From: a virus
Length of the DNA: 64,000 bases
Virus record (IMG/VR): IMGVR_UViG_3300003877_000001
Coordinates: 124,001 to 188,000 of that record
Strand: one strand, 5' to 3'
How positions within the stretch are numbered: position 1 is the first letter of the stretch; the number at the start of each line of letters is the position of its first letter. Positions 1 through 64,000 of this stretch are shown here, piece by piece. Both the position numbers and the translations under genes were made by a program. The notes under the pieces were generated by a model that was not told the origin of the DNA, did not search any database, and saw only the letters and a list, made by a program, of their open reading frames with translations.

Positions 1-2
1 AT

Positions 3-668
3 ACATATGTATTTGAAATTATATATCCTGAAAATCGTATTGTTATTGATTATGGTAAGACTGAAGATTTGGTTCTTTTAGGTGTTATCAATACTGATGG
101 TGGTGATGAAATGTCATATGATGATATGGTGTATAATCACTCTGATGAATTTACTATTGTTGAAAAGTATGATGTAACATCTGATATTTCTAAATTAAAG
201 GAATTAGAAGAAGATAACAAAGAAGGATTTGTTGTACGTTATTCTAATGGCTTCCGTGTAAAAGTAAAATTCGATGAATATTGCAGATTACATAGAATCG
301 TTACTAACGTATCTAATAAGACAATTTGGGAATCATTGAAAAATGGTGAAGGATTGGATGAAGTTATTGATAGAGTTCCTGATGAATTCTACAATTGGGT
401 TAGACGTACTGAAAAGGGTTTAAATGATATGTATATTGAAATTGAAGTTGAAACATTACGTGAATTCGTTAGGGTAACTAATTTAGTTAGTTTGAAAAAT
501 GGATTTGATCCTTTTGAAAGAAAGAAAGAATTTGCTTTAATAGCAAAAGAATTTAAACATTCTGGATTATTATTTTCTATGTATAATAATAAAAATTATT
601 CTGAAGCAATTTGGAAAATGATTAAACCAGACTGGTCAACACCATTTAGAGATGGGTATGAAAATTAG
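3..668 (+). CDS. T4 Rnl1-like RNA ligase, C-terminal part (cut by left edge)
   Basis: The frame is open to the left edge, so only the C-terminal 221 residues are present. The first visible residues (TYVFEIIYPENRIVIDYG) resemble the middle of T4 RNA ligase 1 proteins. EGFVV and KVKFDEY fit nucleotidyltransferase motifs IV and V. The adenylated lysine (KxDG) lies outside the window. Rnl1-type ligases reseal cleaved tRNA anticodon loops together with polynucleotide kinase, which is encoded near 15 kb. It ends TAG TAA, a double stop, followed by a terminator hairpin. Confidence 0.75.
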   Translation, partial: TYVFEIIYPENRIVIDYGKTEDLVLLGVINTDGGDEMSYDDMVYNHSDEFTIVEKYDVTSDISKLKELEEDNKEGFVVRYSNGFRVKVKFDEYCRLHRIVTNVSNKTIWESLKNGEGLDEVIDRVPDEFYNWVRRTEKGLNDMYIEIEVETLREFVRVTNLVSLKNGFDPFERKKEFALIAKEFKHSGLLFSMYNNKNYSEAIWKMIKPDWSTPFRDGYEN

Positions 669-675
669 TAAAAAT

Positions 676-701
676 AAAGGGGCGATAATTCGCTCCTTTT
701 T
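676..701 (+). terminator. intrinsic terminator
   Basis: A GC-rich hairpin (AAAGGGGCGA pairing with TCGCTCCTTT) runs into a T-tract directly after the RNA ligase stop. Confidence 0.8.
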
Positions 702-732
702 CATTTTATAGTATTTTACATTAGATATAAAA

Positions 733-745
733 GTATTTATATTTG
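733..745 (+). promoter_or_regulatory. promoter -7 element
   Basis: TATATTTG matches the Bacteroidota TAnnTTTG element, and the overlapping GTATTTATA matches the downstream box seen before many genes here. It lies 15 bases before the next ATG. Confidence 0.5.
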
Positions 746-760
746 TAGATAAATAAAAAA

Positions 761-1069
761 ATGGAACTAACAGAATACACTATATATAAACATAATAATA
801 AAGCATATTTGAGATTTGAAAGTACTGAAAGATTTTTATGGTTCTTCAAAAAACAAGTATATAGATTTATACCAAGAAAGCATCTCTACAATAGTAAGGG
901 AAAGAAAATCCGTAAGTGGACGATACATATGTTCCCAACTGAAATGAGTACATATTATGAGCATTTATTAGTGTGTGGGAATAAAAATGAAAGAGAAAAA
1001 TTTATTGAAAAATACCCACATATTCAACTATATTTAAACGAATTAAACACTTTTATTAAATTTTATTAA
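761..1069 (+). CDS. hypothetical basic protein, 102 aa
   Basis: I do not recognise this protein. It is rich in lysine, tyrosine and phenylalanine, with no clear motif or membrane segment. The A-rich leader and promoter-like box just upstream support the start. It stands alone between a terminator and the next promoter. Confidence 0.6.
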   Translation: MELTEYTIYKHNNKAYLRFESTERFLWFFKKQVYRFIPRKHLYNSKGKKIRKWTIHMFPTEMSTYYEHLLVCGNKNEREKFIEKYPHIQLYLNELNTFIKFY

Positions 1070-1075
1070 AAATTT

Positions 1076-1107
1076 GTAACCTTTTTCTTGCATGTTACGT
1101 ATTTATA
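1076..1107 (+). promoter_or_regulatory. phage promoter motif GTAAC-N16-ACGTATTTATA
   Basis: GTAAC (1076-1080) and ACGTATTTATA (1097-1107) are separated by 16 bases. The same pair recurs 13 times in the window upstream of genes. This copy drives a short leader region and probably the Tyr tRNA group. Confidence 0.7.
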
Positions 1108-1128
1108 AACGATTTTTGTAAACAATTA

Positions 1129-1194
1129 ATGAAAAAAGATATTATAATAAGTAAAAAAGACATAACTGGTGGTAGTGTAATACCACCAAAATAA
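1129..1194 (+). CDS. possible small peptide, 21 aa
   Basis: A short ATG-started frame follows the promoter motif. It contains a hairpin (GGTGGTA pairing with TACCACC). It may be a leader peptide or chance; there is no homology I can recognise. Confidence 0.25.
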   Translation: MKKDIIISKKDITGGSVIPPK

Positions 1195-1204
1195 ATTAGA
1201 AATC

Positions 1205-1288
1205 ATGACAAAAGTTAATACATATAAGAAATATAAAAACTATCCAGATACTGGATCAGGTATTCTATGTACTAACTTTGGTGGCTAA
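1205..1288 (+). CDS. possible small peptide, 27 aa
   Basis: This short frame (starting MTKVNTYKKY) sits between the promoter motif and a terminator, upstream of the Tyr tRNA. The layout promoter, small frame, terminator, tRNA is repeated at 20.26-20.6 kb, which suggests a leader or attenuator unit. Confidence 0.35.
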   Translation: MTKVNTYKKYKNYPDTGSGILCTNFGG

Positions 1289-1311
1289 AGCCATAAAGTT
1301 TAAAATATAGA

Positions 1312-1344
1312 AACCCTGATTCAGAAATGAGTCAGGGTTTTTTT
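1312..1344 (+). terminator. intrinsic terminator
   Basis: AACCCTGA pairs with TCAGGGTT and is followed by a T-run. Confidence 0.85.
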
Positions 1345-1353
1345 ATGCCATAT

Positions 1354-1434
1354 TGTACGGTTGAACAGGTGGTGAGTTCCGCACACTGTAAATGTGCTGC
1401 TTCGGCTATGGGGGTTCGATTCCCTTCCGTACAA
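1354..1434 (+). tRNA. tRNA-Tyr (GTA)
   Basis: The acceptor TGTACGG/CCGTACA, loop CTGTAAA with anticodon GTA at 1388-1390, a 12-base variable region and a T-arm are all present. No CCA is encoded. Confidence 0.9.
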
Positions 1435-1505
1435 CAATTAACATTGTTAATTGAATTAGACTATATTAAAAAGTAATATAGTTCAAAAAACAATATTAAA
1501 ATTGT
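1435..1505. repeat. inter-tRNA inverted repeats
   Basis: There are consecutive near-perfect hairpins: CAATTAACA/TGTTAATTG (1435-1453) and ACTATATTA/TAATATAGT (1460-1482), then ACAAT/ATTGT. They follow the tRNA directly and may be processing or termination structures. Confidence 0.5.
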
Positions 1506-1511
1506 CATAGA

Positions 1512-1601
1512 ATGGTACATGAAGGACTTATTGATAAAAATAATATAATTCCATTATCAGAATATTTACCTGATAATTGGAAAATTTATTATTATGGATA
1601 A
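1512..1601 (+). CDS. possible small protein, 29 aa
   Basis: The ATG frame MVHEGLIDKNN... reads like a short coding remnant with typical local codon use. Function is unknown. Confidence 0.3.
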   Translation: MVHEGLIDKNNIIPLSEYLPDNWKIYYYG

Positions 1602-1618
1602 TTTAAAATGATAAAATA

Positions 1619-1966
1619 ATGGTAAGGTTAAGTGAAATATTGCATGGAAGTGGTGTCTTTTCAAAAGACTTCAAAACTAGGATTGCCCAAAAGCAAATCA
1701 GAGTTAATGGAGAAACTATTGAAGGTGACATAGAGATTGACATAGATTTCATTCATAAGGATTTCTTTATGGATATTGGAGATTTAATGTTTAGCTTAAT
1801 GGATAGAGATATTTGGCAATTGCAGTTACAGATTTTCGGTATAGAAAATTTAGCAACATCAAATATTACCAATAGTTTAACTGAAGAATTAAGGAAGTTT
1901 CTAATGGTGAGAACTTCAAAGAAAAATGTTTTTGTAATTAAATTAAATGAAAAGCTGCTGAATTAG
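1619..1966 (+). CDS. S4-like RNA-binding domain protein, 115 aa
   Basis: Residues 3-33 (RLSEILHGSGVFSKDFKTRI, then QIRVNGE) resemble an S4 domain as found in TyrRS C-termini and pseudouridine synthases. The remaining 80 residues are unassigned. It ends TAG and lies between tRNA genes, which fits an RNA-binding role, but the family call rests on the first third only. Confidence 0.5.
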   Translation: MVRLSEILHGSGVFSKDFKTRIAQKQIRVNGETIEGDIEIDIDFIHKDFFMDIGDLMFSLMDRDIWQLQLQIFGIENLATSNITNSLTEELRKFLMVRTSKKNVFVIKLNEKLLN

Positions 1967-1971
1967 TTTGG

Positions 1972-2091
1972 ATGTCCAAAGTAAAAACAAATGAATGGAT
2001 TGATAAAGTAAGAGCAAGATTAGGTGAACAAACACTTTTAAATGAATTTAATGGACAAAGAGATTTGTTCGAAGATAAAGAATTAATATAA
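1972..2091 (+). CDS. small hypothetical protein, 39 aa
   Basis: This ATG frame begins MSKVKTNEWIDKVRARLGEQ and starts 5 bases after the previous stop. Composition looks coding. Function is unknown. Confidence 0.45.
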   Translation: MSKVKTNEWIDKVRARLGEQTLLNEFNGQRDLFEDKELI

Positions 2092-2119
2092 TGAGAACTA
2101 AATTTAAACATAAACAGTA

Positions 2120-2155
2120 GACCTTCTACATTTCCCCTTTCGGGTGTGTAGAGGT
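2120..2155 (+). other. strong hairpin upstream of tRNA-Lys
   Basis: ACCTTCTACA pairs with TGTGTAGAGGT around a C/T-rich loop. No T-run follows, so it is a structured leader or processing signal rather than a clear terminator. Confidence 0.4.
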
Positions 2156-2163
2156 TCTCCTAT

Positions 2164-2236
2164 GCATCCGTAACTTAACTGGTAAAGTAGGTAACTCTTA
2201 ATTATCGAGATAAGGGTTCGACTCCCTTCGGATGCA
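2164..2236 (+). tRNA. tRNA-Lys (CTT)
   Basis: Acceptor GCATCCG/CGGATGC, anticodon stem GGTAA/TTATC and loop CTCTTAA give anticodon CTT. The T-arm AAGGG/CCCTT is present. Confidence 0.85.
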
Positions 2237-2238
2237 CA

Positions 2239-2398
2239 ACACTACACATTGTGTAGTGTATCGCAAATCAAAATAAAAATTTTTAATTTGTTGATTATTA
2301 ATATATTATAATCAAATATCGTGTATTGCGATATGCGATATAGTAATAATTTGAGTAAAGTATTGTTTTTCGGTACTTATCTCTAAAAATTACTAAAT
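2239..2398. repeat. inverted-repeat-rich spacer between tRNAs
   Basis: A perfect hairpin ACACTACACA/TGTGTAGTGT lies at 2239-2259. It is followed by several AT-rich imperfect palindromes (for example GATTATTAATATATTATAATC-like). I see no gene here. Confidence 0.45.
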
Positions 2399-2481
2399 AC
2401 ATCGGTGGCAGAGAGGCTTATGCACCTGACTTTTAATCAGGGTTGTTCGCAACAACGTGGGTTCGAATCCCACCCGATGTA
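2399..2481 (+). tRNA. tRNA with Lys anticodon TTT but a long variable arm
   Basis: Acceptor ACATCGG/CCGATGT, anticodon stem CCTGA/TCAGG and loop CTTTTAA give TTT (2432-2434). The variable region is 15 bases and folds as GTTG-TTCG-CAAC, a class II arm normally restricted to Leu, Ser and Tyr tRNAs. A normal Lys(TTT) tRNA lies 50 bases downstream. Confidence 0.8.
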
Positions 2482-2532
2482 CAATAATTATCTTTAAATT
2501 GTTTTAATTGTTACAATATAAAGATAAAATAT

Positions 2533-2605
2533 GCCATCATAACTCAATTGGTAGAGTATTCCGCTTTTAACGGAAGAGTTGAGGGTTCAAGTCCCTCTGG
2601 TGGTA
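2533..2605 (+). tRNA. tRNA-Lys (TTT)
   Basis: Acceptor GCCATCA/TGGTGGT with wobble pairs, loop CTTTTAA, standard short variable loop. It is class I and looks functional. Confidence 0.9.
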
Positions 2606-2654
2606 CTAGTTACTTTTGGTTTTTAAATAGTATTTATATTTAAAAGCTGATAAT

Positions 2655-3092
2655 ATGAAAAAAATATGTAGTAAATGTAAAGATGAAAAAGAGATTGATG
2701 AATTTAGTAAAAACAAATCTCGTAAAGATGGTCACAATAACTATTGTAAAGAATGTATGAGATCACATTCAAAAAAATATTATAGTGAGAATAATGAAAA
2801 AATGAGAAAACAAATAAGTATTGGAAATAAAAGAAGAATTGATGAAAATAGAAAAAAGATATTTGAATATAAATCAACCCATTCATGTGTAGATTGCGGT
2901 GAAGATGATCCAATAGTTTTACAGTTTGATCATCTTAATAATAAAAAATACCAACTTTCAACAATGACAAATGGTGGATACTCTTGGGAAACAATAATGA
3001 AAGAAATTAAAAAATGTGATGTGCGTTGTGCTAATTGTCATATGAGAAGAACAGCAACGCAATATAGTTGGTATGTTAATGAATTAAATTAA
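2655..3092 (+). CDS. HNH homing endonuclease, 145 aa
   Basis: An N-terminal zinc motif (CSKCKDEKEIDEFSK...YCKECMR) is followed by C-x2-C (CVDCGEDD), the HNH core FDHLNNKKYQ and a final CANCHMRR. This is the free-standing phage HNH type. It begins about 50 bases after tRNA-Lys, behind an AGTATTTATA promoter-like box. A paralogue with the same layout lies at 22437. It is likely a selfish element associated with the tRNA island. Confidence 0.85.
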   Translation: MKKICSKCKDEKEIDEFSKNKSRKDGHNNYCKECMRSHSKKYYSENNEKMRKQISIGNKRRIDENRKKIFEYKSTHSCVDCGEDDPIVLQFDHLNNKKYQLSTMTNGGYSWETIMKEIKKCDVRCANCHMRRTATQYSWYVNELN

Positions 3093-3097
3093 AAATT

Positions 3098-3319
3098 ATG
3101 GAAACTAGATTATGGGAAATTGAATTTGTATCTTGTGAAGGGAATGATCGATGGTTAGTTGGTCGTTTTCCTGAAGAATATGAAGCATGGGAAGTTGAAT
3201 CTAGATTTAGAGAAACTTCTTATGGTTGTGGTGACGATCCAGCAGAATTTAGATCATGTGAATGGTATTGGGATCAATCTGTTGAAGCAAATGAAGATTG
3301 TTGCCATGATTATACTTGA
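3098..3319 (+). CDS. hypothetical acidic protein, 73 aa
   Basis: Not recognised. It is rich in E, W, C and D, with a Cys-rich C-terminus (CEWYWDQS...EDCCHDY). It starts 5 bases after the HNH stop. The acidity and small size would suit an inhibitor or DNA mimic, but that is a guess. Confidence 0.55.
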   Translation: METRLWEIEFVSCEGNDRWLVGRFPEEYEAWEVESRFRETSYGCGDDPAEFRSCEWYWDQSVEANEDCCHDYT

Positions 3320-3356
3320 ATAATGTAAAATATAATTTAATAATTGTTGTGTTTTT

Positions 3357-3385
3357 GTAACATATATCTTTATTTATACGTAAAA
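3357..3385 (+). promoter_or_regulatory. phage promoter motif GTAAC-N16-ACGTA
   Basis: GTAAC at 3357-3361 and ACGTA at 3378-3382. The next ATG is 10 bases further, implying a very short leader. Confidence 0.65.
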
Positions 3386-3391
3386 GAATGT

Positions 3392-3679
3392 ATGAAGAAA
3401 AAATTGATATACTACTCGCTATATTCGAATAAAGAACAGGACAGTCTAATTGCAATGGCTTATTCGGAAGAAGATTTAAAAGAACTTTGTTTAGAAAATA
3501 CTGAAGGTGTTCTATTTGAATATGATGTCGAACAAAAGGAAGGTCATATGGACACATTATTAAACGAAAGACTCTATAAAGGTAAGTTAAAATTAGCTAA
3601 AAAAGTAAAAACAAAAAAGAAAACAGAAGAAGATAATGACGAAATAATGCTCAATTCTGAAATAGGTGATTTAAGATAA
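3392..3679 (+). CDS. hypothetical protein, 95 aa
   Basis: I chose the ATG at 3392 (MKKKLIYYSLYSNK) because upstream in-frame codons overlap the promoter motif. The C-terminus is lysine-rich then acidic. The family is not recognised. Confidence 0.6.
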   Translation: MKKKLIYYSLYSNKEQDSLIAMAYSEEDLKELCLENTEGVLFEYDVEQKEGHMDTLLNERLYKGKLKLAKKVKTKKKTEEDNDEIMLNSEIGDLR

Positions 3680-3776
3680 ATCACTTTTTTTAAATTCTAT
3701 TGTCAAAATCTTGACAATACAAAATAATTGTTATATATTTACAGGATAATAATATTATTTTAATCCCTGTTTAAAA

Positions 3777-4544
3777 ATGACAAAGAAAAAAACGGTAAAA
3801 AAGACAACCACGACAACTGTGGTAACAGAAGAAGTTGTAGCAAGCAAGACCCAAATTGTTTGCATATTAGATGCTTCAAGTTCAATGAACTCAATTATAG
3901 ATGAAGCAAGAGATGGATTTAATAAATTCATTGATGATCAGAAAAAACTTGGTGATGAAGCATCTTTAACTGTTGCAACATTCTCTTCAGGTGGTGAAAA
4001 TAATGGTTATGAATTACTATTCAATGATGTTTCACTTAATAATGTAGAACATTTAACACAAGAAGATTGGTATGGTAATGGTCTGACTGCATTATATGAT
4101 GCAATTGGTAAAGCTATTACTGATATATCTGCTGCACATAAAAAAATGAAGAAAGCAGATAGACCAGATAAGGTTTTATTTGCAATTGTGACTGATGGGC
4201 ATGAAAATGCAAGTAGAGAATTCACTCAGAGTTCAATTAAGACACTTATTAGTAAACAAGAAAAGCAAGATTGGCAATTTCTTTATTTAGCTGCTGATCA
4301 AGATGCAACAGTTGCTTCAAGTGCAATTGGTGTTAGTCGTGGTAGTACGTTAAGCTATACCAATAGTACTACTGGAAATGCAGTAGTATTTGATACACTA
4401 TCAATGGCTTCAACTAATTATAGAGGTATGAGTAAATCTAGTGCAACTTTTACTAGTGATAGTGCAAATCTAATGTCAACAGTCACAGACGGTAGTGGTG
4501 TTGTTGGTGAGAAAAAAATAAATTCAGATAAAATTAAGAAATAA
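3777..4544 (+). CDS. von Willebrand factor A domain protein
   Basis: A Thr/Val-rich N-terminus (residues 1-25) precedes a VWA fold. It has the metal-ion-dependent adhesion site DASSSMNS (DxSxS), the conserved Thr in GLTALYD and the Asp in VTDGHEN. There is no signal peptide, so it is probably cytoplasmic. The last 70 residues are Ser/Thr-rich low complexity. Phage VWA proteins of this kind have no settled role; related host proteins work with MoxR ATPases, but none is visible nearby. It is a single-gene unit closed by a terminator. Confidence 0.85.
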   Translation: MTKKKTVKKTTTTTVVTEEVVASKTQIVCILDASSSMNSIIDEARDGFNKFIDDQKKLGDEASLTVATFSSGGENNGYELLFNDVSLNNVEHLTQEDWYGNGLTALYDAIGKAITDISAAHKKMKKADRPDKVLFAIVTDGHENASREFTQSSIKTLISKQEKQDWQFLYLAADQDATVASSAIGVSRGSTLSYTNSTTGNAVVFDTLSMASTNYRGMSKSSATFTSDSANLMSTVTDGSGVVGEKKINSDKIKK

Positions 4545-4572
4545 AATATTTTTTGTTTAATTGTTTAGGTTT

Positions 4573-4602
4573 AAAGGTGTCGAATTCGACACCTTTTTTT
4601 TT
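4573..4602 (+). terminator. intrinsic terminator
   Basis: The perfect palindrome AGGTGTCGAATTCGACACCT is followed by nine T. Bases 4603-4820 are AT-rich and hold no gene that I can see. Confidence 0.9.
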
Positions 4603-4820
4603 ATAAAAATTTTAATATGGTCATTGCCAGACAATTAAAGTTCTATTGTTTTTTATGAAAAAAATACATTAAAAAATAATTGAAAATAATTGCGTTTCTG
4701 CAAGAATATTTCAATCTTTGTGAGTATTTAAAAATACACCAATTTAATAATATAGGATAAAAGTTAATCAATTCTAACATTGAAATACTTAAATAACTTT
4801 AATAAAATTATATAAAATAC

Positions 4821-7800
4821 ATGGAAGAAACTTTAGAAGAACAACCTAAAGAGGGTAAAGTATATTCTAAATATACAAGAGATGAAATTCACGAAGCCAC
4901 ATTAGCCTATTTTAATGGCGATAATTTAGCAACAGAAGTTTGGATAAACAAATACTGTTTAAAAGATTCAGATGGTAATCTTTACGAAAAAACTCCTGAT
5001 GATATGCATTGGAGATTAGCAAAAGAATTAGCAAGAATAGAAAAGAAATATACAAACCCTTTATTCGCTGAAGAAATATACGAAAAAATCAAACATTTTA
5101 AGAAAATAGTTCCACAAGGTTCACCAATGTCAGGCATTGGAAATGATTTTCAAATTGTATCCATCTCAAATTGTTTTGTAATTGGTAATGAAAATGAAGC
5201 AGATTCATATGGTGGTATTTTTAAATTAGATCAGGAAATTGCACAACTACAAAAAAGAAGAGCAGGTGTTGGTGTAGATTTATCTTTTATAAGACCTGAA
5301 GGTTCACCTGTAAAAAATTCTGCATTAACATCAACAGGTATCGTTCCATTTATGGAAAGGTTCTCAAATACAACAAGAGAAGTTGCACAAGATGGTAGAC
5401 GTGGTGCTTTAATGGAATCTATTTCAATTAAACACCCAGATGCTGAAGCATTTATTGATGCCAAATTAGATGGTACTAAAGTAACAGGTGCAAATGTATC
5501 GGTTAAAATTGATGATGATTTTATGGAAGCTGCTACACAAGGCACAACCTATACACAACAATATCCAATAAATTCTAATAATCCAACATTTACTAAAGAA
5601 GTTAATGCATCTAAAATATGGAAAAAAATTATCCATAATGCATGGGATAAGGCAGAACCGGGTATTTTATATTGGGATACTTTAATTAATGAATCTGTTC
5701 CTGATTGTTATAGTGATTTAGGTTTTAAAACAATATCAACAAACCCTTGTCTTACTTTAGATTCGAACATAATGACAGATAAAGGTAATAAAACTGTTGA
5801 AGAATTGATTGGTGTTAAATTCATCGCAATGGTCGATGGTGGTTTTTATTCATCGACAGATAAAGGTTTTTTTATAACAGGTGAAAATAGAGATGTTTTT
5901 CAAATAACTACAAAAAAAGGATTTAAAATAAAGTCAACAGATAATCATGAATTTAAACAAGTACTTGAAATAAATAGAAATGATAAGAAATATAAATGGA
6001 CTGAATTAAAAAACTTTCAAATTGGTGATACTATTAATCTTAACAACAATATTGGGATGAATTGGAATGGAGAAGGAAATTTTGAAGAAGGTTGGTTAAT
6101 TGGAAGTTTATTAGGTGATGGAACATTCGATAATGAATCCGCAATTTTAAGATATTGGGGTGAAGATAGAAAAGAAACTAAAAATTATGCTATTGAATGT
6201 ATAAAAAATAATTTAAAATATAGATTGGATTTGGGTAACTCTAAAGATGATTTAGAAATCGAACAAGTTAAAAGTGTTAATTTAAAAAAATTATCATACG
6301 AATATGGTGTTTTAAATGATAAAAGAATTAACAATAAAATAGAAAAAGCAAGTAGTAAGTTTTATAAGGGATTCTTATGTGGGTGGTTTGATGCTGATGG
6401 AACTGTAAATAATAATATTGAAAAGGGTGTTAACGTTAGACTAGCATCATCAATTTTGGAAAATTTATATGTGGCACAAAGAATGTTATCTAAAATTGGT
6501 ATTATCTCAACCGTTTATGAAAATAGAAGAGAAGAACAATATAAAAAAATGCCCGATGGTAATGGTGGGTATAAAATGTATAAAACAAAGTCACAACATG
6601 AGTTATCAATATCTAAGGATAATCTATTAATCTTCCAAGAGGAAATAAATTTTATTGAAAATAGTAAAAAAAATAAATTAAAAAATGCTTTAAATAATTT
6701 AGATAGGGGGTTATATAGAGAAAGATTTGTTGATACTATTAAATCTATTGAATATGTTGGTGTTGAGAATGTTTATGATTGTCAAATCCCCGATAAAAAT
6801 GAATTTGATGCAAATGGGATTAGTACACATAATTGTGGTGAAATTCCTTTATGTGCAAATGATAGTTGTAGATTATTAGCTATTAATTTATTTGGTTACG
6901 TTGTAAATCCATTTACTGATAATGCTTTTTTTGATTGGGAATCTTTTAAAATAGATGTTAGAATTGCTGAAAAATTAATGGATGATATTATTGATCTTGA
7001 ATTAGAAAAAATAGATAAAATATTAGCTAAAATAGATTCCGATCCAGAAGATTTACACATTAGAGAAACCGAAAGAAATCTTTGGGTTAGTATTAAAGAT
7101 AAAGCAGAAAGAGGTCGTAGAACAGGATTAGGTATTACAGCAGAAGGTGATATGTTAGCTGCATTAGGTTTAACATATGGTACTGACGAAGCTAATAAAT
7201 TTTCAGAAGAAGTACATAAACAATTAAAACTTGAAGCATATCGTTCATCAGTATATATGGCAAGAGATAGAGGTGCTTTCCCAATGTATGATACTGAAAG
7301 AGAATTAAATAATCCATTTATTCAACGTATAAAAGACGAAGACTCTGATCTATATGATATGATGGTAATGTATGGTAGACGTAATCTAGCACTACTTACA
7401 ATAGCACCTACGGGTACAGTATCTATTATGACTCAAACTACATCAGGTATTGAACCTGTGTTCTTAGTTTATTATACTAGAAGAAGAAAAATAAATCCAA
7501 ATGATAAAAACGTTAGAGTTGATTTTACCGATGAATTAGGTGATACTTGGATGGAATATCCAGTATTTCATCATAATTTTGTTACTTGGTTAGAAGTTAA
7601 TGGTTACGATGTTGAAGATATTATTGAACACTATACTTCAGATCAAATTAACGAATTAGTTAAACTTTCACCATATTACGGTGCAACATCTAATGATGTT
7701 GATTGGGTTAAAAAAGTAGAAATGCAAGGAATGGTTCAAAAACATATTGATCATTCAATATCAGTTACTGTAAATCTCCCTAATGATGTAACTGAAGAAA

Positions 7801-8483
7801 CAGTTGCTAATGTATATGAAGCTGGTTGGAAACATGGATGTAAAGGAATTACTGTTTATCGTGATGGTTCACGTTCTGGTGTTTTAGTTACTGAAACAGA
7901 AAAGAAAAAGAAAGAAAAAGATAAGTTATTTAAAGATAATCATGCACCTAAAAGACCTAAAAGATTAAAAGCTGAAATTATAAGATTTCAAAATAATCTT
8001 GAAAAATGGATTGGTGTTGTTGGTATGATGGATGGAAGACCATATGAAGTTTTTACTGGTCGTATGCAAAATGGTTTATCTGAATTACCTACAAGTCTTA
8101 TTGAATGTGAAGTTGTTAAAGTAAGAGATGAAAATGGTATTAAAAGATATGATATTGAATATGTTGATTCTAATGGTGAAAAAGCTGTACATACAGGATT
8201 AAATCATACATTCAATGAAGAATATTGGAACTATGCTAAAATGATTAGTTCAGTATTACGTCATGGTATGCCAATAATCTATGTATTAGATTTAATACAA
8301 TCACTTAACTTAAATGATGAACATTTAAATACTTGGAAGAATGGTGTAGCTAGAGTAATAAAAAAATACATCAATGATGGTGAAAAGGGAAATGGTACAT
8401 GTCCAAATTGTGGGTCAGATAATTTAGAATATAAAGAAGGTTGCCTTACATGTGTATCATGTGGTAATAGTAAATGTGGATAA
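4821..8483 (+). CDS. nrdJ: adenosylcobalamin-dependent (class II) ribonucleotide reductase with intein
   Basis: It reduces ribonucleotides to deoxyribonucleotides for phage DNA synthesis. The precursor is 1220 aa; removing residues 310-671 (intein) leaves an 858-residue enzyme. Visible marks are QGSPMSGIGND near residue 95, GGIFKLDQEIAQLQKRRAGVG (glycyl-barrel start), the junction NP/CGEIPLC at the active site, and APTGTVSIMTQTTSGIEPVF. The C-terminal zinc ribbon (CPNCGSD...CVSCGNSKCG) is typical of NrdJ. Class II enzymes need vitamin B12 and no separate small subunit, consistent with no nrdB beside it. The thioredoxin at 43.5 kb could be its reductant. Confidence 0.95.
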   Translation: MEETLEEQPKEGKVYSKYTRDEIHEATLAYFNGDNLATEVWINKYCLKDSDGNLYEKTPDDMHWRLAKELARIEKKYTNPLFAEEIYEKIKHFKKIVPQGSPMSGIGNDFQIVSISNCFVIGNENEADSYGGIFKLDQEIAQLQKRRAGVGVDLSFIRPEGSPVKNSALTSTGIVPFMERFSNTTREVAQDGRRGALMESISIKHPDAEAFIDAKLDGTKVTGANVSVKIDDDFMEAATQGTTYTQQYPINSNNPTFTKEVNASKIWKKIIHNAWDKAEPGILYWDTLINESVPDCYSDLGFKTISTNPCLTLDSNIMTDKGNKTVEELIGVKFIAMVDGGFYSSTDKGFFITGENRDVFQITTKKGFKIKSTDNHEFKQVLEINRNDKKYKWTELKNFQIGDTINLNNNIGMNWNGEGNFEEGWLIGSLLGDGTFDNESAILRYWGEDRKETKNYAIECIKNNLKYRLDLGNSKDDLEIEQVKSVNLKKLSYEYGVLNDKRINNKIEKASSKFYKGFLCGWFDADGTVNNNIEKGVNVRLASSILENLYVAQRMLSKIGIISTVYENRREEQYKKMPDGNGGYKMYKTKSQHELSISKDNLLIFQEEINFIENSKKNKLKNALNNLDRGLYRERFVDTIKSIEYVGVENVYDCQIPDKNEFDANGISTHNCGEIPLCANDSCRLLAINLFGYVVNPFTDNAFFDWESFKIDVRIAEKLMDDIIDLELEKIDKILAKIDSDPEDLHIRETERNLWVSIKDKAERGRRTGLGITAEGDMLAALGLTYGTDEANKFSEEVHKQLKLEAYRSSVYMARDRGAFPMYDTERELNNPFIQRIKDEDSDLYDMMVMYGRRNLALLTIAPTGTVSIMTQTTSGIEPVFLVYYTRRRKINPNDKNVRVDFTDELGDTWMEYPVFHHNFVTWLEVNGYDVEDIIEHYTSDQINELVKLSPYYGATSNDVDWVKKVEMQGMVQKHIDHSISVTVNLPNDVTEETVANVYEAGWKHGCKGITVYRDGSRSGVLVTETEKKKKEKDKLFKDNHAPKRPKRLKAEIIRFQNNLEKWIGVVGMMDGRPYEVFTGRMQNGLSELPTSLIECEVVKVRDENGIKRYDIEYVDSNGEKAVHTGLNHTFNEEYWNYAKMISSVLRHGMPIIYVLDLIQSLNLNDEHLNTWKNGVARVIKKYINDGEKGNGTCPNCGSDNLEYKEGCLTCVSCGNSKCG
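5748..6833 (+). mobile_element. intein with LAGLIDADG homing endonuclease in nrdJ
   Basis: The 362-residue insertion starts with Cys (CLTLDSNIMTDKG, block A) and ends GISTHN before Cys of the C-extein, the classical splice junction. Block B is STDNHEF. Two LAGLIDADG-like motifs, GWLIGSLLGDG and GFLCGWFDADG, indicate a homing endonuclease. Insertion is exactly in the NPCGEIPL active-site motif, a known hotspot for RNR inteins. Confidence 0.92.
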
Positions 8484-8553
8484 ATGATAACACACACATA
8501 TTTAGGTAGAGAGGATTGGTTATATTCTCTCTATGTTTTTGAACAAAAGAAAC

Positions 8554-9096
8554 ATGAATAATAAATTAAATTTAGAAATTGGTACTAAGTTTGGAAGGTG
8601 GGAAATTACTTCTGAAAGAACACAAAAAATTAGTAATATTACAAATTGGATTTGTAGATGTGAATGTGGACATGAACAATTTGTACCATTAAATAATCTA
8701 ATGAATGGTTCATCAACTCAATGTAATTCATGTGGTCATATTGAATCAGGTAAAAAAAGAAGAAAAGGATATGAATTAATTTCTGGTGATATGTGGTCAC
8801 AAATAAAAAAAAGAGCTGAAAGAAAAAATATTCCATTTGACTTGCGAATTGAAGAAGCATGGGATATCTTTGTATCACAAGATAGTAAATGTAATTTATC
8901 TAAAATCCCAATTAAATTATCTGGTTATCCATATGATAAAGATAAAACAACAGCTAAATTACAATTATTATTACCAGCATTGGGTTATAAAAAAGATAAT
9001 GTAATATGGGTACATAAAGATATAAGTAAAATGATTGGAAATTATAATGTTGATAAATTTTTAATGATAATGGAAGAGATATATGAAAACAGATAA
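8554..9096 (+). CDS. HNH-like homing endonuclease, diverged
   Basis: The first 60 residues carry a zinc ribbon (GRWEITSERT...CRCECGHEQF...TQCNSCG) common in phage HNH proteins, and the C-terminus has YKKDNVIWVHKDISKM. The region that normally reads ASLDRIDSSKGY is here TAKLQLLLPALGY, so the expected acidic residues are missing and the nuclease may be inactive. An upstream in-frame ATG at 8533 is also possible. Confidence 0.7.
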   Translation: MNNKLNLEIGTKFGRWEITSERTQKISNITNWICRCECGHEQFVPLNNLMNGSSTQCNSCGHIESGKKRRKGYELISGDMWSQIKKRAERKNIPFDLRIEEAWDIFVSQDSKCNLSKIPIKLSGYPYDKDKTTAKLQLLLPALGYKKDNVIWVHKDISKMIGNYNVDKFLMIMEEIYENR

Positions 9097-9271
9097 AACA
9101 GAAGAATCAGTAAATTACATGTATATTGAACCTAATTCGCATTTCTATACTGAATTAGAACAAATTAAACATTCATTAGAACTTGGATTACCAAGAGAGC
9201 GTGTAATAATTGGTCTTGAAAATTCCATAAAAATGGGATATCAAATAAATCAAGAACTTGATTGTGAGTGA
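9083..9271 (+). CDS. hypothetical protein, 62 aa
   Basis: Overlaps the previous gene by 14 bases and ends in a GTGA overlap with the next. The sequence suggests helices (QIKHSLELGLPRERVIIGLE). Function is unknown. Confidence 0.55.
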   Translation: MKTDKTEESVNYMYIEPNSHFYTELEQIKHSLELGLPRERVIIGLENSIKMGYQINQELDCE

Positions 9272-9441
9272 TTTGCTATAATTGTAAATATGATGGTAAT
9301 ATGGATTGGTTCTGGTTAGTTACCAATGAAGATGATTCAACAGTATGTTATTCAACATATGAACTATCATGAGAAGATTATAAAGACGATGATACATTAA
9401 TAGAAATTTATATTTGTCCTAAATGTAATACAGAACAATAA
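9268..9441 (+). CDS. zinc-ribbon protein with in-frame TGA
   Basis: A GTG start overlaps the previous stop (GTGA). The 57-codon frame has C-x2-C near the start (ICYNCKYDG) and C-x2-C near the end (IYICPKCNTEQ), and the sequence is coding-like throughout. Codon 35 is TGA (9370-9372), within YELS-x-EDYKDDD. The second half of the zinc site lies after the stop, so either TGA is read through (Trp fits the context), the gene is newly dead, or the base is a consensus error. Confidence 0.55.
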
Positions 9442-9442
9442 T

Positions 9443-9525
9443 ATAGAGCGTTGCCGTAATGAGAAGAGGTTTCGAATCCAGTAAAATGGTAGGTCGTTGC
9501 GTAGGTTCGAATCCTACCCTCTATA
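9443..9525 (+). tRNA. degenerate tRNA-like sequence
   Basis: A 6-bp acceptor (ATAGAG/CTCTAT) and a good T-arm (GTAGG-TTCGAAT-CCTAC) are clear, but no standard anticodon arm can be folded. An internal partial direct repeat (CGTTGCcGTA...TTTCGAATCC and CGTTGCGTAGGTTCGAATCC) suggests that the tRNA was damaged by a tandem duplication. Confidence 0.4.
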
Positions 9526-9550
9526 TTTTTTTAAAAAATCCTAACATATT

Positions 9551-9579
9551 GTAACAAAATTATATATATTTGCGTATAC
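9551..9579 (+). promoter_or_regulatory. phage promoter motif GTAAC-N16-GCGTATA
   Basis: GTAAC 9551-9555 and GCGTA 9572-9576, 14 bases before the next ATG. Confidence 0.65.
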
Positions 9580-9589
9580 ATAGTTACAT

Positions 9590-9796
9590 ATGGATAATTT
9601 AGAAAAAACAAGAGATGAAAATAGTCTTGAAACATTAAGAGAAGGGTTTATAATTTTTTGTGAATTTTATTTCAAAGATGATTTATTAATTCAAGACTAT
9701 ATTAGTGATATTCGATATTTAGAAGATAAAGTTGATACTAAAAAAAGTGTTGATGAAATTATAAATTTTATTAAAGAATTTAATAAAGAAAAATGA
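9590..9796 (+). CDS. hypothetical acidic protein, 68 aa
   Basis: First gene after the promoter motif. It overlaps the NrtR-like gene by 4 bases (ATGA), so the two are probably co-translated. Predicted mostly helical. Function is unknown. Confidence 0.6.
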   Translation: MDNLEKTRDENSLETLREGFIIFCEFYFKDDLLIQDYISDIRYLEDKVDTKKSVDEIINFIKEFNKEK

Positions 9797-10461
9797 AAGT
9801 TACAGTAGATGCAGTCGTATTCTCGTATTATGAAGATGAATTAAAAGTTCTTTTAATTAAAAGAGCATTTGAACCATACTTAGATATGTTTGCTTTAGCA
9901 GGGGGATTTCTTTTAGATAATGAAACAGCAGAGGATGGGGTACTTAGACAATTAAAGGAAGAAACCAATGTTGAGTTGGATTATTTAGAACAACTATGTA
10001 CATTTACTGATGTTGATCGTGATCCTAGAGAGAGAATAATCTCAATAGCACATTATGGATTAATTAATCCCAATAAACATAGTTTAATTACTAATATTCA
10101 TGCAAAAGAAGTTAAATGGTTTCCAACATATGGAATAAAATATATTCCATTAGCCTTTGACCATATGGGAATTTTTGAATATGCATTAGAGAGATTGAGA
10201 AATAAATTACAATACGAACCTATTGGTTTTGAATTATTACCAAAATATTTTACTATGAGTGAACTATTAGCATTATATAATGCAATATTAGGTAAAGAAT
10301 TAGATAGACGTAATTTTAATAAGAAAATATTAAGCTATGGATTACTTACAGAAACAACTTTCAAATCGGTGGGTGGTGTTGGTAAACCAGCAAAACTATA
10401 TGAGTTCAACAAAGAAAAGTACGATGAACTCAAAAAAACAGGATTAAACTTTGAATTGTAA
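9793..10461 (+). CDS. Nudix-related NrtR-like regulator
   Basis: The N-terminal Nudix-like domain (VDAVVFSYYEDELKVLLIKR...AGGFLLDNETAEDGVLRQLKEETNV) is followed by a winged-helix-like domain (about residues 150-222, with YTMSELL... and GVGKPAKLYEF). This is the NrtR layout. NrtR proteins sense ADP-ribose and repress NAD-metabolism genes, and this phage carries an NAD salvage pair at 16.3-18.7 kb. The Nudix box has AED rather than the usual start of helix but keeps REEx-like KEET, so catalysis is uncertain. Confidence 0.75.
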   Translation: MKVTVDAVVFSYYEDELKVLLIKRAFEPYLDMFALAGGFLLDNETAEDGVLRQLKEETNVELDYLEQLCTFTDVDRDPRERIISIAHYGLINPNKHSLITNIHAKEVKWFPTYGIKYIPLAFDHMGIFEYALERLRNKLQYEPIGFELLPKYFTMSELLALYNAILGKELDRRNFNKKILSYGLLTETTFKSVGGVGKPAKLYEFNKEKYDELKKTGLNFEL

Positions 10462-10464
10462 TAA

Positions 10465-10572
10465 GATAAATGCTCAATTTGTGGATATATTGCACCATTT
10501 GAATTGTTTGGCAATAAATGACCTATTTGTGGATTAGAGTATATTGATGATGACGAAGAAGAATATTACTAA
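10465..10572 (+). pseudogene. zinc-ribbon remnant with in-frame TGA and no start codon
   Basis: In frame with the preceding gene but after TAA TAA, this stretch reads DKCSICGYIAPFELFGNK-TGA-PICGLEYIDDDEEEYY. The C-x2-CG half site is intact; the TGA falls where the first Cys of the second C-x2-C pair is expected. No ATG, GTG or TTG start exists, so I treat it as a remnant. Confidence 0.45.
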
Positions 10573-10581
10573 ATAAAAATT

Positions 10582-10976
10582 ATGAAAAGTGTAAATAATA
10601 AAATAAAGAAACCATTTGTATCAATAGGATTTGATGCAACAGGAAAATTAACATTTAATGTTGATTTAAACAAAACAAAACAAAAAAACTAAACACCGAA
10701 CAATTAGGTGATTTAGGTGGTGCATTTCAAGATGCATTCAATACCATTAATAATAGTGATAGGAAACCTGTATTACATATTTTTGATTTATATAAGAGAA
10801 AAACAGGAATTAATATTAAACCTATCACTATAATTGAATTGGAAGAAATTAAAACATATATTCGCAATGGTGAAAAATTGATGGCAGTTAAAATCTTTAA
10901 AGATTATACTTCTGAAGGTTTAAGACAATCAAAAGATTTTATTGATTTTTTAATTAACTATATGAAGTATTCATGA
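10582..10976 (+). CDS. ribosomal L7/L12 C-terminal-like protein expressed through a -1 frameshift site
   Basis: The zero frame gives 36 residues and a TAA at 10690. The heptamer A AAA AAC lies in phase at 10683-10689, and a -1 shift continues in an open frame for 95 more codons, ending in an ATGA overlap with the deformylase start. The joined product would be 131 aa. Its C-terminus (GEKLMAVKIFKDYTSEGLRQ then SKDFIDFL) resembles the L7/L12 C-terminal fold, which binds translation factors. The site may be programmed, or an A-run indel may have been introduced in the consensus. Confidence 0.55.
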
Positions 10977-11566
10977 TAGTACCAATAAGATTATATGGTG
11001 ATGTATGTTTAAAAGAAGAGGCGTATGATGTTGATCTTGAACAAGATGATAATATTGTTGATTTAGTTAAAGATTTATTTGATACATTAAATACATCAGG
11101 TTCTGGTGTTGGTTTAGCTGCTACTCAATTAGGTGTGCCTTTAAGAGTATTTGTTGCAAAACATAATGATTTTCAATCTGAATTCATTAATTCAGTAATT
11201 TTAACTAAAAGTGGTGAATTAGAATCAGCAGAAGAAGGATGCTTATCAATACCAAATGTTGGTATTGATATTGAAAGACCTAAAGCAATTACATTATCAT
11301 ATCAAGTTTTAGATGATGGTGTATTAATTAATAAGACAGAAGAATTTGAAGGTTATATTGCTAGAATAATTCAACACGAAATTGATCATCTTAATGGGAT
11401 ATGTATAACAGATAAAGTTAAAGGGTTAGCAAGAACAATATTACAACCAAAATTGAAAAAGATATTGTTAGGTAGAACACAATATAGATATCCTACACTA
11501 CATAAAACATATCCAGATTATAAAAATGTAAGTGAAGAAATAATTAATAAATATATAAAAGAATGA
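10973..11566 (+). CDS. def: peptide deformylase
   Basis: Removes the N-formyl group from new proteins. All three family motifs are present: GVGLAATQ (residues 46-53), EGCLS with the metal Cys (about 87-91) and HEIDHLNG with the two metal His (about 134-141). The length of 197 aa is normal. It overlaps the upstream frameshift gene and the downstream YqeY gene by 4 bases each, forming a translation-related operon. Phage deformylases are known from cyanophages and other marine phages. Confidence 0.93.
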   Translation: MIVPIRLYGDVCLKEEAYDVDLEQDDNIVDLVKDLFDTLNTSGSGVGLAATQLGVPLRVFVAKHNDFQSEFINSVILTKSGELESAEEGCLSIPNVGIDIERPKAITLSYQVLDDGVLINKTEEFEGYIARIIQHEIDHLNGICITDKVKGLARTILQPKLKKILLGRTQYRYPTLHKTYPDYKNVSEEIINKYIKE

Positions 11567-11952
11567 CGGTACAAAACACAATAATGACTGATCTTAAAAT
11601 AGCCATGAAAAATGGACAAACAAACGCAAAAAATTTATTGCGAGTTGTTATTGGTGAATTTAACAGAGAAGGTAAAACAGTATCTGATGAAAGAGCAATT
11701 GCTATTATGAAAAAAATGGTTGAAAATGCTAAAGATCAAGGAAATGAAATTGAAGTAACTATTCTTGAAGCATATCTTCCACAACAAATGGACGAATTTG
11801 AACTTAAAAGAGTTTTAATGAATCACATTATGAATTTAAATTCACCTTCCATGAAAGATATGGGGAGAGTTATGGGTGAATTAAAAGTAGTATATGGTGG
11901 ACAATATGATGGTAAAATGGCATCTACTATTGTTAGAGAATTATTAAAATAA
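11563..11952 (+). CDS. YqeY / GatB-tail domain protein
   Basis: At 129 aa, with MTDLKIAMKNGQTNAKNLLR at the start, ILEAYLPQQM and a C-terminal MGRVMGELK-x-YGGQYDGKMAS, it matches YqeY, related to the GatB tail domain of tRNA-dependent amidotransferase. The family binds tRNA; in a phage it may act on charged tRNA, but this is inference. It overlaps genes on both sides. Confidence 0.85.
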   Translation: MTVQNTIMTDLKIAMKNGQTNAKNLLRVVIGEFNREGKTVSDERAIAIMKKMVENAKDQGNEIEVTILEAYLPQQMDEFELKRVLMNHIMNLNSPSMKDMGRVMGELKVVYGGQYDGKMASTIVRELLK

Positions 11953-12164
11953 TGAAATTATTTGATGTAATTATAGATGGTGGTTATAAGGGACATTATG
12001 TTGAAGCTAATGGATATGATGAAGCAGCTAATAAATTGTTAAAATTTTTAAAATTTGAAAATGAAACAAAATCTGTTTTAGATGATGATGGGTCACTTAA
12101 AAAAGATGTGAATGATATTGAAGTGATATCAGTGAAAATAGTTGCTGATTTTATAATAAAATAA
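11952..12164 (+). CDS. hypothetical protein, 70 aa
   Basis: Starts in a TAATG overlap with the YqeY stop. The sequence (MKLFDVIIDGGYKGHYVEAN) is mixed alpha/beta. Function is unknown. Confidence 0.6.
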   Translation: MKLFDVIIDGGYKGHYVEANGYDEAANKLLKFLKFENETKSVLDDDGSLKKDVNDIEVISVKIVADFIIK

Positions 12165-12303
12165 AAGAGGGTATTACAAAGCTAGTTGAGAATGTGACGG
12201 TATTAGTGCAGAAGAGGTCAATAGGTAAGGAGTATAATGAAGCAATAGTCATTCAAATTATACAAATCAGTCCGAACAACTAAAAGTGACTTACCCTTTT
12301 TTT
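12165..12303 (+). ncRNA. candidate structured RNA ending in a terminator
   Basis: No reading frame fits this 140-base stretch, but nested pairings do: AGGGTA (12168-12173) with TACCCT (12292-12297), TAGTTG (12183-12188) with CAACTA (12277-12282), and TATAAT with ATTATA (12233-12262). The outer helix runs into seven T, so it also terminates transcription. No known RNA family is recognised. Confidence 0.5.
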
Positions 12304-12351
12304 ATTTAAATAAATAGGTTTTACCCTTAGAAAATAGAAATTACCCTTGGT

Positions 12352-12690
12352 ATGAACAAAAAAAAGAAAATACGACAAAATTTTAGAGATTCCGTGTTTG
12401 CACGTGATAAACATAAGTGTCGTAAATGTGGTGCAGAAAACGTTGATTTAGATGCACATCACATTACAGATAGAAATAAAATGCCAAATGGTGGATATAT
12501 TAAAGAAAATGGTATATCTTTGTGTCAAGAAGAATGTCATATTAAAGCAGAAGAATTTCATTCTTCAAATGGTGAACATTGTGAAAAGGGTTTTCATCCT
12601 AATGATCTTTATGAATTAATTGGATCAAGTGAAAAAGAAGCATTCGATGCATCAATAATGTTAACCAAAAATGGTTTGATAAATATGTAA
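12352..12690 (+). CDS. HNH endonuclease, 112 aa
   Basis: Compact HNH domain: RDSVFARDKHKCRKCGAENV, then LDAHHITDR and GISLCQEECHIKAEEFH. Both zinc half sites and the HH pair are intact. It could be a free-standing homing nuclease. It follows a structured RNA with terminator. Confidence 0.85.
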   Translation: MNKKKKIRQNFRDSVFARDKHKCRKCGAENVDLDAHHITDRNKMPNGGYIKENGISLCQEECHIKAEEFHSSNGEHCEKGFHPNDLYELIGSSEKEAFDASIMLTKNGLINM

Positions 12691-12726
12691 TTCAAGAATG
12701 TGTAGTATCTCAAATTAGATAAAATT

Positions 12727-12963
12727 ATGAAAGCAACAGAAGCAAGAGCATTAGCATATAAAAAAAATATAAATGATACAAATAGTCAATATGCTAAAAT
12801 TATAGAAAAAATAATTTTTGAAGCAAAAAAAGGTAATTATAATATGGATTGGTATGAATCATTTAATGATGTTGTTCGAGAAAAATTAGAATCACAAGGA
12901 TATATTGTTGGAAAAACCCATCACGATCAACGAGATGGTTCTACAACAAAAATAAAATGGTAA
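12727..12963 (+). CDS. conserved small phage protein, 78 aa
   Basis: Begins MKATEARALAYKKNINDTNS and ends with GSTTKIKW. Small proteins with an N-terminal EAR motif and a beta-strand KISW-like end are common in large phages, but I know of no function for them. Confidence 0.55.
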   Translation: MKATEARALAYKKNINDTNSQYAKIIEKIIFEAKKGNYNMDWYESFNDVVREKLESQGYIVGKTHHDQRDGSTTKIKW

Positions 12964-12987
12964 CCTTTAGGACATCCTAAACGTATA
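12960..12987 (+). promoter_or_regulatory. phage promoter motif GTAAC-N16-ACGTATA
   Basis: GTAAC 12960-12964 overlaps the stop of the previous gene; ACGTA is at 12981-12985, 9 bases before the RNA ligase ATG. Confidence 0.65.
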
Positions 12988-12994
12988 TACTAAT

Positions 12995-13627
12995 ATGAAT
13001 TATTTAGAAGCAACAAAATATCCAAAGACAATGCATTTTGATTTCTCTGAATCATTACAAAATGATGATAGAAGATTAACGACATTGGAAGGTTTCATTG
13101 GTAAACGAGTAATCGTTACCGAGAAACTTGATGGAGAAAATTCGACAATTTACAATGACTATTACCATCCAAGATCGGTAATTGATGATGGTCATGAATC
13201 TAGAAATTGGCTTAAAGGGTATATACCCAATTTTCAGTATAAAATTCCTAAATATTGGAGGGTATGTGGTGAAAGTATGTATGCTGAACATTCAATAAAA
13301 TATGAAGAATTAAACACATTCTTCTATGCTTTTAGCATGTGGGATAATTTAAATATGTGTATCTCTTGGGATGAATTTGAACACCATTGTGATATATTAG
13401 ATATTGAACACGTTCCTGTTCTTTATGATGGTGTTTTCGATTATGTTAAAATAAAAGAGATTTATGAAAATTTAGATTTTAATAAACAAGAAGGTATTGT
13501 TGTTAGAGTTGCTTGTAAATTTCGTTATGATGAATTTCAAACACATACTGCCAAAGCAGTTAGACCTGCACATGTATCAACAGATGAACATTGGAAAAAA
13601 ACTTGGAAACCAAATAAATTAAAATAA
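12995..13627 (+). CDS. RNA ligase (Rnl2/RNA-ligase superfamily)
   Basis: The nucleotidyltransferase motif I is VTEKLDGEN (KxDG, about residue 42-50), motif III-like is VCGESMYAEHS, motif IV is EGIVVRV, and the C-terminal KAVRP is motif V-like. At 210 aa it has only the catalytic domain. With the polynucleotide kinase-phosphatase 1.2 kb downstream it can form a nick-sealing repair pair. Confidence 0.85.
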   Translation: MNYLEATKYPKTMHFDFSESLQNDDRRLTTLEGFIGKRVIVTEKLDGENSTIYNDYYHPRSVIDDGHESRNWLKGYIPNFQYKIPKYWRVCGESMYAEHSIKYEELNTFFYAFSMWDNLNMCISWDEFEHHCDILDIEHVPVLYDGVFDYVKIKEIYENLDFNKQEGIVVRVACKFRYDEFQTHTAKAVRPAHVSTDEHWKKTWKPNKLK

Positions 13628-13827
13628 TGGATAGAAATTGGATATTTAGAATATTAGGAATTGTAGTGAATTTTGCACTACTCTATATTGTTGGTGCATT
13701 TATTGCTTGGGATGCAAACCCATTGCATTGGTGGATAATAACATCGACATTAGGAAGAGTATTATTTATGTTTTTTGCTTTTGCAAATGTTGCAATAAAT
13801 TTAAGTGAAAATTTAAGTGATAATTAA
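13627..13827 (+). CDS. small membrane protein, 66 aa
   Basis: Two hydrophobic segments, about residues 8-27 (LGIVVNFALLYIVGAFIAW) and 38-58. It overlaps the ligase stop (TAATG). Function is unknown. Confidence 0.6.
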   Translation: MDRNWIFRILGIVVNFALLYIVGAFIAWDANPLHWWIITSTLGRVLFMFFAFANVAINLSENLSDN

Positions 13828-13858
13828 AATAATAATGAAATTTATAAAAAATGTTTAG

Positions 13859-14323
13859 ATGAATAATAAACACATACGCATTTACATAGACATGGATAAT
13901 GTTTTATGTGATTATCAAAAAGCACATGACGAAGCAATAAAGAATAAACCTGAAATTGTTTATCCACAATCACAATATGGTTTCTTTAGAGATTTAGAAC
14001 CAACTAATTGTGCATTGATGGGATTTACTGTATTATCTAAAAACTTTGATGTTTGGATATTAACAGCACCATCAGTACAAAATCCAATGTGCTATACTGA
14101 AAAAAGAGAATGGGTAGAGAAAAATTTAGGTTTTGATGCTGCTAAACGATTAATATTATCACCAGATAAATCACTTTTAATTGGTGATTATCTTATTGAT
14201 GATATGGTAGAAGGTAGAGCAAAACAAAACGAATTTAATGGAACTCACATTGTTTTTGGGAATGAAGTATATCCTGATTGGTTATCAGTATTGGAATATT
14301 TCAAACAATACTTTAAAACATAA
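13859..14323 (+). CDS. 5'(3')-deoxyribonucleotidase-like HAD phosphatase
   Basis: HAD motif I is YIDMDNVLCDY, and WILTAPS and LIGDYLIDD fit motifs II and IV of the 5'(3')-deoxyribonucleotidase family. The 154-aa length is usual for the class. It would dephosphorylate deoxynucleoside monophosphates. Confidence 0.85.
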   Translation: MNNKHIRIYIDMDNVLCDYQKAHDEAIKNKPEIVYPQSQYGFFRDLEPTNCALMGFTVLSKNFDVWILTAPSVQNPMCYTEKREWVEKNLGFDAAKRLILSPDKSLLIGDYLIDDMVEGRAKQNEFNGTHIVFGNEVYPDWLSVLEYFKQYFKT

Positions 14324-14392
14324 AAACATGAAAAATTACGAAGAACTAACAATACTTTAAAACATAAAAACATGAAAAATTACGAAGAACTA
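14305..14392 (+). repeat. 44-base tandem duplication
   Basis: The segment beginning ACAATACTTTAAAACATAAA is present twice in direct succession, offset by exactly 44 bases. It covers the end of the nucleotidase gene and the leader and first codons of the next gene, giving a decoy ATG at 14328 that reads only 10 codons. Confidence 0.9.
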
Positions 14393-14836
14393 ACAATTGA
14401 ATTAATTGATTATTATAAAAATAAATATGATGGTGAATTAATTATAAAATCAATTGAATACAAAACAGTATATATTAATGGAAATCATATTAAAAAATTA
14501 GAACATGTCTATGAAATTTATGTTCTTTTAGATTTATTAACCCCAAATGCAAATTCTTGGAATATTCCGAATTTTTTTAAAAGTAAAGTTTCTTTTGAAA
14601 ATGCAATTAAAATGTTTAAAGTTGCTGTAAATGGATATTTAGAAGCCTTATTAATTGAAAAAGAGTTTGTAGAAATAAGTTCAGAGAAAAGACTTTTAGT
14701 TGATTTATTATCAAAAGATATTAATTCTTTAAACGAAGAAGATTTTGATTTCATGATTTCACATTATCTAAAAATAGAAGAATATTTGAAAGTTCAAAAA
14801 TATGAAAATTTAAAAAAAAAATATTATGAAAAATAA
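14372..14836 (+). CDS. hypothetical protein, 154 aa
   Basis: The second copy of the duplicated start (MKNYEELTIELIDYYKNKYD) is the one that stays open. A predicted alpha/beta start is followed by helices. The C-terminus overlaps the next gene by 11 bases. Not recognised. Confidence 0.65.
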   Translation: MKNYEELTIELIDYYKNKYDGELIIKSIEYKTVYINGNHIKKLEHVYEIYVLLDLLTPNANSWNIPNFFKSKVSFENAIKMFKVAVNGYLEALLIEKEFVEISSEKRLLVDLLSKDINSLNEEDFDFMISHYLKIEEYLKVQKYENLKKKYYEK

Positions 14837-15734
14837 AAAAATAATTCTTCTCTGTGGAATCCCTGCTAGTGGAAAATCTACATGGGCAAATAAATTTATA
14901 TTAAATAATTCTAATTATGTTAGAATTAATAGAGATATGTATCGTTTAATGCTTGATGGTTCTCAAATAATGGATTTTAAGGGAGAAAAGTTAGTAACTG
15001 AATTAGTTAATAATGCAATTGTTTTGGCTACAAAGTCTAAGTATAACGTACTTGTTGACCAAACTAATGTTAACTTAAAGTACTTGAATGAAATGGTTGC
15101 ATTTTGTGAAAAAATTGCAGATGTTGAGTTTAAAATATTCGATATAACAGAAAAAGTCGCCATCGAAAGAGACTCAAATAGAGATGCTAAAGTAGGTGCA
15201 AAAGTAATCAAAAAAATGTACAAAAACTACTTAAATCTATTCTCTTCTAATTTCGATTTCTCAACAAGAAAAAGAAAACCACATATTGCTACCAACATCA
15301 AGTGGGAGCGTGATGGTACTTTACCAGATGCAGTGATTTTTGACATTGATAGTACTATAGCACATACTCAAGGTAAAAGAGGGATATTTGATTGGGATAA
15401 AGTTAATCTTGATATTGTAGATGAAATTGTTCTTGAAACAATTAAATCATATAAGGACTATGGTTATAAGATTATCTTTGTTACGGGTAGAGATGGTGTT
15501 TCACGAAAAATGACAGAAGATTGGTTAATACATAATAAAATACCTTTTGATATGTTATTCACTAAACCTAAAAATGATTTCAGAAAAGATATTATAAATA
15601 AAACAGAAATTTATCATAATTTCATTAAACCAAATTATAATGTATTAGCAGTTTATGATGACCGTAATTCTGTTTGTAAAATGTGGAGAAATTTAGGAGT
15701 AAAATGCTACCAAGTTCAAGAGGGTGATTTTTAA
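14826..15734 (+). CDS. pseT: polynucleotide kinase-3' phosphatase (PseT-like)
   Basis: The N-terminal kinase has a P-loop GIPASGKSTWANKF; the C-terminal HAD phosphatase starts at VIFDIDSTIAHT (about residue 170) with FVTGRDGVSR and VYDDRNSVCKMW later. The 302-aa size and domain order match T4 Pnk. T4 Pnk with RNA ligase restores tRNAs cut by host anticodon nucleases; the tRNA island and two RNA ligases here suggest the same job. Confidence 0.93.
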   Translation: MKNKKIILLCGIPASGKSTWANKFILNNSNYVRINRDMYRLMLDGSQIMDFKGEKLVTELVNNAIVLATKSKYNVLVDQTNVNLKYLNEMVAFCEKIADVEFKIFDITEKVAIERDSNRDAKVGAKVIKKMYKNYLNLFSSNFDFSTRKRKPHIATNIKWERDGTLPDAVIFDIDSTIAHTQGKRGIFDWDKVNLDIVDEIVLETIKSYKDYGYKIIFVTGRDGVSRKMTEDWLIHNKIPFDMLFTKPKNDFRKDIINKTEIYHNFIKPNYNVLAVYDDRNSVCKMWRNLGVKCYQVQEGDF

Positions 15735-15767
15735 TCCTCATTTTTTTTTTATTAAATAATAAATAAT

Positions 15768-16190
15768 ATGATAAAACAATTAGAAGTTTACAAGAAGTTT
15801 CAGATGAAATATCCTAAATCAATTTTAGGTGGTAGTTTTGGATTATTCCTTAGAGGAATTGATTTAAAAAGAAATTTAAAATATTCTGATTTGGATATTA
15901 CGACCCCTGAATTTACACCTAAAGGTGGATTAGATAATGATAAAAGTAGTTCAGAGGATTTTGACTTTACATTATATATACATAACAATAATCATTATCT
16001 TAAAATGGATATACGTGTAGTTGAAGACCATAAATATGATGTTGTAAATTACGAAGGATTTGACTTTAACGTAAAAACAAAGAAAGATATATTATATTGG
16101 AAACAACAATATGCTGAAAAGGGGGTAGAAAAACATATTGATGATTTAATAACAATAGCAACTGGTGTTAGACCCAAACGATCCATATGA
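15768..16190 (+). CDS. nucleotidyltransferase-like protein, 140 aa
   Basis: LGGSFGLFLRGIDL...YSDLDI fits the GS-x(n)-DxD signature of minimal nucleotidyltransferases, and MDIRVVED may give the third acidic residue. Substrate is unknown. It lies between the kinase and the NAD genes. Confidence 0.6.
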   Translation: MIKQLEVYKKFQMKYPKSILGGSFGLFLRGIDLKRNLKYSDLDITTPEFTPKGGLDNDKSSSEDFDFTLYIHNNNHYLKMDIRVVEDHKYDVVNYEGFDFNVKTKKDILYWKQQYAEKGVEKHIDDLITIATGVRPKRSI

Positions 16191-16252
16191 TTTACCGTTT
16201 TAATAACTTATAAAATATTTTTAAAAATACTTGACTTTATTATTATAATAGT

Positions 16253-16282
16253 GTAACTTTGACACATATTAAACGTATTTAT
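16253..16282 (+). promoter_or_regulatory. phage promoter motif GTAAC-N15-ACGTATTTATA
   Basis: GTAAC 16253-16257 and ACGTATTTATA from 16273. It would drive the NAD salvage operon. Confidence 0.7.
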
Positions 16283-16328
16283 AAATGAATTAGTGTATTA
16301 AATACATATAGACTAAAATAGTTATATT

Positions 16329-17234
16329 ATGAGAGAAGAAATAAAAGAATATACAATCGGAGTTATAATTGGAAGATTCCAAATACATGAACTTCATGAT
16401 GCACATAAAGAGATGATTAGTGAAGTACTAAGTAGACACCAAAAGGTTATACTATTTTTAGGGGTATCACCTACATTATCAACAAGAAGAAATCCTTTAG
16501 ATTATCGCTCAAGAAAATTAATGATTGAAGAGATATATGGAAATGAAATGATTATCTTACCTATCAACGATAGAAAGTCTGATGAAATCTGGTCAGACCA
16601 AGTAGATAGTAAAATCAGAGAGGTAGAGCCAATTGGTTCTGTTGTATTATATGGATCAAGAGATTCATTTATTCCTCATTATAAAGGAAAGTATGATACT
16701 ATTGAATTAGTTCCTAAATCATTTATTTCTGCAAGCGAAGTAAGAAAAGAAATTTCTAAAAGAGTTGAAAGAAACAAAGATTTTAGAGCAGGAGTTATTT
16801 ACTCAACATATAATACATATCCAACAGTACATCCCGTTATAGATGTTGCCATTTTAAATGAAGATGCAACTGAAGTATTATTGGGAAGAAAAAAAAACGA
16901 ACAACTTTTTAGATTTGTTGGTGGATTTACCGATGTAACTGATGAATCGTATGAACAAACAGTTGTAAGAGAAGCACATGAAGAAACTGGTCTTGCTGTT
17001 GGTGATGTTAAATACATTACTTCAACAAGAGTAGATGATTGGAGATATAGATCAAATAATGAGCGTTCAGTAATGACTTCATTTTTCAAAGCAAAGAAAA
17101 TCTTTGGTATGGCAAAACCCAATGATGATATTGTAGCAGTTAAATGGCATCAAATTTATACTTTACGACCTAATGATGTTGTTGGTGAACACGAAAGATT
17201 GGTTGTTGCATTAAAAGAAAACTTAAAACTATAA
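16329..17234 (+). CDS. nadM: bifunctional NMN adenylyltransferase / Nudix hydrolase
   Basis: The N-terminal adenylyltransferase has GVIIGRFQIHELHDAHKEMI (the HxGH-like motif reads HELHDAH), STRRNPLDYRSRKLMIEE and ISASEVR. The C-terminal Nudix domain has GGFTDVTDESYEQTVVREAH then EETGL. This is the NadM-Nudix fusion: NMN plus ATP gives NAD, and the Nudix part can cleave ADP-ribose. It is 4 bases upstream of the phosphoribosyltransferase, so the pair rebuilds NAD from nicotinamide. Confidence 0.9.
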   Translation: MREEIKEYTIGVIIGRFQIHELHDAHKEMISEVLSRHQKVILFLGVSPTLSTRRNPLDYRSRKLMIEEIYGNEMIILPINDRKSDEIWSDQVDSKIREVEPIGSVVLYGSRDSFIPHYKGKYDTIELVPKSFISASEVRKEISKRVERNKDFRAGVIYSTYNTYPTVHPVIDVAILNEDATEVLLGRKKNEQLFRFVGGFTDVTDESYEQTVVREAHEETGLAVGDVKYITSTRVDDWRYRSNNERSVMTSFFKAKKIFGMAKPNDDIVAVKWHQIYTLRPNDVVGEHERLVVALKENLKL

Positions 17235-17238
17235 AATC

Positions 17239-18726
17239 ATGAAAAATATAATAAATTTAATATTAAAAACAGATAGTTATAAATTAGGTCATTGGCAACA
17301 ATATCCAACAGGAATGAGAAAAGTGTATTCTTATATGGAAAGCAGAGGGGGTTTATTTCCTAAAACATTATTTACTGGATTAAACATTTATCTAAAAAAA
17401 TATCTCAAGGGTGCTGTTGTAACAATGGAAGATATTGATTATGCTGAAAAATTTACAGAAGAACATTTAGGTAGAAAACTATTTAATAGAGATAAGTGGG
17501 AATATATTGTTAAACGATATGGTGGTAAATTACCCATAAGAATTAAAGCAGTTAAAGAAGGTTCTTTAGTTCCAGTTAGTAATGTTTTATTGACAATAGA
17601 AAGTACCGACCACAATTGTTATTGGTTAACAAATGTTCTTGAAACTTTATTAATGAAACTATGGTATCCAACAACAGTAGCAACAAATGGATTTTATAGT
17701 AAACTTTTAATTAGTCAATATTTAAATAAAACAGCAGAAAACAAAGATTCTAATATTTGGAAATTACACGACTTTGGTTATAGAGGTGTATCTAGTGAAG
17801 AAACGGCAGGAATTGGTGGTATGGCACATCTTATTAACTTTAAGGGTAGTGACACCATTGAGGGAATTCTTTATGCTAGAGAGTATTATAATGAACATAT
17901 GGCAGGGTTTTCAGTTCCAGCGTCTGAACATTCAGTAGCATCTTCATTTGGTAAAGATTTCGAAGAAGAATATTTTTTAAATATGTTAAAACAATACCCA
18001 ACAGGTTTAGTATCAATAGTATCAGATACATATAGTGTTTTTAATTTTGTAGAAACAATGTCAACGAAATATAGAAAAGAAATCATAGAAAGAGATGGGA
18101 CTGTGGTATTTAGACCAGATAGTGGGCATCCTGTTGAAATAAACTCAAGACTGATTGATTTACTTTGGAATAAATTTGGTGGAACATATGTAAATGGTTA
18201 TAAATTATTAGATTCTCATGTAAGACTAATCCAAGGTGATGGTATTGACATTAAGATGATTAATGATATATTACATATGGGCGAACTTAAAGGATATTCT
18301 GCCGATAATTGGGTGTTTGGTTCAGGTGGTGCATTATTACAAAAGTGGACTAGAGATACTAATGAATTTGCAATTAAAGCATCCTATGGTGAAAGAGAAG
18401 TTGATGGAATTGTTAGTAAATTTTCAATAAGCAAAGACCCTATAACTTCTAAAAGTAAACGCTCAAAGGGTGGGATATTTAAATTAATACCAACAGAAGA
18501 TAGTTCATTCTTAACGATTTCATCTGAAAATTCAAAAGATAAAGGTACTTTTAGTAATTATGTTGATTGTTTAGATGTTGTATTTGAAAATGGTGAAATA
18601 AAAAGAGAGCAAACCATAGAAAATATTCGTAATATTGCAGATAATCATCTTGAAGTTGAATTAAAAGAAAATTACGATGTTATCGATAAACTAAATTTTG
18701 AAAAAAATTATGAAAAATTAAATTAA
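17239..18726 (+). CDS. nadV: nicotinamide phosphoribosyltransferase
   Basis: The 495-aa length and sequence (LILKTDSYKLGHWQQYPTGM, LHDFGYRGVSSEETAGIGG, SVPASEHSVASSFG, RPDSGHP, GDGIDI, VFGSGGALLQ) match NadV/NAMPT. It makes NMN from nicotinamide and PRPP. With the upstream adenylyltransferase it forms a two-step pathway from nicotinamide to NAD. Phages with this pair are known to restore NAD after host NADase defences act. Confidence 0.95.
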   Translation: MKNIINLILKTDSYKLGHWQQYPTGMRKVYSYMESRGGLFPKTLFTGLNIYLKKYLKGAVVTMEDIDYAEKFTEEHLGRKLFNRDKWEYIVKRYGGKLPIRIKAVKEGSLVPVSNVLLTIESTDHNCYWLTNVLETLLMKLWYPTTVATNGFYSKLLISQYLNKTAENKDSNIWKLHDFGYRGVSSEETAGIGGMAHLINFKGSDTIEGILYAREYYNEHMAGFSVPASEHSVASSFGKDFEEEYFLNMLKQYPTGLVSIVSDTYSVFNFVETMSTKYRKEIIERDGTVVFRPDSGHPVEINSRLIDLLWNKFGGTYVNGYKLLDSHVRLIQGDGIDIKMINDILHMGELKGYSADNWVFGSGGALLQKWTRDTNEFAIKASYGEREVDGIVSKFSISKDPITSKSKRSKGGIFKLIPTEDSSFLTISSENSKDKGTFSNYVDCLDVVFENGEIKREQTIENIRNIADNHLEVELKENYDVIDKLNFEKNYEKLN

Positions 18727-18743
18727 AAATTAAATTAAAAATT

Positions 18744-19940
18744 ATGAATTATCAAAATATACAATATAAACCATCTACATTGAATGCAATAATAAATGCA
18801 TTCAATGCTAAAAATTTACGTAATTGGAATGTATTATATTTTTACTTTGATATACACCAAACAATATTATATCCTGACTATAATAATGAAGAAGAATTAA
18901 AATTCTATCCATACATAAAAGAAATATTACAACATCTAAGTAAACAAAATGATATTGTACTTGGAATTTATACGTGTTCATATCCTGATCAAATAAAAAA
19001 ATATTTTAAATTTTTTGAAAAAAATAATATTAATTTTAAATATGTAAATAAAAATCCAGAAGCAATGAATACAAAATATGGGTATTATGTAGATAAACCA
19101 TATTTTAATGTCCTTTTTGACGATAAATGCGGTCTAAATGCTGAGATTGATTGGTATTTCATTGCAGAATATTTTGGTTTAATTAATAATTCTAAAAATG
19201 ATTATTATGTGTATGTATATCTCGATCCAAGAAAAAGTGGCTTTTATAATTCAGAAAGTTTCATTTTCCCAAACGAACCCTTTTATGTTGGTAAGGGTAA
19301 AAATAATAGACATTTTGACCATTTAAAAGAATCCGAACTGAACAAAGAAAACGGTAATATTATAAAACAAAGAAAAATAAAAAAAATATTATCATTAAAT
19401 AAAACTCCTATAATATATAAAATATTTGATAATGTTAACGAAAATTTTGCATACCATGTTGAAAATTTATTAATCCTAGATATTGGTAGAGTTAATAATA
19501 AAACAGGTGTTTTAACTAATCTAAATGACGGTGGATATGGTAACAAAAATTGTGCAATAACCAATAAAACAAAAGAAAAAATTTCTAAGTCGTTAAAAAA
19601 TTATCATATAAATAATCCTATTAGTGACGAAACTAAACAAAAAATTGGTGATGCTAATAGAGGTAGAAAATATTCTAAGGAATATATTAAACATCTTAAA
19701 GAAATAAGAAAAGGAACAAAAATTACCCATAGAAAAAAATATTATTTAATATCACCAACAAATGTTAAACATTCTTTTATAGGTAAAGATAGATTAATTG
19801 AATTTGTTAAAAAGGAAAATTTATCATATATAATTTTAATGAAAAAAATAAACAGTGGAAAAATTTTAAATTCCGATATTTTAAGAAAAACTCAACAAAC
19901 ATTAAATTCAATTGGGTGGGAAATAATAAAATCAAAATAA
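18744..19940 (+). CDS. HAD-like protein fused to GIY-YIG homing endonuclease with NUMOD3
   Basis: Residues 1-150 look like a HAD-fold protein (YFDIHQTIL as motif I, GIYTCS, NVLFDDKCGLNAEIDW). From about 153 a GIY-YIG nuclease begins (YYVYVYLDPR...FYVGKGKNNRHFDHL), followed by NUMOD3-type repeats (TKEKISKSL, SDETKQKIGDANRGRKYS). The likely history is an in-frame nuclease insertion near the end of a HAD gene, leaving a fusion. It starts behind a small direct repeat (AAATTAAATTAAAAATT). Confidence 0.8.
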   Translation: MNYQNIQYKPSTLNAIINAFNAKNLRNWNVLYFYFDIHQTILYPDYNNEEELKFYPYIKEILQHLSKQNDIVLGIYTCSYPDQIKKYFKFFEKNNINFKYVNKNPEAMNTKYGYYVDKPYFNVLFDDKCGLNAEIDWYFIAEYFGLINNSKNDYYVYVYLDPRKSGFYNSESFIFPNEPFYVGKGKNNRHFDHLKESELNKENGNIIKQRKIKKILSLNKTPIIYKIFDNVNENFAYHVENLLILDIGRVNNKTGVLTNLNDGGYGNKNCAITNKTKEKISKSLKNYHINNPISDETKQKIGDANRGRKYSKEYIKHLKEIRKGTKITHRKKYYLISPTNVKHSFIGKDRLIEFVKKENLSYIILMKKINSGKILNSDILRKTQQTLNSIGWEIIKSK

Positions 19941-19960
19941 AACGATAAGTATTTATTACT

Positions 19961-20239
19961 ATGGGATTTAATAATTTAATTGTAAACGGTAAAAAGGTAA
20001 TTGGTGTAAAACCTTGGACTAATAAACAAAGATTAAAAATTTATTGGTTAATTTGGTCATGGACATTATTTTTCATGTATCTAATAATTAGAATGTTAAT
20101 ATGGGAAGATATTTATCTTATTGCTGGTGAAGGTATATTAATGTTTATGTTATTTGCTTTATCTGTTGTTTTAACAATGGGTTGGTATCGTAAACAAGAA
20201 AGAAAAAACTATATTTACGAAGAAAAAAATAAATATTAA
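19961..20239 (+). CDS. small membrane protein, 92 aa
   Basis: Two hydrophobic segments at about residues 30-47 and 55-75, basic C-terminus. An AAGTATTTATT box precedes the ATG. Function is unknown. Confidence 0.6.
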   Translation: MGFNNLIVNGKKVIGVKPWTNKQRLKIYWLIWSWTLFFMYLIIRMLIWEDIYLIAGEGILMFMLFALSVVLTMGWYRKQERKNYIYEEKNKY

Positions 20240-20258
20240 AAAATACTTGCATGTTTGA

Positions 20259-20289
20259 GTAACCTTTTTTACTTTTGCTACGTATTTAT
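20259..20289 (+). promoter_or_regulatory. phage promoter motif GTAAC-N16-ACGTATTTATG
   Basis: GTAAC 20259-20263, ACGTA 20280-20284. It precedes a leader unit before the main tRNA island. Confidence 0.7.
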
Positions 20290-20329
20290 GAGAAACCAAA
20301 AAGGTTTAACAAATTATAAAAGAATAAAA

Positions 20330-20455
20330 ATGAAAAATAACAATACATATATTAGTCGAATTTCGAATCTACTCACATCGAGTATATGTGGGAATGGTAC
20401 GTTTAATGGTAGACGTGCTAAGATCGGGTCTAATGTTGATATTGTAATTTCATAA
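20330..20455 (+). CDS. possible small peptide, 41 aa
   Basis: Frame MKNNNTYISRISNLLTSSIC... between the promoter motif and a terminator. The same order (promoter, small frame, terminator, tRNA) occurs at 1.08-1.35 kb, so this may be a leader peptide or simply transcript. Confidence 0.35.
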   Translation: MKNNNTYISRISNLLTSSICGNGTFNGRRAKIGSNVDIVIS

Positions 20456-20479
20456 AATATAATATAAACAAACAACAGA

Positions 20480-20512
20480 AACCCGATCTCATAAAGAGTT
20501 CGGGTTTTTTTA
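20480..20512 (+). terminator. intrinsic terminator
   Basis: AACCCGA pairs with TCGGGTT, followed by T-run. Confidence 0.85.
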
Positions 20513-20602
20513 TTGTTAAAAATGAACAAAAGAGTTTATTTAAAGTTTGATGTTTTAAATAGTGTGGGTACTGACGTATCAGGTAAATGCCCACACTAAT
20601 TA

Positions 20603-20677
20603 GGTCTTGTTAGTTTAGTTGGTTATAATACCACACTGGTACTGTGGAGACTGCGGTTCGAATCCGCAACAGGACTC
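20603..20677 (+). tRNA. tRNA-Thr (GGT)
   Basis: Acceptor GGTCTTG/CAGGACT, anticodon stem CCACA/TGTGG, loop CTGGTAC, T-arm GCGG-TTCGAAT-CCGC. Confidence 0.88.
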
Positions 20678-20709
20678 TTAATAAAAAGTTATTTGACGTA
20701 TTGAACATT

Positions 20710-20791
20710 AAATGAAATGAAAACTAAGTGAAATTTTAATGTTATTTAGTTTTCAAAAATAATCTATTTTAAATCAGTTTTTATTTCATTT
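20710..20791. repeat. long nested hairpin
   Basis: AAATGAAAT (20710-20718) pairs with ATTTCATTT (20783-20791) and GAAAACTAA (20719-20727) with TTAGTTTTC (20746-20754). It sits just before the HNH gene. Confidence 0.5.
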
Positions 20792-20807
20792 CGTAATATT
20801 TATTATT

Positions 20808-21492
20808 ATGAAATGGAATAAAAACGAAATAGATTACTGTAAAGAAAAATTTTCTAATGGAGAATCTCTAATTGATATTAGTAATGAATTAAATAGAACA
20901 ACAAAAGCAATTCAAATTAAAATGAGTCGATTAGGTGTTTTTAGACCACAAAAAAAATATTATATGACCTATATTTGTGGAAATTGTAAAACAACATTTA
21001 CTGCATTAATAAGTGAGAAAAGAAAATATTGTTCTGAACAATGTGCATCAATAATAAATAATAAAAAAAGAAAAAAAATGTAAACGTTGTAAGCAAACAA
21101 TTAATAATAATAATAACATTTATTGTAGTAAAAAATGTGAAATGTCAAACAAAGAAAATTATTATTTTACTAAAATAGAAAATAATGATTTAAATGATAT
21201 TAATCATAATACAGCAGAAAGATGGGTTAAAAGATATTTAATTCACAAATATGGTGAAAAATGTATGAAATGTGGTTGGAGTGAAATTCATAAAATAACA
21301 AAAAAAGTGCCGATCCAATTAAACCATATTAATGGTGATTCAGATAATAATAATTTATTAAATGTTGAGTTACTTTGCCCTAATTGTCATTCATTAACAC
21401 ATAATTTTGGATCATTAAATTTTGGTAATGGTAGAACAAAAAGAAAATTAGAGAGAAATAAAAGATATAAAAAAGTTAGCGTGTCCGATTGA
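20808..21492 (+). pseudogene. HNH homing endonuclease split by a frameshift at an A8 run
   Basis: Frame one (20808-21083) has a helix-turn-helix start and zinc motif (YICGNCKTTF...RKYCSEQC). At the A8 run 21071-21078 it stops, while the +1 frame continues KCKRCKQTI...YCSKKCE into the HNH domain (EKCMKCGWSE, QLNHINGDSDNNNLLN, LLCPNCHS). Joined, it is a 228-aa protein. The last 18 bases overlap the 5' end of tRNA-Cys. Slippage, decay or an A-run miscall are all possible. Confidence 0.7.
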
Positions 21493-21545
21493 TAAGGTGG
21501 ATGGTTGCAACCCATTTTATGCAGGTTTGAATCCTGTCGCTAACT
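21475..21545 (+). tRNA. tRNA-Cys (GCA)
   Basis: Acceptor GTTAGCG/CGCTAAC, anticodon stem GATGG/CCATT, loop TTGCAAC. Its first 18 bases are also the C-terminal codons of the HNH gene. Confidence 0.9.
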
Positions 21546-21549
21546 CTAA

Positions 21550-21660
21550 TTATACCGAATTCGGTATAAATAAAATCATAGTAATGTAATGACCTCAAAA
21601 GTCATTTTGTTACTATGAATAAACATCGGGGATGATATACTATTTTATCGTAGTACCCCG
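21550..21660. repeat. three successive hairpins between tRNAs
   Basis: A perfect 20-base palindrome is at 21550-21569 (TTATACCGAATTCGGTATAA), then CATAGTAA/TTACTATG (21577-21617, with ATGAC/GTCAT inside) and CGGGG/CCCCG (21627-21660). No gene is seen. Confidence 0.6.
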
Positions 21661-21665
21661 TCCAT

Positions 21666-21737
21666 GCGAATATAGTATAATGGCTATTATATGATCCTTC
21701 CAAGTTCGAGATGTCGGTTCGATTCCGACTATTCGCT
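21666..21737 (+). tRNA. tRNA-Gly (TCC)
   Basis: Acceptor GCGAATA/TATTCGC, loop CTTCCAA; the anticodon stem has one T-T mismatch (TGATC/GTTCG). Confidence 0.85.
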
Positions 21738-21807
21738 CAAAGTTGCTATTCATATCTACTTAATGACTTCATAAGTCATTTCAATGATACAAATAACAAC
21801 AAAACAT

Positions 21808-21890
21808 GCCCTATTGGTGGAACAGTAGACACGCTGGTTTTAGAAGCCAGTGTCAGAAATGGCGTGTAGGTGCAAATCCTACATAGGGTA
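21808..21890 (+). tRNA. tRNA-Leu (TAG)
   Basis: Acceptor GCCCTAT/ATAGGGT, stem CTGGT/GCCAG, loop TTTAGAA, long variable arm as expected for Leu. The upstream spacer has the hairpin AATGACTT/AAGTCATT (21762-21780). Confidence 0.88.
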
Positions 21891-21901
21891 CTAATAACGT
21901 A

Positions 21902-21943
21902 AAATATAATTTACAATAACATACATAATTGTAAATTATATTT
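21902..21943. repeat. perfect 16-bp hairpin between Leu tRNAs
   Basis: AAATATAATTTACAAT (21902-21917) is perfectly complementary to 21928-21943 with a 10-base loop. Confidence 0.8.
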
Positions 21944-21951
21944 AATCATAT

Positions 21952-22034
21952 GCCCATATGATGGAACGGTAGACATGCCACACTAAGAACGTGGTGTTAG
22001 AAATGACGTGTAGGTTCAAATCCTACTATGGGTA
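21952..22034 (+). tRNA. tRNA-Leu (AAG)
   Basis: Acceptor GCCCATA/TATGGGT, loop CTAAGAA, long variable arm. A at position 34 is rare in bacterial Leu tRNAs and would need deamination or restrict decoding to CUU. Confidence 0.82.
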
Positions 22035-22067
22035 CAATCCTGAGTACAGGTTAACTCTGTGATGTTG

Positions 22068-22143
22068 TGTGACATATAAGTTTAGAGGTTGAGAAATCAA
22101 TACGGCTTCAATGAGAGAATAACGTAATTTATTCAAAGTCACA
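22068..22143 (+). ncRNA. tRNA-like structured RNA candidate
   Basis: An outer helix TGTGAC/GTCACA (22068-22073, 22138-22143) encloses the hairpins TTGA-GAAA-TCAA and GAATAA-CGTAAT-TTATTC. Its size is near that of a tRNA and it abuts tRNA-Ile, but there is no T-loop consensus or anticodon. Confidence 0.3.
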
Positions 22144-22146
22144 ATT

Positions 22147-22218
22147 GCTCTTGTAGTTCAACGGTTAGAATATGTGGCTTATATCCACCAGACGAAGGTT
22201 CGACTCCTTCCAAGAGTA
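22147..22218 (+). tRNA. tRNA-Ile (TAT)
   Basis: Acceptor GCTCTTG/CAAGAGT, loop CTTATAT, T-arm GAAGG/CCTTC. Anticodon TAT reads AUA directly, unlike the usual bacterial lysidine-modified CAT. Confidence 0.85.
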
Positions 22219-22224
22219 CTAAAG

Positions 22225-22297
22225 GATGGTGTAGCACAAAGGCAGGTGCACTTGACTGTTAATCAAGAATATGTGGGTTCGACCCCCACCGCCATCG
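22225..22297 (+). tRNA. tRNA-Asn (GTT)
   Basis: Acceptor GATGGTG/CGCCATC, stem CTTGA/TCAAG, loop CTGTTAA, discriminator G as usual for Asn. Confidence 0.9.
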
Positions 22298-22302
22298 CAT
22301 AT

Positions 22303-22374
22303 TGTCTCGTAGTATAACGGTTAGTATAATTGCCTGATACGCAATAGATAAGGGTTCGATTCCCTTCGAGACTA
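22303..22374 (+). tRNA. tRNA-Ile (GAT), first copy
   Basis: Stem ATTGC/GCAAT, loop CTGATAC; acceptor TGTCTCG/CGAGACT has a mismatched first pair. A second Ile(GAT) lies at 23175. Confidence 0.85.
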
Positions 22375-22436
22375 CAAAAATTAATTAAAACCTTTAACGA
22401 ATCGAACTTTTTTTATTTTTTTCAGTATTTATATAT

Positions 22437-22850
22437 ATGAAAAAAACATGTACTATTTGTAATATAAAAAAAGATTTTGAAGAATTCTCTTGGAGAAATA
22501 AAAGTAAAAATATTAAACATTCACAATGTAAAGATTGTAAGAAAATTATCGATAATAAACATTATAGTGTTTCGAAAAAAAGAAGAGAAGATATTAGAAT
22601 TAGGTCAAAAATTCATTATAATTTTCTTAGAGAATATATAAAAAGATTAAAATTATTTGGCGAATGTAATGTGTGTGGAGAAAAAAGATGGTATGTTTTA
22701 GATTTTCACCATATAAATGAAAAAAATGAAAATATTAGTTTTTTAGTTAAAAGTGGAGTATCTATTTTTACATTAAAATCTGAAATTAGAAAATGTGAAT
22801 TGGTTTGTTCTAATTGTCATAGAGAAATCCATCATTTTAAAAAAAAATAA
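22437..22850 (+). CDS. HNH homing endonuclease, 137 aa
   Basis: N-terminal zinc motif (CTICNIKKDFEEFSW...CKDCKK), then CNVCGEKRWYVLDFHHINEK and CSNCHREIHHF at the end. It is similar to the protein at 2655. It stops 3 bases before tRNA-Phe. A GTATTTATA box lies directly upstream of the ATG. Confidence 0.88.
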   Translation: MKKTCTICNIKKDFEEFSWRNKSKNIKHSQCKDCKKIIDNKHYSVSKKRREDIRIRSKIHYNFLREYIKRLKLFGECNVCGEKRWYVLDFHHINEKNENISFLVKSGVSIFTLKSEIRKCELVCSNCHREIHHFKKK

Positions 22851-22853
22851 TTT

Positions 22854-22925
22854 GGGATAGTAACTCACTGGTAGAGTGTCGTTTTGAAGCAGCGAAGGTA
22901 GTAGGTTCGATTCCTACCTGTCCCA
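22854..22925 (+). tRNA. tRNA-Phe (GAA), first copy
   Basis: Acceptor GGGATAG/CTGTCCC, stem TCGTT/AGCGA, loop TTGAAGC, T-arm GTAGG/CCTAC. Confidence 0.88.
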
Positions 22926-22982
22926 CAAAGGATGTTTCTTTTATTGAAAAATGATATCAAAGTAAATGAAAGCTAAGTCCAT

Positions 22983-23055
22983 AGTGATGTAGTTTAGAGG
23001 TCAAAACGCCACTCAGAGATAGTGGAAATCGGTAGTTCGATCCTACCCATCACGA
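22983..23055 (+). tRNA. tRNA of uncertain type, A at position 33
   Basis: Acceptor GTGATG/CATCAC, D-stem GTT/AAC, anticodon stem CCACT/AGTGG and T-arm GGTAG/CTACC are all good. The 7-base loop is CAGAGAT, which puts A at the invariant U33 and GAG in the anticodon position, in a short-variable-loop body that does not suit Leu. Confidence 0.65.
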
Positions 23056-23061
23056 CTAAAA

Positions 23062-23146
23062 GCCGATTTCGCATAGTGATCGATTGCACTGGTCTTGTAA
23101 ACCAGTAGGTTTATACCTCACGTCAGTTTGAATCTGACAATCGGCT
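23062..23146 (+). tRNA. tRNA with Thr anticodon TGT but a long variable arm
   Basis: Acceptor GCCGATT/AATCGGC, stem CTGGT/ACCAG, loop CTTGTAA (anticodon 23096-23098). The loop is identical to the usual Thr loop, yet the variable region is 16 bases with AGGT-TTAT-ACCT, a class II arm. Confidence 0.8.
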
Positions 23147-23153
23147 CAAAAAA

Positions 23154-23170
23154 TTGACTCAATGAGTCAA
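23154..23170. repeat. perfect hairpin between tRNAs
   Basis: TTGACTCA and TGAGTCAA with a one-base centre. Confidence 0.6.
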
Positions 23171-23174
23171 ATAT

Positions 23175-23248
23175 TGTCTCGTAGTTCAACTGGTGAGAGC
23201 ACCACGCTGATAACGTGGAAGTTATGGGTTCGAATCCCATCGAGACAA
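23175..23248 (+). tRNA. tRNA-Ile (GAT), second copy
   Basis: Acceptor TGTCTCG/CGAGACA fully paired, stem CCACG/CGTGG, loop CTGATAA. Confidence 0.9.
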
Positions 23249-23249
23249 C

Positions 23250-23321
23250 TTCATAGATGCAGGTTCGAATCCTGTCTCTTCCTTCGGGGAGTGTGGTGTA
23301 ACTGGAAAGCATAATGGACTT
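23250..23321 (+). tRNA. circularly permuted tRNA-like sequence (3' half before 5' half)
   Basis: Reading order: anticodon 3' strand TTCAT (23250-23254), AGAT, T-arm GCAGG-TTCGAAT-CCTGT, acceptor 3' strand CTCTTCC, linker TTCG, acceptor 5' strand GGGAGTG (23287-23293), D-arm GTG...CAT, then ATGGA (23314-23318) and CTT. ATGGA pairs with TTCAT and GGGAGTG with CTCTTCC (one mismatch), so the halves make one tRNA if joined. The missing anticodon-loop bases would overlap the flanking Ile and Ser tRNAs. It may be a permuted gene or the relic of a tandem duplication. Confidence 0.55.
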
Positions 23322-23411
23322 AGAGGGTTGGCAGAGTCTGGCTTATTGTACTAGTCTTGAAAACTAGCATACGTTCATAGCGTATCGTGGGTTCGAATCC
23401 CACACCCTCTG
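23322..23411 (+). tRNA. tRNA-Ser (TGA)
   Basis: Acceptor AGAGGGT/ACCCTCT, stem CTAGT/ACTAG, loop CTTGAAA, long variable arm, discriminator G. Confidence 0.9.
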
Positions 23412-23416
23412 CATTT

Positions 23417-23489
23417 GATTTGGTAGTAATAATGGTAAAACGTCAGCCAGTTAAGTTGATAGATGTAGGTTCGAATCCTACCCAAATCG
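23417..23489 (+). tRNA. tRNA-Asn (GTT) with A33
   Basis: Acceptor GATTTGG/CCAAATC, stem TCAGC/GTTGA, loop CAGTTAA. Discriminator G suits Asn, but the invariant U33 is A. Confidence 0.7.
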
Positions 23490-23530
23490 CAAACAAATGT
23501 TTTATTGATAAATAAATATTTTGTTAACGT

Positions 23531-23548
23531 ATAAGTAGACGTACTTAT
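23531..23548. repeat. inverted repeat before a tRNA-like gene
   Basis: ATAAGTA and TACTTAT are separated by four bases. Confidence 0.5.
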
Positions 23549-23562
23549 ATAGGAGTTGTTTT

Positions 23563-23632
23563 ATGTAAATAGCATAATGGCAATGCAGCACCATAAAAGG
23601 TGTGTATGTAGGTTCGATTCCTATTTTACTAA
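23563..23632 (+). tRNA. degenerate tRNA-like sequence
   Basis: GTAAA/TTTAC acceptor core, T-arm GTAGG-TTCGATT-CCTAT and an anticodon-like arm GCACC/GGTGT with a 6-base loop. An outer helix GTTGTTTT/AAAACAAC extends the acceptor. Identity cannot be assigned. Confidence 0.4.
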
Positions 23633-23650
23633 AACAACTATAACAATTAT

Positions 23651-23723
23651 ATTTTCGTAGTTCAATGGATAAGAACATACAAGTGCGAATTGTAAGATAT
23701 GGGTTCGAATCCCATCGAAAATA
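23651..23723 (+). tRNA. tRNA-Arg (GCG)
   Basis: Acceptor ATTTTCG/CGAAAAT, stem TACAA/TTGTA, loop GTGCGAA. Confidence 0.85.
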
Positions 23724-23771
23724 CTATTTTTTTAAAATTGAAACGTATTTATATGTATAAGCGTTTTAATT

Positions 23772-24461
23772 ATGATTAAATATGAAAAAAAAAGATTAGA
23801 ATTAATTGTTTCTAAATCAGAAACATATAGACAGGTATTGTTAGCATTTGAACGAAACACTTCATCTGCATCATATAAAATTTTAAAAAGAAAATTAAAA
23901 GAATGGAATATTTCCATTGATCATTTTCTTTCTAGTAAAGATGTTGTACATAAATTACAAAAAGAGGGTAAATTAATAAAATATTCTGATGACGATATTT
24001 TTAAAAAATCTAATATTGGTAGAGGTACTGTTAAGAAACGATTTTTAACGAAAGTAGAAAAGAAATGTGTTTTATGTGGGCAAGATGAAAATTGGAATGG
24101 CATGAAAATATCTTTAATAATGGATCATAAAAATGGAATTAATATTGATCATAGATTTGAAAATTTAAGATTACTTTGCCCTAATTGTAATGCAGGAATA
24201 CCTACACATTGTAAAGGTAATATTGGTATTTTAAATAATATAAACAAACAAATTAAATTAAACAATAAAATAGATAAAAGAACCTTATATAATGGAGTTG
24301 GAAAACCTAAACAACGCAAAGTTGAAAGACCATCATACAATGAATTAATTAAAGATATTAACAATTTAGGATATTTAGGTACTGGTAGAAAATACGGTGT
24401 TAGTGACAATTCTATTAGAAAGTGGAAAAATTTTTATGAAAAACAAGCCTCTATGGTGTAA
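23772..24461 (+). CDS. HNH homing endonuclease, 229 aa, overlapping tRNA-Arg
   Basis: Helical N-terminus, then CVLCGQDENWNG, LIMDHKNGINIDHRFENLRL, LCPNCNAG, and a C-terminal DNA-binding-like segment (YLGTGRKYGVSDNSIRKWK, a resolvase-like HTH). An ACGTATTTATA box precedes it. The last 15 bases, including the stop, lie in the 5' end of tRNA-Arg(TCG). Confidence 0.88.
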   Translation: MIKYEKKRLELIVSKSETYRQVLLAFERNTSSASYKILKRKLKEWNISIDHFLSSKDVVHKLQKEGKLIKYSDDDIFKKSNIGRGTVKKRFLTKVEKKCVLCGQDENWNGMKISLIMDHKNGINIDHRFENLRLLCPNCNAGIPTHCKGNIGILNNINKQIKLNNKIDKRTLYNGVGKPKQRKVERPSYNELIKDINNLGYLGTGRKYGVSDNSIRKWKNFYEKQASMV

Positions 24462-24518
24462 AGGATAGCATTATTGTCTTCGAAACAAAAGGTCAGGGTT
24501 CAAATCCTTGTGGGGGTA
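24447..24518 (+). tRNA. tRNA-Arg (TCG)
   Basis: Acceptor GCCTCTA/TGGGGGT with wobble pairs, loop CTTCGAA, T-arm CAGGG/CCTTG. Confidence 0.8.
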
Positions 24519-24523
24519 CAATT

Positions 24524-24565
24524 GCGAGTGTGGTGCTAACGGTAACACATTTCCAATCACTCGCT
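24524..24565 (+). tRNA. T-armless mini tRNA-like sequence
   Basis: A perfect 7-bp acceptor GCGAGTG/CACTCGC and a D-arm GTG-CTAACGGTAA-CAC are followed by ATTTCCAAT, a Gly(TCC)-like loop, then straight to the acceptor 3' strand. The T-arm and anticodon 3' stem are missing; it is only 42 bases. Confidence 0.5.
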
Positions 24566-24633
24566 CAAATAATATTTCAGCTAGATGAAATTTAAATGTG
24601 GAAACTACGTAACGGTTTAAACAGTTATTTAAT

Positions 24634-24707
24634 GCGAGTAACGCATAAATGGTGGTGCACCTGCTTGCCAAGCAGGAATAGAGTCGGTTCAATCCCGATT
24701 ACTCGCT
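24634..24707 (+). tRNA. tRNA-Gly (GCC)
   Basis: Acceptor GCGAGTA/TACTCGC, stem CCTGC/GCAGG, loop TTGCCAA. Confidence 0.9.
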
Positions 24708-24712
24708 CTAAT

Positions 24713-24764
24713 TCAAGTGTTTAATGATTGCAAATCATAGCAGACCTTCCAAGTCATGGCTTGA
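24713..24764 (+). tRNA. second T-armless tRNA-like sequence
   Basis: TCAAG/CTTGA acceptor-like ends, hairpin ATGATT-GCA-AATCAT, and GAC-CTTCCAA-GTC, which carries a Gly(TCC) loop. No T-arm. Ends near TTTTT, so it could instead be a terminator-like structure. Confidence 0.35.
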
Positions 24765-24772
24765 GTTTTTAT

Positions 24773-24844
24773 GGTGCAGTAACTCAGGGGTAGAGTGGTT
24801 GATTGAAGATCAACTGGACGTTGGTTCGAATCCAACCTGCACCA
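24773..24844 (+). tRNA. tRNA-Phe (GAA), second copy
   Basis: Acceptor GGTGCAG/CTGCACC, stem GTTGA/TCAAC, loop TTGAAGA. Confidence 0.88.
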
Positions 24845-24849
24845 CAAAC

Positions 24850-24922
24850 AGGGGATTAGTGTAATGGATTAGCACATGATTCTTCTAAAATTAGAGTATG
24901 AGTTCGAATCTCATATCCCCTA
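24850..24922 (+). tRNA. tRNA-Arg (TCT), first copy
   Basis: Acceptor AGGGGAT/ATCCCCT, loop CTTCTAA. Confidence 0.87.
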
Positions 24923-24958
24923 CTATGGTTGTTCGATTATACTTTCAAGTATTTTTTA

Positions 24959-25111
24959 TGCATTAGTTAGAAGTAGAGCAAGAAGTAAAGCAAAAAAATT
25001 AGGTATGAATAAATGTGTTATATGTGGTTATGATAAACAATGAAAGTAATTTAATTCCTTTGTGTCGTAATGATCATTGGGAATATGATTATAATATGTT
25101 AAATATATAAT
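24959..25111 (+). pseudogene. HNH endonuclease remnant
   Basis: One frame reads KKLGMNKCVICGYDK and then stops; the shifted frame reads NLIPLCRNDHWEYDYNMLNI. Together they are the zinc site and terminal part of an HNH protein with the core deleted. Confidence 0.65.
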
Positions 25112-25113
25112 AT

Positions 25114-25185
25114 GTCCGTATGGTGTAACGAATAGCACATAATGCTTCTAACATTAGAGTCGGGGTTTGATTCCCTGTACGGATA
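25114..25185 (+). tRNA. tRNA-Arg (TCT), second copy
   Basis: Acceptor GTCCGTA/TACGGAT, stem TAATG/CATTA, loop CTTCTAA. Confidence 0.87.
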
Positions 25186-25274
25186 CAAAGTCACGTTAAG
25201 TATGATTTAATGAATAAAAGGACAAGGGTTAACACTTGGTATGTGAGATAATCACATTTTACTGGACTTTTTTT
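25186..25274 (+). ncRNA. structured RNA with terminal T-run
   Basis: Outer helix AAAGTC/GACTTT encloses CAAG-GGTTAACA-CTTG and ATGTGA-GATAA-TCACAT, ending in seven T. It closes the tRNA island and probably terminates it. Confidence 0.45.
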
Positions 25275-25283
25275 GGAAATTTT

Positions 25284-25310
25284 GTAACATAAATACATTA
25301 TATGCGTATA
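25284..25310 (+). promoter_or_regulatory. phage promoter motif GTAAC-N15-GCGTATA
   Basis: GTAAC 25284-25288, GCGTA 25304-25308; ATG follows 9 bases later, implying a nearly leaderless mRNA. Confidence 0.65.
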
Positions 25311-25317
25311 ACAGCAT

Positions 25318-25734
25318 ATGCCATCAGGAAAAACACATGATATTAGCTCAATAGCATTATTGCCGATTTTATTAATTGGGTTATACTATCTTAAATTGGA
25401 AACTTTACCAATAATTCTAATAATTATAGGGTATTTATTTTCTAGTTTTATGTTTAATGGAGATTTAGACATTAATAGTAGACCATACAATAGATGGTTA
25501 TGGTTAAGAATAATATGGTTACCATACCAAGGATTTTTTTCACATAGAAGTATATGGACACACGGTATTATTATTGGAACAGTAGTAAGGTTACTATATA
25601 TTTCACCAATATTAATACCAATTACAACATATTTTAATTATATAGATTATATAACAATAGAACAAACATTATTTATAGTATTAGGATTAGAATTAGGTTC
25701 TTCATTACATTCAATAATGGATTATTTGTTTTAA
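25318..25734 (+). CDS. DUF2227-like membrane metal-binding protein
   Basis: The start MPSGKTHDISSIALLPILL, then GDLDINSRPYNRWLWLRIIW and FFSHRSIWTHG fit the DUF2227/YdjM-type family of putative metal-dependent membrane hydrolases. Three to four hydrophobic segments are visible. Substrate is unknown. Confidence 0.8.
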   Translation: MPSGKTHDISSIALLPILLIGLYYLKLETLPIILIIIGYLFSSFMFNGDLDINSRPYNRWLWLRIIWLPYQGFFSHRSIWTHGIIIGTVVRLLYISPILIPITTYFNYIDYITIEQTLFIVLGLELGSSLHSIMDYLF

Positions 25735-25775
25735 AGTAATTTAAAACAAATATTATATAAAACATAAAATAGTGT

Positions 25776-26300
25776 ATGGAATTTAATGAATCAAAAAAAT
25801 CGGGAGATATTATTGAAGAAGAAGTATTAAAAATAATACATCAAAAATATCCTAAAGCAGAAACAACTAAACACTTAGGTAAATTTAGTGATTATGATAT
25901 TTGGATACCTGAAATTAATGATGGTATTGAAGTTAAGGGTGATTATATGTCAGCTAAAACAGGTAATCTTGTTATTGAAGTAGAAATGGGTAGTAAATTA
26001 TCTGCACTGTCAGTAACAAAAGCAAAATATTGGGTTTTTGTTGAAGGGTATAGATATATTTGGATAAGTCCATTAGATATTTATCGTTTTCTTGAACAAC
26101 ATCCATATAATAGAGTACCATTTATTGGTAAAGGTGATACTACTGAAAAATTTGCGTATTTAGTTTCACATAGAAGATTTTGTGATTATGTACTTCAGGT
26201 TGGTAGAATAGAATTTATAGATAAAAATTCTCCATTATATTTCGATAGTTTTAGTAATATGGATGATGAATTAAAATTAAATAATAAAATAAAGCCATAG
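25776..26300 (+). CDS. PD-(D/E)XK nuclease-like protein, 174 aa
   Basis: FSDYDIWIPEINDGIEVKGD carries the D-x(n)-ExK pattern of the restriction-endonuclease fold, preceded by a helix with Glu (EEEVLKIIHQKYP). It could be a resolvase-like or recombination nuclease. Ends TAG. Confidence 0.65.
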   Translation: MEFNESKKSGDIIEEEVLKIIHQKYPKAETTKHLGKFSDYDIWIPEINDGIEVKGDYMSAKTGNLVIEVEMGSKLSALSVTKAKYWVFVEGYRYIWISPLDIYRFLEQHPYNRVPFIGKGDTTEKFAYLVSHRRFCDYVLQVGRIEFIDKNSPLYFDSFSNMDDELKLNNKIKP

Positions 26301-26318
26301 GTATTTATAAAATAAAAT

Positions 26319-26405
26319 AGAGGATTGGCAGAGTGGTAATGCAGTAGTTTGCTAAACTATACATCGTGTAAAAGCGGTGCGTGGGTTCGAGTCCCACATC
26401 CTCTA
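26319..26405 (+). tRNA. tRNA-Ser (GCT)
   Basis: Acceptor AGAGGAT/ATCCTCT, stem GTAGT/ACTAT, loop TTGCTAA, long variable arm. Confidence 0.88.
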
Positions 26406-26406
26406 C

Positions 26407-26625
26407 ATGAAAAATAATATTCAATACGTTGATTATAATGAAGCTCAATTTAGATACATGGATAAACTCTATGGTATGAATAAACCACAAAGTTTTATAA
26501 AAAAACTAATCAATGCAGCCAAAGAAAGAGGTAGATTAACAAAAGACCAAGACTATTACTTAATGTACTATCTACAAAAGGGTCAAACACCTTATGATGC
26601 AAAACTCTTGCCAAACAATATATAA
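26407..26625 (+). CDS. hypothetical protein, 72 aa
   Basis: The ATG at 26407 lies one base after the tRNA; an upstream in-frame start would lie inside the tRNA. The product (MKNNIQYVDYNEAQFRYMDK) is helical and basic. Function is unknown. Confidence 0.6.
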   Translation: MKNNIQYVDYNEAQFRYMDKLYGMNKPQSFIKKLINAAKERGRLTKDQDYYLMYYLQKGQTPYDAKLLPNNI

Positions 26626-27480
26626 ATGAATTTAAAAATTATTAATGCCACATATGGGAGTAATAATGTTACTAAACAATTAAATGATTTTATTAAAAAT
26701 AATTTTTTAATTATAAAAGCAAATAACACTATATTTGGTGATTCTGATATTGGTGTTTTAAAAACACTTAAAATTGAATATAGTTATAATAATATAATTT
26801 ATAATGTTAGTATTCTTGAAAATGAAACAATTAAAATACCTCAAAGTAAATCAGATCGTTTAGGTATATTTTATACGAATAATGATATTGATAATAAAAT
26901 TTTAAATAAATCATTAGAATCAATAAAAATCGCAAGTAGTAAAAACAACGTAGAAATTTTAACGTCAGTATGGTTACCAATAAAAAATAACCCTTTTCAT
27001 GAAATAATGTCAATGTATAAAGTATCTTCACATTTTAATATTGCATTTCAAATTCTCACATTACTTTTAAATGCAAAAAAAATCAATAAAGATTTTAAAT
27101 ATGTATCATTTTTAGAACATGATGTTATATATGGTGAAAATTATTTCATGTATGATGATTTTGAATGTGAAGTTATCTCCAATGAAAATTTTATTGGTTT
27201 TAAAGATGGTTTCCAAGATAAAATACAACAAGATCAACCATTACATGAATTGACGATGAATTTTAATTATGCTATTGGACATTTTAGTGAAATATTAATT
27301 GAATATATAATTGGTGAAAATGTATTAGAACCACAAGTTCATTATATAAAATGGTATTCTAAAGAACCATCTGTTCATATAAATCATGGGAAAAATTTTA
27401 CATCACACTATAATATATATTCTAAAAAAATTAATGAGAACAATAAATATTGGGGTAACTACAAAACATTTTTAAATTAA
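26626..27480 (+). CDS. DUF3395-like plus glycosyltransferase-like protein
   Basis: The first 75 residues (IINATYGSNNVTKQLND, LIIKANNTIFGDSDIGVLK) resemble DUF3395. The rest contains FLEHDVIYGENYF, an acidic patch suggestive of a glycosyltransferase metal site. It starts directly after the previous stop. A sugar-transfer role would fit the HldD-like gene at 28.5 kb. Confidence 0.5.
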   Translation: MNLKIINATYGSNNVTKQLNDFIKNNFLIIKANNTIFGDSDIGVLKTLKIEYSYNNIIYNVSILENETIKIPQSKSDRLGIFYTNNDIDNKILNKSLESIKIASSKNNVEILTSVWLPIKNNPFHEIMSMYKVSSHFNIAFQILTLLLNAKKINKDFKYVSFLEHDVIYGENYFMYDDFECEVISNENFIGFKDGFQDKIQQDQPLHELTMNFNYAIGHFSEILIEYIIGENVLEPQVHYIKWYSKEPSVHINHGKNFTSHYNIYSKKINENNKYWGNYKTFLN

Positions 27481-27498
27481 ATTTATTATATTTGTAAT

Positions 27499-27741
27499 AT
27501 GAAAAGAGAAAACATAGTCCTCACCAATGAAGAAGGTGAATTTGCATTAACAATAATGTATCCAATGTCGGGTGAATATGAAGGAAGAATATTCGTTTTA
27601 TATGAAGATGCATGGGGTGATGCAGACCTTAAAATAATGACCCCTAAAGCAGTTGCAAAGAACTACAATGTTAGTTTAGAGGAAATTAATGTATTTATAG
27701 AGACTGTAAAAAAAGAAAAAACAAATGTAAATGAAAAATAA
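27499..27741 (+). CDS. hypothetical acidic protein, 80 aa
   Basis: Preceded by a TATATTTG promoter element (27487-27494). Sequence MKRENIVLTNEEGEFALTIM, beta-rich start. Function is unknown. Bases 27748-27852 hold an open frame without a standard start (KVINKQEAVDKANSLTYLAD) and a GGGG/CCCC hairpin. Confidence 0.6.
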   Translation: MKRENIVLTNEEGEFALTIMYPMSGEYEGRIFVLYEDAWGDADLKIMTPKAVAKNYNVSLEEINVFIETVKKEKTNVNEK

Positions 27742-27862
27742 TTTTAAATTAAAGTAATAAATAAACAAGAAGCTGTTGATAAAGCCAATTCTTTAACGTA
27801 TCTTGCAGATATGAAACAGAATAATAAGGGGGAGTGTAATGCACCCCATTAATTTAATTAAT

Positions 27863-28147
27863 ATGAAAAAAGTAAGAATCGAAATACCTTTAGATTTTGC
27901 CGTTGAAATTGCAACATACGGTGAATCAGGTACAATCTCAAGATTTGTTCAAATGTCTATTGAAAAAGAATTAACTAGACTTGGTTATAATAAAGAACTA
28001 GATATTGCTAGAGAAGAAAAAACTAAAAAATTGTTTAATTCATTAAATAAAACACTTGGATCAGATTCTGTGAATAAAATTCAAAAGGCAATAAAAATTG
28101 GTACTGATGCAATAAAAGTATCTAATAGAATGAACGACAATAATTAA
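27863..28147 (+). CDS. ribbon-helix-helix-like protein
   Basis: KKVRIEIPLDFAVEIATYGE followed by SRFVQMSIEKEL looks like a RHH DNA-binding domain; an earlier ATG at 27839 overlaps a hairpin and is less likely. The C-terminal 50 residues are helical. It could be a phage transcription regulator. Confidence 0.5.
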   Translation: MKKVRIEIPLDFAVEIATYGESGTISRFVQMSIEKELTRLGYNKELDIAREEKTKKLFNSLNKTLGSDSVNKIQKAIKIGTDAIKVSNRMNDNN

Positions 28148-28151
28148 TATT

Positions 28152-28466
28152 ATGGGAAGAGTAAATGATTTAATTTTATGTGAATGTCATTGTGATGAAC
28201 ATCAAATGATTTTTAAATATGATAAAGAACCTGAATGGGAAAATGTTTTTATATCGTATTACTTACAAAGTGACACATTTTGGGGGAGAATAAAAACAGC
28301 AATTAAATATATTTTTGGTTATAAATCAAGATATGGTGATTTTGGGGAAATTATTTTAGAGCCAAATAAAGATACTGTTGAAAAGTTTGAAAATGTTGTA
28401 AAACATTTAAAATTGGTTATGAAAACCCAAGAAGAAAAAAGAGAACGAATTAAAAACAAATTATAG
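28152..28466 (+). CDS. hypothetical protein, 104 aa
   Basis: Starts MGRVNDLILCECHCDEHQMI; a conserved-looking small phage protein with beta-strand pattern and basic C-terminus. Ends TAG next to a 14-base direct repeat (ATTATAGTATG twice). Function is unknown. Confidence 0.6.
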   Translation: MGRVNDLILCECHCDEHQMIFKYDKEPEWENVFISYYLQSDTFWGRIKTAIKYIFGYKSRYGDFGEIILEPNKDTVEKFENVVKHLKLVMKTQEEKRERIKNKL

Positions 28467-28478
28467 TATGATTATAGT

Positions 28479-29456
28479 ATGATTGTTGTAACTGGTGCTG
28501 GTGGGTTTATTGGATCAAGGTTAGTTGAATATTTAAATAAACAAGAACACGAAGATATTATTGTTGTTGATGATTTTAATATTATTAAGAAAAAACAAAT
28601 TTTAAAACAATTTGAGTTTTTATTATACGTAGATAGGGAAAATTTCATCAATTTTTTAGATAGTAATGTAAAAAAAATTGATATTATTTATCATTTAGGT
28701 GCGAAAACAGATACAATAGAACCAGACAAAGAAATCTTTAATAAATTAAATTTAGAATATTCCAAAGACATCTATAATATTTGTGCAGATTATGGTATTC
28801 CTTTAATATATGCATCATCTGCTGCAACATATGGTAGAGGTGAATTTGGATACGAAGATGATGAAGAAGCTATAAAACATTTAAAACCATTAAATGCTTA
28901 TGGTGAATCAAAACAAGAATTTGATATTTGGTTATTAGAAGAACAAAAAACAAGAAGACCACCATTTGTTATTGGTCTTAAATTCTTCAATGTATATGGT
29001 TATGGTGAATATAATAAAGGTCGTATGGCTTCAGTTGTATATCATGCAATGAATCAAATAATGGAAACAAATAAAATGAATTTATTTAAATCACATAATC
29101 CTGATTATAAGGATGGTGAACAAATGAGAGATTTTATTTATGTTGATGATGTTGTAAAAATTTGTTATGAATTTATGACTAAAGGTTATGGTAATTCTGG
29201 TATATATAATGTAGGAACTGGAAAAGCTAGAACATTTCTGAGTTTAGCAAAAGGAGTATTTAAAGCATTAGATATTAAAGAAAATATTGAATTCATTGAT
29301 ACTCCAAAAGATTTAAGAGAGAATTACCAATATTATACACAAGCAACAACTAATAAGTTAGAAGAAATCGGAATAGATATTGATTTTATTGGTTTAGAAG
29401 ATGGTATCAATCAATATTTAGATACAATACTTTTCTATGAATATGTGAACATGTAA
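28479..29456 (+). CDS. hldD: ADP-heptose epimerase (HldD/RfaD-like)
   Basis: Rossmann motif VTGAGGFIGSRL at the start, ASSAATYG, YGESKQEFD (catalytic YxxxK) and GLKFFNVYGYGEYNKGRMAS are characteristic of HldD. The 325-aa length is normal. The enzyme epimerises ADP-D-glycero-D-manno-heptose for LPS. In a phage it may alter cell-surface or virion sugars, or affect heptose signalling. Confidence 0.88.
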   Translation: MIVVTGAGGFIGSRLVEYLNKQEHEDIIVVDDFNIIKKKQILKQFEFLLYVDRENFINFLDSNVKKIDIIYHLGAKTDTIEPDKEIFNKLNLEYSKDIYNICADYGIPLIYASSAATYGRGEFGYEDDEEAIKHLKPLNAYGESKQEFDIWLLEEQKTRRPPFVIGLKFFNVYGYGEYNKGRMASVVYHAMNQIMETNKMNLFKSHNPDYKDGEQMRDFIYVDDVVKICYEFMTKGYGNSGIYNVGTGKARTFLSLAKGVFKALDIKENIEFIDTPKDLRENYQYYTQATTNKLEEIGIDIDFIGLEDGINQYLDTILFYEYVNM

Positions 29457-29481
29457 CCTTTTTTCTTCGTTTACGTATAAT
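29453..29481 (+). promoter_or_regulatory. phage promoter motif GTAAC-N15-ACGTATA
   Basis: GTAAC 29453-29457 overlaps the HldD stop; ACGTA at 29473-29477. Confidence 0.65.
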
Positions 29482-29495
29482 TAGAAAACAAAGAT

Positions 29496-29758
29496 ATGGC
29501 AACATTATTAAAAAAGGATGTAGTTAGAGAAACCCATTTGATATGCTTGAATTCAGAGTTAAAGGTAAGCAACTAAGGTATGATGTACCTTTAGCATCTT
29601 GTATGAACTTAGCTTTCATTCAATTTATGGAAGATAATTATAAAGAAAGAGTTAAGAAATATAAACAAAAAAAAATCTTTAGGTATGAGATCAAGAAAAC
29701 CTAAAAGACCACCTAGAATATATGGTGATAAATGGTATAAAGCATTAAAATTTAAATA
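29496..29758 (+). pseudogene. small basic protein disrupted by two frame changes
   Basis: The start MATLLKKDVVRETH lies in one frame, the middle (PFDMLEFRVKGKQLRYDVPL...NYKERVKKYKQKK) in the -1 frame, and the end (SLGMRSRKPKRPPRIYGDKW then YKALKFK) back in the first frame after an A9 run (29667-29675). Joined it would be about 85 aa. Slippage, decay or consensus errors would all explain it. Confidence 0.5.
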
Positions 29759-30025
29759 ATGATTACTGAAAAAGATTTAGAAAATCAAAATACATTCTTC
29801 AAATATGGTCGTGGTGATTCATATGAAGGATATTGGTATGAAGGTAGTTTTGATTGTGGACTTCAAGTATATGATAATGGAATTAGCTTTTTTCTTCATG
29901 ACGAAGTTTATGGTAAAAAATGGCATATTAGAAATGTTGAAAGTCTAGAAGATTTAGAACAATTATATAATATTCTTTATCCTAAAGAGAAATTTGAAAT
30001 AGGTGAAAATAAAAACATTTATTAA
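29759..30025 (+). CDS. hypothetical protein, 88 aa
   Basis: Starts in a TAATG overlap with the end of the preceding damaged gene. Aromatic-rich beta pattern (YGRGDSYEGYWYEGSFDCGL). Function is unknown. Confidence 0.6.
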   Translation: MITEKDLENQNTFFKYGRGDSYEGYWYEGSFDCGLQVYDNGISFFLHDEVYGKKWHIRNVESLEDLEQLYNILYPKEKFEIGENKNIY

Positions 30026-30034
30026 TTATGTATA

Positions 30035-30973
30035 TTATTTCGAAATTGTAAATCCTTTTATTGTTTTTTTATTTCCATTTAAAACATTATATACTGATGT
30101 TTCATCTAATTTTTTATTTTTACAAAATTCTCTCACATTTTTAAATTCATATTTAATACCTTCTTTATACAATGTGTGTCGATAATTATCAATATTCACT
30201 CTGATTTTTAATTCGGAAATTGTAAAATCTTCCCTTTTAAATGCAGTCCAATTACCAATAAACGTCATTTTAAATTTATTTAACATTAAAGGCATCATCA
30301 TTTTATTATTTAAATTCATTTTTCTGCAAAATTTAGAGAAATTATCAACTCTATAAAATTTATTTTCATTTTTATTATAAAAAATATATTGAAACCATAA
30401 CTTAGTTAAAGAATATTTTTCTTTTATTTCTTGATAATAGTGTGGTTTATTAATTATACTAGAAATAGTTGGTGATGTTAGATTATAATAATGACCAATT
30501 TCAGTATAATTTAAACCGCTATTATATTTAATAAAAATATTTAAAATATCATCATCCGATAAATTTTGTTTCGATTTTGATATTGCATTCTTATGTTTAA
30601 TGGATAACTTTCCATGATTAACAACACCAACAATTGGTGTTGAATTATATCCATCATAATATGCATTATATTTATCTATATAATACTGTTCTTTTTCTTT
30701 ATATTGATTTTTATCAATTTCTTCAAATAAAATAAATTCCCAATAATTAAAATTCATATTATACTTATTAAATGAATTTTGTAATTTAATTGAATGATGA
30801 TTACCCAATTTTAATTGATTTATATGTCTTCTAATCCTAACAATAATTCCACGTTTATTTGTAGAAGACCCAACATAATACTTATTTGTTTTTTTGTTTC
30901 TAATACCATAAACAAAAGAACCCTTTTTATTCTTATTAGTCACACAATTAACATTAACACCAATTATTTTCAT
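30035..30973 (-). CDS. GIY-YIG homing endonuclease on the opposite strand
   Basis: SFVYGIRNKKTNKYYVGSST then IRRHINQL is the GIY-YIG core; Glu of KEKEQYYIDKYNAYYDGYN follows, then NUMOD-like segment KLSIKHKNAISKSKQ and an HTH (YTEIGHYYNLTSPTISSI). An ACGTATTTATTAGT box sits just upstream of its ATG on the minus strand. It is the only large minus-strand gene before 55 kb, consistent with recent insertion. Confidence 0.9.
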   Translation of the reverse strand: MKIIGVNVNCVTNKNKKGSFVYGIRNKKTNKYYVGSSTNKRGIIVRIRRHINQLKLGNHHSIKLQNSFNKYNMNFNYWEFILFEEIDKNQYKEKEQYYIDKYNAYYDGYNSTPIVGVVNHGKLSIKHKNAISKSKQNLSDDDILNIFIKYNSGLNYTEIGHYYNLTSPTISSIINKPHYYQEIKEKYSLTKLWFQYIFYNKNENKFYRVDNFSKFCRKMNLNNKMMMPLMLNKFKMTFIGNWTAFKREDFTISELKIRVNIDNYRHTLYKEGIKYEFKNVREFCKNKKLDETSVYNVLNGNKKTIKGFTISK

Positions 30974-31035
30974 ACTAATAAATACGTAAATAATTTTAAA
31001 AAATTAAAAATATTAAAAAACAATTCTTTTTTTTT

Positions 31036-31063
31036 GTAACCAAATACATTTATTTACGTATTT
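31036..31063 (+). promoter_or_regulatory. phage promoter motif GTAAC-N15-ACGTATTTATG
   Basis: GTAAC 31036-31040, ACGTA 31056-31060, almost touching the next start codon. Confidence 0.65.
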
Positions 31064-31807
31064 ATGTATATGCTAATAACAAATACAAAATTTAAAGATT
31101 ATTATGATGGTGCTGTTGGTATGGGTATTGATAAAACCATTGTTTATGAACGTGCTACAAAGGATGTTTATTATAGTGAAGTAAAGGATTTAAATTTAAT
31201 TAAAACTTTACATCATGAAACATTATTCACTTATAGAATACCCAATAAATTGAATTTACCTAATTTTTATACATCATCAAAATCAAAATATGATGATGTT
31301 AGTTTATTTATTATAGGTTTTTGTGGTAAATACTATTTAGGATTTAAATTTATTAGAAAAATTCTGGATAAATGGGGTTACGATAGTCATAAAACTAAAA
31401 CTTTCATAACATATAATGTTGATGAAGCAAAAAAAGAATTATCGTTTGATAATGAATATTCTTGGAAAAAATCTAAAAAGAATCAACAAAAAAATCTAAT
31501 TGCTTTTAATGCTTTTGTTGATAAAATCAAAAATTTAGATGATAGTAAAGTGTTTTCTAATTACCATACTCCAATTTTTTTAATTAAAGAAACGGATATA
31601 GTATTTGAAATTAATCCTGAATTAAAAGAATTTGATTTCTATAAGGTAGTTGATACATATACAGCATTCCAAGAAGTTCAAATGTATATTTCAGGTGTAC
31701 TTGGTACAAATGAAGATGGTCATGATACACCAATGTCAGAGAAAGAAAAAGTGCAACAACATGGTTTTGATCAAAAATATGGATTTAGAACAAGACCAAA
31801 AGATTGA
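31064..31807 (+). CDS. conserved phage protein of unknown function, 247 aa
   Basis: A second ATG at 31070 is equally likely given the promoter position. The N-terminal part (YDGAVGMGIDKTIVYERATK) and the C-terminal KVQQHGFDQKYGFRTRPK resemble proteins found in many large phages. No catalytic motif is recognised. Confidence 0.65.
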   Translation: MYMLITNTKFKDYYDGAVGMGIDKTIVYERATKDVYYSEVKDLNLIKTLHHETLFTYRIPNKLNLPNFYTSSKSKYDDVSLFIIGFCGKYYLGFKFIRKILDKWGYDSHKTKTFITYNVDEAKKELSFDNEYSWKKSKKNQQKNLIAFNAFVDKIKNLDDSKVFSNYHTPIFLIKETDIVFEINPELKEFDFYKVVDTYTAFQEVQMYISGVLGTNEDGHDTPMSEKEKVQQHGFDQKYGFRTRPKD

Positions 31808-31838
31808 CATTGTAAAATATATTAACTAACTTTGGATT

Positions 31839-32039
31839 ATGAAAACAATAAAATTAAATGAAGAACAAGTAAAATTTTTAATTGGTGCATTAGAAAGTGA
31901 AGGATTTGGTATTTGGGATGATCCTAGTGCATATGGATTTGAAGAAGAAGATTTTGAAAACGATCCACAAGGAGTTGAAAAAAAAATTGAAGCATTTAAA
32001 TATGAAGTTTGTGATAAAGTATTAAAACAATTAAAGTAA
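31839..32039 (+). CDS. hypothetical acidic protein, 66 aa
   Basis: MKTIKLNEEQVKFLIGALES then acidic tail. It overlaps the next start (TAATG), so the two are co-translated. Function is unknown. Confidence 0.6.
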   Translation: MKTIKLNEEQVKFLIGALESEGFGIWDDPSAYGFEEEDFENDPQGVEKKIEAFKYEVCDKVLKQLK

Positions 32040-32566
32040 TGTTAAGAGTAACAAAAGTAAAAGAAGCAGCATATCTTGCAATATCATTGCATGGTACACA
32101 AACATATGATAAACATCCATATTACTATCACTTAGAACAAGTAGTTGATGTATTGAAAGAGTTTGAATTTACTGAAGATAAGTATATTATCTCTGGATAT
32201 CTTCATGATGTAATGGAAGATACTGCAATTTCATATAACGATATTAAAAATCAATTTGGTGAAGAGATTGCTGAAATAGTTTATGCTGTAACTGATGAAC
32301 TTGGTAGAAACAGAAAAGAACGTAAAGCTAAAACATACCCTAAAATTAAAGCAAATGAAGATGCAATAATTGTAAAACTTGCAGATAGAATAGCTAATGT
32401 TAGAAATTCTTTAAAACATAAACCTGAAATGGCTAAAATGTATGCTAAAGAATTTGAAGGATTTAAGGAAGCACTATATACCCCAATGGATCAAATTGGA
32501 TATAGTATAAGTGCACAATCAATGTGGATTATATTAGAGAATATTATATTTAATAAATTAATATGA
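32039..32566 (+). CDS. HD-domain hydrolase, MESH1/SpoT-hydrolase-like
   Basis: HPYYYHLEQVVDVL, YLHDVMEDTAISYNDI, VYAVTDE and IIVKLADRIANV are the H...HD...D signature of the ppGpp hydrolase family (SpoT N-domain, MESH1). At 175 aa it is a stand-alone hydrolase. It may remove alarmones during infection. It overlaps the next gene by 4 bases. Confidence 0.85.
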   Translation: MLRVTKVKEAAYLAISLHGTQTYDKHPYYYHLEQVVDVLKEFEFTEDKYIISGYLHDVMEDTAISYNDIKNQFGEEIAEIVYAVTDELGRNRKERKAKTYPKIKANEDAIIVKLADRIANVRNSLKHKPEMAKMYAKEFEGFKEALYTPMDQIGYSISAQSMWIILENIIFNKLI

Positions 32567-33087
32567 GTTTTTTCGTAGTAGATATAGAAGCTGATAACAC
32601 AACACCTGCATCAGGTTCAATGGTATGTTTTGGTGCTGTTAAAGTAAGCGAAGAACTAGATGAAACGTTCTATGGTGAATTAGCACCCATTGCTCCCATA
32701 TGGAATCCTGATGCATTAAAAATTTCAGGATTTTCTAGAGAAGAAACTGAAGCATTTCCTGAACCAGATAAAGCAATGAAAGATTTTGCAGAATGGGTTT
32801 TAGATGTTAATAAATCAGGTAGACCTATTTTCTTTTCAGATAATTTAGCATTTGATTGGATGTGGATAGCTTTCTATTTTGATTTATGTGGTATTAAAAA
32901 TCCATTTGGATATTCAGGTAGAAGAATTGGTGATATTATTACTGGTTTAGAAAATGATATGTTTGTTAAATGGAAAAAATGGAGAAAAACTAAACATGAT
33001 CACAATCCTGTGAATGATGCTATGGGTAATGCAGAAGTTCTTATTAAATTAAGAGATGATTATAACTTAAATATAAAGTTAAAATGA
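32563..33087 (+). CDS. DEDD 3'-5' exonuclease (RNase T/DnaQ-like)
   Basis: FVVDIEADNTTP carries DxE, SDNLAFDWMW the second Asp, and HNPVNDAMGNAE the H...D of DEDDh exonucleases. 174 aa, catalytic domain only. It may degrade RNA or DNA ends. Overlaps both neighbours by 4 bases. Confidence 0.85.
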   Translation: MSFFVVDIEADNTTPASGSMVCFGAVKVSEELDETFYGELAPIAPIWNPDALKISGFSREETEAFPEPDKAMKDFAEWVLDVNKSGRPIFFSDNLAFDWMWIAFYFDLCGIKNPFGYSGRRIGDIITGLENDMFVKWKKWRKTKHDHNPVNDAMGNAEVLIKLRDDYNLNIKLK

Positions 33088-33332
33088 TAATGAATAATTT
33101 AGAAATTATAGAAACTGAATTAGGAAAAATACCTGTCATTGTTAATGAAGTTATTGAGAATGGTGAATTAAGATATGATGGTAGAATGTTATATGAAGAT
33201 ATAAAAATATTCATTCAAACACCTACTAAAGAATCATGTCTAGCAGGACTAAAAAATGGATTTGAAATTCAAATGCATTTTTGGTTATATAAAGAACTAT
33301 TCCCAATAAATATTGATTTAAGAAATGAATAA
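33084..33332 (+). CDS. hypothetical protein, 82 aa
   Basis: A second ATG (33090) could be the start. No motif is recognised. Overlaps the next gene by 8 bases. Confidence 0.55.
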   Translation: MIMNNLEIIETELGKIPVIVNEVIENGELRYDGRMLYEDIKIFIQTPTKESCLAGLKNGFEIQMHFWLYKELFPINIDLRNE

Positions 33333-33594
33333 ATTTGAGTTACTTAAACAAGTATATTATAATAGTAATTATGATAGATATTGTGATGGGTATAAAGTAA
33401 TAATTGAAACATTATCACCTGAAAAACGAGAAGAATTAGGTATTGATGATACTGATCTTCAAGAAATTATAAAAGAAGGTGAAAAATATTTATATAGGGT
33501 TGCTAAAGAAAACGGTAAATTTAAATATATGGCAATTTCATTAAAAAGTTTTGAGATTATAAGAAAATATTATGAATATTTTAAAGATATTTGA
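33325..33594 (+). CDS. hypothetical protein, 89 aa
   Basis: Helical; begins MNKFELLKQVYYNSNYDRYC. Its TGA overlaps the start of the structured RNA downstream. Function is unknown. Confidence 0.6.
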   Translation: MNKFELLKQVYYNSNYDRYCDGYKVIIETLSPEKREELGIDDTDLQEIIKEGEKYLYRVAKENGKFKYMAISLKSFEIIRKYYEYFKDI

Positions 33595-33709
33595 TTGGTT
33601 AAGATACGATAAATAAATTGCTGCAACGAAACAGCGACTCCGTAAGGTAAGATTTAGGGACTTACATGGATTAGTTGCATTGGGTGGAGAATCGGGACTC
33701 CCAACAATC
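33593..33709 (+). ncRNA. candidate structured RNA upstream of the CUA tRNA
   Basis: Nested helices cover the whole segment: GATTG/CAATC (33593, 33705), TGCAAC/GTTGCA (33622, 33674), GTAAG/CTTAC (33647, 33661) and TTGGG/CCCAA (33680, 33700). GC content is visibly higher than in the neighbours and no frame fits. It lies 7 bases before a tRNA. No known family is recognised. Confidence 0.55.
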
Positions 33710-33716
33710 AAATTAA

Positions 33717-33786
33717 GTTGCCATAGGTTGGTGTAAAATATTAGTCTCTAAAACTAATAACGAGAGTTCGAATCTCTCTGGCAGCA
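33717..33786 (+). tRNA. suppressor-type tRNA, anticodon CTA (reads UAG)
   Basis: Acceptor GTTGCCA/TGGCAGC, anticodon stem TTAGT/ACTAA, loop CTCTAAA with CTA at 33748-33750, variable TAAC, T-arm GAGAG-TTCGAAT-CTCTC. The D-arm is short and weakly paired. The loop differs by one base from a Trp-type CTCCAAA loop, so it may derive from tRNA-Trp. Charging identity cannot be read. Confidence 0.75.
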
Positions 33787-33802
33787 CTTAAATATTAAAA
33801 AT

Positions 33803-33988
33803 ATGAAAGATAATGTAGAATATAAAATAGTTTCTAGTGATTCAACTGATTTCATGGGAAATAGAGTAAGTAAATTAATGTCAGAGGGTTGGGTATTATA
33901 TGGAAGTCCATATTTTAATAGTCAAAAAGAATCTAATTGTCAAGCAATGGTTAGACACCCAAAAACTAAAGAAATTTTAAACGATTAA
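33803..33988 (+). CDS. DUF1737-like small protein, 61 aa
   Basis: The pattern YKIVSSDSTDFMGNRVSKLMSEGWVLYGSP resembles the small DUF1737 family (V-x(n)-GW-x-LxG-x-P). Function is unknown. Confidence 0.55.
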   Translation: MKDNVEYKIVSSDSTDFMGNRVSKLMSEGWVLYGSPYFNSQKESNCQAMVRHPKTKEILND

Positions 33989-33989
33989 C

Positions 33990-34259
33990 ATGTCAAAAGT
34001 ATATGTTGATTTAAGAGTAGAAGCATTTGAAGAAGATTTAAATGATTTTCTAACATTATTAGGAAAAATTAATTATACAGGACGTATTGGTGCAAGCAGA
34101 AGCATTAAAGTAAATATTGATGGTGATGGTTCTGGTTATATTGGTGTTAAAAGACTAAGTGATAAAAAACCAATACATGAATGGGTAAATTTAGATGAAA
34201 AACAATTAAAAAAAGTGTCTGACGGTGAAGACTTTGACGACCATTATATAGGTGAATAA
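33990..34259 (+). CDS. hypothetical protein, 89 aa
   Basis: One base after the previous stop. Beta-rich with VNIDGDGSGYIGV. Function is unknown; overlaps a possible GTG start of the next gene. Confidence 0.6.
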   Translation: MSKVYVDLRVEAFEEDLNDFLTLLGKINYTGRIGASRSIKVNIDGDGSGYIGVKRLSDKKPIHEWVNLDEKQLKKVSDGEDFDDHYIGE

Positions 34260-34260
34260 T

Positions 34261-35007
34261 ATGAAAGAAGCTGTACAAGTAGTAATACTAAATGAAGATG
34301 GCGAAGTCTTAGCAGTAAGTAGAAAACACGATCATAACGATTTCGGTTTAGTTGGGGGCAAAGTCGATAATGGTGAAAGTCCTATTCAAGCAATTATAAG
34401 AGAAACTAAAGAAGAAACTGGTTTAACGCTATATGAAGGTGGATTATTTCCAATTTTTCAAATGCATAAGAATGGTTATATGAGTTATACTTATCTTGTA
34501 AAAGTTTATGATGGGAACATTCATACAGATGAAAATCATGTAGTTAAATGGACATCATTTAATACAGTTATTGATGGTAGTTTTGGTGAATGGAATTATT
34601 TGGTTGCTGAATCATTGATTAGTATGGGTATTGATTTCGATTATGTATATACTAAAAAGAATAGATTTGAAAACTATTATCAATATGATTGGTCATATTC
34701 AACACCTAAAAAATTTAAATATGGTTCGCAAGGAGACTGGAATGTTACTATTATTACTAAATTAAATCTTGCTTTGGTAGAATCTAATGAAAATACAGAT
34801 GCAGATAGTTATCATACTATTTATGTCCCAATTAAATATGAAAATATTTTTAAAGAAATAATTACTTATAATTCAGAAAAAAAATTATTGTTTGATAAAT
34901 GGAAAATAATATATATTTCTAACAATTTAAATTTTATTTATAGTGATAGATATATGTTTAAAGTAAATATTTTAAACTTTAAAGATAAAAAGGTTGCAAC
35001 TGTGTAA
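34261..35007 (+). CDS. Nudix hydrolase with C-terminal extension
   Basis: The Nudix box GKVDNGESPIQAIIRETKEE then TGL is intact (Gx5Ex7REx2EExG). The catalytic domain occupies residues 1-130; about 115 extra residues follow with no recognised fold. GTG at 34252 is an alternative start. Substrate could be a nucleotide, NAD derivative or ADP-ribose. Confidence 0.85.
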   Translation: MKEAVQVVILNEDGEVLAVSRKHDHNDFGLVGGKVDNGESPIQAIIRETKEETGLTLYEGGLFPIFQMHKNGYMSYTYLVKVYDGNIHTDENHVVKWTSFNTVIDGSFGEWNYLVAESLISMGIDFDYVYTKKNRFENYYQYDWSYSTPKKFKYGSQGDWNVTIITKLNLALVESNENTDADSYHTIYVPIKYENIFKEIITYNSEKKLLFDKWKIIYISNNLNFIYSDRYMFKVNILNFKDKKVATV

Positions 35008-35030
35008 CTTTTTTATTATTATTGTGTATA
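35004..35030 (+). promoter_or_regulatory. phage promoter motif GTAAC-N15-GTGTATA
   Basis: GTAAC 35004-35008 overlaps the Nudix stop; a degenerate GTGTATA box at 35024. Confidence 0.55.
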
Positions 35031-35050
35031 TATATTAAAGAAAGAATATT

Positions 35051-35164
35051 ATGAACAAAGACATTATTACTTGGAGAGATTTCGGTGGCTAGACTCAAGA
35101 CCATAAATTAGTTACCATAACTAGACAGGATTTATTTAAAATAGTATTTATATTAAAAGATACT
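35051..35164 (+). pseudogene. 5' fragment of peptidyl-tRNA hydrolase with in-frame TAG
   Basis: MNKDIITWRDFGG, TAG (35090-35092), TQDHKLVTITRQDL. The last ten residues match the first strand of Pth2 proteins and parallel the NLITIVRSDIKVG that opens the downstream copy. It stays in frame into the nuclease gene at 35165. Confidence 0.5.
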
Positions 35165-35881
35165 ATGAATACATCTGAATTTATTAAAAAAGCACAAAAT
35201 ATTCATGGGGAAAAATATTCTTATGATATTAGTAATTATTTAAATAATAAAACTAAGATAATTATTATTTGCTCTAAACATGGTGAATTTCAACAAACAC
35301 CAAGTAGACATTTAACAGGCGATGGATGTCCCAAATGTGCTAGAGAATTTGTTAGTAAATTAAATACTAAAACAACCAAACAATTTATTGAAGAATCAAA
35401 ATTAATTCATTCTAATAAATATGATTATAAGAAATCTAATTATATTTCAATATACGAACCACTTACAATTATATGTTCAAAACATGGTGATTTTCAACAA
35501 AAACCACATACACATTTAAAAGGTTCTGGTTGTCCATATTGTGGAAATAACTCAAAAGGTGAATCTAAAATAAAAAGAATATTAGATGCTAATAAAATTG
35601 ATTATATTTCACAAAAATATTTTAATAATTGTAAGGGAATTAAAAGAAAATTACCGTTTGATTTTTATTTACCAAAACAAAATATTTTAATAGAATATGA
35701 CGGAGTACAACATTTTAGACCTGTCGATATTTTTGGTGGTCAAATTGGGTTTGAAAAAACTAAAACTAATGATACTATAAAAAATAAATACTCACTAGAT
35801 AATGGTATAAAATTATTTAGAATAAAATATAATGAAAATCTTGAAAATAAACTAAATAGAATAATTATGGAAAATACTTAG
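35165..35881 (+). CDS. Vsr-fold homing endonuclease inserted in the pth2 locus
   Basis: Two zinc-finger-like repeats (IHGEKYSYDISNY...ICSKHGEFQQ...CPKCA and IHSNKYDYKKSNY...CSKHGDFQQK...CPYCG) precede a PD-(D/E)XK domain (LPFDFYLPKQNILIEYDGVQ then HF). This is the free-standing phage homing nuclease type. It ends TAG, and the same frame continues into Pth2. Confidence 0.85.
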   Translation: MNTSEFIKKAQNIHGEKYSYDISNYLNNKTKIIIICSKHGEFQQTPSRHLTGDGCPKCAREFVSKLNTKTTKQFIEESKLIHSNKYDYKKSNYISIYEPLTIICSKHGDFQQKPHTHLKGSGCPYCGNNSKGESKIKRILDANKIDYISQKYFNNCKGIKRKLPFDFYLPKQNILIEYDGVQHFRPVDIFGGQIGFEKTKTNDTIKNKYSLDNGIKLFRIKYNENLENKLNRIIMENT

Positions 35882-36262
35882 ATACATCCAAATTTAATTA
35901 CTATTGTGAGAAGCGATATAAAAGTAGGTATGATGATAGCACAAAGCTGCCATTCTGTTGCAGACTTCGCATATCACAAACCTTACGAATTTAAAAATTG
36001 GAGAGAAAATTCTAATTACAAAATATGTCTTGCATCTAAAGACGAGAAATCTCTAATTAAACTTTACAATAAACTTATCGACAAAGGAGCACAAGTAATT
36101 GCTTTTCATGAACCTGATTTAGGTAATGAAATGACAGCAATGACATTACTTGGTGAACCTGATATTAAAAAACATACGTCTTATTTACCATTAGCTGGTA
36201 AAGAATATGAGAGTGTAGATAATCCCCCGACTCTAATTAAATTAAATAAATATGAAAGATAG
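35882..36262 (+). CDS. peptidyl-tRNA hydrolase, Pth2 type
   Basis: The core ITIVRSDIKVGMMIAQSCHS, then DEKSLIKLYNKLID and GNEMTAMTLLGEP matches Pth2, which frees peptidyl-tRNA. The only standard start is GTG at 35906, which would remove the first strand; the frame is open back to the TAG of the nuclease gene. So it is either restarted internally or reached by readthrough of UAG. Confidence 0.75.
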   Translation: MHPNLITIVRSDIKVGMMIAQSCHSVADFAYHKPYEFKNWRENSNYKICLASKDEKSLIKLYNKLIDKGAQVIAFHEPDLGNEMTAMTLLGEPDIKKHTSYLPLAGKEYESVDNPPTLIKLNKYER

Positions 36263-36287
36263 ATAAATAAAAATTCGTGATCCATAA

Positions 36288-36376
36288 TATCGGCTCTAGA
36301 ACCGATAAGTATAGTATATCGGCTGTACAGCCGATAATTAAAATAAAATTAGACTGTTTACTATTGATAGTAAACA
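36288..36376. repeat. three tandem hairpins
   Basis: TATCGG/CCGATA (36288-36307), a perfect 20-base palindrome TATCGGCTGTACAGCCGATA (36317-36336), and TGTTTACTAT/ATAGTAAACA (36355-36376). They separate pth2 from the next gene and may be terminator or processing signals. Confidence 0.6.
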
Positions 36377-36390
36377 ATAAAATAAAAATT

Positions 36391-36471
36391 ATGGAAACTT
36401 TAGAAATAGAAAAAATAAAAGAAAATAGTGCAAGTGTACTTGCACAAGCAACAATATGTGGAATTCAATGA
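36391..36471 (+). CDS. possible small protein, 26 aa
   Basis: ATG with a good A-rich leader; METLEIEKIKENSASVLAQA, then TICGIQ and TGA. It overlaps the next frame, so it may be the original N-terminus of that protein displaced by an indel. Confidence 0.35.
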   Translation: METLEIEKIKENSASVLAQATICGIQ

Positions 36472-36826
36472 ATACCAATATAAGAATAATATAAATCCTT
36501 CATTTATAGATGAAGATGAATTAAATGTGGAAATTATGAATTTATCGTTAAACCAAAGAAAGAAACTCAAAAGAGCAATTAATACTTTTAGAATAAAAGG
36601 AAGTTTACAATCAGTAAATAGATTTTATCATTTTATAATGAAGAAAGTATTAAAATCAGATACTAGAATTGGTGTTATTTTTGGTAAAAAGCAATTAGAA
36701 ATTATTGAAAGACGTAAGAAATTCGTTGCTGCTCGTAATGAAATGATTAAAATGCGTAATGAATATCATAATGAAAAAGCAGATTTTTATAAACTAAGAA
36801 TTGTCAAAGGACAAAAAATACAATAA
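36428..36826 (+). CDS. hypothetical basic protein, 132 aa
   Basis: GTG is the only start; coding character is clear from NPSFIDEDELNVEIMNLSLN on. Helical and basic, with a coiled-coil-like end. Not recognised. Confidence 0.55.
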   Translation: MQVYLHKQQYVEFNEYQYKNNINPSFIDEDELNVEIMNLSLNQRKKLKRAINTFRIKGSLQSVNRFYHFIMKKVLKSDTRIGVIFGKKQLEIIERRKKFVAARNEMIKMRNEYHNEKADFYKLRIVKGQKIQ

Positions 36827-36828
36827 TT

Positions 36829-37470
36829 ATGAAAACGAAAGAATTTATAAAAATGCTAAAGGAAGCAGACCCATCAGGTGAAGCATATGTTCGCTTACCT
36901 GATGGTGGTGCACCATATTATGCTGAACACAAAGAAGGTTATTGGGATGGTGCATATCAATACTTAGAAAAAATTGATGGTCATAAACCAACATTAATAA
37001 CATCAACAAGAGGTTCAAAAGTAGATATTACTTCATTACATATTGATGATATTGTTTGGGAAGAAGATGGTAATATTGAACGTATTAAAAATAGACTTCG
37101 TTTTGATATGACATTTTATCCAGATGTTAATAATAATAAAATTAATACATATATGAAATATGTTGAAGAAGAAGCTGAATGGGTACATAAAAAACATATT
37201 GATTCAGTTGAAGATTGGAAAAATAGGGTTTTAGAAAAGTGGTTTAATGAAGAAGATATAATTACTACCGAAATAAGACAACCTTTAGATAAAAAAATTG
37301 GTTGGTTTAATCAAATGACTGCACATCATCTTTTTAAATCTAAACAACATCTTTGTCAAGGTGAATGTATGGCAATTATAGAATCTGGTGAATTTTATCC
37401 TGAAAAGAATAAAAAATATTATATTTGGAGATATAATCCAGAGAAAGGTAAAAAATGGTCGTTAAAATAA
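36829..37470 (+). CDS. hypothetical protein, 213 aa
   Basis: Starts MKTKEFIKMLKEADPSGEAY with VRLPDGGAPYYAEHKEGYWD, a pattern seen in phage and bacterial proteins of unknown role. Followed by a terminator. Confidence 0.6.
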   Translation: MKTKEFIKMLKEADPSGEAYVRLPDGGAPYYAEHKEGYWDGAYQYLEKIDGHKPTLITSTRGSKVDITSLHIDDIVWEEDGNIERIKNRLRFDMTFYPDVNNNKINTYMKYVEEEAEWVHKKHIDSVEDWKNRVLEKWFNEEDIITTEIRQPLDKKIGWFNQMTAHHLFKSKQHLCQGECMAIIESGEFYPEKNKKYYIWRYNPEKGKKWSLK

Positions 37471-37493
37471 AGGGGTTAATCACCCCCCTTTTC
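37465..37493 (+). terminator. intrinsic terminator
   Basis: AAAGGGG pairs with CCCCTTT around TTAATCA, followed by T and C residues. Confidence 0.75.
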
Positions 37494-37560
37494 TTGCATT
37501 TCTAATTTCTTTTTATTAAGTTTGTAACCAATAATAATATAATTTAAAACATACACACAA

Positions 37561-37944
37561 ATGTCAGAAGAAAATGAAGAATTAAACCAAGAAGAAGAAG
37601 TAAGTCTTAACATTACACCAGAACTAAATCCTAATCAAGTTGTAGATACACTTGCAGATGGTACAGAAATACTACGTGATGAACTTGAAGAAGTTGATGA
37701 AGAAATTAGTGATGATAATCTACGTAAATTGGTAGAATTCACTACTGGTGAAAAGAACTTAACAGATAAACAATTAGAAACACTTAGAAATGATGATACT
37801 GAATTACAACGATTGATTAGAATATCAATGGTTAAGTCTGCACATTATAAGTATGCACCTAAAAAGAAGTTTGGTGCTAGTTATAAAAAAAATAGACAGC
37901 GTAAAAATCGTGCCGTAAAAGCATCTAGAAGAGCAAATAGATAA
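37561..37944 (+). CDS. hypothetical protein, acidic N-terminus and basic C-terminus
   Basis: The first 70 residues are strongly acidic, the last 30 (YAPKKKFGASYKKNRQRKNR then AVKASRRANR) strongly basic, suggesting nucleic-acid binding through the tail. Not recognised. Confidence 0.6.
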   Translation: MSEENEELNQEEEVSLNITPELNPNQVVDTLADGTEILRDELEEVDEEISDDNLRKLVEFTTGEKNLTDKQLETLRNDDTELQRLIRISMVKSAHYKYAPKKKFGASYKKNRQRKNRAVKASRRANR

Positions 37945-37945
37945 T

Positions 37946-38299
37946 ATGGCTGAAATAGAAGATAGAAATTGGGAAAAGGTACATGGATACATTACTGAAA
38001 ATGAAGTAGATGTTAGATGGATATTAAGACAACCTGATGATCCAAAAGCACATGGTTCACTTAGAATTGTATCACATCCCGATTTAAAACCGGGTTATCT
38101 TCGTGCATTTGTTTCTTTTGTAACAGGAAGAAGACCTAAAACACCTGAAGAGATTGCATTTGCATTAGATGAATATAAAATGGAAGAAACTGAACTTGAA
38201 ATATATTCAATAGATGAACATATAACAACTGTTGATAGAACATTAGAAGATAGATTTCAAGATTTAGAAAAATTATTTGGTATAAGTATTTTTAAGTAA
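37946..38299 (+). CDS. hypothetical protein, 117 aa
   Basis: Begins one base after the previous stop and ends in a TAATG overlap. Contains VDVRWILRQPDDPKAHGSLR. Function is unknown. Confidence 0.6.
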   Translation: MAEIEDRNWEKVHGYITENEVDVRWILRQPDDPKAHGSLRIVSHPDLKPGYLRAFVSFVTGRRPKTPEEIAFALDEYKMEETELEIYSIDEHITTVDRTLEDRFQDLEKLFGISIFK

Positions 38300-38595
38300 T
38301 GAAAAAAATAGAAAACGAATCATTAATTTATGTCTTAAAAAAAATGTGTTCATATGTAAATGTTAAATATGAAGATATTGATTTTAAGAAAGATAATTGG
38401 TATTGGGAATATGAATGGACACAAGAACAAGAACAAGATTTTATTGAATGGTTAAGTAATGAAATAAAAACAAACAATAAAATACGAAAGGATATGTCTT
38501 CATTATCATATAGACCTAGTAAAAAAAGATCAAACACCTTTGCAACACATTTTAATATGATGTTTGGATGGAAAACTAAACAAAAAGAAACATGA
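38299..38595 (+). CDS. hypothetical protein, 98 aa
   Basis: Aromatic-rich centre (DNWYWEYEWTQEQEQDFIEW), basic C-terminus. Overlaps both neighbours. Function is unknown. Confidence 0.6.
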   Translation: MKKIENESLIYVLKKMCSYVNVKYEDIDFKKDNWYWEYEWTQEQEQDFIEWLSNEIKTNNKIRKDMSSLSYRPSKKRSNTFATHFNMMFGWKTKQKET

Positions 38596-39011
38596 CAAGT
38601 ACAAAAAGAGCAAAATTAGAAGTAACAGAGAATCAAAAAAATGTTTTAAATGCACAATTAGAACAACTCACAAATCAATTTAAACAAAGACTTGAGCAAT
38701 ATGAAAAACAAAATGGAAAACCATATTCTGTTCAATTAAAAGAAAGCATTGATTATGATTATGTAAATCCACAACATTATGTTCAAAATGATGGTAGACA
38801 AACTTGGGAACATATGGTTGATGAATTTGGTGCATATGAAACGGCAGTTTTCTGTAAGTTAAATGCATATAAATATAAAGATAGAATAGGTAAGAAACCA
38901 AATGAGGATGTTGAACGTGAACAAGCTAAAATAGATTGGTATGAAGCCAAAGCTGTTGAACTATTTGATGAAGTAAATAAAAATTATGAGCAATACAAAA
39001 GAATTAATTGA
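38592..39011 (+). CDS. hypothetical protein, 139 aa (phage DUF3310-like)
   Basis: A coiled-coil N-terminus (residues 1-45) is followed by DYVNPQHYVQNDGRQTWEHM and AVFCKLNAYKYKDRIGKKPN, a pattern like the SaV/DUF3310 nucleotide-kinase-like phage family (NPxHY...CxGNxxKYxxRxGxK). Activity is unproven for this short form. Confidence 0.55.
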   Translation: MTSTKRAKLEVTENQKNVLNAQLEQLTNQFKQRLEQYEKQNGKPYSVQLKESIDYDYVNPQHYVQNDGRQTWEHMVDEFGAYETAVFCKLNAYKYKDRIGKKPNEDVEREQAKIDWYEAKAVELFDEVNKNYEQYKRIN

Positions 39012-39873
39012 AAAAACAAAAAAAGTTGAATCAATGAAACCAGAAAAGAAAATTACTAGAGGTAAAGGTCTTAGATATAATACCGGTAAATTAAGATATG
39101 ACCTTGTTCAACCAGAAGCACATAAAGACATGGTTTCTGTTTTAACTATGGGTGCTGAAAAATATGCCGATAGAAATTGGGAAGAAGGTATGAACTGGAC
39201 AACAGTAATTGCATCTATGAAAAGACATATTGCAGCAATTGAAGCTGGTGAAGATTTTGATCCTGAAAGTGGAATGTTACATGCAGCACACGTTCAATGT
39301 AATGCCCATTTCCTTAACGCCTATTACCATATATACCCACAAGGGGATGATAGACCCAAGAAGTGGAAGAACATGCCTAAGATCGGCTTAGATATTGATG
39401 AAGTACTTGCAGATTGGGTTAGTGCATGGAGAAAAGAATTTAAAATTGAAGATGTTCCTACTTCATGGTTCTTTGATCGAAAAATAAAAAAACGTTTTGA
39501 GGATTTAAAAGCAAAGGGTAAGTTAGATGATATGTATCTTAATTTAAAACCACTTATTAATTCAGAAGATATCCCTTTTGAACCACATTGTTATATAACA
39601 TCAAGACCTGTAAGCACAAAAGTAACAGAAAAATGGTTAGATAAAAATGAATTCCCAACTAAACCAGTATATACGGTTGGTGTTGGTGAGTCAAAACTTG
39701 AAGTTGCAAAGAAAGCAGGTGTTGAAATTTTCATTGATGATTCATATGATAATTTTGTGGCATTAAATGACGGTGGTGTGTTTTGTTATCTATATGATGC
39801 ACCACATAATCGTAGATATGATGTCGGTCATATGAGAATAAAATCTTTTAAAGAAATTCCACTTTTAACATAA
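38986..39873 (+). CDS. dATP/dGTP pyrophosphohydrolase domain fused to HAD nucleotidase
   Basis: Residues 25-130 (KGLRYNTGKLRYDLVQPEAH, VLTMGAEKYADRNWEEGMNW, MLHAAHVQCNAHFLNAYYH) match the phage dATP/dGTP diphosphohydrolase N-terminal family (DUF5664). From about 128 a HAD domain starts (IGLDIDEVLADWVSAW, CYITSRPVST, IFIDDSYDN). The fusion could take dNTP to dNMP to nucleoside in one protein. It overlaps the upstream gene by 26 bases. Confidence 0.8.
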   Translation: MSNTKELIEKTKKVESMKPEKKITRGKGLRYNTGKLRYDLVQPEAHKDMVSVLTMGAEKYADRNWEEGMNWTTVIASMKRHIAAIEAGEDFDPESGMLHAAHVQCNAHFLNAYYHIYPQGDDRPKKWKNMPKIGLDIDEVLADWVSAWRKEFKIEDVPTSWFFDRKIKKRFEDLKAKGKLDDMYLNLKPLINSEDIPFEPHCYITSRPVSTKVTEKWLDKNEFPTKPVYTVGVGESKLEVAKKAGVEIFIDDSYDNFVALNDGGVFCYLYDAPHNRRYDVGHMRIKSFKEIPLLT

Positions 39874-39879
39874 AACATT

Positions 39880-40083
39880 ATGAACAATTTAGAAAATTTA
39901 ATAGAAGAAATACATGAACAATTAAATACTATTAATTATAATGCTGATTTAGGTGATGTTGGTAATGAAATTGGTATTGTAATTGCTAAATATTTTGATG
40001 AAGATGATATGGGTTTTGATAAAGAATCTTTTTTATCGGGTTTAAATCATGGAATATCATTAACTGATGGAACTCATGGATAA
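39880..40083 (+). CDS. hypothetical acidic protein, 67 aa
   Basis: MNNLENLIEEIHEQLNTINY; helical, acidic. Function is unknown. Confidence 0.55.
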   Translation: MNNLENLIEEIHEQLNTINYNADLGDVGNEIGIVIAKYFDEDDMGFDKESFLSGLNHGISLTDGTHG

Positions 40084-40111
40084 TAGTATTTATATAAAAC
40101 AAACATAAACA

Positions 40112-40519
40112 ATGGCAAGAAACGAAGACACACCAGAAAACAATGATGATTTAATGGAAAAACTTTTAGATAAAGTAAATAAAATGGAATTAGAAATTGC
40201 TGAATTAAAAAAACAATTAGCTGATGCTCAACCATTTTATAATCCACCACCATTACCTTTTAATGATTTTGATAGATGTATTGATGATAATGGTCATGAA
40301 TATCCAAATCCTTGGCATTCAATATTACCACCTCATTGTAAAAAATGTGGTAAACAAGCACCAGATTATGGTATAACATTTACAACTAATACTAGTGATG
40401 TACCTTGGGATTTTAATAAACATGGTGGTAATGTAATGAATAATCAAAATCCTATTATAACACATAATAGTACCACATCAAATTCAAAATATATTTCAGA
40501 TACATCTGGTATATTTTAA
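40112..40519 (+). CDS. coiled-coil zinc-site protein, 135 aa
   Basis: Coiled coil at residues 13-37 (LMEKLLDKVNKMELEIAELK), then a zinc-like pattern H...HCKKCGKQAP. The C-terminal third is Asn/Thr-rich. An AGTATTTATA box precedes it. Function is unknown. Confidence 0.6.
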   Translation: MARNEDTPENNDDLMEKLLDKVNKMELEIAELKKQLADAQPFYNPPPLPFNDFDRCIDDNGHEYPNPWHSILPPHCKKCGKQAPDYGITFTTNTSDVPWDFNKHGGNVMNNQNPIITHNSTTSNSKYISDTSGIF

Positions 40520-40536
40520 TTATCTATACTAACTTT

Positions 40537-40565
40537 GTAACAAATTTAGAGAATATTACGTATGA
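40537..40565 (+). promoter_or_regulatory. phage promoter motif GTAAC-N16-ACGTATG
   Basis: GTAAC 40537-40541, ACGTA 40558-40562, upstream of the structured region. Confidence 0.65.
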
Positions 40566-40589
40566 ATATTACAGAAGAAGGAGAAGACA

Positions 40590-40815
40590 TGGGTAAAATG
40601 TTAGACCATAAAATAAAAAATGATGAACAAACCAGAGGAAATGTCGCTCTGAAAGGAGAGGAACTTCGAGACACCACTGCCAACGGCAGGAGATTAGATT
40701 TTTGGGATCAACCCATTAAATCTAATCGTTAGTACTGCCAAGGGTGCAAGGTAAACAGACTTAGTGGGCAAGCAGCACTATGATAGTTGGGTTACTGCCA
40801 ATAGACAAATGACAT
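40590..40815 (+). ncRNA. candidate structured RNA with repeated ACTGCCAA
   Basis: GC-richer than its surroundings. CTGCC-AAC-GGCAG (40677-40689) precedes a long hairpin GATTAGATTT/AAATCTAATC (40692-40727) with TGGG/CCCA inside. ACTGCCAA occurs three times (40676, 40733, 40793). A 56-codon frame (40562-40732, ending TAG) overlaps, so coding cannot be fully excluded. Confidence 0.45.
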
Positions 40816-40880
40816 TAATGTTTTAAAAACATAACAGAATTTCGGGTACGCTCAGTTTGTTCATTTTAAATATTATAATT

Positions 40881-41135
40881 ATGAAAGAAATTATAGAAAG
40901 AGAAGTAGTTGAAGCCACATGTGATATTTGTGGTGAAGATTGTATGAAGGATTTGTTTACACCAAATGAAACTTTAAGTGAAGATGTAAAGGAATTTGAA
41001 GGTATGGAATTAAAAGCAGTTTGGGGGTATGCATCTAATAAAGATGGTGAAGTTTGGGATGCTGTTATTTGTGAAAAATGTGTTGATAAACATTTAGCAC
41101 CGTTAATTAAATTCCTAAAAAGTCCATATTTATAA
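40881..41135 (+). CDS. zinc-finger-like protein, about 84 aa
   Basis: I prefer the ATG at 40881 (MKEIIEREVVEATCDICGED) behind AAAATTATAATT. CDICGEDC and VICEKCVDKH give two C-x2-C knuckles. Function is unknown. Confidence 0.6.
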   Translation: MKEIIEREVVEATCDICGEDCMKDLFTPNETLSEDVKEFEGMELKAVWGYASNKDGEVWDAVICEKCVDKHLAPLIKFLKSPYL

Positions 41136-41181
41136 GTTTTTTGAAAATTATTCCGTATTTAAAACTGTAAATAGAATAAAT

Positions 41182-41448
41182 ATGGAATTAACAGACTTAT
41201 ATAATTTAATGAAAGAAGAAGTATGTGACAGTATCGTTGGATATATATCATACGAAGGAATTGCAATAAAGTGGGAATATGATAGTTTTAATAATGAATT
41301 TGATGATAATGAAAGTGAATTAGAACATTTACATAGAATATTTGAAGAGGATTTAGAAACAATAGAAGAATTGGTTAATATTGAAAATTGTCATATTAGT
41401 GACCCAACAATAGAAGACACATATATATCATTTTATATTGAACAATAG
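41182..41448 (+). CDS. hypothetical acidic protein, 88 aa
   Basis: Strongly acidic (FNNEFDDNESELEHLHRIFE). Its TAG overlaps the GTG start of the next gene. Function is unknown. Confidence 0.6.
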   Translation: MELTDLYNLMKEEVCDSIVGYISYEGIAIKWEYDSFNNEFDDNESELEHLHRIFEEDLETIEELVNIENCHISDPTIEDTYISFYIEQ

Positions 41449-41711
41449 TGCTTAAAACAGAAGATTTATATACTTATTTAGATAATAAAAAAATACTTAG
41501 TGTTTATCATCGTGATAAAATAATTGATGATATATTAAAACTCCAAGAATTATTACATCCTATGGGTATTATAAAAGATGATGTTGATGTACATGTATTA
41601 AAAGATAGATCACTAGTAATGGTATTAATATGGCAACATGAACTATTCGCAATAAAACATTTTCAAGAAAACAGTAAACAACCACCAACATTTTTAATAG
41701 ATATTTTGTAA
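41448..41711 (+). CDS. hypothetical protein, 87 aa
   Basis: GTG start inside the previous stop (TAGTG). Contains VDVHVLKDRSLVMVLIWQHE. Function is unknown. Confidence 0.55.
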   Translation: MLKTEDLYTYLDNKKILSVYHRDKIIDDILKLQELLHPMGIIKDDVDVHVLKDRSLVMVLIWQHELFAIKHFQENSKQPPTFLIDIL

Positions 41712-41736
41712 CATTTAATGGTAATTTAACGTATAT
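41708..41736 (+). promoter_or_regulatory. phage promoter motif GTAAC-N16-ACGTATATTTA
   Basis: GTAAC 41708-41712, ACGTA 41729-41733, 9 bases before the ATG. Confidence 0.65.
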
Positions 41737-41742
41737 TTAAAT

Positions 41743-42159
41743 ATGAAAAATGATTATACATACACAGGATTTATTTGTAGTGATAATAAAGGAAAATTTG
41801 TTCTTACTACCAGAAACGATAAACAATTTAATTTTAGTGGTATTGATGGTAATGATTCATTGAAAGATGTTGAATTGGGTGAAAGTGAAGCTATGTTGGT
41901 TTGTGTTAAGTTTTTCGATGGTACTGAATCTATGACAATGGAATATGCACATGAAACAAATTATGAAGAAATAGTTTTTGCTATTGAAAATCATGGGATT
42001 ATTGTAAATGATTACGAAGAATCAATATATGATATGGTTTATAAAAACTACGAAAACTTAGATTTCTTTTGGGGTTTAGTTGAAGAATTTTATGAATCAG
42101 AAGAAGGTATTATATCATTTAATGAGTTTAAAATAAAAAAACATTGGAAAAATAAATAA
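41743..42159 (+). CDS. hypothetical protein, 138 aa
   Basis: Beta-rich N-terminal half, acidic. Not recognised; the adjacent nucleotidyltransferase gene is 7 bases away. Confidence 0.6.
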   Translation: MKNDYTYTGFICSDNKGKFVLTTRNDKQFNFSGIDGNDSLKDVELGESEAMLVCVKFFDGTESMTMEYAHETNYEEIVFAIENHGIIVNDYEESIYDMVYKNYENLDFFWGLVEEFYESEEGIISFNEFKIKKHWKNK

Positions 42160-42166
42160 TAAAATT

Positions 42167-43240
42167 ATGGGTGGAAACGCACTAAAAGTACATACAAGAC
42201 GATATGAGAAAGATGAATATCTAAAAATTATGAGTGACGTTCTACGTATGCTTGCTAATTACGATATTGAAGCTGTGATACCAGATAGTTATTCTAATAA
42301 AGAAACTTTTGGTGATCTTGATGTTCTTATAAAATCAAGTACTGTAAAAACAGATATAATGGAAATTATTAATTATCTATTCAATCCGAATGAGATATAT
42401 AATAATAATAACGTCAAATCATTTGACTTTAGAGAATTCCAAATAGATTTTATTCTAGTTGGTGATGAAAATTGGGTGACATCAATTAACTACTTCTCTT
42501 TCAATGATTTAGGTAATTTTATTGGTAGAATTTCTTACCAAATGGGATTTAGATTCGGTGATTATGGACTTAAATTGGTTTATAGACATGAAGATGGTGG
42601 TAGAAAATTTTCAAAGATAATTTCAAAGAAGCCACATAAAATATATGAATTCTTGGGATTTGATTATGGAAAATATCTTGAAGGGTTTGATGAAGTAGAA
42701 GATATTTTTGCATATGTTGTTTCATCTAAATATTTTAATCCTAAAATATTTGAATATGAGCAACTAAATCATCAAAACAAAACAAGAAATAAGAAACGTA
42801 AGAATTATGAACTATTTCTTCAGTATGTTAAAGACAATCCTAAAGGTTCTAATATGACTATTAGTGCTGCTGATGGAAGTGAAAAATCTATTCATTCGTT
42901 TCTACATGAGACTTATGTTTTTGGTAGTAAAGAAGATTTTGTTGATAAAGCAGAAAAATTTTTTAATACTGAAATAAGAAGTGAAATTAATTGTTGGAAA
43001 GAACGTGTTGATCAAGAAAAAAGAGCATCTGCAATTTTTAATGGTAATGTTGTTATGGAACGTTATCCTTTGAGAGGTAAAGAATTGGGTGCTGCAATGA
43101 AGAATTTTAATGATTATTTTAATTCATTTATTCCAGATGCAACCCAAGAAAAAAAGAAACTTTATCGTAGTAGATGGATTCTTGATAATAATATTGAAAA
43201 AATTTTTGACATATTTAGTAAAGTAAATAACTTAAATTAA
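42167..43240 (+). CDS. phage nucleotidyltransferase-like protein, 357 aa
   Basis: NKETFGDLDVLIKSS and FREFQIDFILVGD give a GD-LD...D pattern of nucleotidyltransferase folds; proteins of this length and start (GGNALKVHTRRYEKDEYLKI) are common in large phages and annotated as nucleotidyltransferases. Substrate is unknown. Confidence 0.65.
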   Translation: MGGNALKVHTRRYEKDEYLKIMSDVLRMLANYDIEAVIPDSYSNKETFGDLDVLIKSSTVKTDIMEIINYLFNPNEIYNNNNVKSFDFREFQIDFILVGDENWVTSINYFSFNDLGNFIGRISYQMGFRFGDYGLKLVYRHEDGGRKFSKIISKKPHKIYEFLGFDYGKYLEGFDEVEDIFAYVVSSKYFNPKIFEYEQLNHQNKTRNKKRKNYELFLQYVKDNPKGSNMTISAADGSEKSIHSFLHETYVFGSKEDFVDKAEKFFNTEIRSEINCWKERVDQEKRASAIFNGNVVMERYPLRGKELGAAMKNFNDYFNSFIPDATQEKKKLYRSRWILDNNIEKIFDIFSKVNNLN

Positions 43241-43317
43241 AATGTTGGTGTTGTCCTTGCAAAATTAAATTTAAAGATGATAATTCTGATATAGATAAAA
43301 TAATTAATCCGAATGGA

Positions 43318-43497
43318 ATGAAAAAATCAGTTGTATTGTTAAACAAATATAATCTGATAATCAAAGAATATGAATCAATTGCAATTGCAATTGCAGGAAA
43401 AATAAATAATTTATCATCGTCACAAATAAGTAGAATTTGTAATGGTAAAAATAAAAAACAATTTAAATTTAAAAATTATGATAACATTAACAAATAA
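43318..43497 (+). pseudogene. C-terminal remnant of a homing endonuclease (NUMOD domain)
   Basis: The frame is open from about 43245 and reads KKSVVLLNKYNLIIKEYESI, then SSSQISRICNGKNKKQFKFK: a NUMOD-type DNA-binding tail as in GIY-YIG or HNH nucleases. The catalytic part is absent. Its stop overlaps the start of thioredoxin. Confidence 0.65.
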
Positions 43498-43786
43498 AAA
43501 TTTCGATCAAGAAACAGCAGAAGGTATTGTTTTAATTGATATAAAAGCCGATTGGTGCGGTCCTTGCAAGATGATAGCACCTCTTATTGAAGAATTAGCA
43601 AAAGAGGTAACTGATGCAAAGGTAGTAAAGGTAGATGTAGATGCATCACCAGAAATAGGAGCAAGGTTTCAAGTTAGATCAATTCCAACATTCATAGTAT
43701 TAAAAGATGGTGTTATGGTTGATAAAGTTGTTGGTGCTAAGAACAATAAAGAATTCTATTTGGAACTCATTGAAAAAGCCAAGTAG
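43478..43786 (+). CDS. trxA: thioredoxin
   Basis: The active site WCGPCKM follows LIDIKADWCGPC, and cis-Pro is in RSIPTFIVLKDG. At 102 aa from MITLTNKNFD it is normal. It can supply electrons to the class II ribonucleotide reductase. The start at 43478 is chosen because the upstream in-frame extension lies in the nuclease remnant. Confidence 0.93.
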   Translation: MITLTNKNFDQETAEGIVLIDIKADWCGPCKMIAPLIEELAKEVTDAKVVKVDVDASPEIGARFQVRSIPTFIVLKDGVMVDKVVGAKNNKEFYLELIEKAK

Positions 43787-44373
43787 TGAAAGTCATATTT
43801 CTTGACATTGATGGTGTTCTAAATTGTGAAAACGGTTATGTAAATGGTTTTTGTAAATATATGGGTTATATTGTTGGTGGTGGAAAACAATTTCACTACC
43901 AACAATTTTACCCACCATCAAAAAAACTCTTAAATAAACTTATCGATGATACAGATGCTAAGATAGTTATATCTTCTAGTTGGAGAAAGTCTGGTTTGGA
44001 ATTTATGAAAGAAGTTTGGAAGAATGAGAATATGAGTGGTGAAATTATAGGAGTAACTGAATCGTTTAAAGCATATACACCAAGTAAAGGTGATACTTTT
44101 TCATTACCAAGAGGTTTGGAAATTAAACAATGGTTGATAGATTCTAAATTTAGAAGAATTAATTGGTCTAAAGAAGAACAAGAAAAATATCAAAAAGAAT
44201 CCAATATTGAAAATTATATTATTATTGATGACGATTCTGATATGCTTTACTGTCAAAAAGAACATTTTGTTCACGTAAAACCATCACCAAGAAACAAAGA
44301 AGGTTTTAATAAAGAATATTATGACGTTGCCTATGGCATCTTAACAAAAAATTTAATAGATTTGTATTATTAA
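43786..44373 (+). CDS. HAD-fold phosphatase, 195 aa
   Basis: FLDIDGVLNCE is motif I, VISSSWRKSG motif II, IIDDDSDM motif IV. This subtype occurs beside or within RNA repair proteins. GTG start overlaps the thioredoxin stop (TAGTG). Confidence 0.8.
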   Translation: MKVIFLDIDGVLNCENGYVNGFCKYMGYIVGGGKQFHYQQFYPPSKKLLNKLIDDTDAKIVISSSWRKSGLEFMKEVWKNENMSGEIIGVTESFKAYTPSKGDTFSLPRGLEIKQWLIDSKFRRINWSKEEQEKYQKESNIENYIIIDDDSDMLYCQKEHFVHVKPSPRNKEGFNKEYYDVAYGILTKNLIDLYY

Positions 44374-44385
44374 AAACAACAAGTT

Positions 44386-45171
44386 ATGGTAAAAATAGAA
44401 AAAGATAAAATAATTGTAAGAGATTATTCTTATGAAGAAAGAGAAATTCCTAATGATGAATTAGCATTTTTCCTTAATAGACCTATCGAATTTGGTGATG
44501 ATGTTACTTTAGAACGATTACTTAATATTGTTATTGAAAATAAAGAATTATTTAATATCATATTTTCAGGACATATGGGTGGATATAAAATCGATTCATA
44601 TATCGAAGAATTTAATAAAGATGCTGATGATGATAATGATTGGATTGATAATATTTCACATTGTGAAGTATATGGTGTATTTGATCATATGATTTATGAT
44701 GATGAAGAGGAAAACTCAATATATTATGGGTTTCATGGTAGAGGTAATGACAAAGACGAAACCAATTATGGATTAATGGGGTCTTCAATTTATAATTATA
44801 AACATCTCCCAATTAAAGTTGATAAGAAAATCAAATTTACTGTTGATACTGGTGGGAAATTACATGGTAAAAACGCAATTAAATTTGAAGATAAGTATAA
44901 AACCATCCACGAAGGTAATTTTGAAATTACTGTTTTTGAATTTATAGGTGCAATCCTACACGAAATAAGTTTCATGGGATTACCTGAAGATAGAGATAAT
45001 GAATTTGATAAACTAGATGAAATTTCTAAAAGAATTGACAATGGTGAAGAAGAACTATATGAAATGTGTTGGGATGATGATGGAGAAGTTTATTTCTTAG
45101 ATAAAGATGGTAATAAAGACTATATGTTTAAAAGACTAAGAGATGAATTCGAAAAAGATTCTGATGAATAA
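44386..45171 (+). CDS. hypothetical acidic protein, 261 aa
   Basis: Not recognised. It is rich in Asp and Glu with a C-terminal stretch EELYEMCWDDDGEVYFLDKD. It overlaps the start of the release-factor-like gene by 8 bases. Confidence 0.6.
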   Translation: MVKIEKDKIIVRDYSYEEREIPNDELAFFLNRPIEFGDDVTLERLLNIVIENKELFNIIFSGHMGGYKIDSYIEEFNKDADDDNDWIDNISHCEVYGVFDHMIYDDEEENSIYYGFHGRGNDKDETNYGLMGSSIYNYKHLPIKVDKKIKFTVDTGGKLHGKNAIKFEDKYKTIHEGNFEITVFEFIGAILHEISFMGLPEDRDNEFDKLDEISKRIDNGEEELYEMCWDDDGEVYFLDKDGNKDYMFKRLRDEFEKDSDE

Positions 45172-45439
45172 GAAGGATTATAAAATATAATATACTAAAG
45201 GTACTTGTATAGGTGGTCAACATAAAAATAAGGTTGAGACATGTGTAACCATTATCCATCTTCCTACTGGCTTTAAAGAAAGATGTAAAGATACTCGTTA
45301 TAAAAGAAAAAGAAATGGGTCAATGGAATATGGTGTTATAAGAACCTACAACTATGCTAGAAATGAAGTTAAACATCATAGGACAGGTAAAAAATATAAT
45401 ATTAAAAAATTTCTTGATGAAAATTTAGATTTATTGTAA
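45164..45439 (+). CDS. release-factor-like GGQ protein with in-frame TAA at codon 9
   Basis: The frame starts MNKKDYKI, TAA (45188-45190), then YTKGTCIGGQHKNKVETCVT, HLPTGFKERCKDTR and GVIRTYNYARNEVKHHRTGK. The GGQ loop, HLPTG and IRTYN...HRTG are hallmarks of RF1/RF2 domain 3; the stop-recognition domain is missing, as in short phage and ArfB-like factors. There is no other start codon upstream of GGQ. The TAA may be bypassed (echoing prfB autoregulation), or the gene is inactivated, or the base is wrong. Confidence 0.6.
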
Positions 45440-45463
45440 CATTAACCACACCATTACGTATAA
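45436..45463 (+). promoter_or_regulatory. phage promoter motif GTAAC-N15-ACGTATA
   Basis: GTAAC 45436-45440 overlaps the previous stop; ACGTA 45456-45460, 9 bases before ATG. Confidence 0.65.
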
Positions 45464-45469
45464 GAATTT

Positions 45470-46348
45470 ATGCCACAAGTATTAAAAGAAGGAAGTAAAA
45501 ATCACAATTCAGAGAATTGGAAAGTATACCATCCAAAAGGTAAACATATGTTTACTTGCGGTGAAAAAAAAGCTTTGTGGTATCTTGAAAAAAAAGATGA
45601 AAATGGAGAACCATTAGCAGCAAAAATTGGTGATTATGAAATTCAATTTAAGTTTGAACCTAAAGGTGATGGATATCGTGAAGGTGAAATTTTTGGTATT
45701 GCTGGTAGGGAAATGAAATGTGTAGTAAGTGGTGAAAAAGAAGGTCTACAAAGACACCATATTGTACCATATTGCTATCGAACACATTTTCCAAATAAAT
45801 ATAAAAGTAAAAATCATCATGATGTTGTGCTAATCACATATCAAAATCATGAAGTATATGAAGTAGAAGCAACAAAATTTAAAAATAAAGTTTCTGAACT
45901 TTATGATATTAGAACTTTGAATGAACTTAACTTAGAATATACTAAAGTATTATGTGAATTTTCAGATACTAAAGTTAAAACTGTTTCTAAATTATATGCT
46001 TTGTTTGGTAGTTATCATAAAATACCGCATAGTGTTGTATTGGAAAATCTAAGATTTGTTTCAAAAGAATTAGCAATTCCATATAAAAAATTAATAAATT
46101 ATTCATACATTCAACTATATAAGTTGTATTTATTATTGAAAGAAAGTTACGAAATTGACTTCCAAAGAATAAAGAAAGTTAATAGAAAAGAATATGATCA
46201 TGGTTATCATTTAATGAAAAAATTAGATACACATGAAAAAATTGAAGAATTTGTTAAAATGTGGAGAGCACATTTTGTACAAACAATGAAACCAAAATAT
46301 ATGCCCGAAGGTTGGTCAATTGATTTTAGGGTTAAAGTTGAATTATAA
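45470..46348 (+). CDS. HNH-like (EXD2-type zinc) protein, 292 aa
   Basis: CVVSGEKEGLQRHHIVPYCY, then HHDVVLITYQNHEVYE resembles the HNH-like domain found at the C-terminus of EXD2 proteins (C..G...RHHIVP.CYR.HFP...HD.VL....HE). The C-terminal 150 residues are helical. Possibly a nuclease, but catalytic evidence is weak. Confidence 0.6.
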   Translation: MPQVLKEGSKNHNSENWKVYHPKGKHMFTCGEKKALWYLEKKDENGEPLAAKIGDYEIQFKFEPKGDGYREGEIFGIAGREMKCVVSGEKEGLQRHHIVPYCYRTHFPNKYKSKNHHDVVLITYQNHEVYEVEATKFKNKVSELYDIRTLNELNLEYTKVLCEFSDTKVKTVSKLYALFGSYHKIPHSVVLENLRFVSKELAIPYKKLINYSYIQLYKLYLLLKESYEIDFQRIKKVNRKEYDHGYHLMKKLDTHEKIEEFVKMWRAHFVQTMKPKYMPEGWSIDFRVKVEL

Positions 46349-46349
46349 A

Positions 46350-46622
46350 ATGATGAAAGAAAAATTACAAATGTTTTTATTGACCATAATTTTTATTGGA
46401 ATTGGTTATTTGTGGTATTATACATATACTTACATTAAAACAATTGAAATGGTATATAATGATGGTGTAACAGAAATCACTTACACTATTGCACCTAAAT
46501 TCACTAAATTAATTGTTAGAGATAATGGTGACTCGTCATATGTTTTTTATAATGATAATAGAAAATCACTTATTATTATTAAAATGGAGAAATTAAAATA
46601 TGTTAAATTTATTGAAGAATAA
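46350..46622 (+). CDS. small membrane-anchored protein, 90 aa
   Basis: ATG at 46350 (or 46353). One N-terminal membrane segment (LLTIIFIGIGYLWYYTYTY), then a soluble beta-rich part. Function is unknown. Confidence 0.6.
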   Translation: MMKEKLQMFLLTIIFIGIGYLWYYTYTYIKTIEMVYNDGVTEITYTIAPKFTKLIVRDNGDSSYVFYNDNRKSLIIIKMEKLKYVKFIEE

Positions 46623-46625
46623 AAT

Positions 46626-47072
46626 ATGAAAAACCAAAATACATCTATGATAATAATTGGTGTTAGTTTATCTAATTTATTTATTAAACTAGATGAAAAT
46701 CTTGATGAAAAAAAACTAATAGCTACCCTTCCAAATAATAAAGAAATTTGCATTTCTAAAACAGTGGATGATAATTCAAGATGGGAATATGATTTTTATA
46801 ATGAATTCAATTTTGATGGTAAATTTTATATTGGTGTTACTGATATCGAAATAGAATTAGAATTATACAAACCAAAAAAGGGGAATGTCAACCTAAATGA
46901 TATAATTATTGGAATTAAAATAGGTTCAATTGCTGAAGATGATGATGATTTGGTAATTAAAATTGACGATGATGAAATTATTAAAATTACAGATGTTGTT
47001 AGAAAACAATTAACACATCAATATAGTTATTTTGATAAAATTAATATATATTTAATGAATTCTTTATTATAA
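46626..47072 (+). CDS. hypothetical protein, 148 aa, paralogue of the next gene
   Basis: Shares VGVSLSNLF, KLIATLPNNKE, CISK...WEYDFYNEFNFDG with the gene at 47091, so the two arose by duplication. Function is unknown. Confidence 0.65.
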   Translation: MKNQNTSMIIIGVSLSNLFIKLDENLDEKKLIATLPNNKEICISKTVDDNSRWEYDFYNEFNFDGKFYIGVTDIEIELELYKPKKGNVNLNDIIIGIKIGSIAEDDDDLVIKIDDDEIIKITDVVRKQLTHQYSYFDKINIYLMNSLL

Positions 47073-47090
47073 ATAAAAATAATTAAAATT

Positions 47091-47594
47091 ATGGGATTAG
47101 ATACAAGAGCAACTTTAGTAGTTGGCGTTTCTATGGCTAAATTATTTTCAAAAATTGAAGAAAAATCAAGTTTATTTGATGAACACGATAAATTTGGAAA
47201 TAAAACGGGTAAGCAATTTAATGAAGAGAAATTAATAGCTACGCTTCCAAATGGTAAAGTGAGTTGTATATCCGAAAAAAAATCATCTAGAGGGTTTTGG
47301 GATTATGATTTTTATACTGATATGGGTTTTGATGGTGGAGAATATGTTGGTGATGATTTGAAAATTACCATGTCTATTAATTATGCAGATTATGAAACAA
47401 ATGATTTAAATCAAATGATAATGGGTCTTACTACATCTGAAACAGATTGGATGAATGGTGCTCATAAATTAGTTGTTAAAGTTGATGAAATTGTAACTAA
47501 TGAAGCAATTAATAGAGTTAGAAAAGAACTAGGTGAACTTTTTGGATATACAGGTGATGTTGAATTATATTTATTAAACGATCTTTCTTATTAA
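47091..47594 (+). CDS. hypothetical protein, 167 aa, paralogue of the previous gene
   Basis: Same pattern (VGVSMAKLF, KLIATLPNGKV, FWDYDFYTDMGFDGG) with a 17-residue insertion near residue 30. Function is unknown. Confidence 0.65.
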   Translation: MGLDTRATLVVGVSMAKLFSKIEEKSSLFDEHDKFGNKTGKQFNEEKLIATLPNGKVSCISEKKSSRGFWDYDFYTDMGFDGGEYVGDDLKITMSINYADYETNDLNQMIMGLTTSETDWMNGAHKLVVKVDEIVTNEAINRVRKELGELFGYTGDVELYLLNDLSY

Positions 47595-47597
47595 AAT

Positions 47598-48717
47598 ATG
47601 CAAGAAACCAATAAAAAGTTTGATTTCGATGATATTGTAATCATTCCAAAAGAATATACTGATATTGAAAGTAGATTTGGAGATATATCTCCATATGTTA
47701 ATGAAATTACTGAAGATAGATTACCTTTATTTACAGCACCTATGGATAGTGTGTTAGATAATAATAATTTTCATGAATTTCAAGAAAATAAAATAAGAGT
47801 AGTATTACCTAGAACAATAGATATACCAGTACTTGATTATGTTGATCCTATATTTCAATCATATAGTCTTGGAGAGTTTGATGATTATTATGTTAGAAAT
47901 TTAGATTTACAATATTCTAAATATGTTTTAATCGATATTGCTAATGGTCATATGTCTAAAATTACTGACTTAGCAACTAAAGCTAAAGAAAGAAGACCAG
48001 ACTTAGTTATTATGGCAGGTAATATAGCTAACCCTGAAACGTACAGATTGTATGCTAAATCAAACGTAATAGATTATGGCAGGTAATATAGCTAACCCTG
48101 AAACGTACAGATTGTATGCTAAATCAAACGTAATAGATTATGTGAGGGTTGGCATAGGAAATGGTAATGGATGCCTTACAACACAGCAAACAGGTGTAGG
48201 TTATCCTAAAGCATCGTTGATTAGAGAATGTTATTTAATTAAAAATCAATTAACAATAGAAGGACATACCAATCTAACTAAAATTGTTGCTGATGGTGGA
48301 ATGAAAGATTATTCAGACATAATTAAAGCGTTGGGTTTAGGTGCTGATTATGTGATGCTTGGATCAATTTTAAATAAAGCATTAGAAAGTTCTGGACAAA
48401 ATTACTTGTGGAATAAAAAAATTTCACCTATGTTTGCAGAACATTGTTTTGACTTAGGATTACCAGTTAAGAAACAATTCTATGGAATGAGTACAAAACT
48501 TGCTCAAAAGAAAATGGGTAAAACCAATTTTAGAACATCAGAAGGTGTTGTACGATATAGAAAAGTAGAATATAAACTCTATGATTGGATTGAAAACTTT
48601 GAGCATTACTTACGTTCTGCAATGAGTTATTCTAATGCAAGAACATTGGATGAATTTATAGGAAATATTGATTATGAGTTCATAACTGAAAGTGCATTTA
48701 ATAGATTTAACAAATAA
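47598..48717 (+). pseudogene. IMP dehydrogenase / GMP reductase, split by a 64-base tandem duplication
   Basis: The N-terminal piece has FDDIVIIPKEY, TAPMDSV and IANGHMSKI; the C-terminal piece has GIGNGNGCLTTQQTGVGYP (catalytic Cys loop), VADGGMKDY and ADYVMLGS. At 48011-48138 a 64-base segment is present twice in tandem, shifting the frame. Removing one copy gives one 352-aa enzyme, so the break is recent, reversible, or an assembly artefact. Confidence 0.85.
48011..48138 (+). repeat. 64-base perfect tandem duplication
   Basis: TATGGCAGGTAATATAGCTA and the following bases recur exactly 64 bases later, ending at AATAGATTATG. Confidence 0.9.
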
Positions 48718-48729
48718 AAAACTAAAATT

Positions 48730-48948
48730 ATGACAACAGAAAATTTTGATTTAAAAAAAGACGATGTAATCGTTGGAGAAACAGGATTAGGTAGTAATAT
48801 TGGATATTATATTAAAACTACTACCGATAAAAAAAATATATGGGTTCATTATAGTACTTCTAAAGATATAAGTAGAGGTGTATATGTTGAAAAACTTGAA
48901 AATGTACGTGCTGTTACTAAAGAAGAAATTGCTAAATTTTTAAATTAA
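48730..48948 (+). CDS. hypothetical protein, 72 aa
   Basis: KOW-like beta pattern (KKDDVIVGETGLGSNIGYYI) but not secure. Its TAA overlaps the next ATG (TAATG). Confidence 0.55.
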   Translation: MTTENFDLKKDDVIVGETGLGSNIGYYIKTTTDKKNIWVHYSTSKDISRGVYVEKLENVRAVTKEEIAKFLN

Positions 48949-49079
48949 TGAAATGGTAGGAAAAAAAAGTTAGAGGATGGATAGTTCCATTTTGGTTTAC
49001 TGATATACCATTATTTAGTAAAAGATTTGCATGTCTAACAAAAAAAAGAAAAATTAAATATTGTGAAACAAATACATAA
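48948..49079 (+). CDS. small protein, 43 codons, with in-frame TAG at codon 4
   Basis: ATG AAA TGG TAG GAA AAA... continues KKVRGWIVPFWFTDIPLFSK then RFACLTKKRKIKY. The frame is joined to both neighbours by TAATG overlaps at its start (48946-48950) and its end (49077-49081), the coupling used throughout this region. Tight fit at both ends argues that the whole frame was translated through the TAG. Confidence 0.55.
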
Positions 49080-49414
49080 TGGATGATTTAGTTAATAAAT
49101 ATAAAAAAGAACTTGATAATGTGAATAAGTCCATGTGGGGACAATATGCTGAAGCATTGGATTTAACAATTAAACATATTAAGTTTAATGAATTTGAAGA
49201 TAAAATAAAAATTCCTTGTGTATATGTTGTTAAAAAAATTCTATTAGATAATGATATATTTGAAATGGTAAATATTACTACATTAATTAATGAATTTATT
49301 AAATATTATGAAGATGAATATGAAAAGTATATGAATGGTTTTGCTTTAATAACAGATCAACACTATGCGGATTTATGTTTCTATGATGAATTTATTAAAA
49401 AGCATCAACAATAA
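49079..49414 (+). CDS. hypothetical protein, 111 aa
   Basis: Helical, acidic; start coupled to the preceding frame by TAATG. Function is unknown. Confidence 0.6.
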   Translation: MDDLVNKYKKELDNVNKSMWGQYAEALDLTIKHIKFNEFEDKIKIPCVYVVKKILLDNDIFEMVNITTLINEFIKYYEDEYEKYMNGFALITDQHYADLCFYDEFIKKHQQ

Positions 49415-49565
49415 CCTTTGCAGCAATAAAATTGTTTTTTCTTAATTCTAATTTATTATATTTACTATTCGATATACCATAAGCAATAAATTTGGTTAAT
49501 TTTTGAGTTAATATGTTTATTTTATGTTGAAGTATTTCTTGTTGTCTTGCTTTTGTAATTACCAT
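49395..49565 (-). CDS. small minus-strand protein, 56 aa
   Basis: ATG at 49565 on the minus strand follows an AGTATTTATAATAA box. The product (MVITKARQQEILQHKINILT) is basic and helical, 20 bases overlapping the end of the plus-strand gene. No plus-strand gene fits 49415-49643. Confidence 0.5.
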   Translation of the reverse strand: MVITKARQQEILQHKINILTQKLTKFIAYGISNSKYNKLELRKNNFIAAKVIVDAF

Positions 49566-49643
49566 AATTGAATGTGATTTTTATTTATTATAAATACTTG
49601 ATTAATTCAAGAAAATTAACTATTTTTGTAAAAAAAAATAAAA

Positions 49644-49934
49644 ATGGAAAAAGAGAATATTGAAATAATTTTTCAAAAAATAAGTGACGAAAGGGATTAT
49701 CAAAATCATCTTTGTATAATTAAAGAAATGCCATTAAGACCAACAGTAGAAGGTGAACTAGTTATGTTAAAAACATATATTGATAAAGCATTACAAGTCT
49801 GGACTAAAAATCCTAACGATATCCCTGCATTATCTGAAATAAGAAAAATTGCAGGTATTGCTATTAGATGTTTGGAAAATAATGGATGTCCTAAAAGAGA
49901 TATGATTAAGGGTTTTACTAAAGGAGAAATTTAA
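49644..49934 (+). CDS. hypothetical protein, 96 aa
   Basis: Contains ISDERDYQNHLCI and TVEGELVMLKTYIDKALQVW, similar to small phage proteins with an ERxYQ motif. Function is unknown. Confidence 0.6.
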   Translation: MEKENIEIIFQKISDERDYQNHLCIIKEMPLRPTVEGELVMLKTYIDKALQVWTKNPNDIPALSEIRKIAGIAIRCLENNGCPKRDMIKGFTKGEI

Positions 49935-49937
49935 AAT

Positions 49938-50153
49938 ATGGAATATCAAAGTGAAAAATATTTTGTAATTGTTGACGATATTAAAGGTGGTTATTGGGAT
50001 AGAATTGCTAAAAGATTTAGGGGTATTTTATTTGCTACTAAATATGAAGGTAATTCTGTTGAAGAAATAGAAATGATAATTGCTAATGATCCTGATATTA
50101 AGAAGGGTTATTATTCGGTTAGAAGAATTATTCGAAAATCAAAAATAGACTAA
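49938..50153 (+). CDS. hypothetical protein, 71 aa
   Basis: MEYQSEKYFVIVDDIKGGYW; alpha/beta. Function is unknown. Confidence 0.55.
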   Translation: MEYQSEKYFVIVDDIKGGYWDRIAKRFRGILFATKYEGNSVEEIEMIIANDPDIKKGYYSVRRIIRKSKID

Positions 50154-50154
50154 T

Positions 50155-50385
50155 ATGAAACTATATCATGTACCTAGAAAATCATATATAAAAATCATAG
50201 ATAAAAAAATTAAATTACCTATTGATAATTATATAAAAAAAGAAAATCTACCAATATTATTTTTTGATCATATTGATGGTATATATTCTCTTTGTAAAGA
50301 TATTGAAGGTAATTATATTCATCTTGCTGCTTGGACAGATGTTGAATTAACAACAGAAAAAGAATTTAATTTACAAATTAATTAA
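50155..50385 (+). CDS. hypothetical protein, 76 aa
   Basis: Starts one base after the previous stop. KSYIKIIDKKIKLPIDNYIK, beta-rich. Function is unknown. Confidence 0.55.
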   Translation: MKLYHVPRKSYIKIIDKKIKLPIDNYIKKENLPILFFDHIDGIYSLCKDIEGNYIHLAAWTDVELTTEKEFNLQIN

Positions 50386-50388
50386 ATA

Positions 50389-51138
50389 ATGAAGAAAATT
50401 GCAATTTTATTTTCTGGTGGTTTAGATTCAACATATTTAATGTGGAAAGCATTAAAAGGTGGTCATGAAGTATATCCAATTTATATTGAAATTAAAAATA
50501 ATAACACAAAATCACTAATTGAAAAACAACAATCTGAATTAATTATTAATGAACTTAATAAGGAATTTAATAAGAATATATTACTAAATAAAACAATAAC
50601 TATCGATGTGCATAACCACAATAATTTAGGGTTTGCTCAACCATTTTTATGGTCAACATTGGTTAATGTTGGTTTACCAAAGGGTGTTACTGAATTACAA
50701 ATAGGATATGTTTATGGTGATAGTGTAATTGCATATATTCCAGAAATAAAAAATTTATATAATTCTGCAAAACCATTTATGGTGGATCAACCAAAATTAA
50801 CCTTTCCAATAATTAAATCAGATAAAAATGATATTGTATACGAATTACCTAAACAATATAGAAAATTAGTTGTCTCTTGCGAAAATATTCAATTAAAAAA
50901 ATATTCAATAACTAATAAAGAAACTGGTTTTAAATATAGATTTTTCGAACCTTGTGGTGATTGTGAAATATGTAAAAAAATAATTGAAAATAAATATTAT
51001 AATTGTGAGGAAACTAAAAAGAATTATATATCTGCTGAAAAAAACTATAATGAATGGAGATATATTGAATTCAAAAATAAACATAATGGAGAAATTATGT
51101 TAATGAATAAAAGTAAAGAAGTATTATTAAAAAAATAA
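50389..51138 (+). CDS. queC: 7-cyano-7-deazaguanine synthase-like protein
   Basis: The PP-loop SGGLDSTYL (residues 9-17) and the C-terminal zinc site CGDCEICKK fit QueC, which makes preQ0 from carboxy-deazaguanine. 249 aa, slightly long, with an extended middle. Phages use preQ0 derivatives to modify DNA against restriction; no dpdA, queD or queE is visible in this window. Confidence 0.82.
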   Translation: MKKIAILFSGGLDSTYLMWKALKGGHEVYPIYIEIKNNNTKSLIEKQQSELIINELNKEFNKNILLNKTITIDVHNHNNLGFAQPFLWSTLVNVGLPKGVTELQIGYVYGDSVIAYIPEIKNLYNSAKPFMVDQPKLTFPIIKSDKNDIVYELPKQYRKLVVSCENIQLKKYSITNKETGFKYRFFEPCGDCEICKKIIENKYYNCEETKKNYISAEKNYNEWRYIEFKNKHNGEIMLMNKSKEVLLKK

Positions 51139-51142
51139 AATT

Positions 51143-51256
51143 ATGGAATTTTTAAAAGAACATTGGATTGATATTTTAGTGTTAACACCTTTTATTATTG
51201 GTGTTTCATTTCTAATATATATTGTTATTAGAAGAGAATTTTTCGAAAAACATTAA
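51143..51256 (+). CDS. small membrane protein, 37 aa
   Basis: MEFLKEHWIDILVLTPFIIG then VSFLIYIVIRREFFEKH: one membrane segment with a basic tail. Short intergenic distances on both sides support it. Confidence 0.55.
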   Translation: MEFLKEHWIDILVLTPFIIGVSFLIYIVIRREFFEKH

Positions 51257-51258
51257 TC

Positions 51259-51648
51259 ATGGAAGAAAAATCAAAAATATTACTTAAATTTGAGGAATAT
51301 CTTGAGTCAATTGGTGGTTTAGAAAATGGGTTTTATACCAATAAACCACTAATTAAAGATGCATACTTTTTTGATGTTTCTGATGGGTGGATTCCTCTAA
51401 TACAAAACTTAATCGAGGAATTAATCGAAGCTGGTTGGAATAAACAAATATGTCAAGTAAAAGAAAAATTTGGGGGTCTTAGGTTTTACATTAATGATGC
51501 TTCTGACGAAATTTGGAATATCATTGAAAAATATGAATCATTATCCTATGAAACATGCGAACTATGTGGTGAGAAAGCTGAATTACGTAAACATGGTTAT
51601 GGTTGGTGGTTAACCCTATGTAATAAACACCATTTAGAAAATAAATAA
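51259..51648 (+). CDS. conserved phage zinc-site protein, 129 aa
   Basis: VKEKFGGLRFYINDASDEI and CELCGEKAELR...LCNKHH form a pattern found in many phage and bacterial small proteins. Probably zinc-binding; role unknown. Confidence 0.65.
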   Translation: MEEKSKILLKFEEYLESIGGLENGFYTNKPLIKDAYFFDVSDGWIPLIQNLIEELIEAGWNKQICQVKEKFGGLRFYINDASDEIWNIIEKYESLSYETCELCGEKAELRKHGYGWWLTLCNKHHLENK

Positions 51649-51676
51649 ATCGTAAACCAAATAATAAATTAATGTT

Positions 51677-52798
51677 ATGAGTAAATATTCTTTTGATCGA
51701 TACAAAAATAATGTAACTATTGATGAATCTTATGATTTATATAATACACTAAATGTTATAAAAAATATTAATGATCATGTTCATTATTTCTTTAATGGGT
51801 TTAGTGAAATTAAAGACACAAATGAAGTTGTTATTAATTTAATTAAAGCTGATTTAAATTTTAAAGAATATCATAACATAATGTATTATGATAATGGTGC
51901 TGATATAATATTTCTAGAAAAATATGAATTCGTTAATTTTAATAAAATTAAAAATAACGAAATCAAACATGAAATAGCAATGGCTATTAAAGAAAGAAAT
52001 CCATCTGGATTTCATGAGGCATTAATAGAAACATCATCACTAATGTTTAATCCAGTATCATTAAAACCATTTTATACATGGGAAGGTATTGGTCTTAGTG
52101 GTTTTGATTTTAAAAATGAAGGATTATTAGTTGAAAGATTACTAGATGATCTTATTGATAATCTTTCAGAAGAAATAGGTATTCGCAACGCAACAACAGC
52201 TAATTCATTATTTATTGATAATAGTAATAATTTAATTTGTGGTTCTGGAATTACAATTGCAGATAACCCTAATGCTGCTGATGCAATGCTTAGTATGAAT
52301 AGATCAGGAGTTAAAATACCAGATTTAAAACCAGAAACAATTATCCTCAAAAAACACACACATAAAAAAGATGATAAAATTGTTTTAGATGATGATCCAT
52401 ATCCCTTAATTTATGGTGAAGACCTTAGTGATTCATTTAGAACCAATAATAGTTATTTTGGTAGTATTGATTGTGCTTCAAATGATAGTGATCGAAGTAT
52501 GTTATTTAGTAATATTATTAATGATGCTAATATTATTAATGATGCTAATATTATTAATAATTCCACCTCTCCTAATGTAGGAGATTATATTGTGACATCA
52601 CAATATGTTGTGACATCACAATATGTTGCAGACCAAATTAATGGTGTAATGGGAATTCCTAATGTTCATTTTGGTGGAAATAATACTGATATAGTTATTA
52701 GTGTGACATCAGATGATTCAATAAATGTTTTATCAAAAAATAATAAAAAAATTGATAATAAAGTTTGCATGATAGAAGATAAATTAGTAATATTGTAA
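51677..52798 (+). CDS. hypothetical protein with internal tandem repeats, 373 aa
   Basis: Not recognised. Residues 278-293 repeat IINDAN (15 to 18-base DNA repeats at 52513-52560) and 300-314 repeat VTSQYV (52592-52627). The Asn-rich C-terminal third may be a flexible linker. GLSGFDFKNEGLLVERLLDD fits a structured N-terminal domain. Confidence 0.6.
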   Translation: MSKYSFDRYKNNVTIDESYDLYNTLNVIKNINDHVHYFFNGFSEIKDTNEVVINLIKADLNFKEYHNIMYYDNGADIIFLEKYEFVNFNKIKNNEIKHEIAMAIKERNPSGFHEALIETSSLMFNPVSLKPFYTWEGIGLSGFDFKNEGLLVERLLDDLIDNLSEEIGIRNATTANSLFIDNSNNLICGSGITIADNPNAADAMLSMNRSGVKIPDLKPETIILKKHTHKKDDKIVLDDDPYPLIYGEDLSDSFRTNNSYFGSIDCASNDSDRSMLFSNIINDANIINDANIINNSTSPNVGDYIVTSQYVVTSQYVADQINGVMGIPNVHFGGNNTDIVISVTSDDSINVLSKNNKKIDNKVCMIEDKLVIL

Positions 52799-52849
52799 TT
52801 CAAAATTAAACATTAAACATTTATAAAGTAAAATTTAAAACTAAAAATT

Positions 52850-53182
52850 ATGAGCGAAAAAACTAAACAATCGAAATTTGAAAAAAGAGCAGTTGCATTA
52901 CTTAAAGGTGATAAAAACAATGATGTTCTTGCAGAAAGAGGTTATCGTAAAGCGGTGTCAACGGTTAATATCCAAGTAGCACAACTTGAAGGTAGAAAAG
53001 TTGAACTAGAAGCAAAAATTGATGAAGCAAAAGATGCTGTTGAAGGTGCACAATTTGATGTAGATTTCAATCTATCACTATATGATAGTACTACATCAAG
53101 TCTTGAATCTCTTGAAGAACATCTTGAAGATGTAGTTGCTACTTTGGAAAATAGAAGCGAATTACTTAAATCTTGGAAATAA
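52850..53182 (+). CDS. coiled-coil protein, 110 aa
   Basis: Residues 30-105 form a long heptad-like helix (QVAQLEGRKVELEAKIDEAK, SSLESLEEHLEDVVATLENR). May oligomerise. Function is unknown. Confidence 0.6.
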   Translation: MSEKTKQSKFEKRAVALLKGDKNNDVLAERGYRKAVSTVNIQVAQLEGRKVELEAKIDEAKDAVEGAQFDVDFNLSLYDSTTSSLESLEEHLEDVVATLENRSELLKSWK

Positions 53183-53264
53183 AAGTATTATCTTTGAAAT
53201 GCAAAAGGCTCGAAACGGAATGAACCGATACTAAATTTGCTAAAATTATACATAGATTTAAATC

Positions 53265-53675
53265 ATGAATATAGAATCGAAAAAAGGAGATAAAGTAATA
53301 TTTACAGGTAAAGGTGGATATGATTCTGAAAATGAATACGCTAGAAACCATTTAAAAGTAGACCAAATATATGTGGTAGATTATACAATTATTCATAATT
53401 TTAATACTGAAGTAATATTAGAAGGATTTCCAAAAAAGAAATTCAACTCTGTTCTGTTTGATGATGCAAATGTTGCTGAAGAATATCATAGTGATATAAT
53501 AGAATCTCTTACTAATGAACAACCAAAACCAGAAGACTATATAAATAATTTAGAAGATTATGTCGATGCTTTATTAGTTTATATTGAACGTCTTAAAAAA
53601 GAACAGGAAATTCAATTAGAAATGTATGCAATTGCAATGGATGAAGATCAACAATCAATAAAAAATCAAATCTAA
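53265..53675 (+). CDS. hypothetical protein with KOW-like start, 136 aa
   Basis: The first 70 residues (KKGDKVIFTGKGGYDSENEY, LKVDQIYVVDYTI, NTEVILEGFP) are beta-rich like small phage SH3-type proteins; the rest is a helix. Function is unknown. Confidence 0.55.
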   Translation: MNIESKKGDKVIFTGKGGYDSENEYARNHLKVDQIYVVDYTIIHNFNTEVILEGFPKKKFNSVLFDDANVAEEYHSDIIESLTNEQPKPEDYINNLEDYVDALLVYIERLKKEQEIQLEMYAIAMDEDQQSIKNQI

Positions 53676-53676
53676 T

Positions 53677-54030
53677 ATGAAAGAACAATTAATAGAATTT
53701 GAAACAGCTATACTTACTAAAGAAAAAGGATTTGAAATAGAAATTAATTCTTATTATGATGGAAATCCTGATGATCTAAGAATTGGTTTTCCACATAAAA
53801 ATAATATGATGCAAAGATTTAGATATTCAGCACCTACACAATCTCTATTGCAAAGATGGTTAAGAGAAGAATATTTTATAGATGTATTTGTAATAGATTC
53901 TATAAAAGAAAATTGCTATGATTGGGAAATAAGACAAGAAGATCAAAAGAAAATAGAATGTGATCAATATTATTATAATTATGAAGCAGCATTAGAAGAT
54001 GGTTTAATTAAAGCACTCAAATTATTATAG
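53677..54030 (+). CDS. hypothetical protein, 117 aa, TQSxLxxWLR family
   Basis: Shares ETAxLxKEKGF, APTQSLLQRWLREE and the EAALEDGLIKAL end with the gene at 54333. This family is frequent in Bacteroidota phages; no function is known to me. Confidence 0.65.
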   Translation: MKEQLIEFETAILTKEKGFEIEINSYYDGNPDDLRIGFPHKNNMMQRFRYSAPTQSLLQRWLREEYFIDVFVIDSIKENCYDWEIRQEDQKKIECDQYYYNYEAALEDGLIKALKLL

Positions 54031-54173
54031 ATTTTGATGAAAATGAGTTTAATACTCATGATAAATTACCAAGTATATTTGGTAACCTACAAGCAGCAAT
54101 TGATATAAGAGATAAAGTATATAAAAATGGAAAAATATTAGAACTAACAGAACTTAAAGTAATTGTAGAATGA
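54021..54173 (+). CDS. short open frame without standard start, about 50 aa
   Basis: IIDFDENEFNTHDKLPSIFG then NLQAAIDIRDKVYKNG reads as clearly coding, but the only candidate starts are ATT codons overlapping the previous gene's end. Translation may come from frameshifting or a non-AUG start. Confidence 0.4.
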   Translation: MIIDFDENEFNTHDKLPSIFGNLQAAIDIRDKVYKNGKILELTELKVIVE

Positions 54174-54331
54174 AAAAATGGAACTGGAAATTATTTGGAT
54201 TTATTATGTTAATATCTTGGGTAGGTATACTCACCAATAAAAACTATATAACCTTTTGGGAAGCAGAATTAGTAGCAACTATTATTGGTCTACCAGTAGG
54301 ACTTGCTTTCGCTTGGTTAACTAAAGATTAA
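54170..54331 (+). CDS. small membrane protein, 53 aa
   Basis: Two hydrophobic segments (LFGFIMLISWVGILT and LVATIIGLPVGLAFAWL). ATGA overlap with the preceding frame. Confidence 0.6.
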   Translation: MKKWNWKLFGFIMLISWVGILTNKNYITFWEAELVATIIGLPVGLAFAWLTKD

Positions 54332-54332
54332 T

Positions 54333-54731
54333 ATGAAAGTACTAATAAAGTACGAAACAGCAGAACTAGCTAAAGAAAAAGGATTTCCCCAAAATATACC
54401 CTATGATCATTATATCGTTGGTGAAGATAAAAAATTCATGACTGATTATTTTTATAAATCATCTTTAATTGATGATTATAAAAATAATCTCTTAGGATGT
54501 CCTACTCAAAGTGAACTACAAAAATGGTTAAGAGATGAAAAATCATTATATATTGATATTTATACTGAATGTACTGTAAATGAAATTTTAGGGTTTAATT
54601 ATAAAATTACTAGTTGGTACGTATTACCTCAACAATATAAAAGGGAAAATATTTCTGGATTTGAGTTGACTTATGAACAAGCATTAGAACAAGCATTAAT
54701 TAATGGATTAAACTTAATAAAAATTAATTAA
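54333..54731 (+). CDS. hypothetical protein, 132 aa, TQSxLxxWLR family
   Basis: Paralogue of 53677 (CPTQSELQKWLRDEKSLYID, YEQALEQALINGL). Starts one base after the preceding stop. Confidence 0.65.
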   Translation: MKVLIKYETAELAKEKGFPQNIPYDHYIVGEDKKFMTDYFYKSSLIDDYKNNLLGCPTQSELQKWLRDEKSLYIDIYTECTVNEILGFNYKITSWYVLPQQYKRENISGFELTYEQALEQALINGLNLIKIN

Positions 54732-54735
54732 CTTT

Positions 54736-54897
54736 ATGACTGCTGAAGAATTTATACAAGAAATAGTTCAAGAAGGTTGTACAGCAACCATTAAACCCTT
54801 ATTAGAAGATCAGTTTGTTGAAGGTGGTACTCCCGAAAGTGGTTATAATATAAAGATAGATAAAAATTTAAGATCACAATCTTATGTGTCATTATAA
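54736..54897 (+). CDS. small hypothetical protein, 53 aa
   Basis: MTAEEFIQEIVQEGCTATIK; A short ATG frame with coding character. Function is unknown. Confidence 0.5.
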   Translation: MTAEEFIQEIVQEGCTATIKPLLEDQFVEGGTPESGYNIKIDKNLRSQSYVSL

Positions 54898-54913
54898 ACA
54901 AAAAATATTAGGA

Positions 54914-55003
54914 ATGACTAGATTTCATGAAGTAATTAATAATAAAAAAAATGTTCTACACTATGCTATTATATCTAAATATGAGTATGAAAATAATAAG
55001 TGA
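54914..55003 (+). CDS. possible small protein, 29 aa
   Basis: MTRFHEVINNKKNVLHYAII; the stop touches the end of the convergent minus-strand gene. Low confidence because of size. Confidence 0.3.
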   Translation: MTRFHEVINNKKNVLHYAIISKYEYENNK

Positions 55004-55855
55004 TTAACCTTGTAAATTCTCTACTCCCTTTTCTTCAGTAGATTTATCTACAAATAATTTTAACCATTCTTTTAATTCTTTGAAATCTCTGAAAGTAGCA
55101 TCACCACTTTCACCAGAATCTAATAATTCCCATTCTATATCGAATTGATTATATACTTCTGATGCTGTGATAACCATATAAACACTACCTAATTTGTTAG
55201 ACTCTATAAAATCAGTATCTATAACAAAATCTTTATCAGCATCTGTACCACCTAACCCTCTTCTGATTCCTGATTCATCATCATTAGCATCTGATAACTT
55301 AACAAGTAACTTAATAATCTGATCTGCTTTACTGCTGTCTTTATAATCTTCTGGAAATACCTTAGTCATATCTAACCATATATATCTACCAGCATCTTTG
55401 ATAGCTTCCGCAGGATATCGATTTGATAAATATCTTAAATATAATTTTGCTCTTAATGTCTGATCAAACATACTATCATTACCTGACTCTACATCCTGCT
55501 CTCCTGTTGCTCCTTCCATTTTAATGTGCTTGATACCCTTTGCCTTTACTTCACTCTCTACAATGTCTGTAACAGTCTGTAATACTGAATTTAAATGCTT
55601 TAGGTCTTTGCCCGTTCTATGTCCTGAATTCTCCTGCTCGGCTACTGAAAATTCTACTTCGTAAACACCAATATCATGATTTCTATCATCATGCCAGATT
55701 CTAACTGTATATCTAATACCTGATGCTTGAAATATATATTGCATACTATCACCATGATCATATTGCTTCATATATTTTAACACCTCTTCATTAATTGTAC
55801 TAACTAATGAATCATGTATTAAAAGTTCTTCTTGTATGATGTCTAGGATGTCCAT
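55004..55855 (-). CDS. hypothetical protein, 283 aa, unusual codon use
   Basis: ATG chosen at 55855, just after an AAGTATTTATT box on the minus strand. Codon use is less AT-biased than in neighbours (more CTG, GCC), suggesting separate origin. Sequence (MDILDIIQEELLIHDSLVST) is acidic alpha/beta. Not recognised. Confidence 0.6.
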   Translation of the reverse strand: MDILDIIQEELLIHDSLVSTINEEVLKYMKQYDHGDSMQYIFQASGIRYTVRIWHDDRNHDIGVYEVEFSVAEQENSGHRTGKDLKHLNSVLQTVTDIVESEVKAKGIKHIKMEGATGEQDVESGNDSMFDQTLRAKLYLRYLSNRYPAEAIKDAGRYIWLDMTKVFPEDYKDSSKADQIIKLLVKLSDANDDESGIRRGLGGTDADKDFVIDTDFIESNKLGSVYMVITASEVYNQFDIEWELLDSGESGDATFRDFKELKEWLKLFVDKSTEEKGVENLQG

Positions 55856-56071
55856 ATACAAATAAATACTTTTATCTTTTAAAAAATAGTAGCCGATTTT
55901 TTTTGCTTTTCTATATACAATATCCTTTATAATATAGTATCATTTTTTGACATTACCCTCTACATTCTCTTAGAACATCCTAATACTATAAAAAATTATA
56001 AATTATTATAAAAGTATAGAAGGAAAAAAAATCGGTGAATTTTTATGTCATGTAGCACCCCGACCCTATAT

Positions 56072-56159
56072 GGGGGGTCATTTAGGGGGGTATTAGTACG
56101 GGGGGATACGGGGGGTTTAAGGGGTCTTAAAGGGGTGGTAAAGGGACGTTCAGGTGGGG
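56072..56159 (+). other. G-run array with G-quadruplex potential
   Basis: Eight runs of 3-6 G occur within 88 bases (from 56072, 56085, 56100, 56110, 56121, 56132, 56143, 56156) with loops of 4-10 bases, in an otherwise AT-rich, non-coding stretch between two minus-strand genes. On the plus strand this satisfies G-quadruplex rules several times over. The rest of 55862-56276 holds no gene I can support. Confidence 0.75.
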
Positions 56160-56230
56160 TGGTATTAGGAGATAGGACGGGCATAAAGTTTGTTAGAAGT
56201 CCTTAAAATAGGTCTAGGAATTAGGCATAA

Positions 56231-56256
56231 AAAAAGCAAGTATTAACTTGCTTTTT
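56231..56256. terminator. bidirectional terminator
   Basis: AAAAAGCAAGT pairs with ACTTGCTTTTT; it ends the DUF932 gene on the minus strand. Confidence 0.85.
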
Positions 56257-56276
56257 AACTTTTATTGTTGTATTGC

Positions 56277-57098
56277 CTATTTCATTATATAGGCAAGTAC
56301 TTTGCTATCTATTGCAGCCTTTTTTTCGGGTACTGCTTTTGATTTGTTACCTTTGGCATCAACACCTTTGTAGATGTAGGCATTTATTGCATTGTAAATT
56401 AACCAATCATTAACCACACCACCATTTAAGGTATTTGCTTCATTAATGGCAGTAGCATTAATTTCATTTAATTGAACTTTACTAGGTTTCAATTTTGTAG
56501 CTTCTAAAACAGCTTCGATACGTTCACCATAGTTAGGAATAGAACTGTCAGTAAGTACTTCAAATTTAGCTTTTATCTTATTTTGTAAGCTAAAGAATAC
56601 ATCCATTTTAGCAAACATTTGTTCAAATGAAGCTAAAATACTTTCGGTATGCTTACCTGAAATATGTAAATTAGTTTCTTCGTGTCCTTCTAAGGGTATT
56701 ACTAACCCATTAGAGCAAACTATACGAAAGTAACCAAAAGTTATGCTATACTTAGTTAAGCCATTGTAAGAATGATTAACACTAATCATTGGCTTAATTT
56801 GGTCATTGCCCGAACCAATAGCTAAATTATTATCTTCAAGTATGTATTTGGCATAAAAACGTACATTATCAATAGCATGATAAGCAACTGAAAATTTGTA
56901 ACCATTCTTTTTAAGGTCGGCTTCGATACGTGGAAAAATAACCTCATTAGGTACTAATTCGTAACGGTCAGAACAATAGTTTAAATCCATTGTTTTACCG
57001 TCAACTTCACCCCGAACAATGTAACCATATTCAGAATTTGTGTTTGCAGGATTTTCTACTTTCGATACTGGAAAAATAATATCATTTAAAGTTGTCAT
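56277..57098 (-). CDS. DUF932 phage/plasmid-like protein
   Basis: ITFGYFRIVCSNGLVI in the middle and SEYGYIVRGEVDG near the start match the DUF932 family (273 aa, typical). The family is common on plasmids and phages; its role is not established. It is preceded on the minus strand by a TTCCTTTG promoter element and a long A-rich leader. Confidence 0.85.
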   Translation of the reverse strand: MTTLNDIIFPVSKVENPANTNSEYGYIVRGEVDGKTMDLNYCSDRYELVPNEVIFPRIEADLKKNGYKFSVAYHAIDNVRFYAKYILEDNNLAIGSGNDQIKPMISVNHSYNGLTKYSITFGYFRIVCSNGLVIPLEGHEETNLHISGKHTESILASFEQMFAKMDVFFSLQNKIKAKFEVLTDSSIPNYGERIEAVLEATKLKPSKVQLNEINATAINEANTLNGGVVNDWLIYNAINAYIYKGVDAKGNKSKAVPEKKAAIDSKVLAYIMK

Positions 57099-57189
57099 AA
57101 TTAATTTGTTTAAGTGAATAATTAAATTGATATTTCAAAGGAACAACAAATAAATGAGAATACCAAATTTTTTAATTAAAAATATTAAA

Positions 57190-57789
57190 TTATAACATAC
57201 ATTCATTATAATTTTTTACAGAAATATAAATAGTATTATCGGAATCCATATATAAATCATCTTCATTAAATTCATGTTCACAAATAAAACCTAATACAGA
57301 CCCTAATTTATGTTTATCAGTTAATAAATCATTATCAATAATCCATTCTACAGCATCATTTGAATGAAATGAGATAAAACCATCATAAGAACTATAATTA
57401 ATATTAATATAGTCTTTAAAATCCTCAATATTTTCAATTAAAAATCTATTAATATTATTAATATTATCTTTTGATAATTTATAAGTAACATTAATAGAAT
57501 CATTAGAATAATTATAAAATTTAGGTGAAATAATCTCTTCAAAAATAATATCATTAATAAAATTATTTTCACTCAAATAGGTTTTAATTTTTTCAATTAA
57601 ATAATAACTTACTTGTGTTTTATATTCTTTAAAATCAAATTGAATTTTATCATATTCAATTTCATCTTTACCGTTTAATTTACGTTCTTGATTAATATTA
57701 AATATCTCGCTATCTTCTAAAGAATCACAATCCCAAATTGTATTGTAAAATCCACTAAATAAAGGTAAATAACTTTGAACACTTTCCAT
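57190..57789 (-). CDS. hypothetical early protein, 199 aa
   Basis: The ATG at 57789 follows the ACACAAAC...ACAATT leader common to early genes; the longer frame starts inside the promoter. SYLPLFSGFYNTIWDCDSLE resembles proteins found widely in Bacteroidota phages and plasmids. Function is unknown. Confidence 0.65.
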   Translation of the reverse strand: MESVQSYLPLFSGFYNTIWDCDSLEDSEIFNINQERKLNGKDEIEYDKIQFDFKEYKTQVSYYLIEKIKTYLSENNFINDIIFEEIISPKFYNYSNDSINVTYKLSKDNINNINRFLIENIEDFKDYININYSSYDGFISFHSNDAVEWIIDNDLLTDKHKLGSVLGFICEHEFNEDDLYMDSDNTIYISVKNYNECML

Positions 57790-57917
57790 AATTGTATTTT
57801 TTTTTTGTTTGTGTACATCAAAAGAACAACTAATAATTAACAATACCTAATATTATTAATTAAATATTTTTTATTTATAATAATTCTAAATAGGACATTC
57901 TAAAAAAATATTATGTA

Positions 57918-57956
57918 GGTTGGAGTACACTCTCTAGGATTCTTGAGAAATCCAAC
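57918..57956. repeat. hairpin in divergent intergenic region
   Basis: GGTTGGA pairs with TCCAACC around 25 bases. It lies between the minus-strand and plus-strand early genes. Confidence 0.45.
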
Positions 57957-57989
57957 CCCCCTAAACGGTAACACTAAAGTAAAAAGAAT

Positions 57990-58065
57990 ATTTGACAATA
58001 CCAAATATATTAAATAAAATATATTAAATAAAATAAATATTACATTTCGTTTGGTACTGTCAAAT
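57990..58065. promoter_or_regulatory. 16-base inverted repeat at early promoter (possible operator)
   Basis: ATTTGACAATACCAAA (57990-58005) is the reverse complement of TTTGGTACTGTCAAAT (58050-58065) except one base. The right arm covers the TTTG box of the 58119 promoter. Confidence 0.5.
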
Positions 58066-58081
58066 ATTATAGTTTCCTTTG
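58050..58081 (+). promoter_or_regulatory. Bacteroidota-type promoter
   Basis: TTTG (58050-58053), 20 bases, TTCCTTTG (58074-58081). Confidence 0.7.
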
Positions 58082-58118
58082 TATTGTTGTTCAATTAAAC
58101 AAATTAAAAATAATAATT

Positions 58119-58682
58119 ATGAAAAATTTAAAAGAAGTTAAAAGTCGTTTTTCTACTGTTAATGGTGCTAAATTTATTGCCGTTAATGGTTATGAGAGTA
58201 AAAGTAGTGGTGAAGTTGCAAACCATAACATTAACGTGAATATTAGTGTTGAAAATGCAAAAAAAGCAGATTTGGAAACGTTGAAAAACTTTCCTGCAAG
58301 TCAACTTAACGAAATTGCTGCAAAGGTAGGTGCAAGTAAAGAAGATGCAGTAAGGGCAATTGAGGAACTAATTGCAGCAGCCGAAAAAAATCTATCTAAG
58401 GACAAAGCAGATAGAACGGCACAAAGTCAAGCACAAACAGATTCTTACGTATCATTGGGCAAAGGTTTAAGATTACACCTTGACACTATGGAAGTTTATG
58501 TTAGTGGTTTCGCTAACTCTAAGACTATTATCGTAGAAGGCACTTACAAGACAGTAAACAGTAAACCTAAAACATTGGTAAAAAAAGCCATAAACAAAAC
58601 ATTGAAGATGTACAAATTCCGTAACTTCAAGCTAGGACAGGCAGATAGTTTAACCGTAACAGGTAGCACTATCCAACTGTAA
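58119..58682 (+). CDS. hypothetical early protein, 187 aa
   Basis: First plus-strand early gene. Helical centre rich in Ala/Lys/Glu (EDAVRAIEELIAAAEKNLSK), beta C-terminus (LRLHLDTMEVYVSGFANSKT). Less AT-biased codons than most neighbours. Not recognised. Confidence 0.65.
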   Translation: MKNLKEVKSRFSTVNGAKFIAVNGYESKSSGEVANHNINVNISVENAKKADLETLKNFPASQLNEIAAKVGASKEDAVRAIEELIAAAEKNLSKDKADRTAQSQAQTDSYVSLGKGLRLHLDTMEVYVSGFANSKTIIVEGTYKTVNSKPKTLVKKAINKTLKMYKFRNFKLGQADSLTVTGSTIQL

Positions 58683-58768
58683 AGATAGGACAATGGTAAG
58701 GGGTGAAATTCCCTTTGCCGTTTAGTCGTTTGTACAATCTTCATTTTGAATATCCTAAATTAAAAAAT

Positions 58769-58960
58769 ATGAAATACTTTGTTAATAATATCCAATACGA
58801 TACTGATGGTGAAGTAATTGAATTACCTGATTCAATTATGGTAAATGTACCAAACCATTTAGAAGATAAAATTGAAATTGATGAATTTATTAGTGATCAA
58901 ATATCTAATGAAACAGGATTTTGTCATAAAGGTTTTAGCAGAAAGAAAATGGTAAGCTAA
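58769..58960 (+). CDS. hypothetical protein, 63 aa
   Basis: ATG at 58769 behind AAAAAAT; the longer frame runs through the promoter region. MKYFVNNIQYDTDGEVIELP, acidic. Function is unknown. Confidence 0.55.
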   Translation: MKYFVNNIQYDTDGEVIELPDSIMVNVPNHLEDKIEIDEFISDQISNETGFCHKGFSRKKMVS

Positions 58961-58990
58961 TGGATTAACCACACACATAATAATCTTAAA

Positions 58991-59114
58991 TAAAAATATT
59001 AGTAAGTAAATTGATAGAGAATGTTAGCAGGTGTGTTAACCTTTTTGCTTTAAAATAAATTGGTATTTTATTTGGTATTCTCATTTGTATATTGTACCTT
59101 TGATATACACAAAC
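58991..59114 (+). repeat. 124-base dispersed repeat (terminator plus promoter), copy 1
   Basis: Nearly identical to 60178-60301. It contains a hairpin GTTAGCA/TGTTAAC with T-run and a promoter TTTG (59071) N20 TACCTTTG (59095-59102), ending in the ATACACAAAC leader. Confidence 0.85.
59071..59102 (+). promoter_or_regulatory. Bacteroidota-type early promoter
   Basis: TTTG-N20-TACCTTTG, an exact match to the expected layout. Confidence 0.8.
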
Positions 59115-59123
59115 AGAAACACA

Positions 59124-59309
59124 ATGAAAGACTTACTTAAATTAATTGAAAAGGAATTTGACCTTAGTAAATGTAATACTACATTTGCAGAGATTAGTGC
59201 AGAAATTGATTACATTCAAGAAACATATATACATGATGCTGATGATTTGTTATTAACACTAGCATACATTAATTCTAATAAAGAAGTTCAGTTAGTTTTT
59301 TCTAATTAA
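59124..59309 (+). CDS. small early protein, 61 aa
   Basis: Start after the ACACAAACAGAAACACA leader. Acidic, helical (MKDLLKLIEKEFDLSKCNTT). Function is unknown. Confidence 0.6.
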   Translation: MKDLLKLIEKEFDLSKCNTTFAEISAEIDYIQETYIHDADDLLLTLAYINSNKEVQLVFSN

Positions 59310-59335
59310 AAATATTTCTTTGTGAAGTGTGTAAG

Positions 59336-59362
59336 AGGTAACAGAAATGTTACCTTTTTTTA
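59336..59362 (+). terminator. intrinsic terminator
   Basis: GGTAAC-AGAAAT-GTTACC followed by seven T. Confidence 0.85.
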
Positions 59363-59369
59363 TTAAAAA

Positions 59370-59401
59370 TTAGGAATTGTCAATTAAACATTGTACCTTT
59401 G
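59370..59401 (+). promoter_or_regulatory. early promoter, TTAGGAATTGTCAATT type
   Basis: TTAGG...TACCTTTG (59394-59401) followed by AATTACACAAACAG leader. Same cassette at 60789, 61433 and 61814. Confidence 0.7.
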
Positions 59402-59423
59402 AATTACACAAACAGAAATAATC

Positions 59424-59822
59424 ATGAAAAAATATTTACTAATTATTGAATTTAGATATTCAGATGCTCCAAAACACGAAGATGGTTGCGATAGTCGAAA
59501 CAAAAAAATAACAATAGGTGTTTTCGATGATTTTGATGATGCGTGTATTGAGGGTAATAAACTCATGGTAAATCTTGAAAGTAAATTTGATTTACATGTT
59601 TATCCTAATGGTAATGGTGTTGCAAAAAAAGAAAGATTTAGTAAGCATGGTGGTTGTTTTGGTAGTAGTCATACACTGATAACAAACTTAGCATATTTAA
59701 AAACACCATTTGATTTTTATGCTAAAATATCTACATTACATATTGATTCAGTTGATGAAACAATTGAAGATGTTTTAAATTCAGTAAGAAAATATAGAAA
59801 CTATAAAAATCAAGAAAAATAA
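59424..59822 (+). CDS. hypothetical early protein, 132 aa
   Basis: IIEFRYSDAPKHEDGCDSRN; alpha/beta, Gly/His-rich centre (KHGGCFGSSH). Function is unknown. Confidence 0.6.
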   Translation: MKKYLLIIEFRYSDAPKHEDGCDSRNKKITIGVFDDFDDACIEGNKLMVNLESKFDLHVYPNGNGVAKKERFSKHGGCFGSSHTLITNLAYLKTPFDFYAKISTLHIDSVDETIEDVLNSVRKYRNYKNQEK

Positions 59823-59862
59823 TAATAGTACATTGTTTACTAAACACTTAATTAAAAATATT

Positions 59863-60180
59863 ATGAAAAAACAATTAGAAACTTATTGCACATTACATTG
59901 GTGGAATATGGGTAAAAAGACACTTTCATTTAAAGGAGAATTAAAAGATTTATTAAAAGAACAAAAAATTACTTTTACTAAAAGAAAATCCGAACACGAA
60001 GGTTTATTTATTTTTATATTTAAAAGTGCTTATGATATTACTTTTAAAGTGAGAGGAACAATAAATGATTTTCCACATTATGCAAAGCAATTTATTCAAA
60101 TGGAATTAGTACGCATGGGCGACAAATCACAATTATATGTTACAGGTACTTGGCGTTCTACTGTAAATGTTAACTATTAA
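59863..60180 (+). CDS. hypothetical early protein, 105 aa
   Basis: ATG at 59863 after ATTAAAAATATT, the standard leader. Basic, beta C-terminus. Function is unknown. Confidence 0.6.
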   Translation: MKKQLETYCTLHWWNMGKKTLSFKGELKDLLKEQKITFTKRKSEHEGLFIFIFKSAYDITFKVRGTINDFPHYAKQFIQMELVRMGDKSQLYVTGTWRSTVNVNY

Positions 60181-60301
60181 AAATATTAGTGGATAAATTG
60201 ATAAAGAAGGTTAGCAGGTGTGTTAACCTTTTTGCTTTAAAATAAATTGGTATTTTATTTGGTATTCTCATTTGTATATTGTACCTTTGATATACACAAA
60301 C
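60178..60301 (+). repeat. 124-base dispersed repeat, copy 2
   Basis: Second copy of the terminator-promoter cassette of 58991-59114; promoter TTTG (60258) N20 TACCTTTG (60282-60289), terminator hairpin AAGGTTAGCA/TGTTAACCTT (60207-60230). Confidence 0.85.
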
Positions 60302-60312
60302 AAACAAAGACA

Positions 60313-60792
60313 ATGGATTTACGGAAAGCAAAAACAATCGCATTAGAACTAATGACTGAACATGGTATAACCAATGATGGTTGGATTTTCAAGTTCGATA
60401 ATGCTAGAAATCGTGCAGGTGTATGTAGATATAGAAATAAAGTAATTGGTTTATCAAAATATCTTATACCTCACATGAAGGATGAAAAGGTAATTGATAC
60501 CATCTTACATGAAATTGCTCATGCTTTGGTTGGTTCAGGTCATGGTCATGACTATGTATGGCAAAGACAAGCCATTGCAATAGGTTGTAATGGTCAAAGG
60601 TGTTATAGTCCTCATAATGATATGAACAACTATGAAGAAACATTAGCCGTTCAAAGTAAGTACACATATAGTTGTCCTAGTTGTAATAAGAAAACTGCAA
60701 TACACCGTAAACCAAAAAGGTCTAAATCTTGTGGTGAGTGTTGTAGTTATTTTAATCCTGAATTCAAATTAATATTAACAGAAAATTATTAG
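60313..60792 (+). CDS. SprT-like zinc metalloprotease
   Basis: The longer upstream frame lies in the promoter; ATG at 60313 follows ACAAACAAAGACA. HEIAHALVGSGHGHDYVW is the HExxH...H zinc site, followed by a zinc ribbon CPSCNKKTAI...CGECCSYF. SprT/Spartan proteins remove DNA-bound proteins; an early phage copy may act on host or DNA-protein complexes. Confidence 0.88.
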   Translation: MDLRKAKTIALELMTEHGITNDGWIFKFDNARNRAGVCRYRNKVIGLSKYLIPHMKDEKVIDTILHEIAHALVGSGHGHDYVWQRQAIAIGCNGQRCYSPHNDMNNYEETLAVQSKYTYSCPSCNKKTAIHRKPKRSKSCGECCSYFNPEFKLILTENY

Positions 60793-60820
60793 GAATTGTC
60801 AATTAAACATTATACCTTTG
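60789..60820 (+). promoter_or_regulatory. early promoter cassette
   Basis: TTAGGAATTGTCAATT and TACCTTTG (60813-60820), leader AATTACACAAACAAAC. Confidence 0.7.
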
Positions 60821-60845
60821 AATTACACAAACAAACATAAACACA

Positions 60846-61238
60846 ATGAGTACTAATTCAACAATCACAGTAAGAACGGCAGAGAATGAACGTAAGAGCA
60901 TTTATTGTCATTGGGATGGTTATCCCTCGTATAATGGTAGGCTATTGTTAGAACATTACAATACACTTGCTAAAGCAAAAGCATTAGTAAAATTAGGATG
61001 GTTATCTGTATTGAACGAGAATATTGTCCAACCTAAAGGTGAGGTACATACATTTGAAAAACCTTATAAGAATGTTAATATCTATTATGGTAGAGATAGA
61101 GGTGAAGAAGATGTTGAATGTCAAACATTAAAAAATTCAGATTCTATTGATAAACAAGAATATAACTATCTTTTTAAGAATGGTAAATGGTTTGTTAATG
61201 GTGAAGTATTAACACCTGAAATTTGTGATGAAGATTAA
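60846..61238 (+). CDS. hypothetical early protein, 130 aa
   Basis: STNSTITVRTAENERKSIYC then HWDGYPSYNGRLLLEHYN matches a small family common in phages and plasmids (annotated only as hypothetical). Function is unknown. Confidence 0.65.
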   Translation: MSTNSTITVRTAENERKSIYCHWDGYPSYNGRLLLEHYNTLAKAKALVKLGWLSVLNENIVQPKGEVHTFEKPYKNVNIYYGRDRGEEDVECQTLKNSDSIDKQEYNYLFKNGKWFVNGEVLTPEICDED

Positions 61239-61248
61239 TATTAAATAT

Positions 61249-61289
61249 GTACAAATCCTTTGTTATTTACTTTAGGATTTGTACATTTG
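61249..61289 (+). promoter_or_regulatory. promoter overlapped by an 11-bp inverted repeat
   Basis: TTTG (61259) N19 TACATTTG (61282-61289) with GTACAAATCCT (61249-61259) and AGGATTTGTAC (61274-61284) flanking the spacer. It may be an operator or a transcript-end hairpin. Confidence 0.55.
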
Positions 61290-61310
61290 TTATTTACTAA
61301 AGTAAATACA

Positions 61311-61425
61311 ATGAAAGTATATCGAGCAATGGCATATGGTTTTGATTCCACATTGGTTCTTTTTGTATGATGAAAATGAAATGGTATTACTATCTGATTT
61401 ACCTAATGGTTTTGTAGAAAAGTAA
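61311..61425 (+). pseudogene. small early gene with a one-base frameshift
   Basis: MKVYRAMAYGFD is followed by TGA in its frame, while the +1 frame continues PHWFFLYDENEMVLLSDLPN then GFVEK. Deleting one T near 61344 restores a 38-aa protein. Confidence 0.5.
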
Positions 61426-61432
61426 GAAATAA

Positions 61433-61464
61433 TTAGGAATTGTCATTTGTACATTGTACCTTTG
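61433..61464 (+). promoter_or_regulatory. early promoter cassette
   Basis: TTAGGAATTGTCATTT, TACCTTTG (61457-61464), leader AATTACACAAAACAAA. Confidence 0.7.
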
Positions 61465-61487
61465 AATTACACAAAACAAATACAATC

Positions 61488-61817
61488 ATGGCTTATATAA
61501 CAAGTAGATTATTAATAGCACAAATCAATGAAGATGCTTTACCTCATGGTATTGTAGCTGAAATGTTAGGTAGAGAACAATTTTTAGATACTGATTCTAG
61601 TCTAGGTGAAAGAATGTATAGTGCTGATATATTTTCAGATATTCTACATGAAAATAATATTAGAGATAAGTTTGTTGACTTCTTAGATGAAATAATTCAA
61701 GAGGTTAGAACCTATGATTATGTTCAGATTATCAACGTTTATAAAGACCCTAAAACTGAACCTAAAGAAGCAACAGCGTATGATTATGGTATGAGTGAAA
61801 AACACGACAATAATTAG
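61488..61817 (+). CDS. hypothetical early protein, 109 aa
   Basis: ATG at 61488 chosen because the longer frame runs through the promoter. MAYITSRLLIAQINEDALPH; acidic. Function is unknown. Confidence 0.6.
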   Translation: MAYITSRLLIAQINEDALPHGIVAEMLGREQFLDTDSSLGERMYSADIFSDILHENNIRDKFVDFLDEIIQEVRTYDYVQIINVYKDPKTEPKEATAYDYGMSEKHDNN

Positions 61818-61845
61818 GAATTGTCAATTTTATATAATACCTTTG
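61814..61845 (+). promoter_or_regulatory. early promoter cassette
   Basis: TTAGGAATTGTCAATT overlaps the previous stop; TACCTTTG at 61838-61845. Confidence 0.7.
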
Positions 61846-61868
61846 TTATACACAAAACAAATACAATC

Positions 61869-62327
61869 ATGGGTGGATTTACAAAAATACAACTAAAAGA
61901 TGTTTCACAAGAAAACATTGATTTACAAAATTCTAAATTAGATATAATCGGTTTACGAAAAAAAATTAGATTTTATTCTAAAAAAGATATTGCTTTGGAA
62001 TATGAATACTTTAAAAAGGATGATGGTGTTTTTAATGAAAATTTCTTTCCAAGAAATCTAATACATAGTTTATCTGATTTTAAAAGGTATTGGAGTACAG
62101 AAGCATTAGGAGAAGTTTTTGTACCGCCAATAGGGTCATTAACATTTGATTGCTATTTTGGTCGCACATCCAAACGTGCAATGCATCATATTGGTTTATA
62201 CCTTGTTGATAATCACAAAGAAATTAAATCTGCATCGGGGAGTTATTCTGTATTTATTGAACGTGCAGGATTAAATGAACTTGAATTACTAATATTAGAA
62301 AAAGCCAATAAACTTGATAATTTTTAA
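61869..62327 (+). CDS. hypothetical early protein, 152 aa
   Basis: ATG at 61869 after ACAAAACAAATACAATC. MGGFTKIQLKDVSQENIDLQ; alpha/beta. Function is unknown. Confidence 0.6.
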   Translation: MGGFTKIQLKDVSQENIDLQNSKLDIIGLRKKIRFYSKKDIALEYEYFKKDDGVFNENFFPRNLIHSLSDFKRYWSTEALGEVFVPPIGSLTFDCYFGRTSKRAMHHIGLYLVDNHKEIKSASGSYSVFIERAGLNELELLILEKANKLDNF

Positions 62328-62338
62328 ATAAAAATAAT

Positions 62339-62407
62339 ATGTTAGGACTATCAATAGATTTATTTCATACAGTTCAAGAAATACTTAATGTAGAATTTGG
62401 TTTTTAA
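62339..62407 (+). CDS. possible small peptide, 22 aa
   Basis: ATG after AAATAAAAATAAT; MLGLSIDLFHTVQEILNVEF. Too short for confidence. Confidence 0.3.
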   Translation: MLGLSIDLFHTVQEILNVEFGF

Positions 62408-62419
62408 ATATATTTGTTT

Positions 62420-62427
62420 TACCTTTG
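62420..62427 (+). promoter_or_regulatory. promoter -7 element TACCTTTG
   Basis: Followed by the standard AATTACACTAAAACAAAAACAATT leader segment in front of the next ATG. Confidence 0.6.
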
Positions 62428-62451
62428 AATTACACTAAAACAAAAACAATT

Positions 62452-62655
62452 ATGGATGTTTACTTAAAAGATGTGGGAGATTTTATGACAATGGTTCTTA
62501 ACTCCGATACTGCAAAAGAAGTATTAAATTCACAACCACAATCTGTAAGAAGCAAACTATATGCTGGTGGTACTAAGATGAACTTTGCATACGATTACAA
62601 AGCAAAGATCAAAGGATTCCTAAAGAACAAATCACTTTCATTTCAAGAATTTTAA
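62452..62655 (+). CDS. small early protein, 67 aa
   Basis: MDVYLKDVGDFMTMVLNSDT; C-terminus basic. Function is unknown. Confidence 0.6.
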   Translation: MDVYLKDVGDFMTMVLNSDTAKEVLNSQPQSVRSKLYAGGTKMNFAYDYKAKIKGFLKNKSLSFQEF

Positions 62656-62674
62656 ATTAATAAATGAGAAATAA

Positions 62675-62706
62675 TTAGGAATTCTTAATTATTATTTGTA
62701 CCTTTA
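62675..62706 (+). promoter_or_regulatory. early promoter cassette, variant
   Basis: TTAGGAATTCTTAATT and TACCTTTA at 62699-62706. Confidence 0.6.
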
Positions 62707-62729
62707 CAATACACTAAAACAAAAACAAG

Positions 62730-62933
62730 ATGGGAAAATTTAAAGTAGTATTAGAATTTCACTATGATAGTGAAGAAGATATTTCAGATTGGAATATTGA
62801 TTGTGAAGTAAAAGCAGTAACAGATGCTGATAAAGCTATTGAAGTTGCACAAGCTGAACTAGAAGCTAACTCACCATACGAATTTTCATTTAATGTTTAT
62901 GATGAAGATGGTGAATTTATAAAAAATTCTTAA
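62730..62933 (+). CDS. small acidic early protein, 67 aa
   Basis: MGKFKVVLEFHYDSEEDISD; acidic ferredoxin-like alpha/beta pattern. Function is unknown. Confidence 0.6.
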   Translation: MGKFKVVLEFHYDSEEDISDWNIDCEVKAVTDADKAIEVAQAELEANSPYEFSFNVYDEDGEFIKNS

Positions 62934-62943
62934 TAAAAAATAT

Positions 62944-62984
62944 GTACAAGTCCTTTGTTTTTAACATTGGACTTTGTACATTTG
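62944..62984 (+). promoter_or_regulatory. promoter overlapped by inverted repeat
   Basis: GTACAAGTCC and GGACTTTGTAC flank the spacer of TTTG (62954) N19 TACATTTG (62977-62984), the same design as at 61249. Confidence 0.55.
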
Positions 62985-63007
62985 TTATACACTAAAACAA
63001 AAACACA

Positions 63008-63235
63008 ATGAAAAAAGTATTATATTATACAGTAGAAAAAGAATTACAAGACATAGACGGTTTTGAAGAAACAACGGGTAATAAAACAATTACTTGTTAT
63101 GATATAATTGATAATAAACCTAAAATCTTTTGTGAAATTGAAACACAAAATACTGAAAATTCAGAGGTTGAAATTCAAGAATATCTTGATAATAATGGGT
63201 ATGAAGATGAAGAATTTGAATTTATAATCCTTTAA
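63008..63235 (+). CDS. small acidic early protein, 75 aa
   Basis: MKKVLYYTVEKELQDIDGFE; acidic, alpha/beta. Function is unknown. Confidence 0.6.
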   Translation: MKKVLYYTVEKELQDIDGFEETTGNKTITCYDIIDNKPKIFCEIETQNTENSEVEIQEYLDNNGYEDEEFEFIIL

Positions 63236-63246
63236 TTAAAAATATT

Positions 63247-63447
63247 ATGACACGAACATTTGAAAACACATCCTTTGGAGATGTAGAAGTACGTAACGTA
63301 ATGATAGACTTAGATGGTACTAATCTTGAAGAAGGTCTTGAAATTACAGTAGATAACGTTGAGAAACCTATTGAAGTATATGGTTACTATGACGTTGAAG
63401 AAATGACAACAGATGAACTTGAAGATTTACTTGAAGATAATTATTAA
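63247..63447 (+). CDS. small acidic early protein, 66 aa
   Basis: Starts after ATTAAAAATATT, co-transcribed with the previous gene. Very acidic (TTDELEDLLEDNY end). Function is unknown. Confidence 0.6.
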   Translation: MTRTFENTSFGDVEVRNVMIDLDGTNLEEGLEITVDNVEKPIEVYGYYDVEEMTTDELEDLLEDNY

Positions 63448-63526
63448 ATAAAAATATTAGTTGGTTGGATTAAATTCTTATTACCACTAGGTATTTTAAC
63501 GTATTTTATAATAAACAATAACTTTT

Positions 63527-63534
63527 TACCTTTG
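63527..63534 (+). promoter_or_regulatory. promoter -7 element TACCTTTG
   Basis: 29 bases before the next ATG. Confidence 0.6.
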
Positions 63535-63562
63535 TATTAAGTATTTAAAAAAACAAAGAATT

Positions 63563-63661
63563 ATGAAAAAAGTAGTAAAAATCGTAGTAGCATTCATAGT
63601 AATAGCACTAGGTTCATGTACAACTTATGCAAGGGTAGAAACACCTACAACAAATCTTTAA
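63563..63661 (+). CDS. small lipoprotein, 32 aa
   Basis: MKKVVKIVVAFIVIALGSCT is a signal peptide with a lipobox (ALGSC). The mature part is only about 14 residues. Small early lipoproteins may alter the envelope, for instance for superinfection exclusion; that is inference. Confidence 0.55.
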   Translation: MKKVVKIVVAFIVIALGSCTTYARVETPTTNL

Positions 63662-63689
63662 TTAAAAATAATAACCATCTGAATTAAAA

Positions 63690-63716
63690 CCTAGCAGAAA
63701 TGTTAGGTTTTTTATT
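63690..63716 (+). terminator. intrinsic terminator
   Basis: AACCTA...TTAGGTT followed by T-run. Confidence 0.75.
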
Positions 63717-63799
63717 TAAAATGCTAATAGGTTTAGATTAGAATACATTAATAGAATATTAAATGATTAATCTTTAATTAAAAATATTATCTAAAAAAA

Positions 63800-63830
63800 A
63801 AGGTTACAGAAATGTAATCTTTTTTTTTGT
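63800..63830 (+). terminator. intrinsic terminator
   Basis: AAAGGTTAC-AGAAAT-GTAATCTTT followed by T-run. Confidence 0.8.
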
Positions 63831-63856
63831 ATTGTCAAATATTAGTTTTATCTTTG
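63826..63856 (+). promoter_or_regulatory. Bacteroidota-type promoter
   Basis: TTTG (63826-63829) N19 TATCTTTG (63849-63856). Confidence 0.65.
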
Positions 63857-63909
63857 TTGTGTAGATGTTACTTATAGCCTACATATATTTCACACTAAAC
63901 AAAAACAAT

Positions 63910-64000
63910 ATGCGAATATCCTTTAAATTAGGTAATACTCTTCAAGTATTTAGATTAGGTAAAACTTCGAATGGTAAGATTAGTCAAGGTAAAGCTAAAA
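63910..64000 (+). CDS. partial early gene, cut by right edge
   Basis: ATG after ACACTAAACAAAAACAAT; MRISFKLGNTLQVFRLGKTS and onward, basic. Only 30 codons are visible. Confidence 0.5.
   Translation, partial: MRISFKLGNTLQVFRLGKTSNGKISQGKAK

What the first reader, a model, noticed from the sequence alone, without database searches (positions are those of the whole stretch)
23250..23321. Circularly permuted tRNA between tRNA-Ile and tRNA-Ser
A T-arm half precedes a D-arm half, joined at the acceptor ends by TTCG. ATGGA/TTCAT and GGGAGTG/CTCTTCC complete the cloverleaf. Permuted tRNA genes are known in some algae and archaea, not to my knowledge in phages. The break in the anticodon loop coincides with the ends of the flanking tRNAs, so RNase P and 3' processing of the neighbours would release precisely this fragment, leaving an RNA that ligase could close; this phage encodes RNA ligases and a polynucleotide kinase.
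Basis: partly seen in the sequence, partly recalled or inferred. Interest (0 to 1): 0.75.

Follow-up and report, generated by a model that had tools for sequence, protein, structure and literature searches.

The report
Capped tRNA mimic between phage tRNAs
A jumbo phage carries, wedged between two transfer-RNA genes, a small RNA-like element built from tRNA parts in swapped order and closed by a hairpin; it looks not like a working tRNA but like a stripped-down bacterial "Y RNA" (a tRNA mimic), and dozens of other phage tRNA arrays carry the same arrangement.

Summary
23250-23321 is a T-half, TTCG, then a D-half whose acceptor (6/7) and anticodon-stem (5/5) strands pair, flush between tRNA-Ile and tRNA-Ser. 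Chance is excluded: 0 of 7,656 random pairs of tRNA halves and 0 hits in 20 shuffled genomes do as well.

The permuted-tRNA reading is not supported. Three anticodon-loop bases are missing, C74 is absent, and TTCG is a C(UUCG)G tetraloop capping the acceptor strands. This is the architecture of YrlA, the tRNA mimic of bacterial Y RNAs: Rfam's weak YrlA match covers exactly this stretch, and a relative phage has five YrlA-like RNAs plus a Ro60 (TROVE) gene. The window element lacks the Ro60-binding stem, and no TROVE was found in its genome, which may be incomplete.

It is not alone. IMG/VR scans gave about 32-50 hairpin-capped permuted elements with a tRNA directly upstream, about 20 also with one directly downstream. 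Caps differ, stems covary (181 double-changed cells; shuffles 63), base 33 is U in 6/32 (intact tRNAs 515/546), and TROVE occurs in 1/32 records, against 32/63 for UUCG-capped elements overall.

Most likely: a Ro60-independent Y-RNA-like tRNA mimic released by processing of the flanking tRNAs. Its function is inferred.

The parts
23250..23321 (+). Whole element: hairpin-capped, permuted tRNA-like module between tRNA-Ile and tRNA-Ser
23250..23254 (+). 5' strand (TTCAT) of the basal stem, equivalent to anticodon-stem 39-43; pairs with 23314-23318
23259..23275 (+). T-arm GCAGG-TTCGAAT-CCTGT, with T54 T55 C56 R57 A58 intact
23276..23293 (+). Acceptor-like hairpin CTCTTCC(TTCG)GGGAGTG, closed by a C(UUCG)G tetraloop at 23283-23286
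23296..23312 (+). D-arm GTGT-AACTGGAAA-GCAT with the G18G19 equivalent
23314..23318 (+). 3' strand (ATGGA) of the basal stem, equivalent to anticodon-stem 27-31
23319..23321 (+). 3' tail CTT up to the RNase P site of tRNA-Ser
23175..23249 (+). Upstream tRNA-Ile(GAU), intact; its 3' processing would set the element's 5' end
   Evidence: 70.1 bits
23322..23412 (+). Downstream tRNA-Ser(UGA), intact; RNase P cleavage would set the element's 3' end
   Evidence: 51.0 bits
12995..13627 (+). RNA ligase, PF09414 (Rnl2 type)
   Evidence: 94.3 bits, G000:137106-137558
14826..15734 (+). Polynucleotide-kinase-like P-loop protein (PF13671)
   Evidence: 60.1 bits, G000:138844-139227
1..278 (+). 3' part of a T4 Rnl1-family RNA ligase domain that begins before the window
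   Evidence: 72.7 bits, G000:123730-124278

Best explanation
The element encodes a small tRNA mimic of the YrlA (bacterial Y RNA) type: T-arm, acceptor-like hairpin capped by a UUCG tetraloop, and D-arm, closed by a 5-bp stem equivalent to the anticodon stem. The Ro60-binding basal stem of a true YrlA is missing. It sits flush between two tRNAs in a tRNA array. Shown from sequence: the architecture, its recurrence directly next to tRNA genes in dozens of other phages, compensatory variation of its stems, the absence of anticodon features, and the rarity of Ro60 genes in carriers. Inferred: it is co-transcribed, RNase P (on Ser) and tRNase Z or 3' trimming (on Ile) free a 72-73-nt RNA with both ends at the base of the stem, and the elbow (T and D loops) is its working part, acting as a decoy or tether for elbow-reading proteins (tRNA modifiers, PNPase as for YrlA, or tRNA nucleases). 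Whether the phage's ligases close it into a circle is open.
For: Structure and pairing are far beyond chance. Rfam's YrlA match covers exactly 23248-23321, though weakly (15.9 bits). Relative G002 has YrlA-like elements (44.9, 36.7, 30.8, 16.2 bits, plus one read by eye) and a TROVE gene. Relative LR745206.1 has a Ro-type one. A model built from 32 tRNA-adjacent elements of other phages finds the window element at E 1.6e-10 and Ro-type elements at 45-60 bits, so all share one core. In a scan that did not require pairing, 17 of 59 matches have both acceptor and basal stems paired against 0.23% for swapped halves. Covariation: 85.7% of cells paired against 59% in shuffles, 181 cells changed on both sides against 63. 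U33 in 6/32 against 515/546. TROVE in 32/63 records with UUCG-capped elements, 3/37 records whose pattern match failed the pairing test (p = 9e-6), and 1/32 records with a tRNA-adjacent element.
Against: No expression data. The window element is a single copy without a close homologue, so selection on it cannot be measured directly. It has one mismatch and several G-U pairs, and the intended fold is 2 kcal/mol above the minimum-energy fold (-11.0 against -13.0). Junctions of intact tandem tRNAs can reach similar model scores (up to 44.7 bits), so the score alone does not prove membership. The element search required pairing, so part of the covariation is selected for. The function is not tested.
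Confidence: 0.7

Rival explanations
1. Non-functional remnant: a decayed Y RNA or scrambled tRNA pieces left by recombination in a fast-changing tRNA array.
For: The array holds other tRNA wrecks (for example 24523-24565, a tRNA-like piece with acceptor and D-arm only). One T.T mismatch, several G-U pairs, single copy, no close homologue.
Against: All stems pair, the T- and D-loop consensus bases are intact, the cap is a perfect C(UUCG)G, and the same architecture recurs in dozens of phages with compensatory changes. Random halves do not pair like this.
Confidence: 0.2
2. A true circularly permuted tRNA gene: the fragment is ligated in the anticodon loop, then the acceptor loop is opened by RNase P and tRNase Z to give a decoding tRNA.
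For: Halves of one cloverleaf in swapped order; break in the anticodon loop as in many known permuted tRNAs (PMC3978253); the phage has Rnl1, Rnl2-type ligases and a kinase; known intervening sequences can be as short as 1 nt (PMC3978253).
Against: Three anticodon-loop bases missing; no C74 where 26 of 27 local tRNA genes have it; tetraloop cap; sister elements show no U33 preference, tail sums of 3-15 nt, and acceptor stems of 6-9 bp; no flank helix.
Confidence: 0.05
3. A conventional YrlA that binds Ro60 through a basal stem not recognised here, using a phage Ro60 encoded outside this record or a host Ro60.
For: Same core as YrlA; relatives carry YrlA and, in G002, TROVE; G000 may be incomplete (325,854 bases, while one relative is 634,780).
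Against: The flanks are intact tRNAs; duplex energy of the flanks is no better than shuffled (z +0.47). No TROVE in G000 with the Pfam model or with G002's protein.
Confidence: 0.05

Closest known systems
YrlA, bacterial Y RNA (Rfam RF02553)
   Same: T-arm, hairpin-capped acceptor-like stem and D-arm in the same permuted order; found in related phages
   Different: No Ro60-binding basal stem; far below Rfam's cut-off (15.9 against 69 bits); flush between tRNA genes; no Ro60 gene found in the genome
Circularly permuted tRNA genes of red and green algae and Thermofilum (PMC3978253)
   Same: 3' half precedes 5' half; break in the anticodon loop; short sequence joins the acceptor strands
   Different: No complete anticodon loop, no C74 or CCA, no bulge-helix-bulge at the junction; the joint is a tetraloop
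Permuted tmRNA (RF04321)
   Same: A permuted RNA with a tRNA-like part
   Different: No mRNA-like tag part and no Rfam match here; the phage has a separate tmRNA-like match at L016:14656-15012 (43 bits, cut-off 47)

Membership tests
YrlA / bacterial Y RNA | tRNA-like module: T-arm, capped acceptor-like stem and D-arm in permuted order | tested here: met
YrlA / bacterial Y RNA | Basal stem formed by the 5' and 3' ends that binds Ro60/Rsr | tested here: not met
   Flanks are tRNA-Ile and tRNA-Ser; flank duplex z +0.47; Rfam match covers only model positions 19-90 of 114
YrlA / bacterial Y RNA | Score above Rfam's gathering threshold | tested here: not met
   15.9 against 69 bits; G002's clear examples also stay below (44.9 at best)
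YrlA / bacterial Y RNA | Ro60 (TROVE) gene in the same genome | tested here: inconclusive
   None in G000, but the record may be incomplete
Circularly permuted tRNA gene | 3' half precedes 5' half of one cloverleaf | tested here: met
Circularly permuted tRNA gene | Joined halves give a complete tRNA with a 7-nt anticodon loop | tested here: not met
   ARAGORN finds nothing in the joined halves until 3 nt are added
Circularly permuted tRNA gene | Bulge-helix-bulge or similar structure at the junction | tested here: not met
   No helix between the flanks beyond shuffled expectation; the BHB motif itself was not modelled
Circularly permuted tRNA gene | Circular intermediate and charged mature tRNA | not testable with these tools
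   Needs RNA from infected cells

The most novel reading that the evidence does not exclude
Phage tRNA arrays carry a recurrent, previously unnamed class of small RNAs: hairpin-capped, Ro60-independent tRNA mimics that use the flanking tRNAs as processing signals, so that tRNA maturation frees an L-shaped RNA with its only ends at the anticodon stem, resembling a tRNA cut in its anticodon loop. It could act as a decoy for anticodon nucleases or sensors of cut tRNA, or be closed into a circle by the phage's own ligases.
Probability: 0.35. Interest if true: 0.78.

Novelty: new variant of a known kind. Interest (0 to 1): 0.6.

Why it matters
Bacterial Y RNAs are understood through Ro60: the stem tethers the protein and the tRNA-like part meets the nuclease PNPase. 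A form without the stem, repeatedly built into phage tRNA arrays, would mean that the tRNA mimic is useful on its own and that phages make it for free by tRNA processing. It would link phage tRNA arrays to the contest over tRNA cleavage and repair, and gene finders miss such elements because they look only for intact cloverleaves.

Tried and rejected
1) Permuted tRNA that decodes: rejected on anticodon loop, C74 and U33. 2) Permuted group I intron-exon arrangement, suggested by shared flanks around permuted elements in G002: rejected because Rfam reports YrlA and no intron there. 3) Deletion product of an intact tandem pair: no intact copy in the genome and no such pair found. 4) Close homologues: none in INPHARED beyond tRNA-Ser or among IMG/VR patterns. 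5) Divergent Ro60 in G000: not found. 6) A NAMPT query for relatives found none. 7) RNA-model score alone as proof: rejected, since junctions of intact tandem tRNAs score up to 44.7 bits. 8) The shuffle test of basal stems is conservative (only a third of the UUCG-capped elements reach p <= 0.05), so the lack of a Ro stem in the window rests mainly on the flanks being intact tRNAs. 9) Literature: no paper on permuted tRNA-like elements in phage tRNA arrays was found in the held library; the key Y RNA papers (Chen 2014, Sim 2020) are not held, so prior description cannot be excluded.

Full report
OBSERVATION. The window is part of a 325,854-base IMG/VR phage record with about 50 tRNA genes. Between tRNA-Ile (23175-23248, then C) and tRNA-Ser (23322-23412) lie a T-half, TTCG and a D-half. 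Their acceptor strands pair 6/7 and their anticodon-stem strands 5/5. Among 88 tRNAs of this phage and a relative, none of 7,656 non-cognate half pairs match as well, and 20 shuffles of the genome give no hit.

NOT A tRNA. Joining the ends leaves CTT, or CTTC with C23249, as the anticodon loop, three bases short; ARAGORN reports a tRNA only when three are inserted. All but one of the 27 tRNA genes of the window have C after the discriminator; here it is T. The supposed linker is C(UUCG)G, a tetraloop that closes the acceptor hairpin.

WHAT IT RESEMBLES. A scan for permuted tRNA-like structures in a relative (G002, 372 kb) found such an element outside its intact tRNAs, and Rfam named it YrlA, the tRNA mimic of bacterial Y RNAs. 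G002 has several (a further one without D-arm read by eye) and a TROVE/Ro60 gene. In the window the YrlA match is weak (15.9 bits) but covers 23248-23321 exactly and omits the basal stem. The relative LR745206.1 also has a Ro-type element. Literature: YrlA consists of a basal stem that binds Rsr/Ro60 and a tRNA-like domain of D, T and acceptor arms that binds PNPase (PMC8394870); a subset of jumbo phages encode TROVE proteins (PMC7824862).

HOW COMMON. Many carry a long basal stem with shared motifs (5' GTAG...GGTTACTTC, 3' CTGTT, by eye). Of 100 records tested for TROVE, 32 of 63 with such elements have it, against 3 of 37 whose match failed the pairing test (p = 9e-6).

THE tRNA-ADJACENT FORM. 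Some elements lie directly next to tRNAs and lack that stem. Two further scans and one cap-independent scan gave 51 candidates with a tRNA within 14 nt upstream, 21 of them also with one within 14 nt downstream (one is the window element). The weakest of these 51 are doubtful; 32 passed stricter limits. Examples: L170 Ala|element|Pro (UUCG cap, D-half ending GGACTT as in the window), L331 Pro|element|Gln (GAAA), L341 Gln|element (GAGA), L236 Phe|element|Asn, L098 and L326 Tyr|element|Phe. Three homologous elements (L294, L305, L319) keep a perfect 5-bp basal stem with three different sequences, ATAGC/GCTAT, TAGTA/TACTA and TAGAG/CTCTA.

CONTROLS. In the scan, which did not ask for pairing, 17 of 59 matches have both stems, against 0.23% when halves are swapped between loci. 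On the alignment of 32 elements 85.7% of cells pair (shuffled 59%), with 181 double changes (shuffled 63) and a sharp drop when partners are slid; the elements were chosen partly for pairing, so one search is the cleaner test. A model of these 32, window excluded, finds the window element as the best match of its genome (42.7 bits, E 1.6e-10) and Ro-type elements too. Junctions of intact tandem tRNAs can score as high, so the decisive point is that the window halves belong to no intact tRNA. Base 33 is U in 6 of 32 elements and 515 of 546 intact tRNAs at the same loci; tails to the neighbouring tRNAs sum to 3-15 nt. TROVE occurs in 1 of 32 records with the tRNA-adjacent form; many of these are fragments.

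INTERPRETATION. The best account is a Y-RNA-like tRNA mimic without the Ro60 stem, cut out by maturation of its neighbours. Release, stability and function are inferences. It could hold tRNA-elbow-binding proteins; for Salmonella YrlA a role as competitive inhibitor of an anticodon nuclease has been suggested (PMC7790460). The phage's Rnl1, Rnl2-type ligases and kinase make ligation possible but are common tRNA-repair genes of jumbo phages (PMC7824862).

LIMITS. No RNA data. The key Y RNA papers are not in the held library; from memory, Chen et al. 2014 already reported Y RNAs in phages, so only the stem-less, tRNA-flanked form is proposed as new. G000 may be incomplete, so the absence of TROVE is provisional.

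Noticed in passing
L026 and L027 (relative G002), minus strand, G002 positions about 49053-47789 and 35126-34669: Five YrlA-like RNAs in one phage's tRNA arrays, several with an inner hairpin that looks like an anticodon arm (loops CTGTTAA, CTTCCAA, CTGTAAA), sharing the motif GTTACTTCG; one has lost its D-arm.
   Followed up: partly
L053, L080, L106 and other Ro-type loci: Ro-type phage Y RNAs often contain an anticodon-arm-like hairpin (such as CTTCACTTGTAATGAAG) just before the T-arm, so the whole cloverleaf is present in permuted order.
   Followed up: partly
window 24523-24565: tRNA-like remnant with a perfect 7-bp acceptor (GCGAGTG/CACTCGC) and a D-arm but no T-arm, just before tRNA-Gly 24634.
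   Followed up: no
window 21587-21625 and 21762-21785: Spacer hairpins that resemble anticodon arms (ATGAC-CTCAAAA-GTCAT and ATGAC-TTCATAA-GTCAT).
   Followed up: no
L016:14656-15012 (genome 113656-114012): tmRNA-like RNA in the phage (43 bits, just under Rfam's cut-off of 47).
   Followed up: no
window 33717-33787: Predicted tRNA with a CTA anticodon, a possible amber suppressor, far from the main array.
   Followed up: no
window 22437-22850 and 23772-24461: HNH endonuclease genes interleaved with the tRNA genes.
   Followed up: no
L166, L172, L173, L174: A different tRNA-like RNA with two T-arm-like hairpins and the shared motif CTGGCCGAGATC...GGTGAGA; not identified.
   Followed up: no
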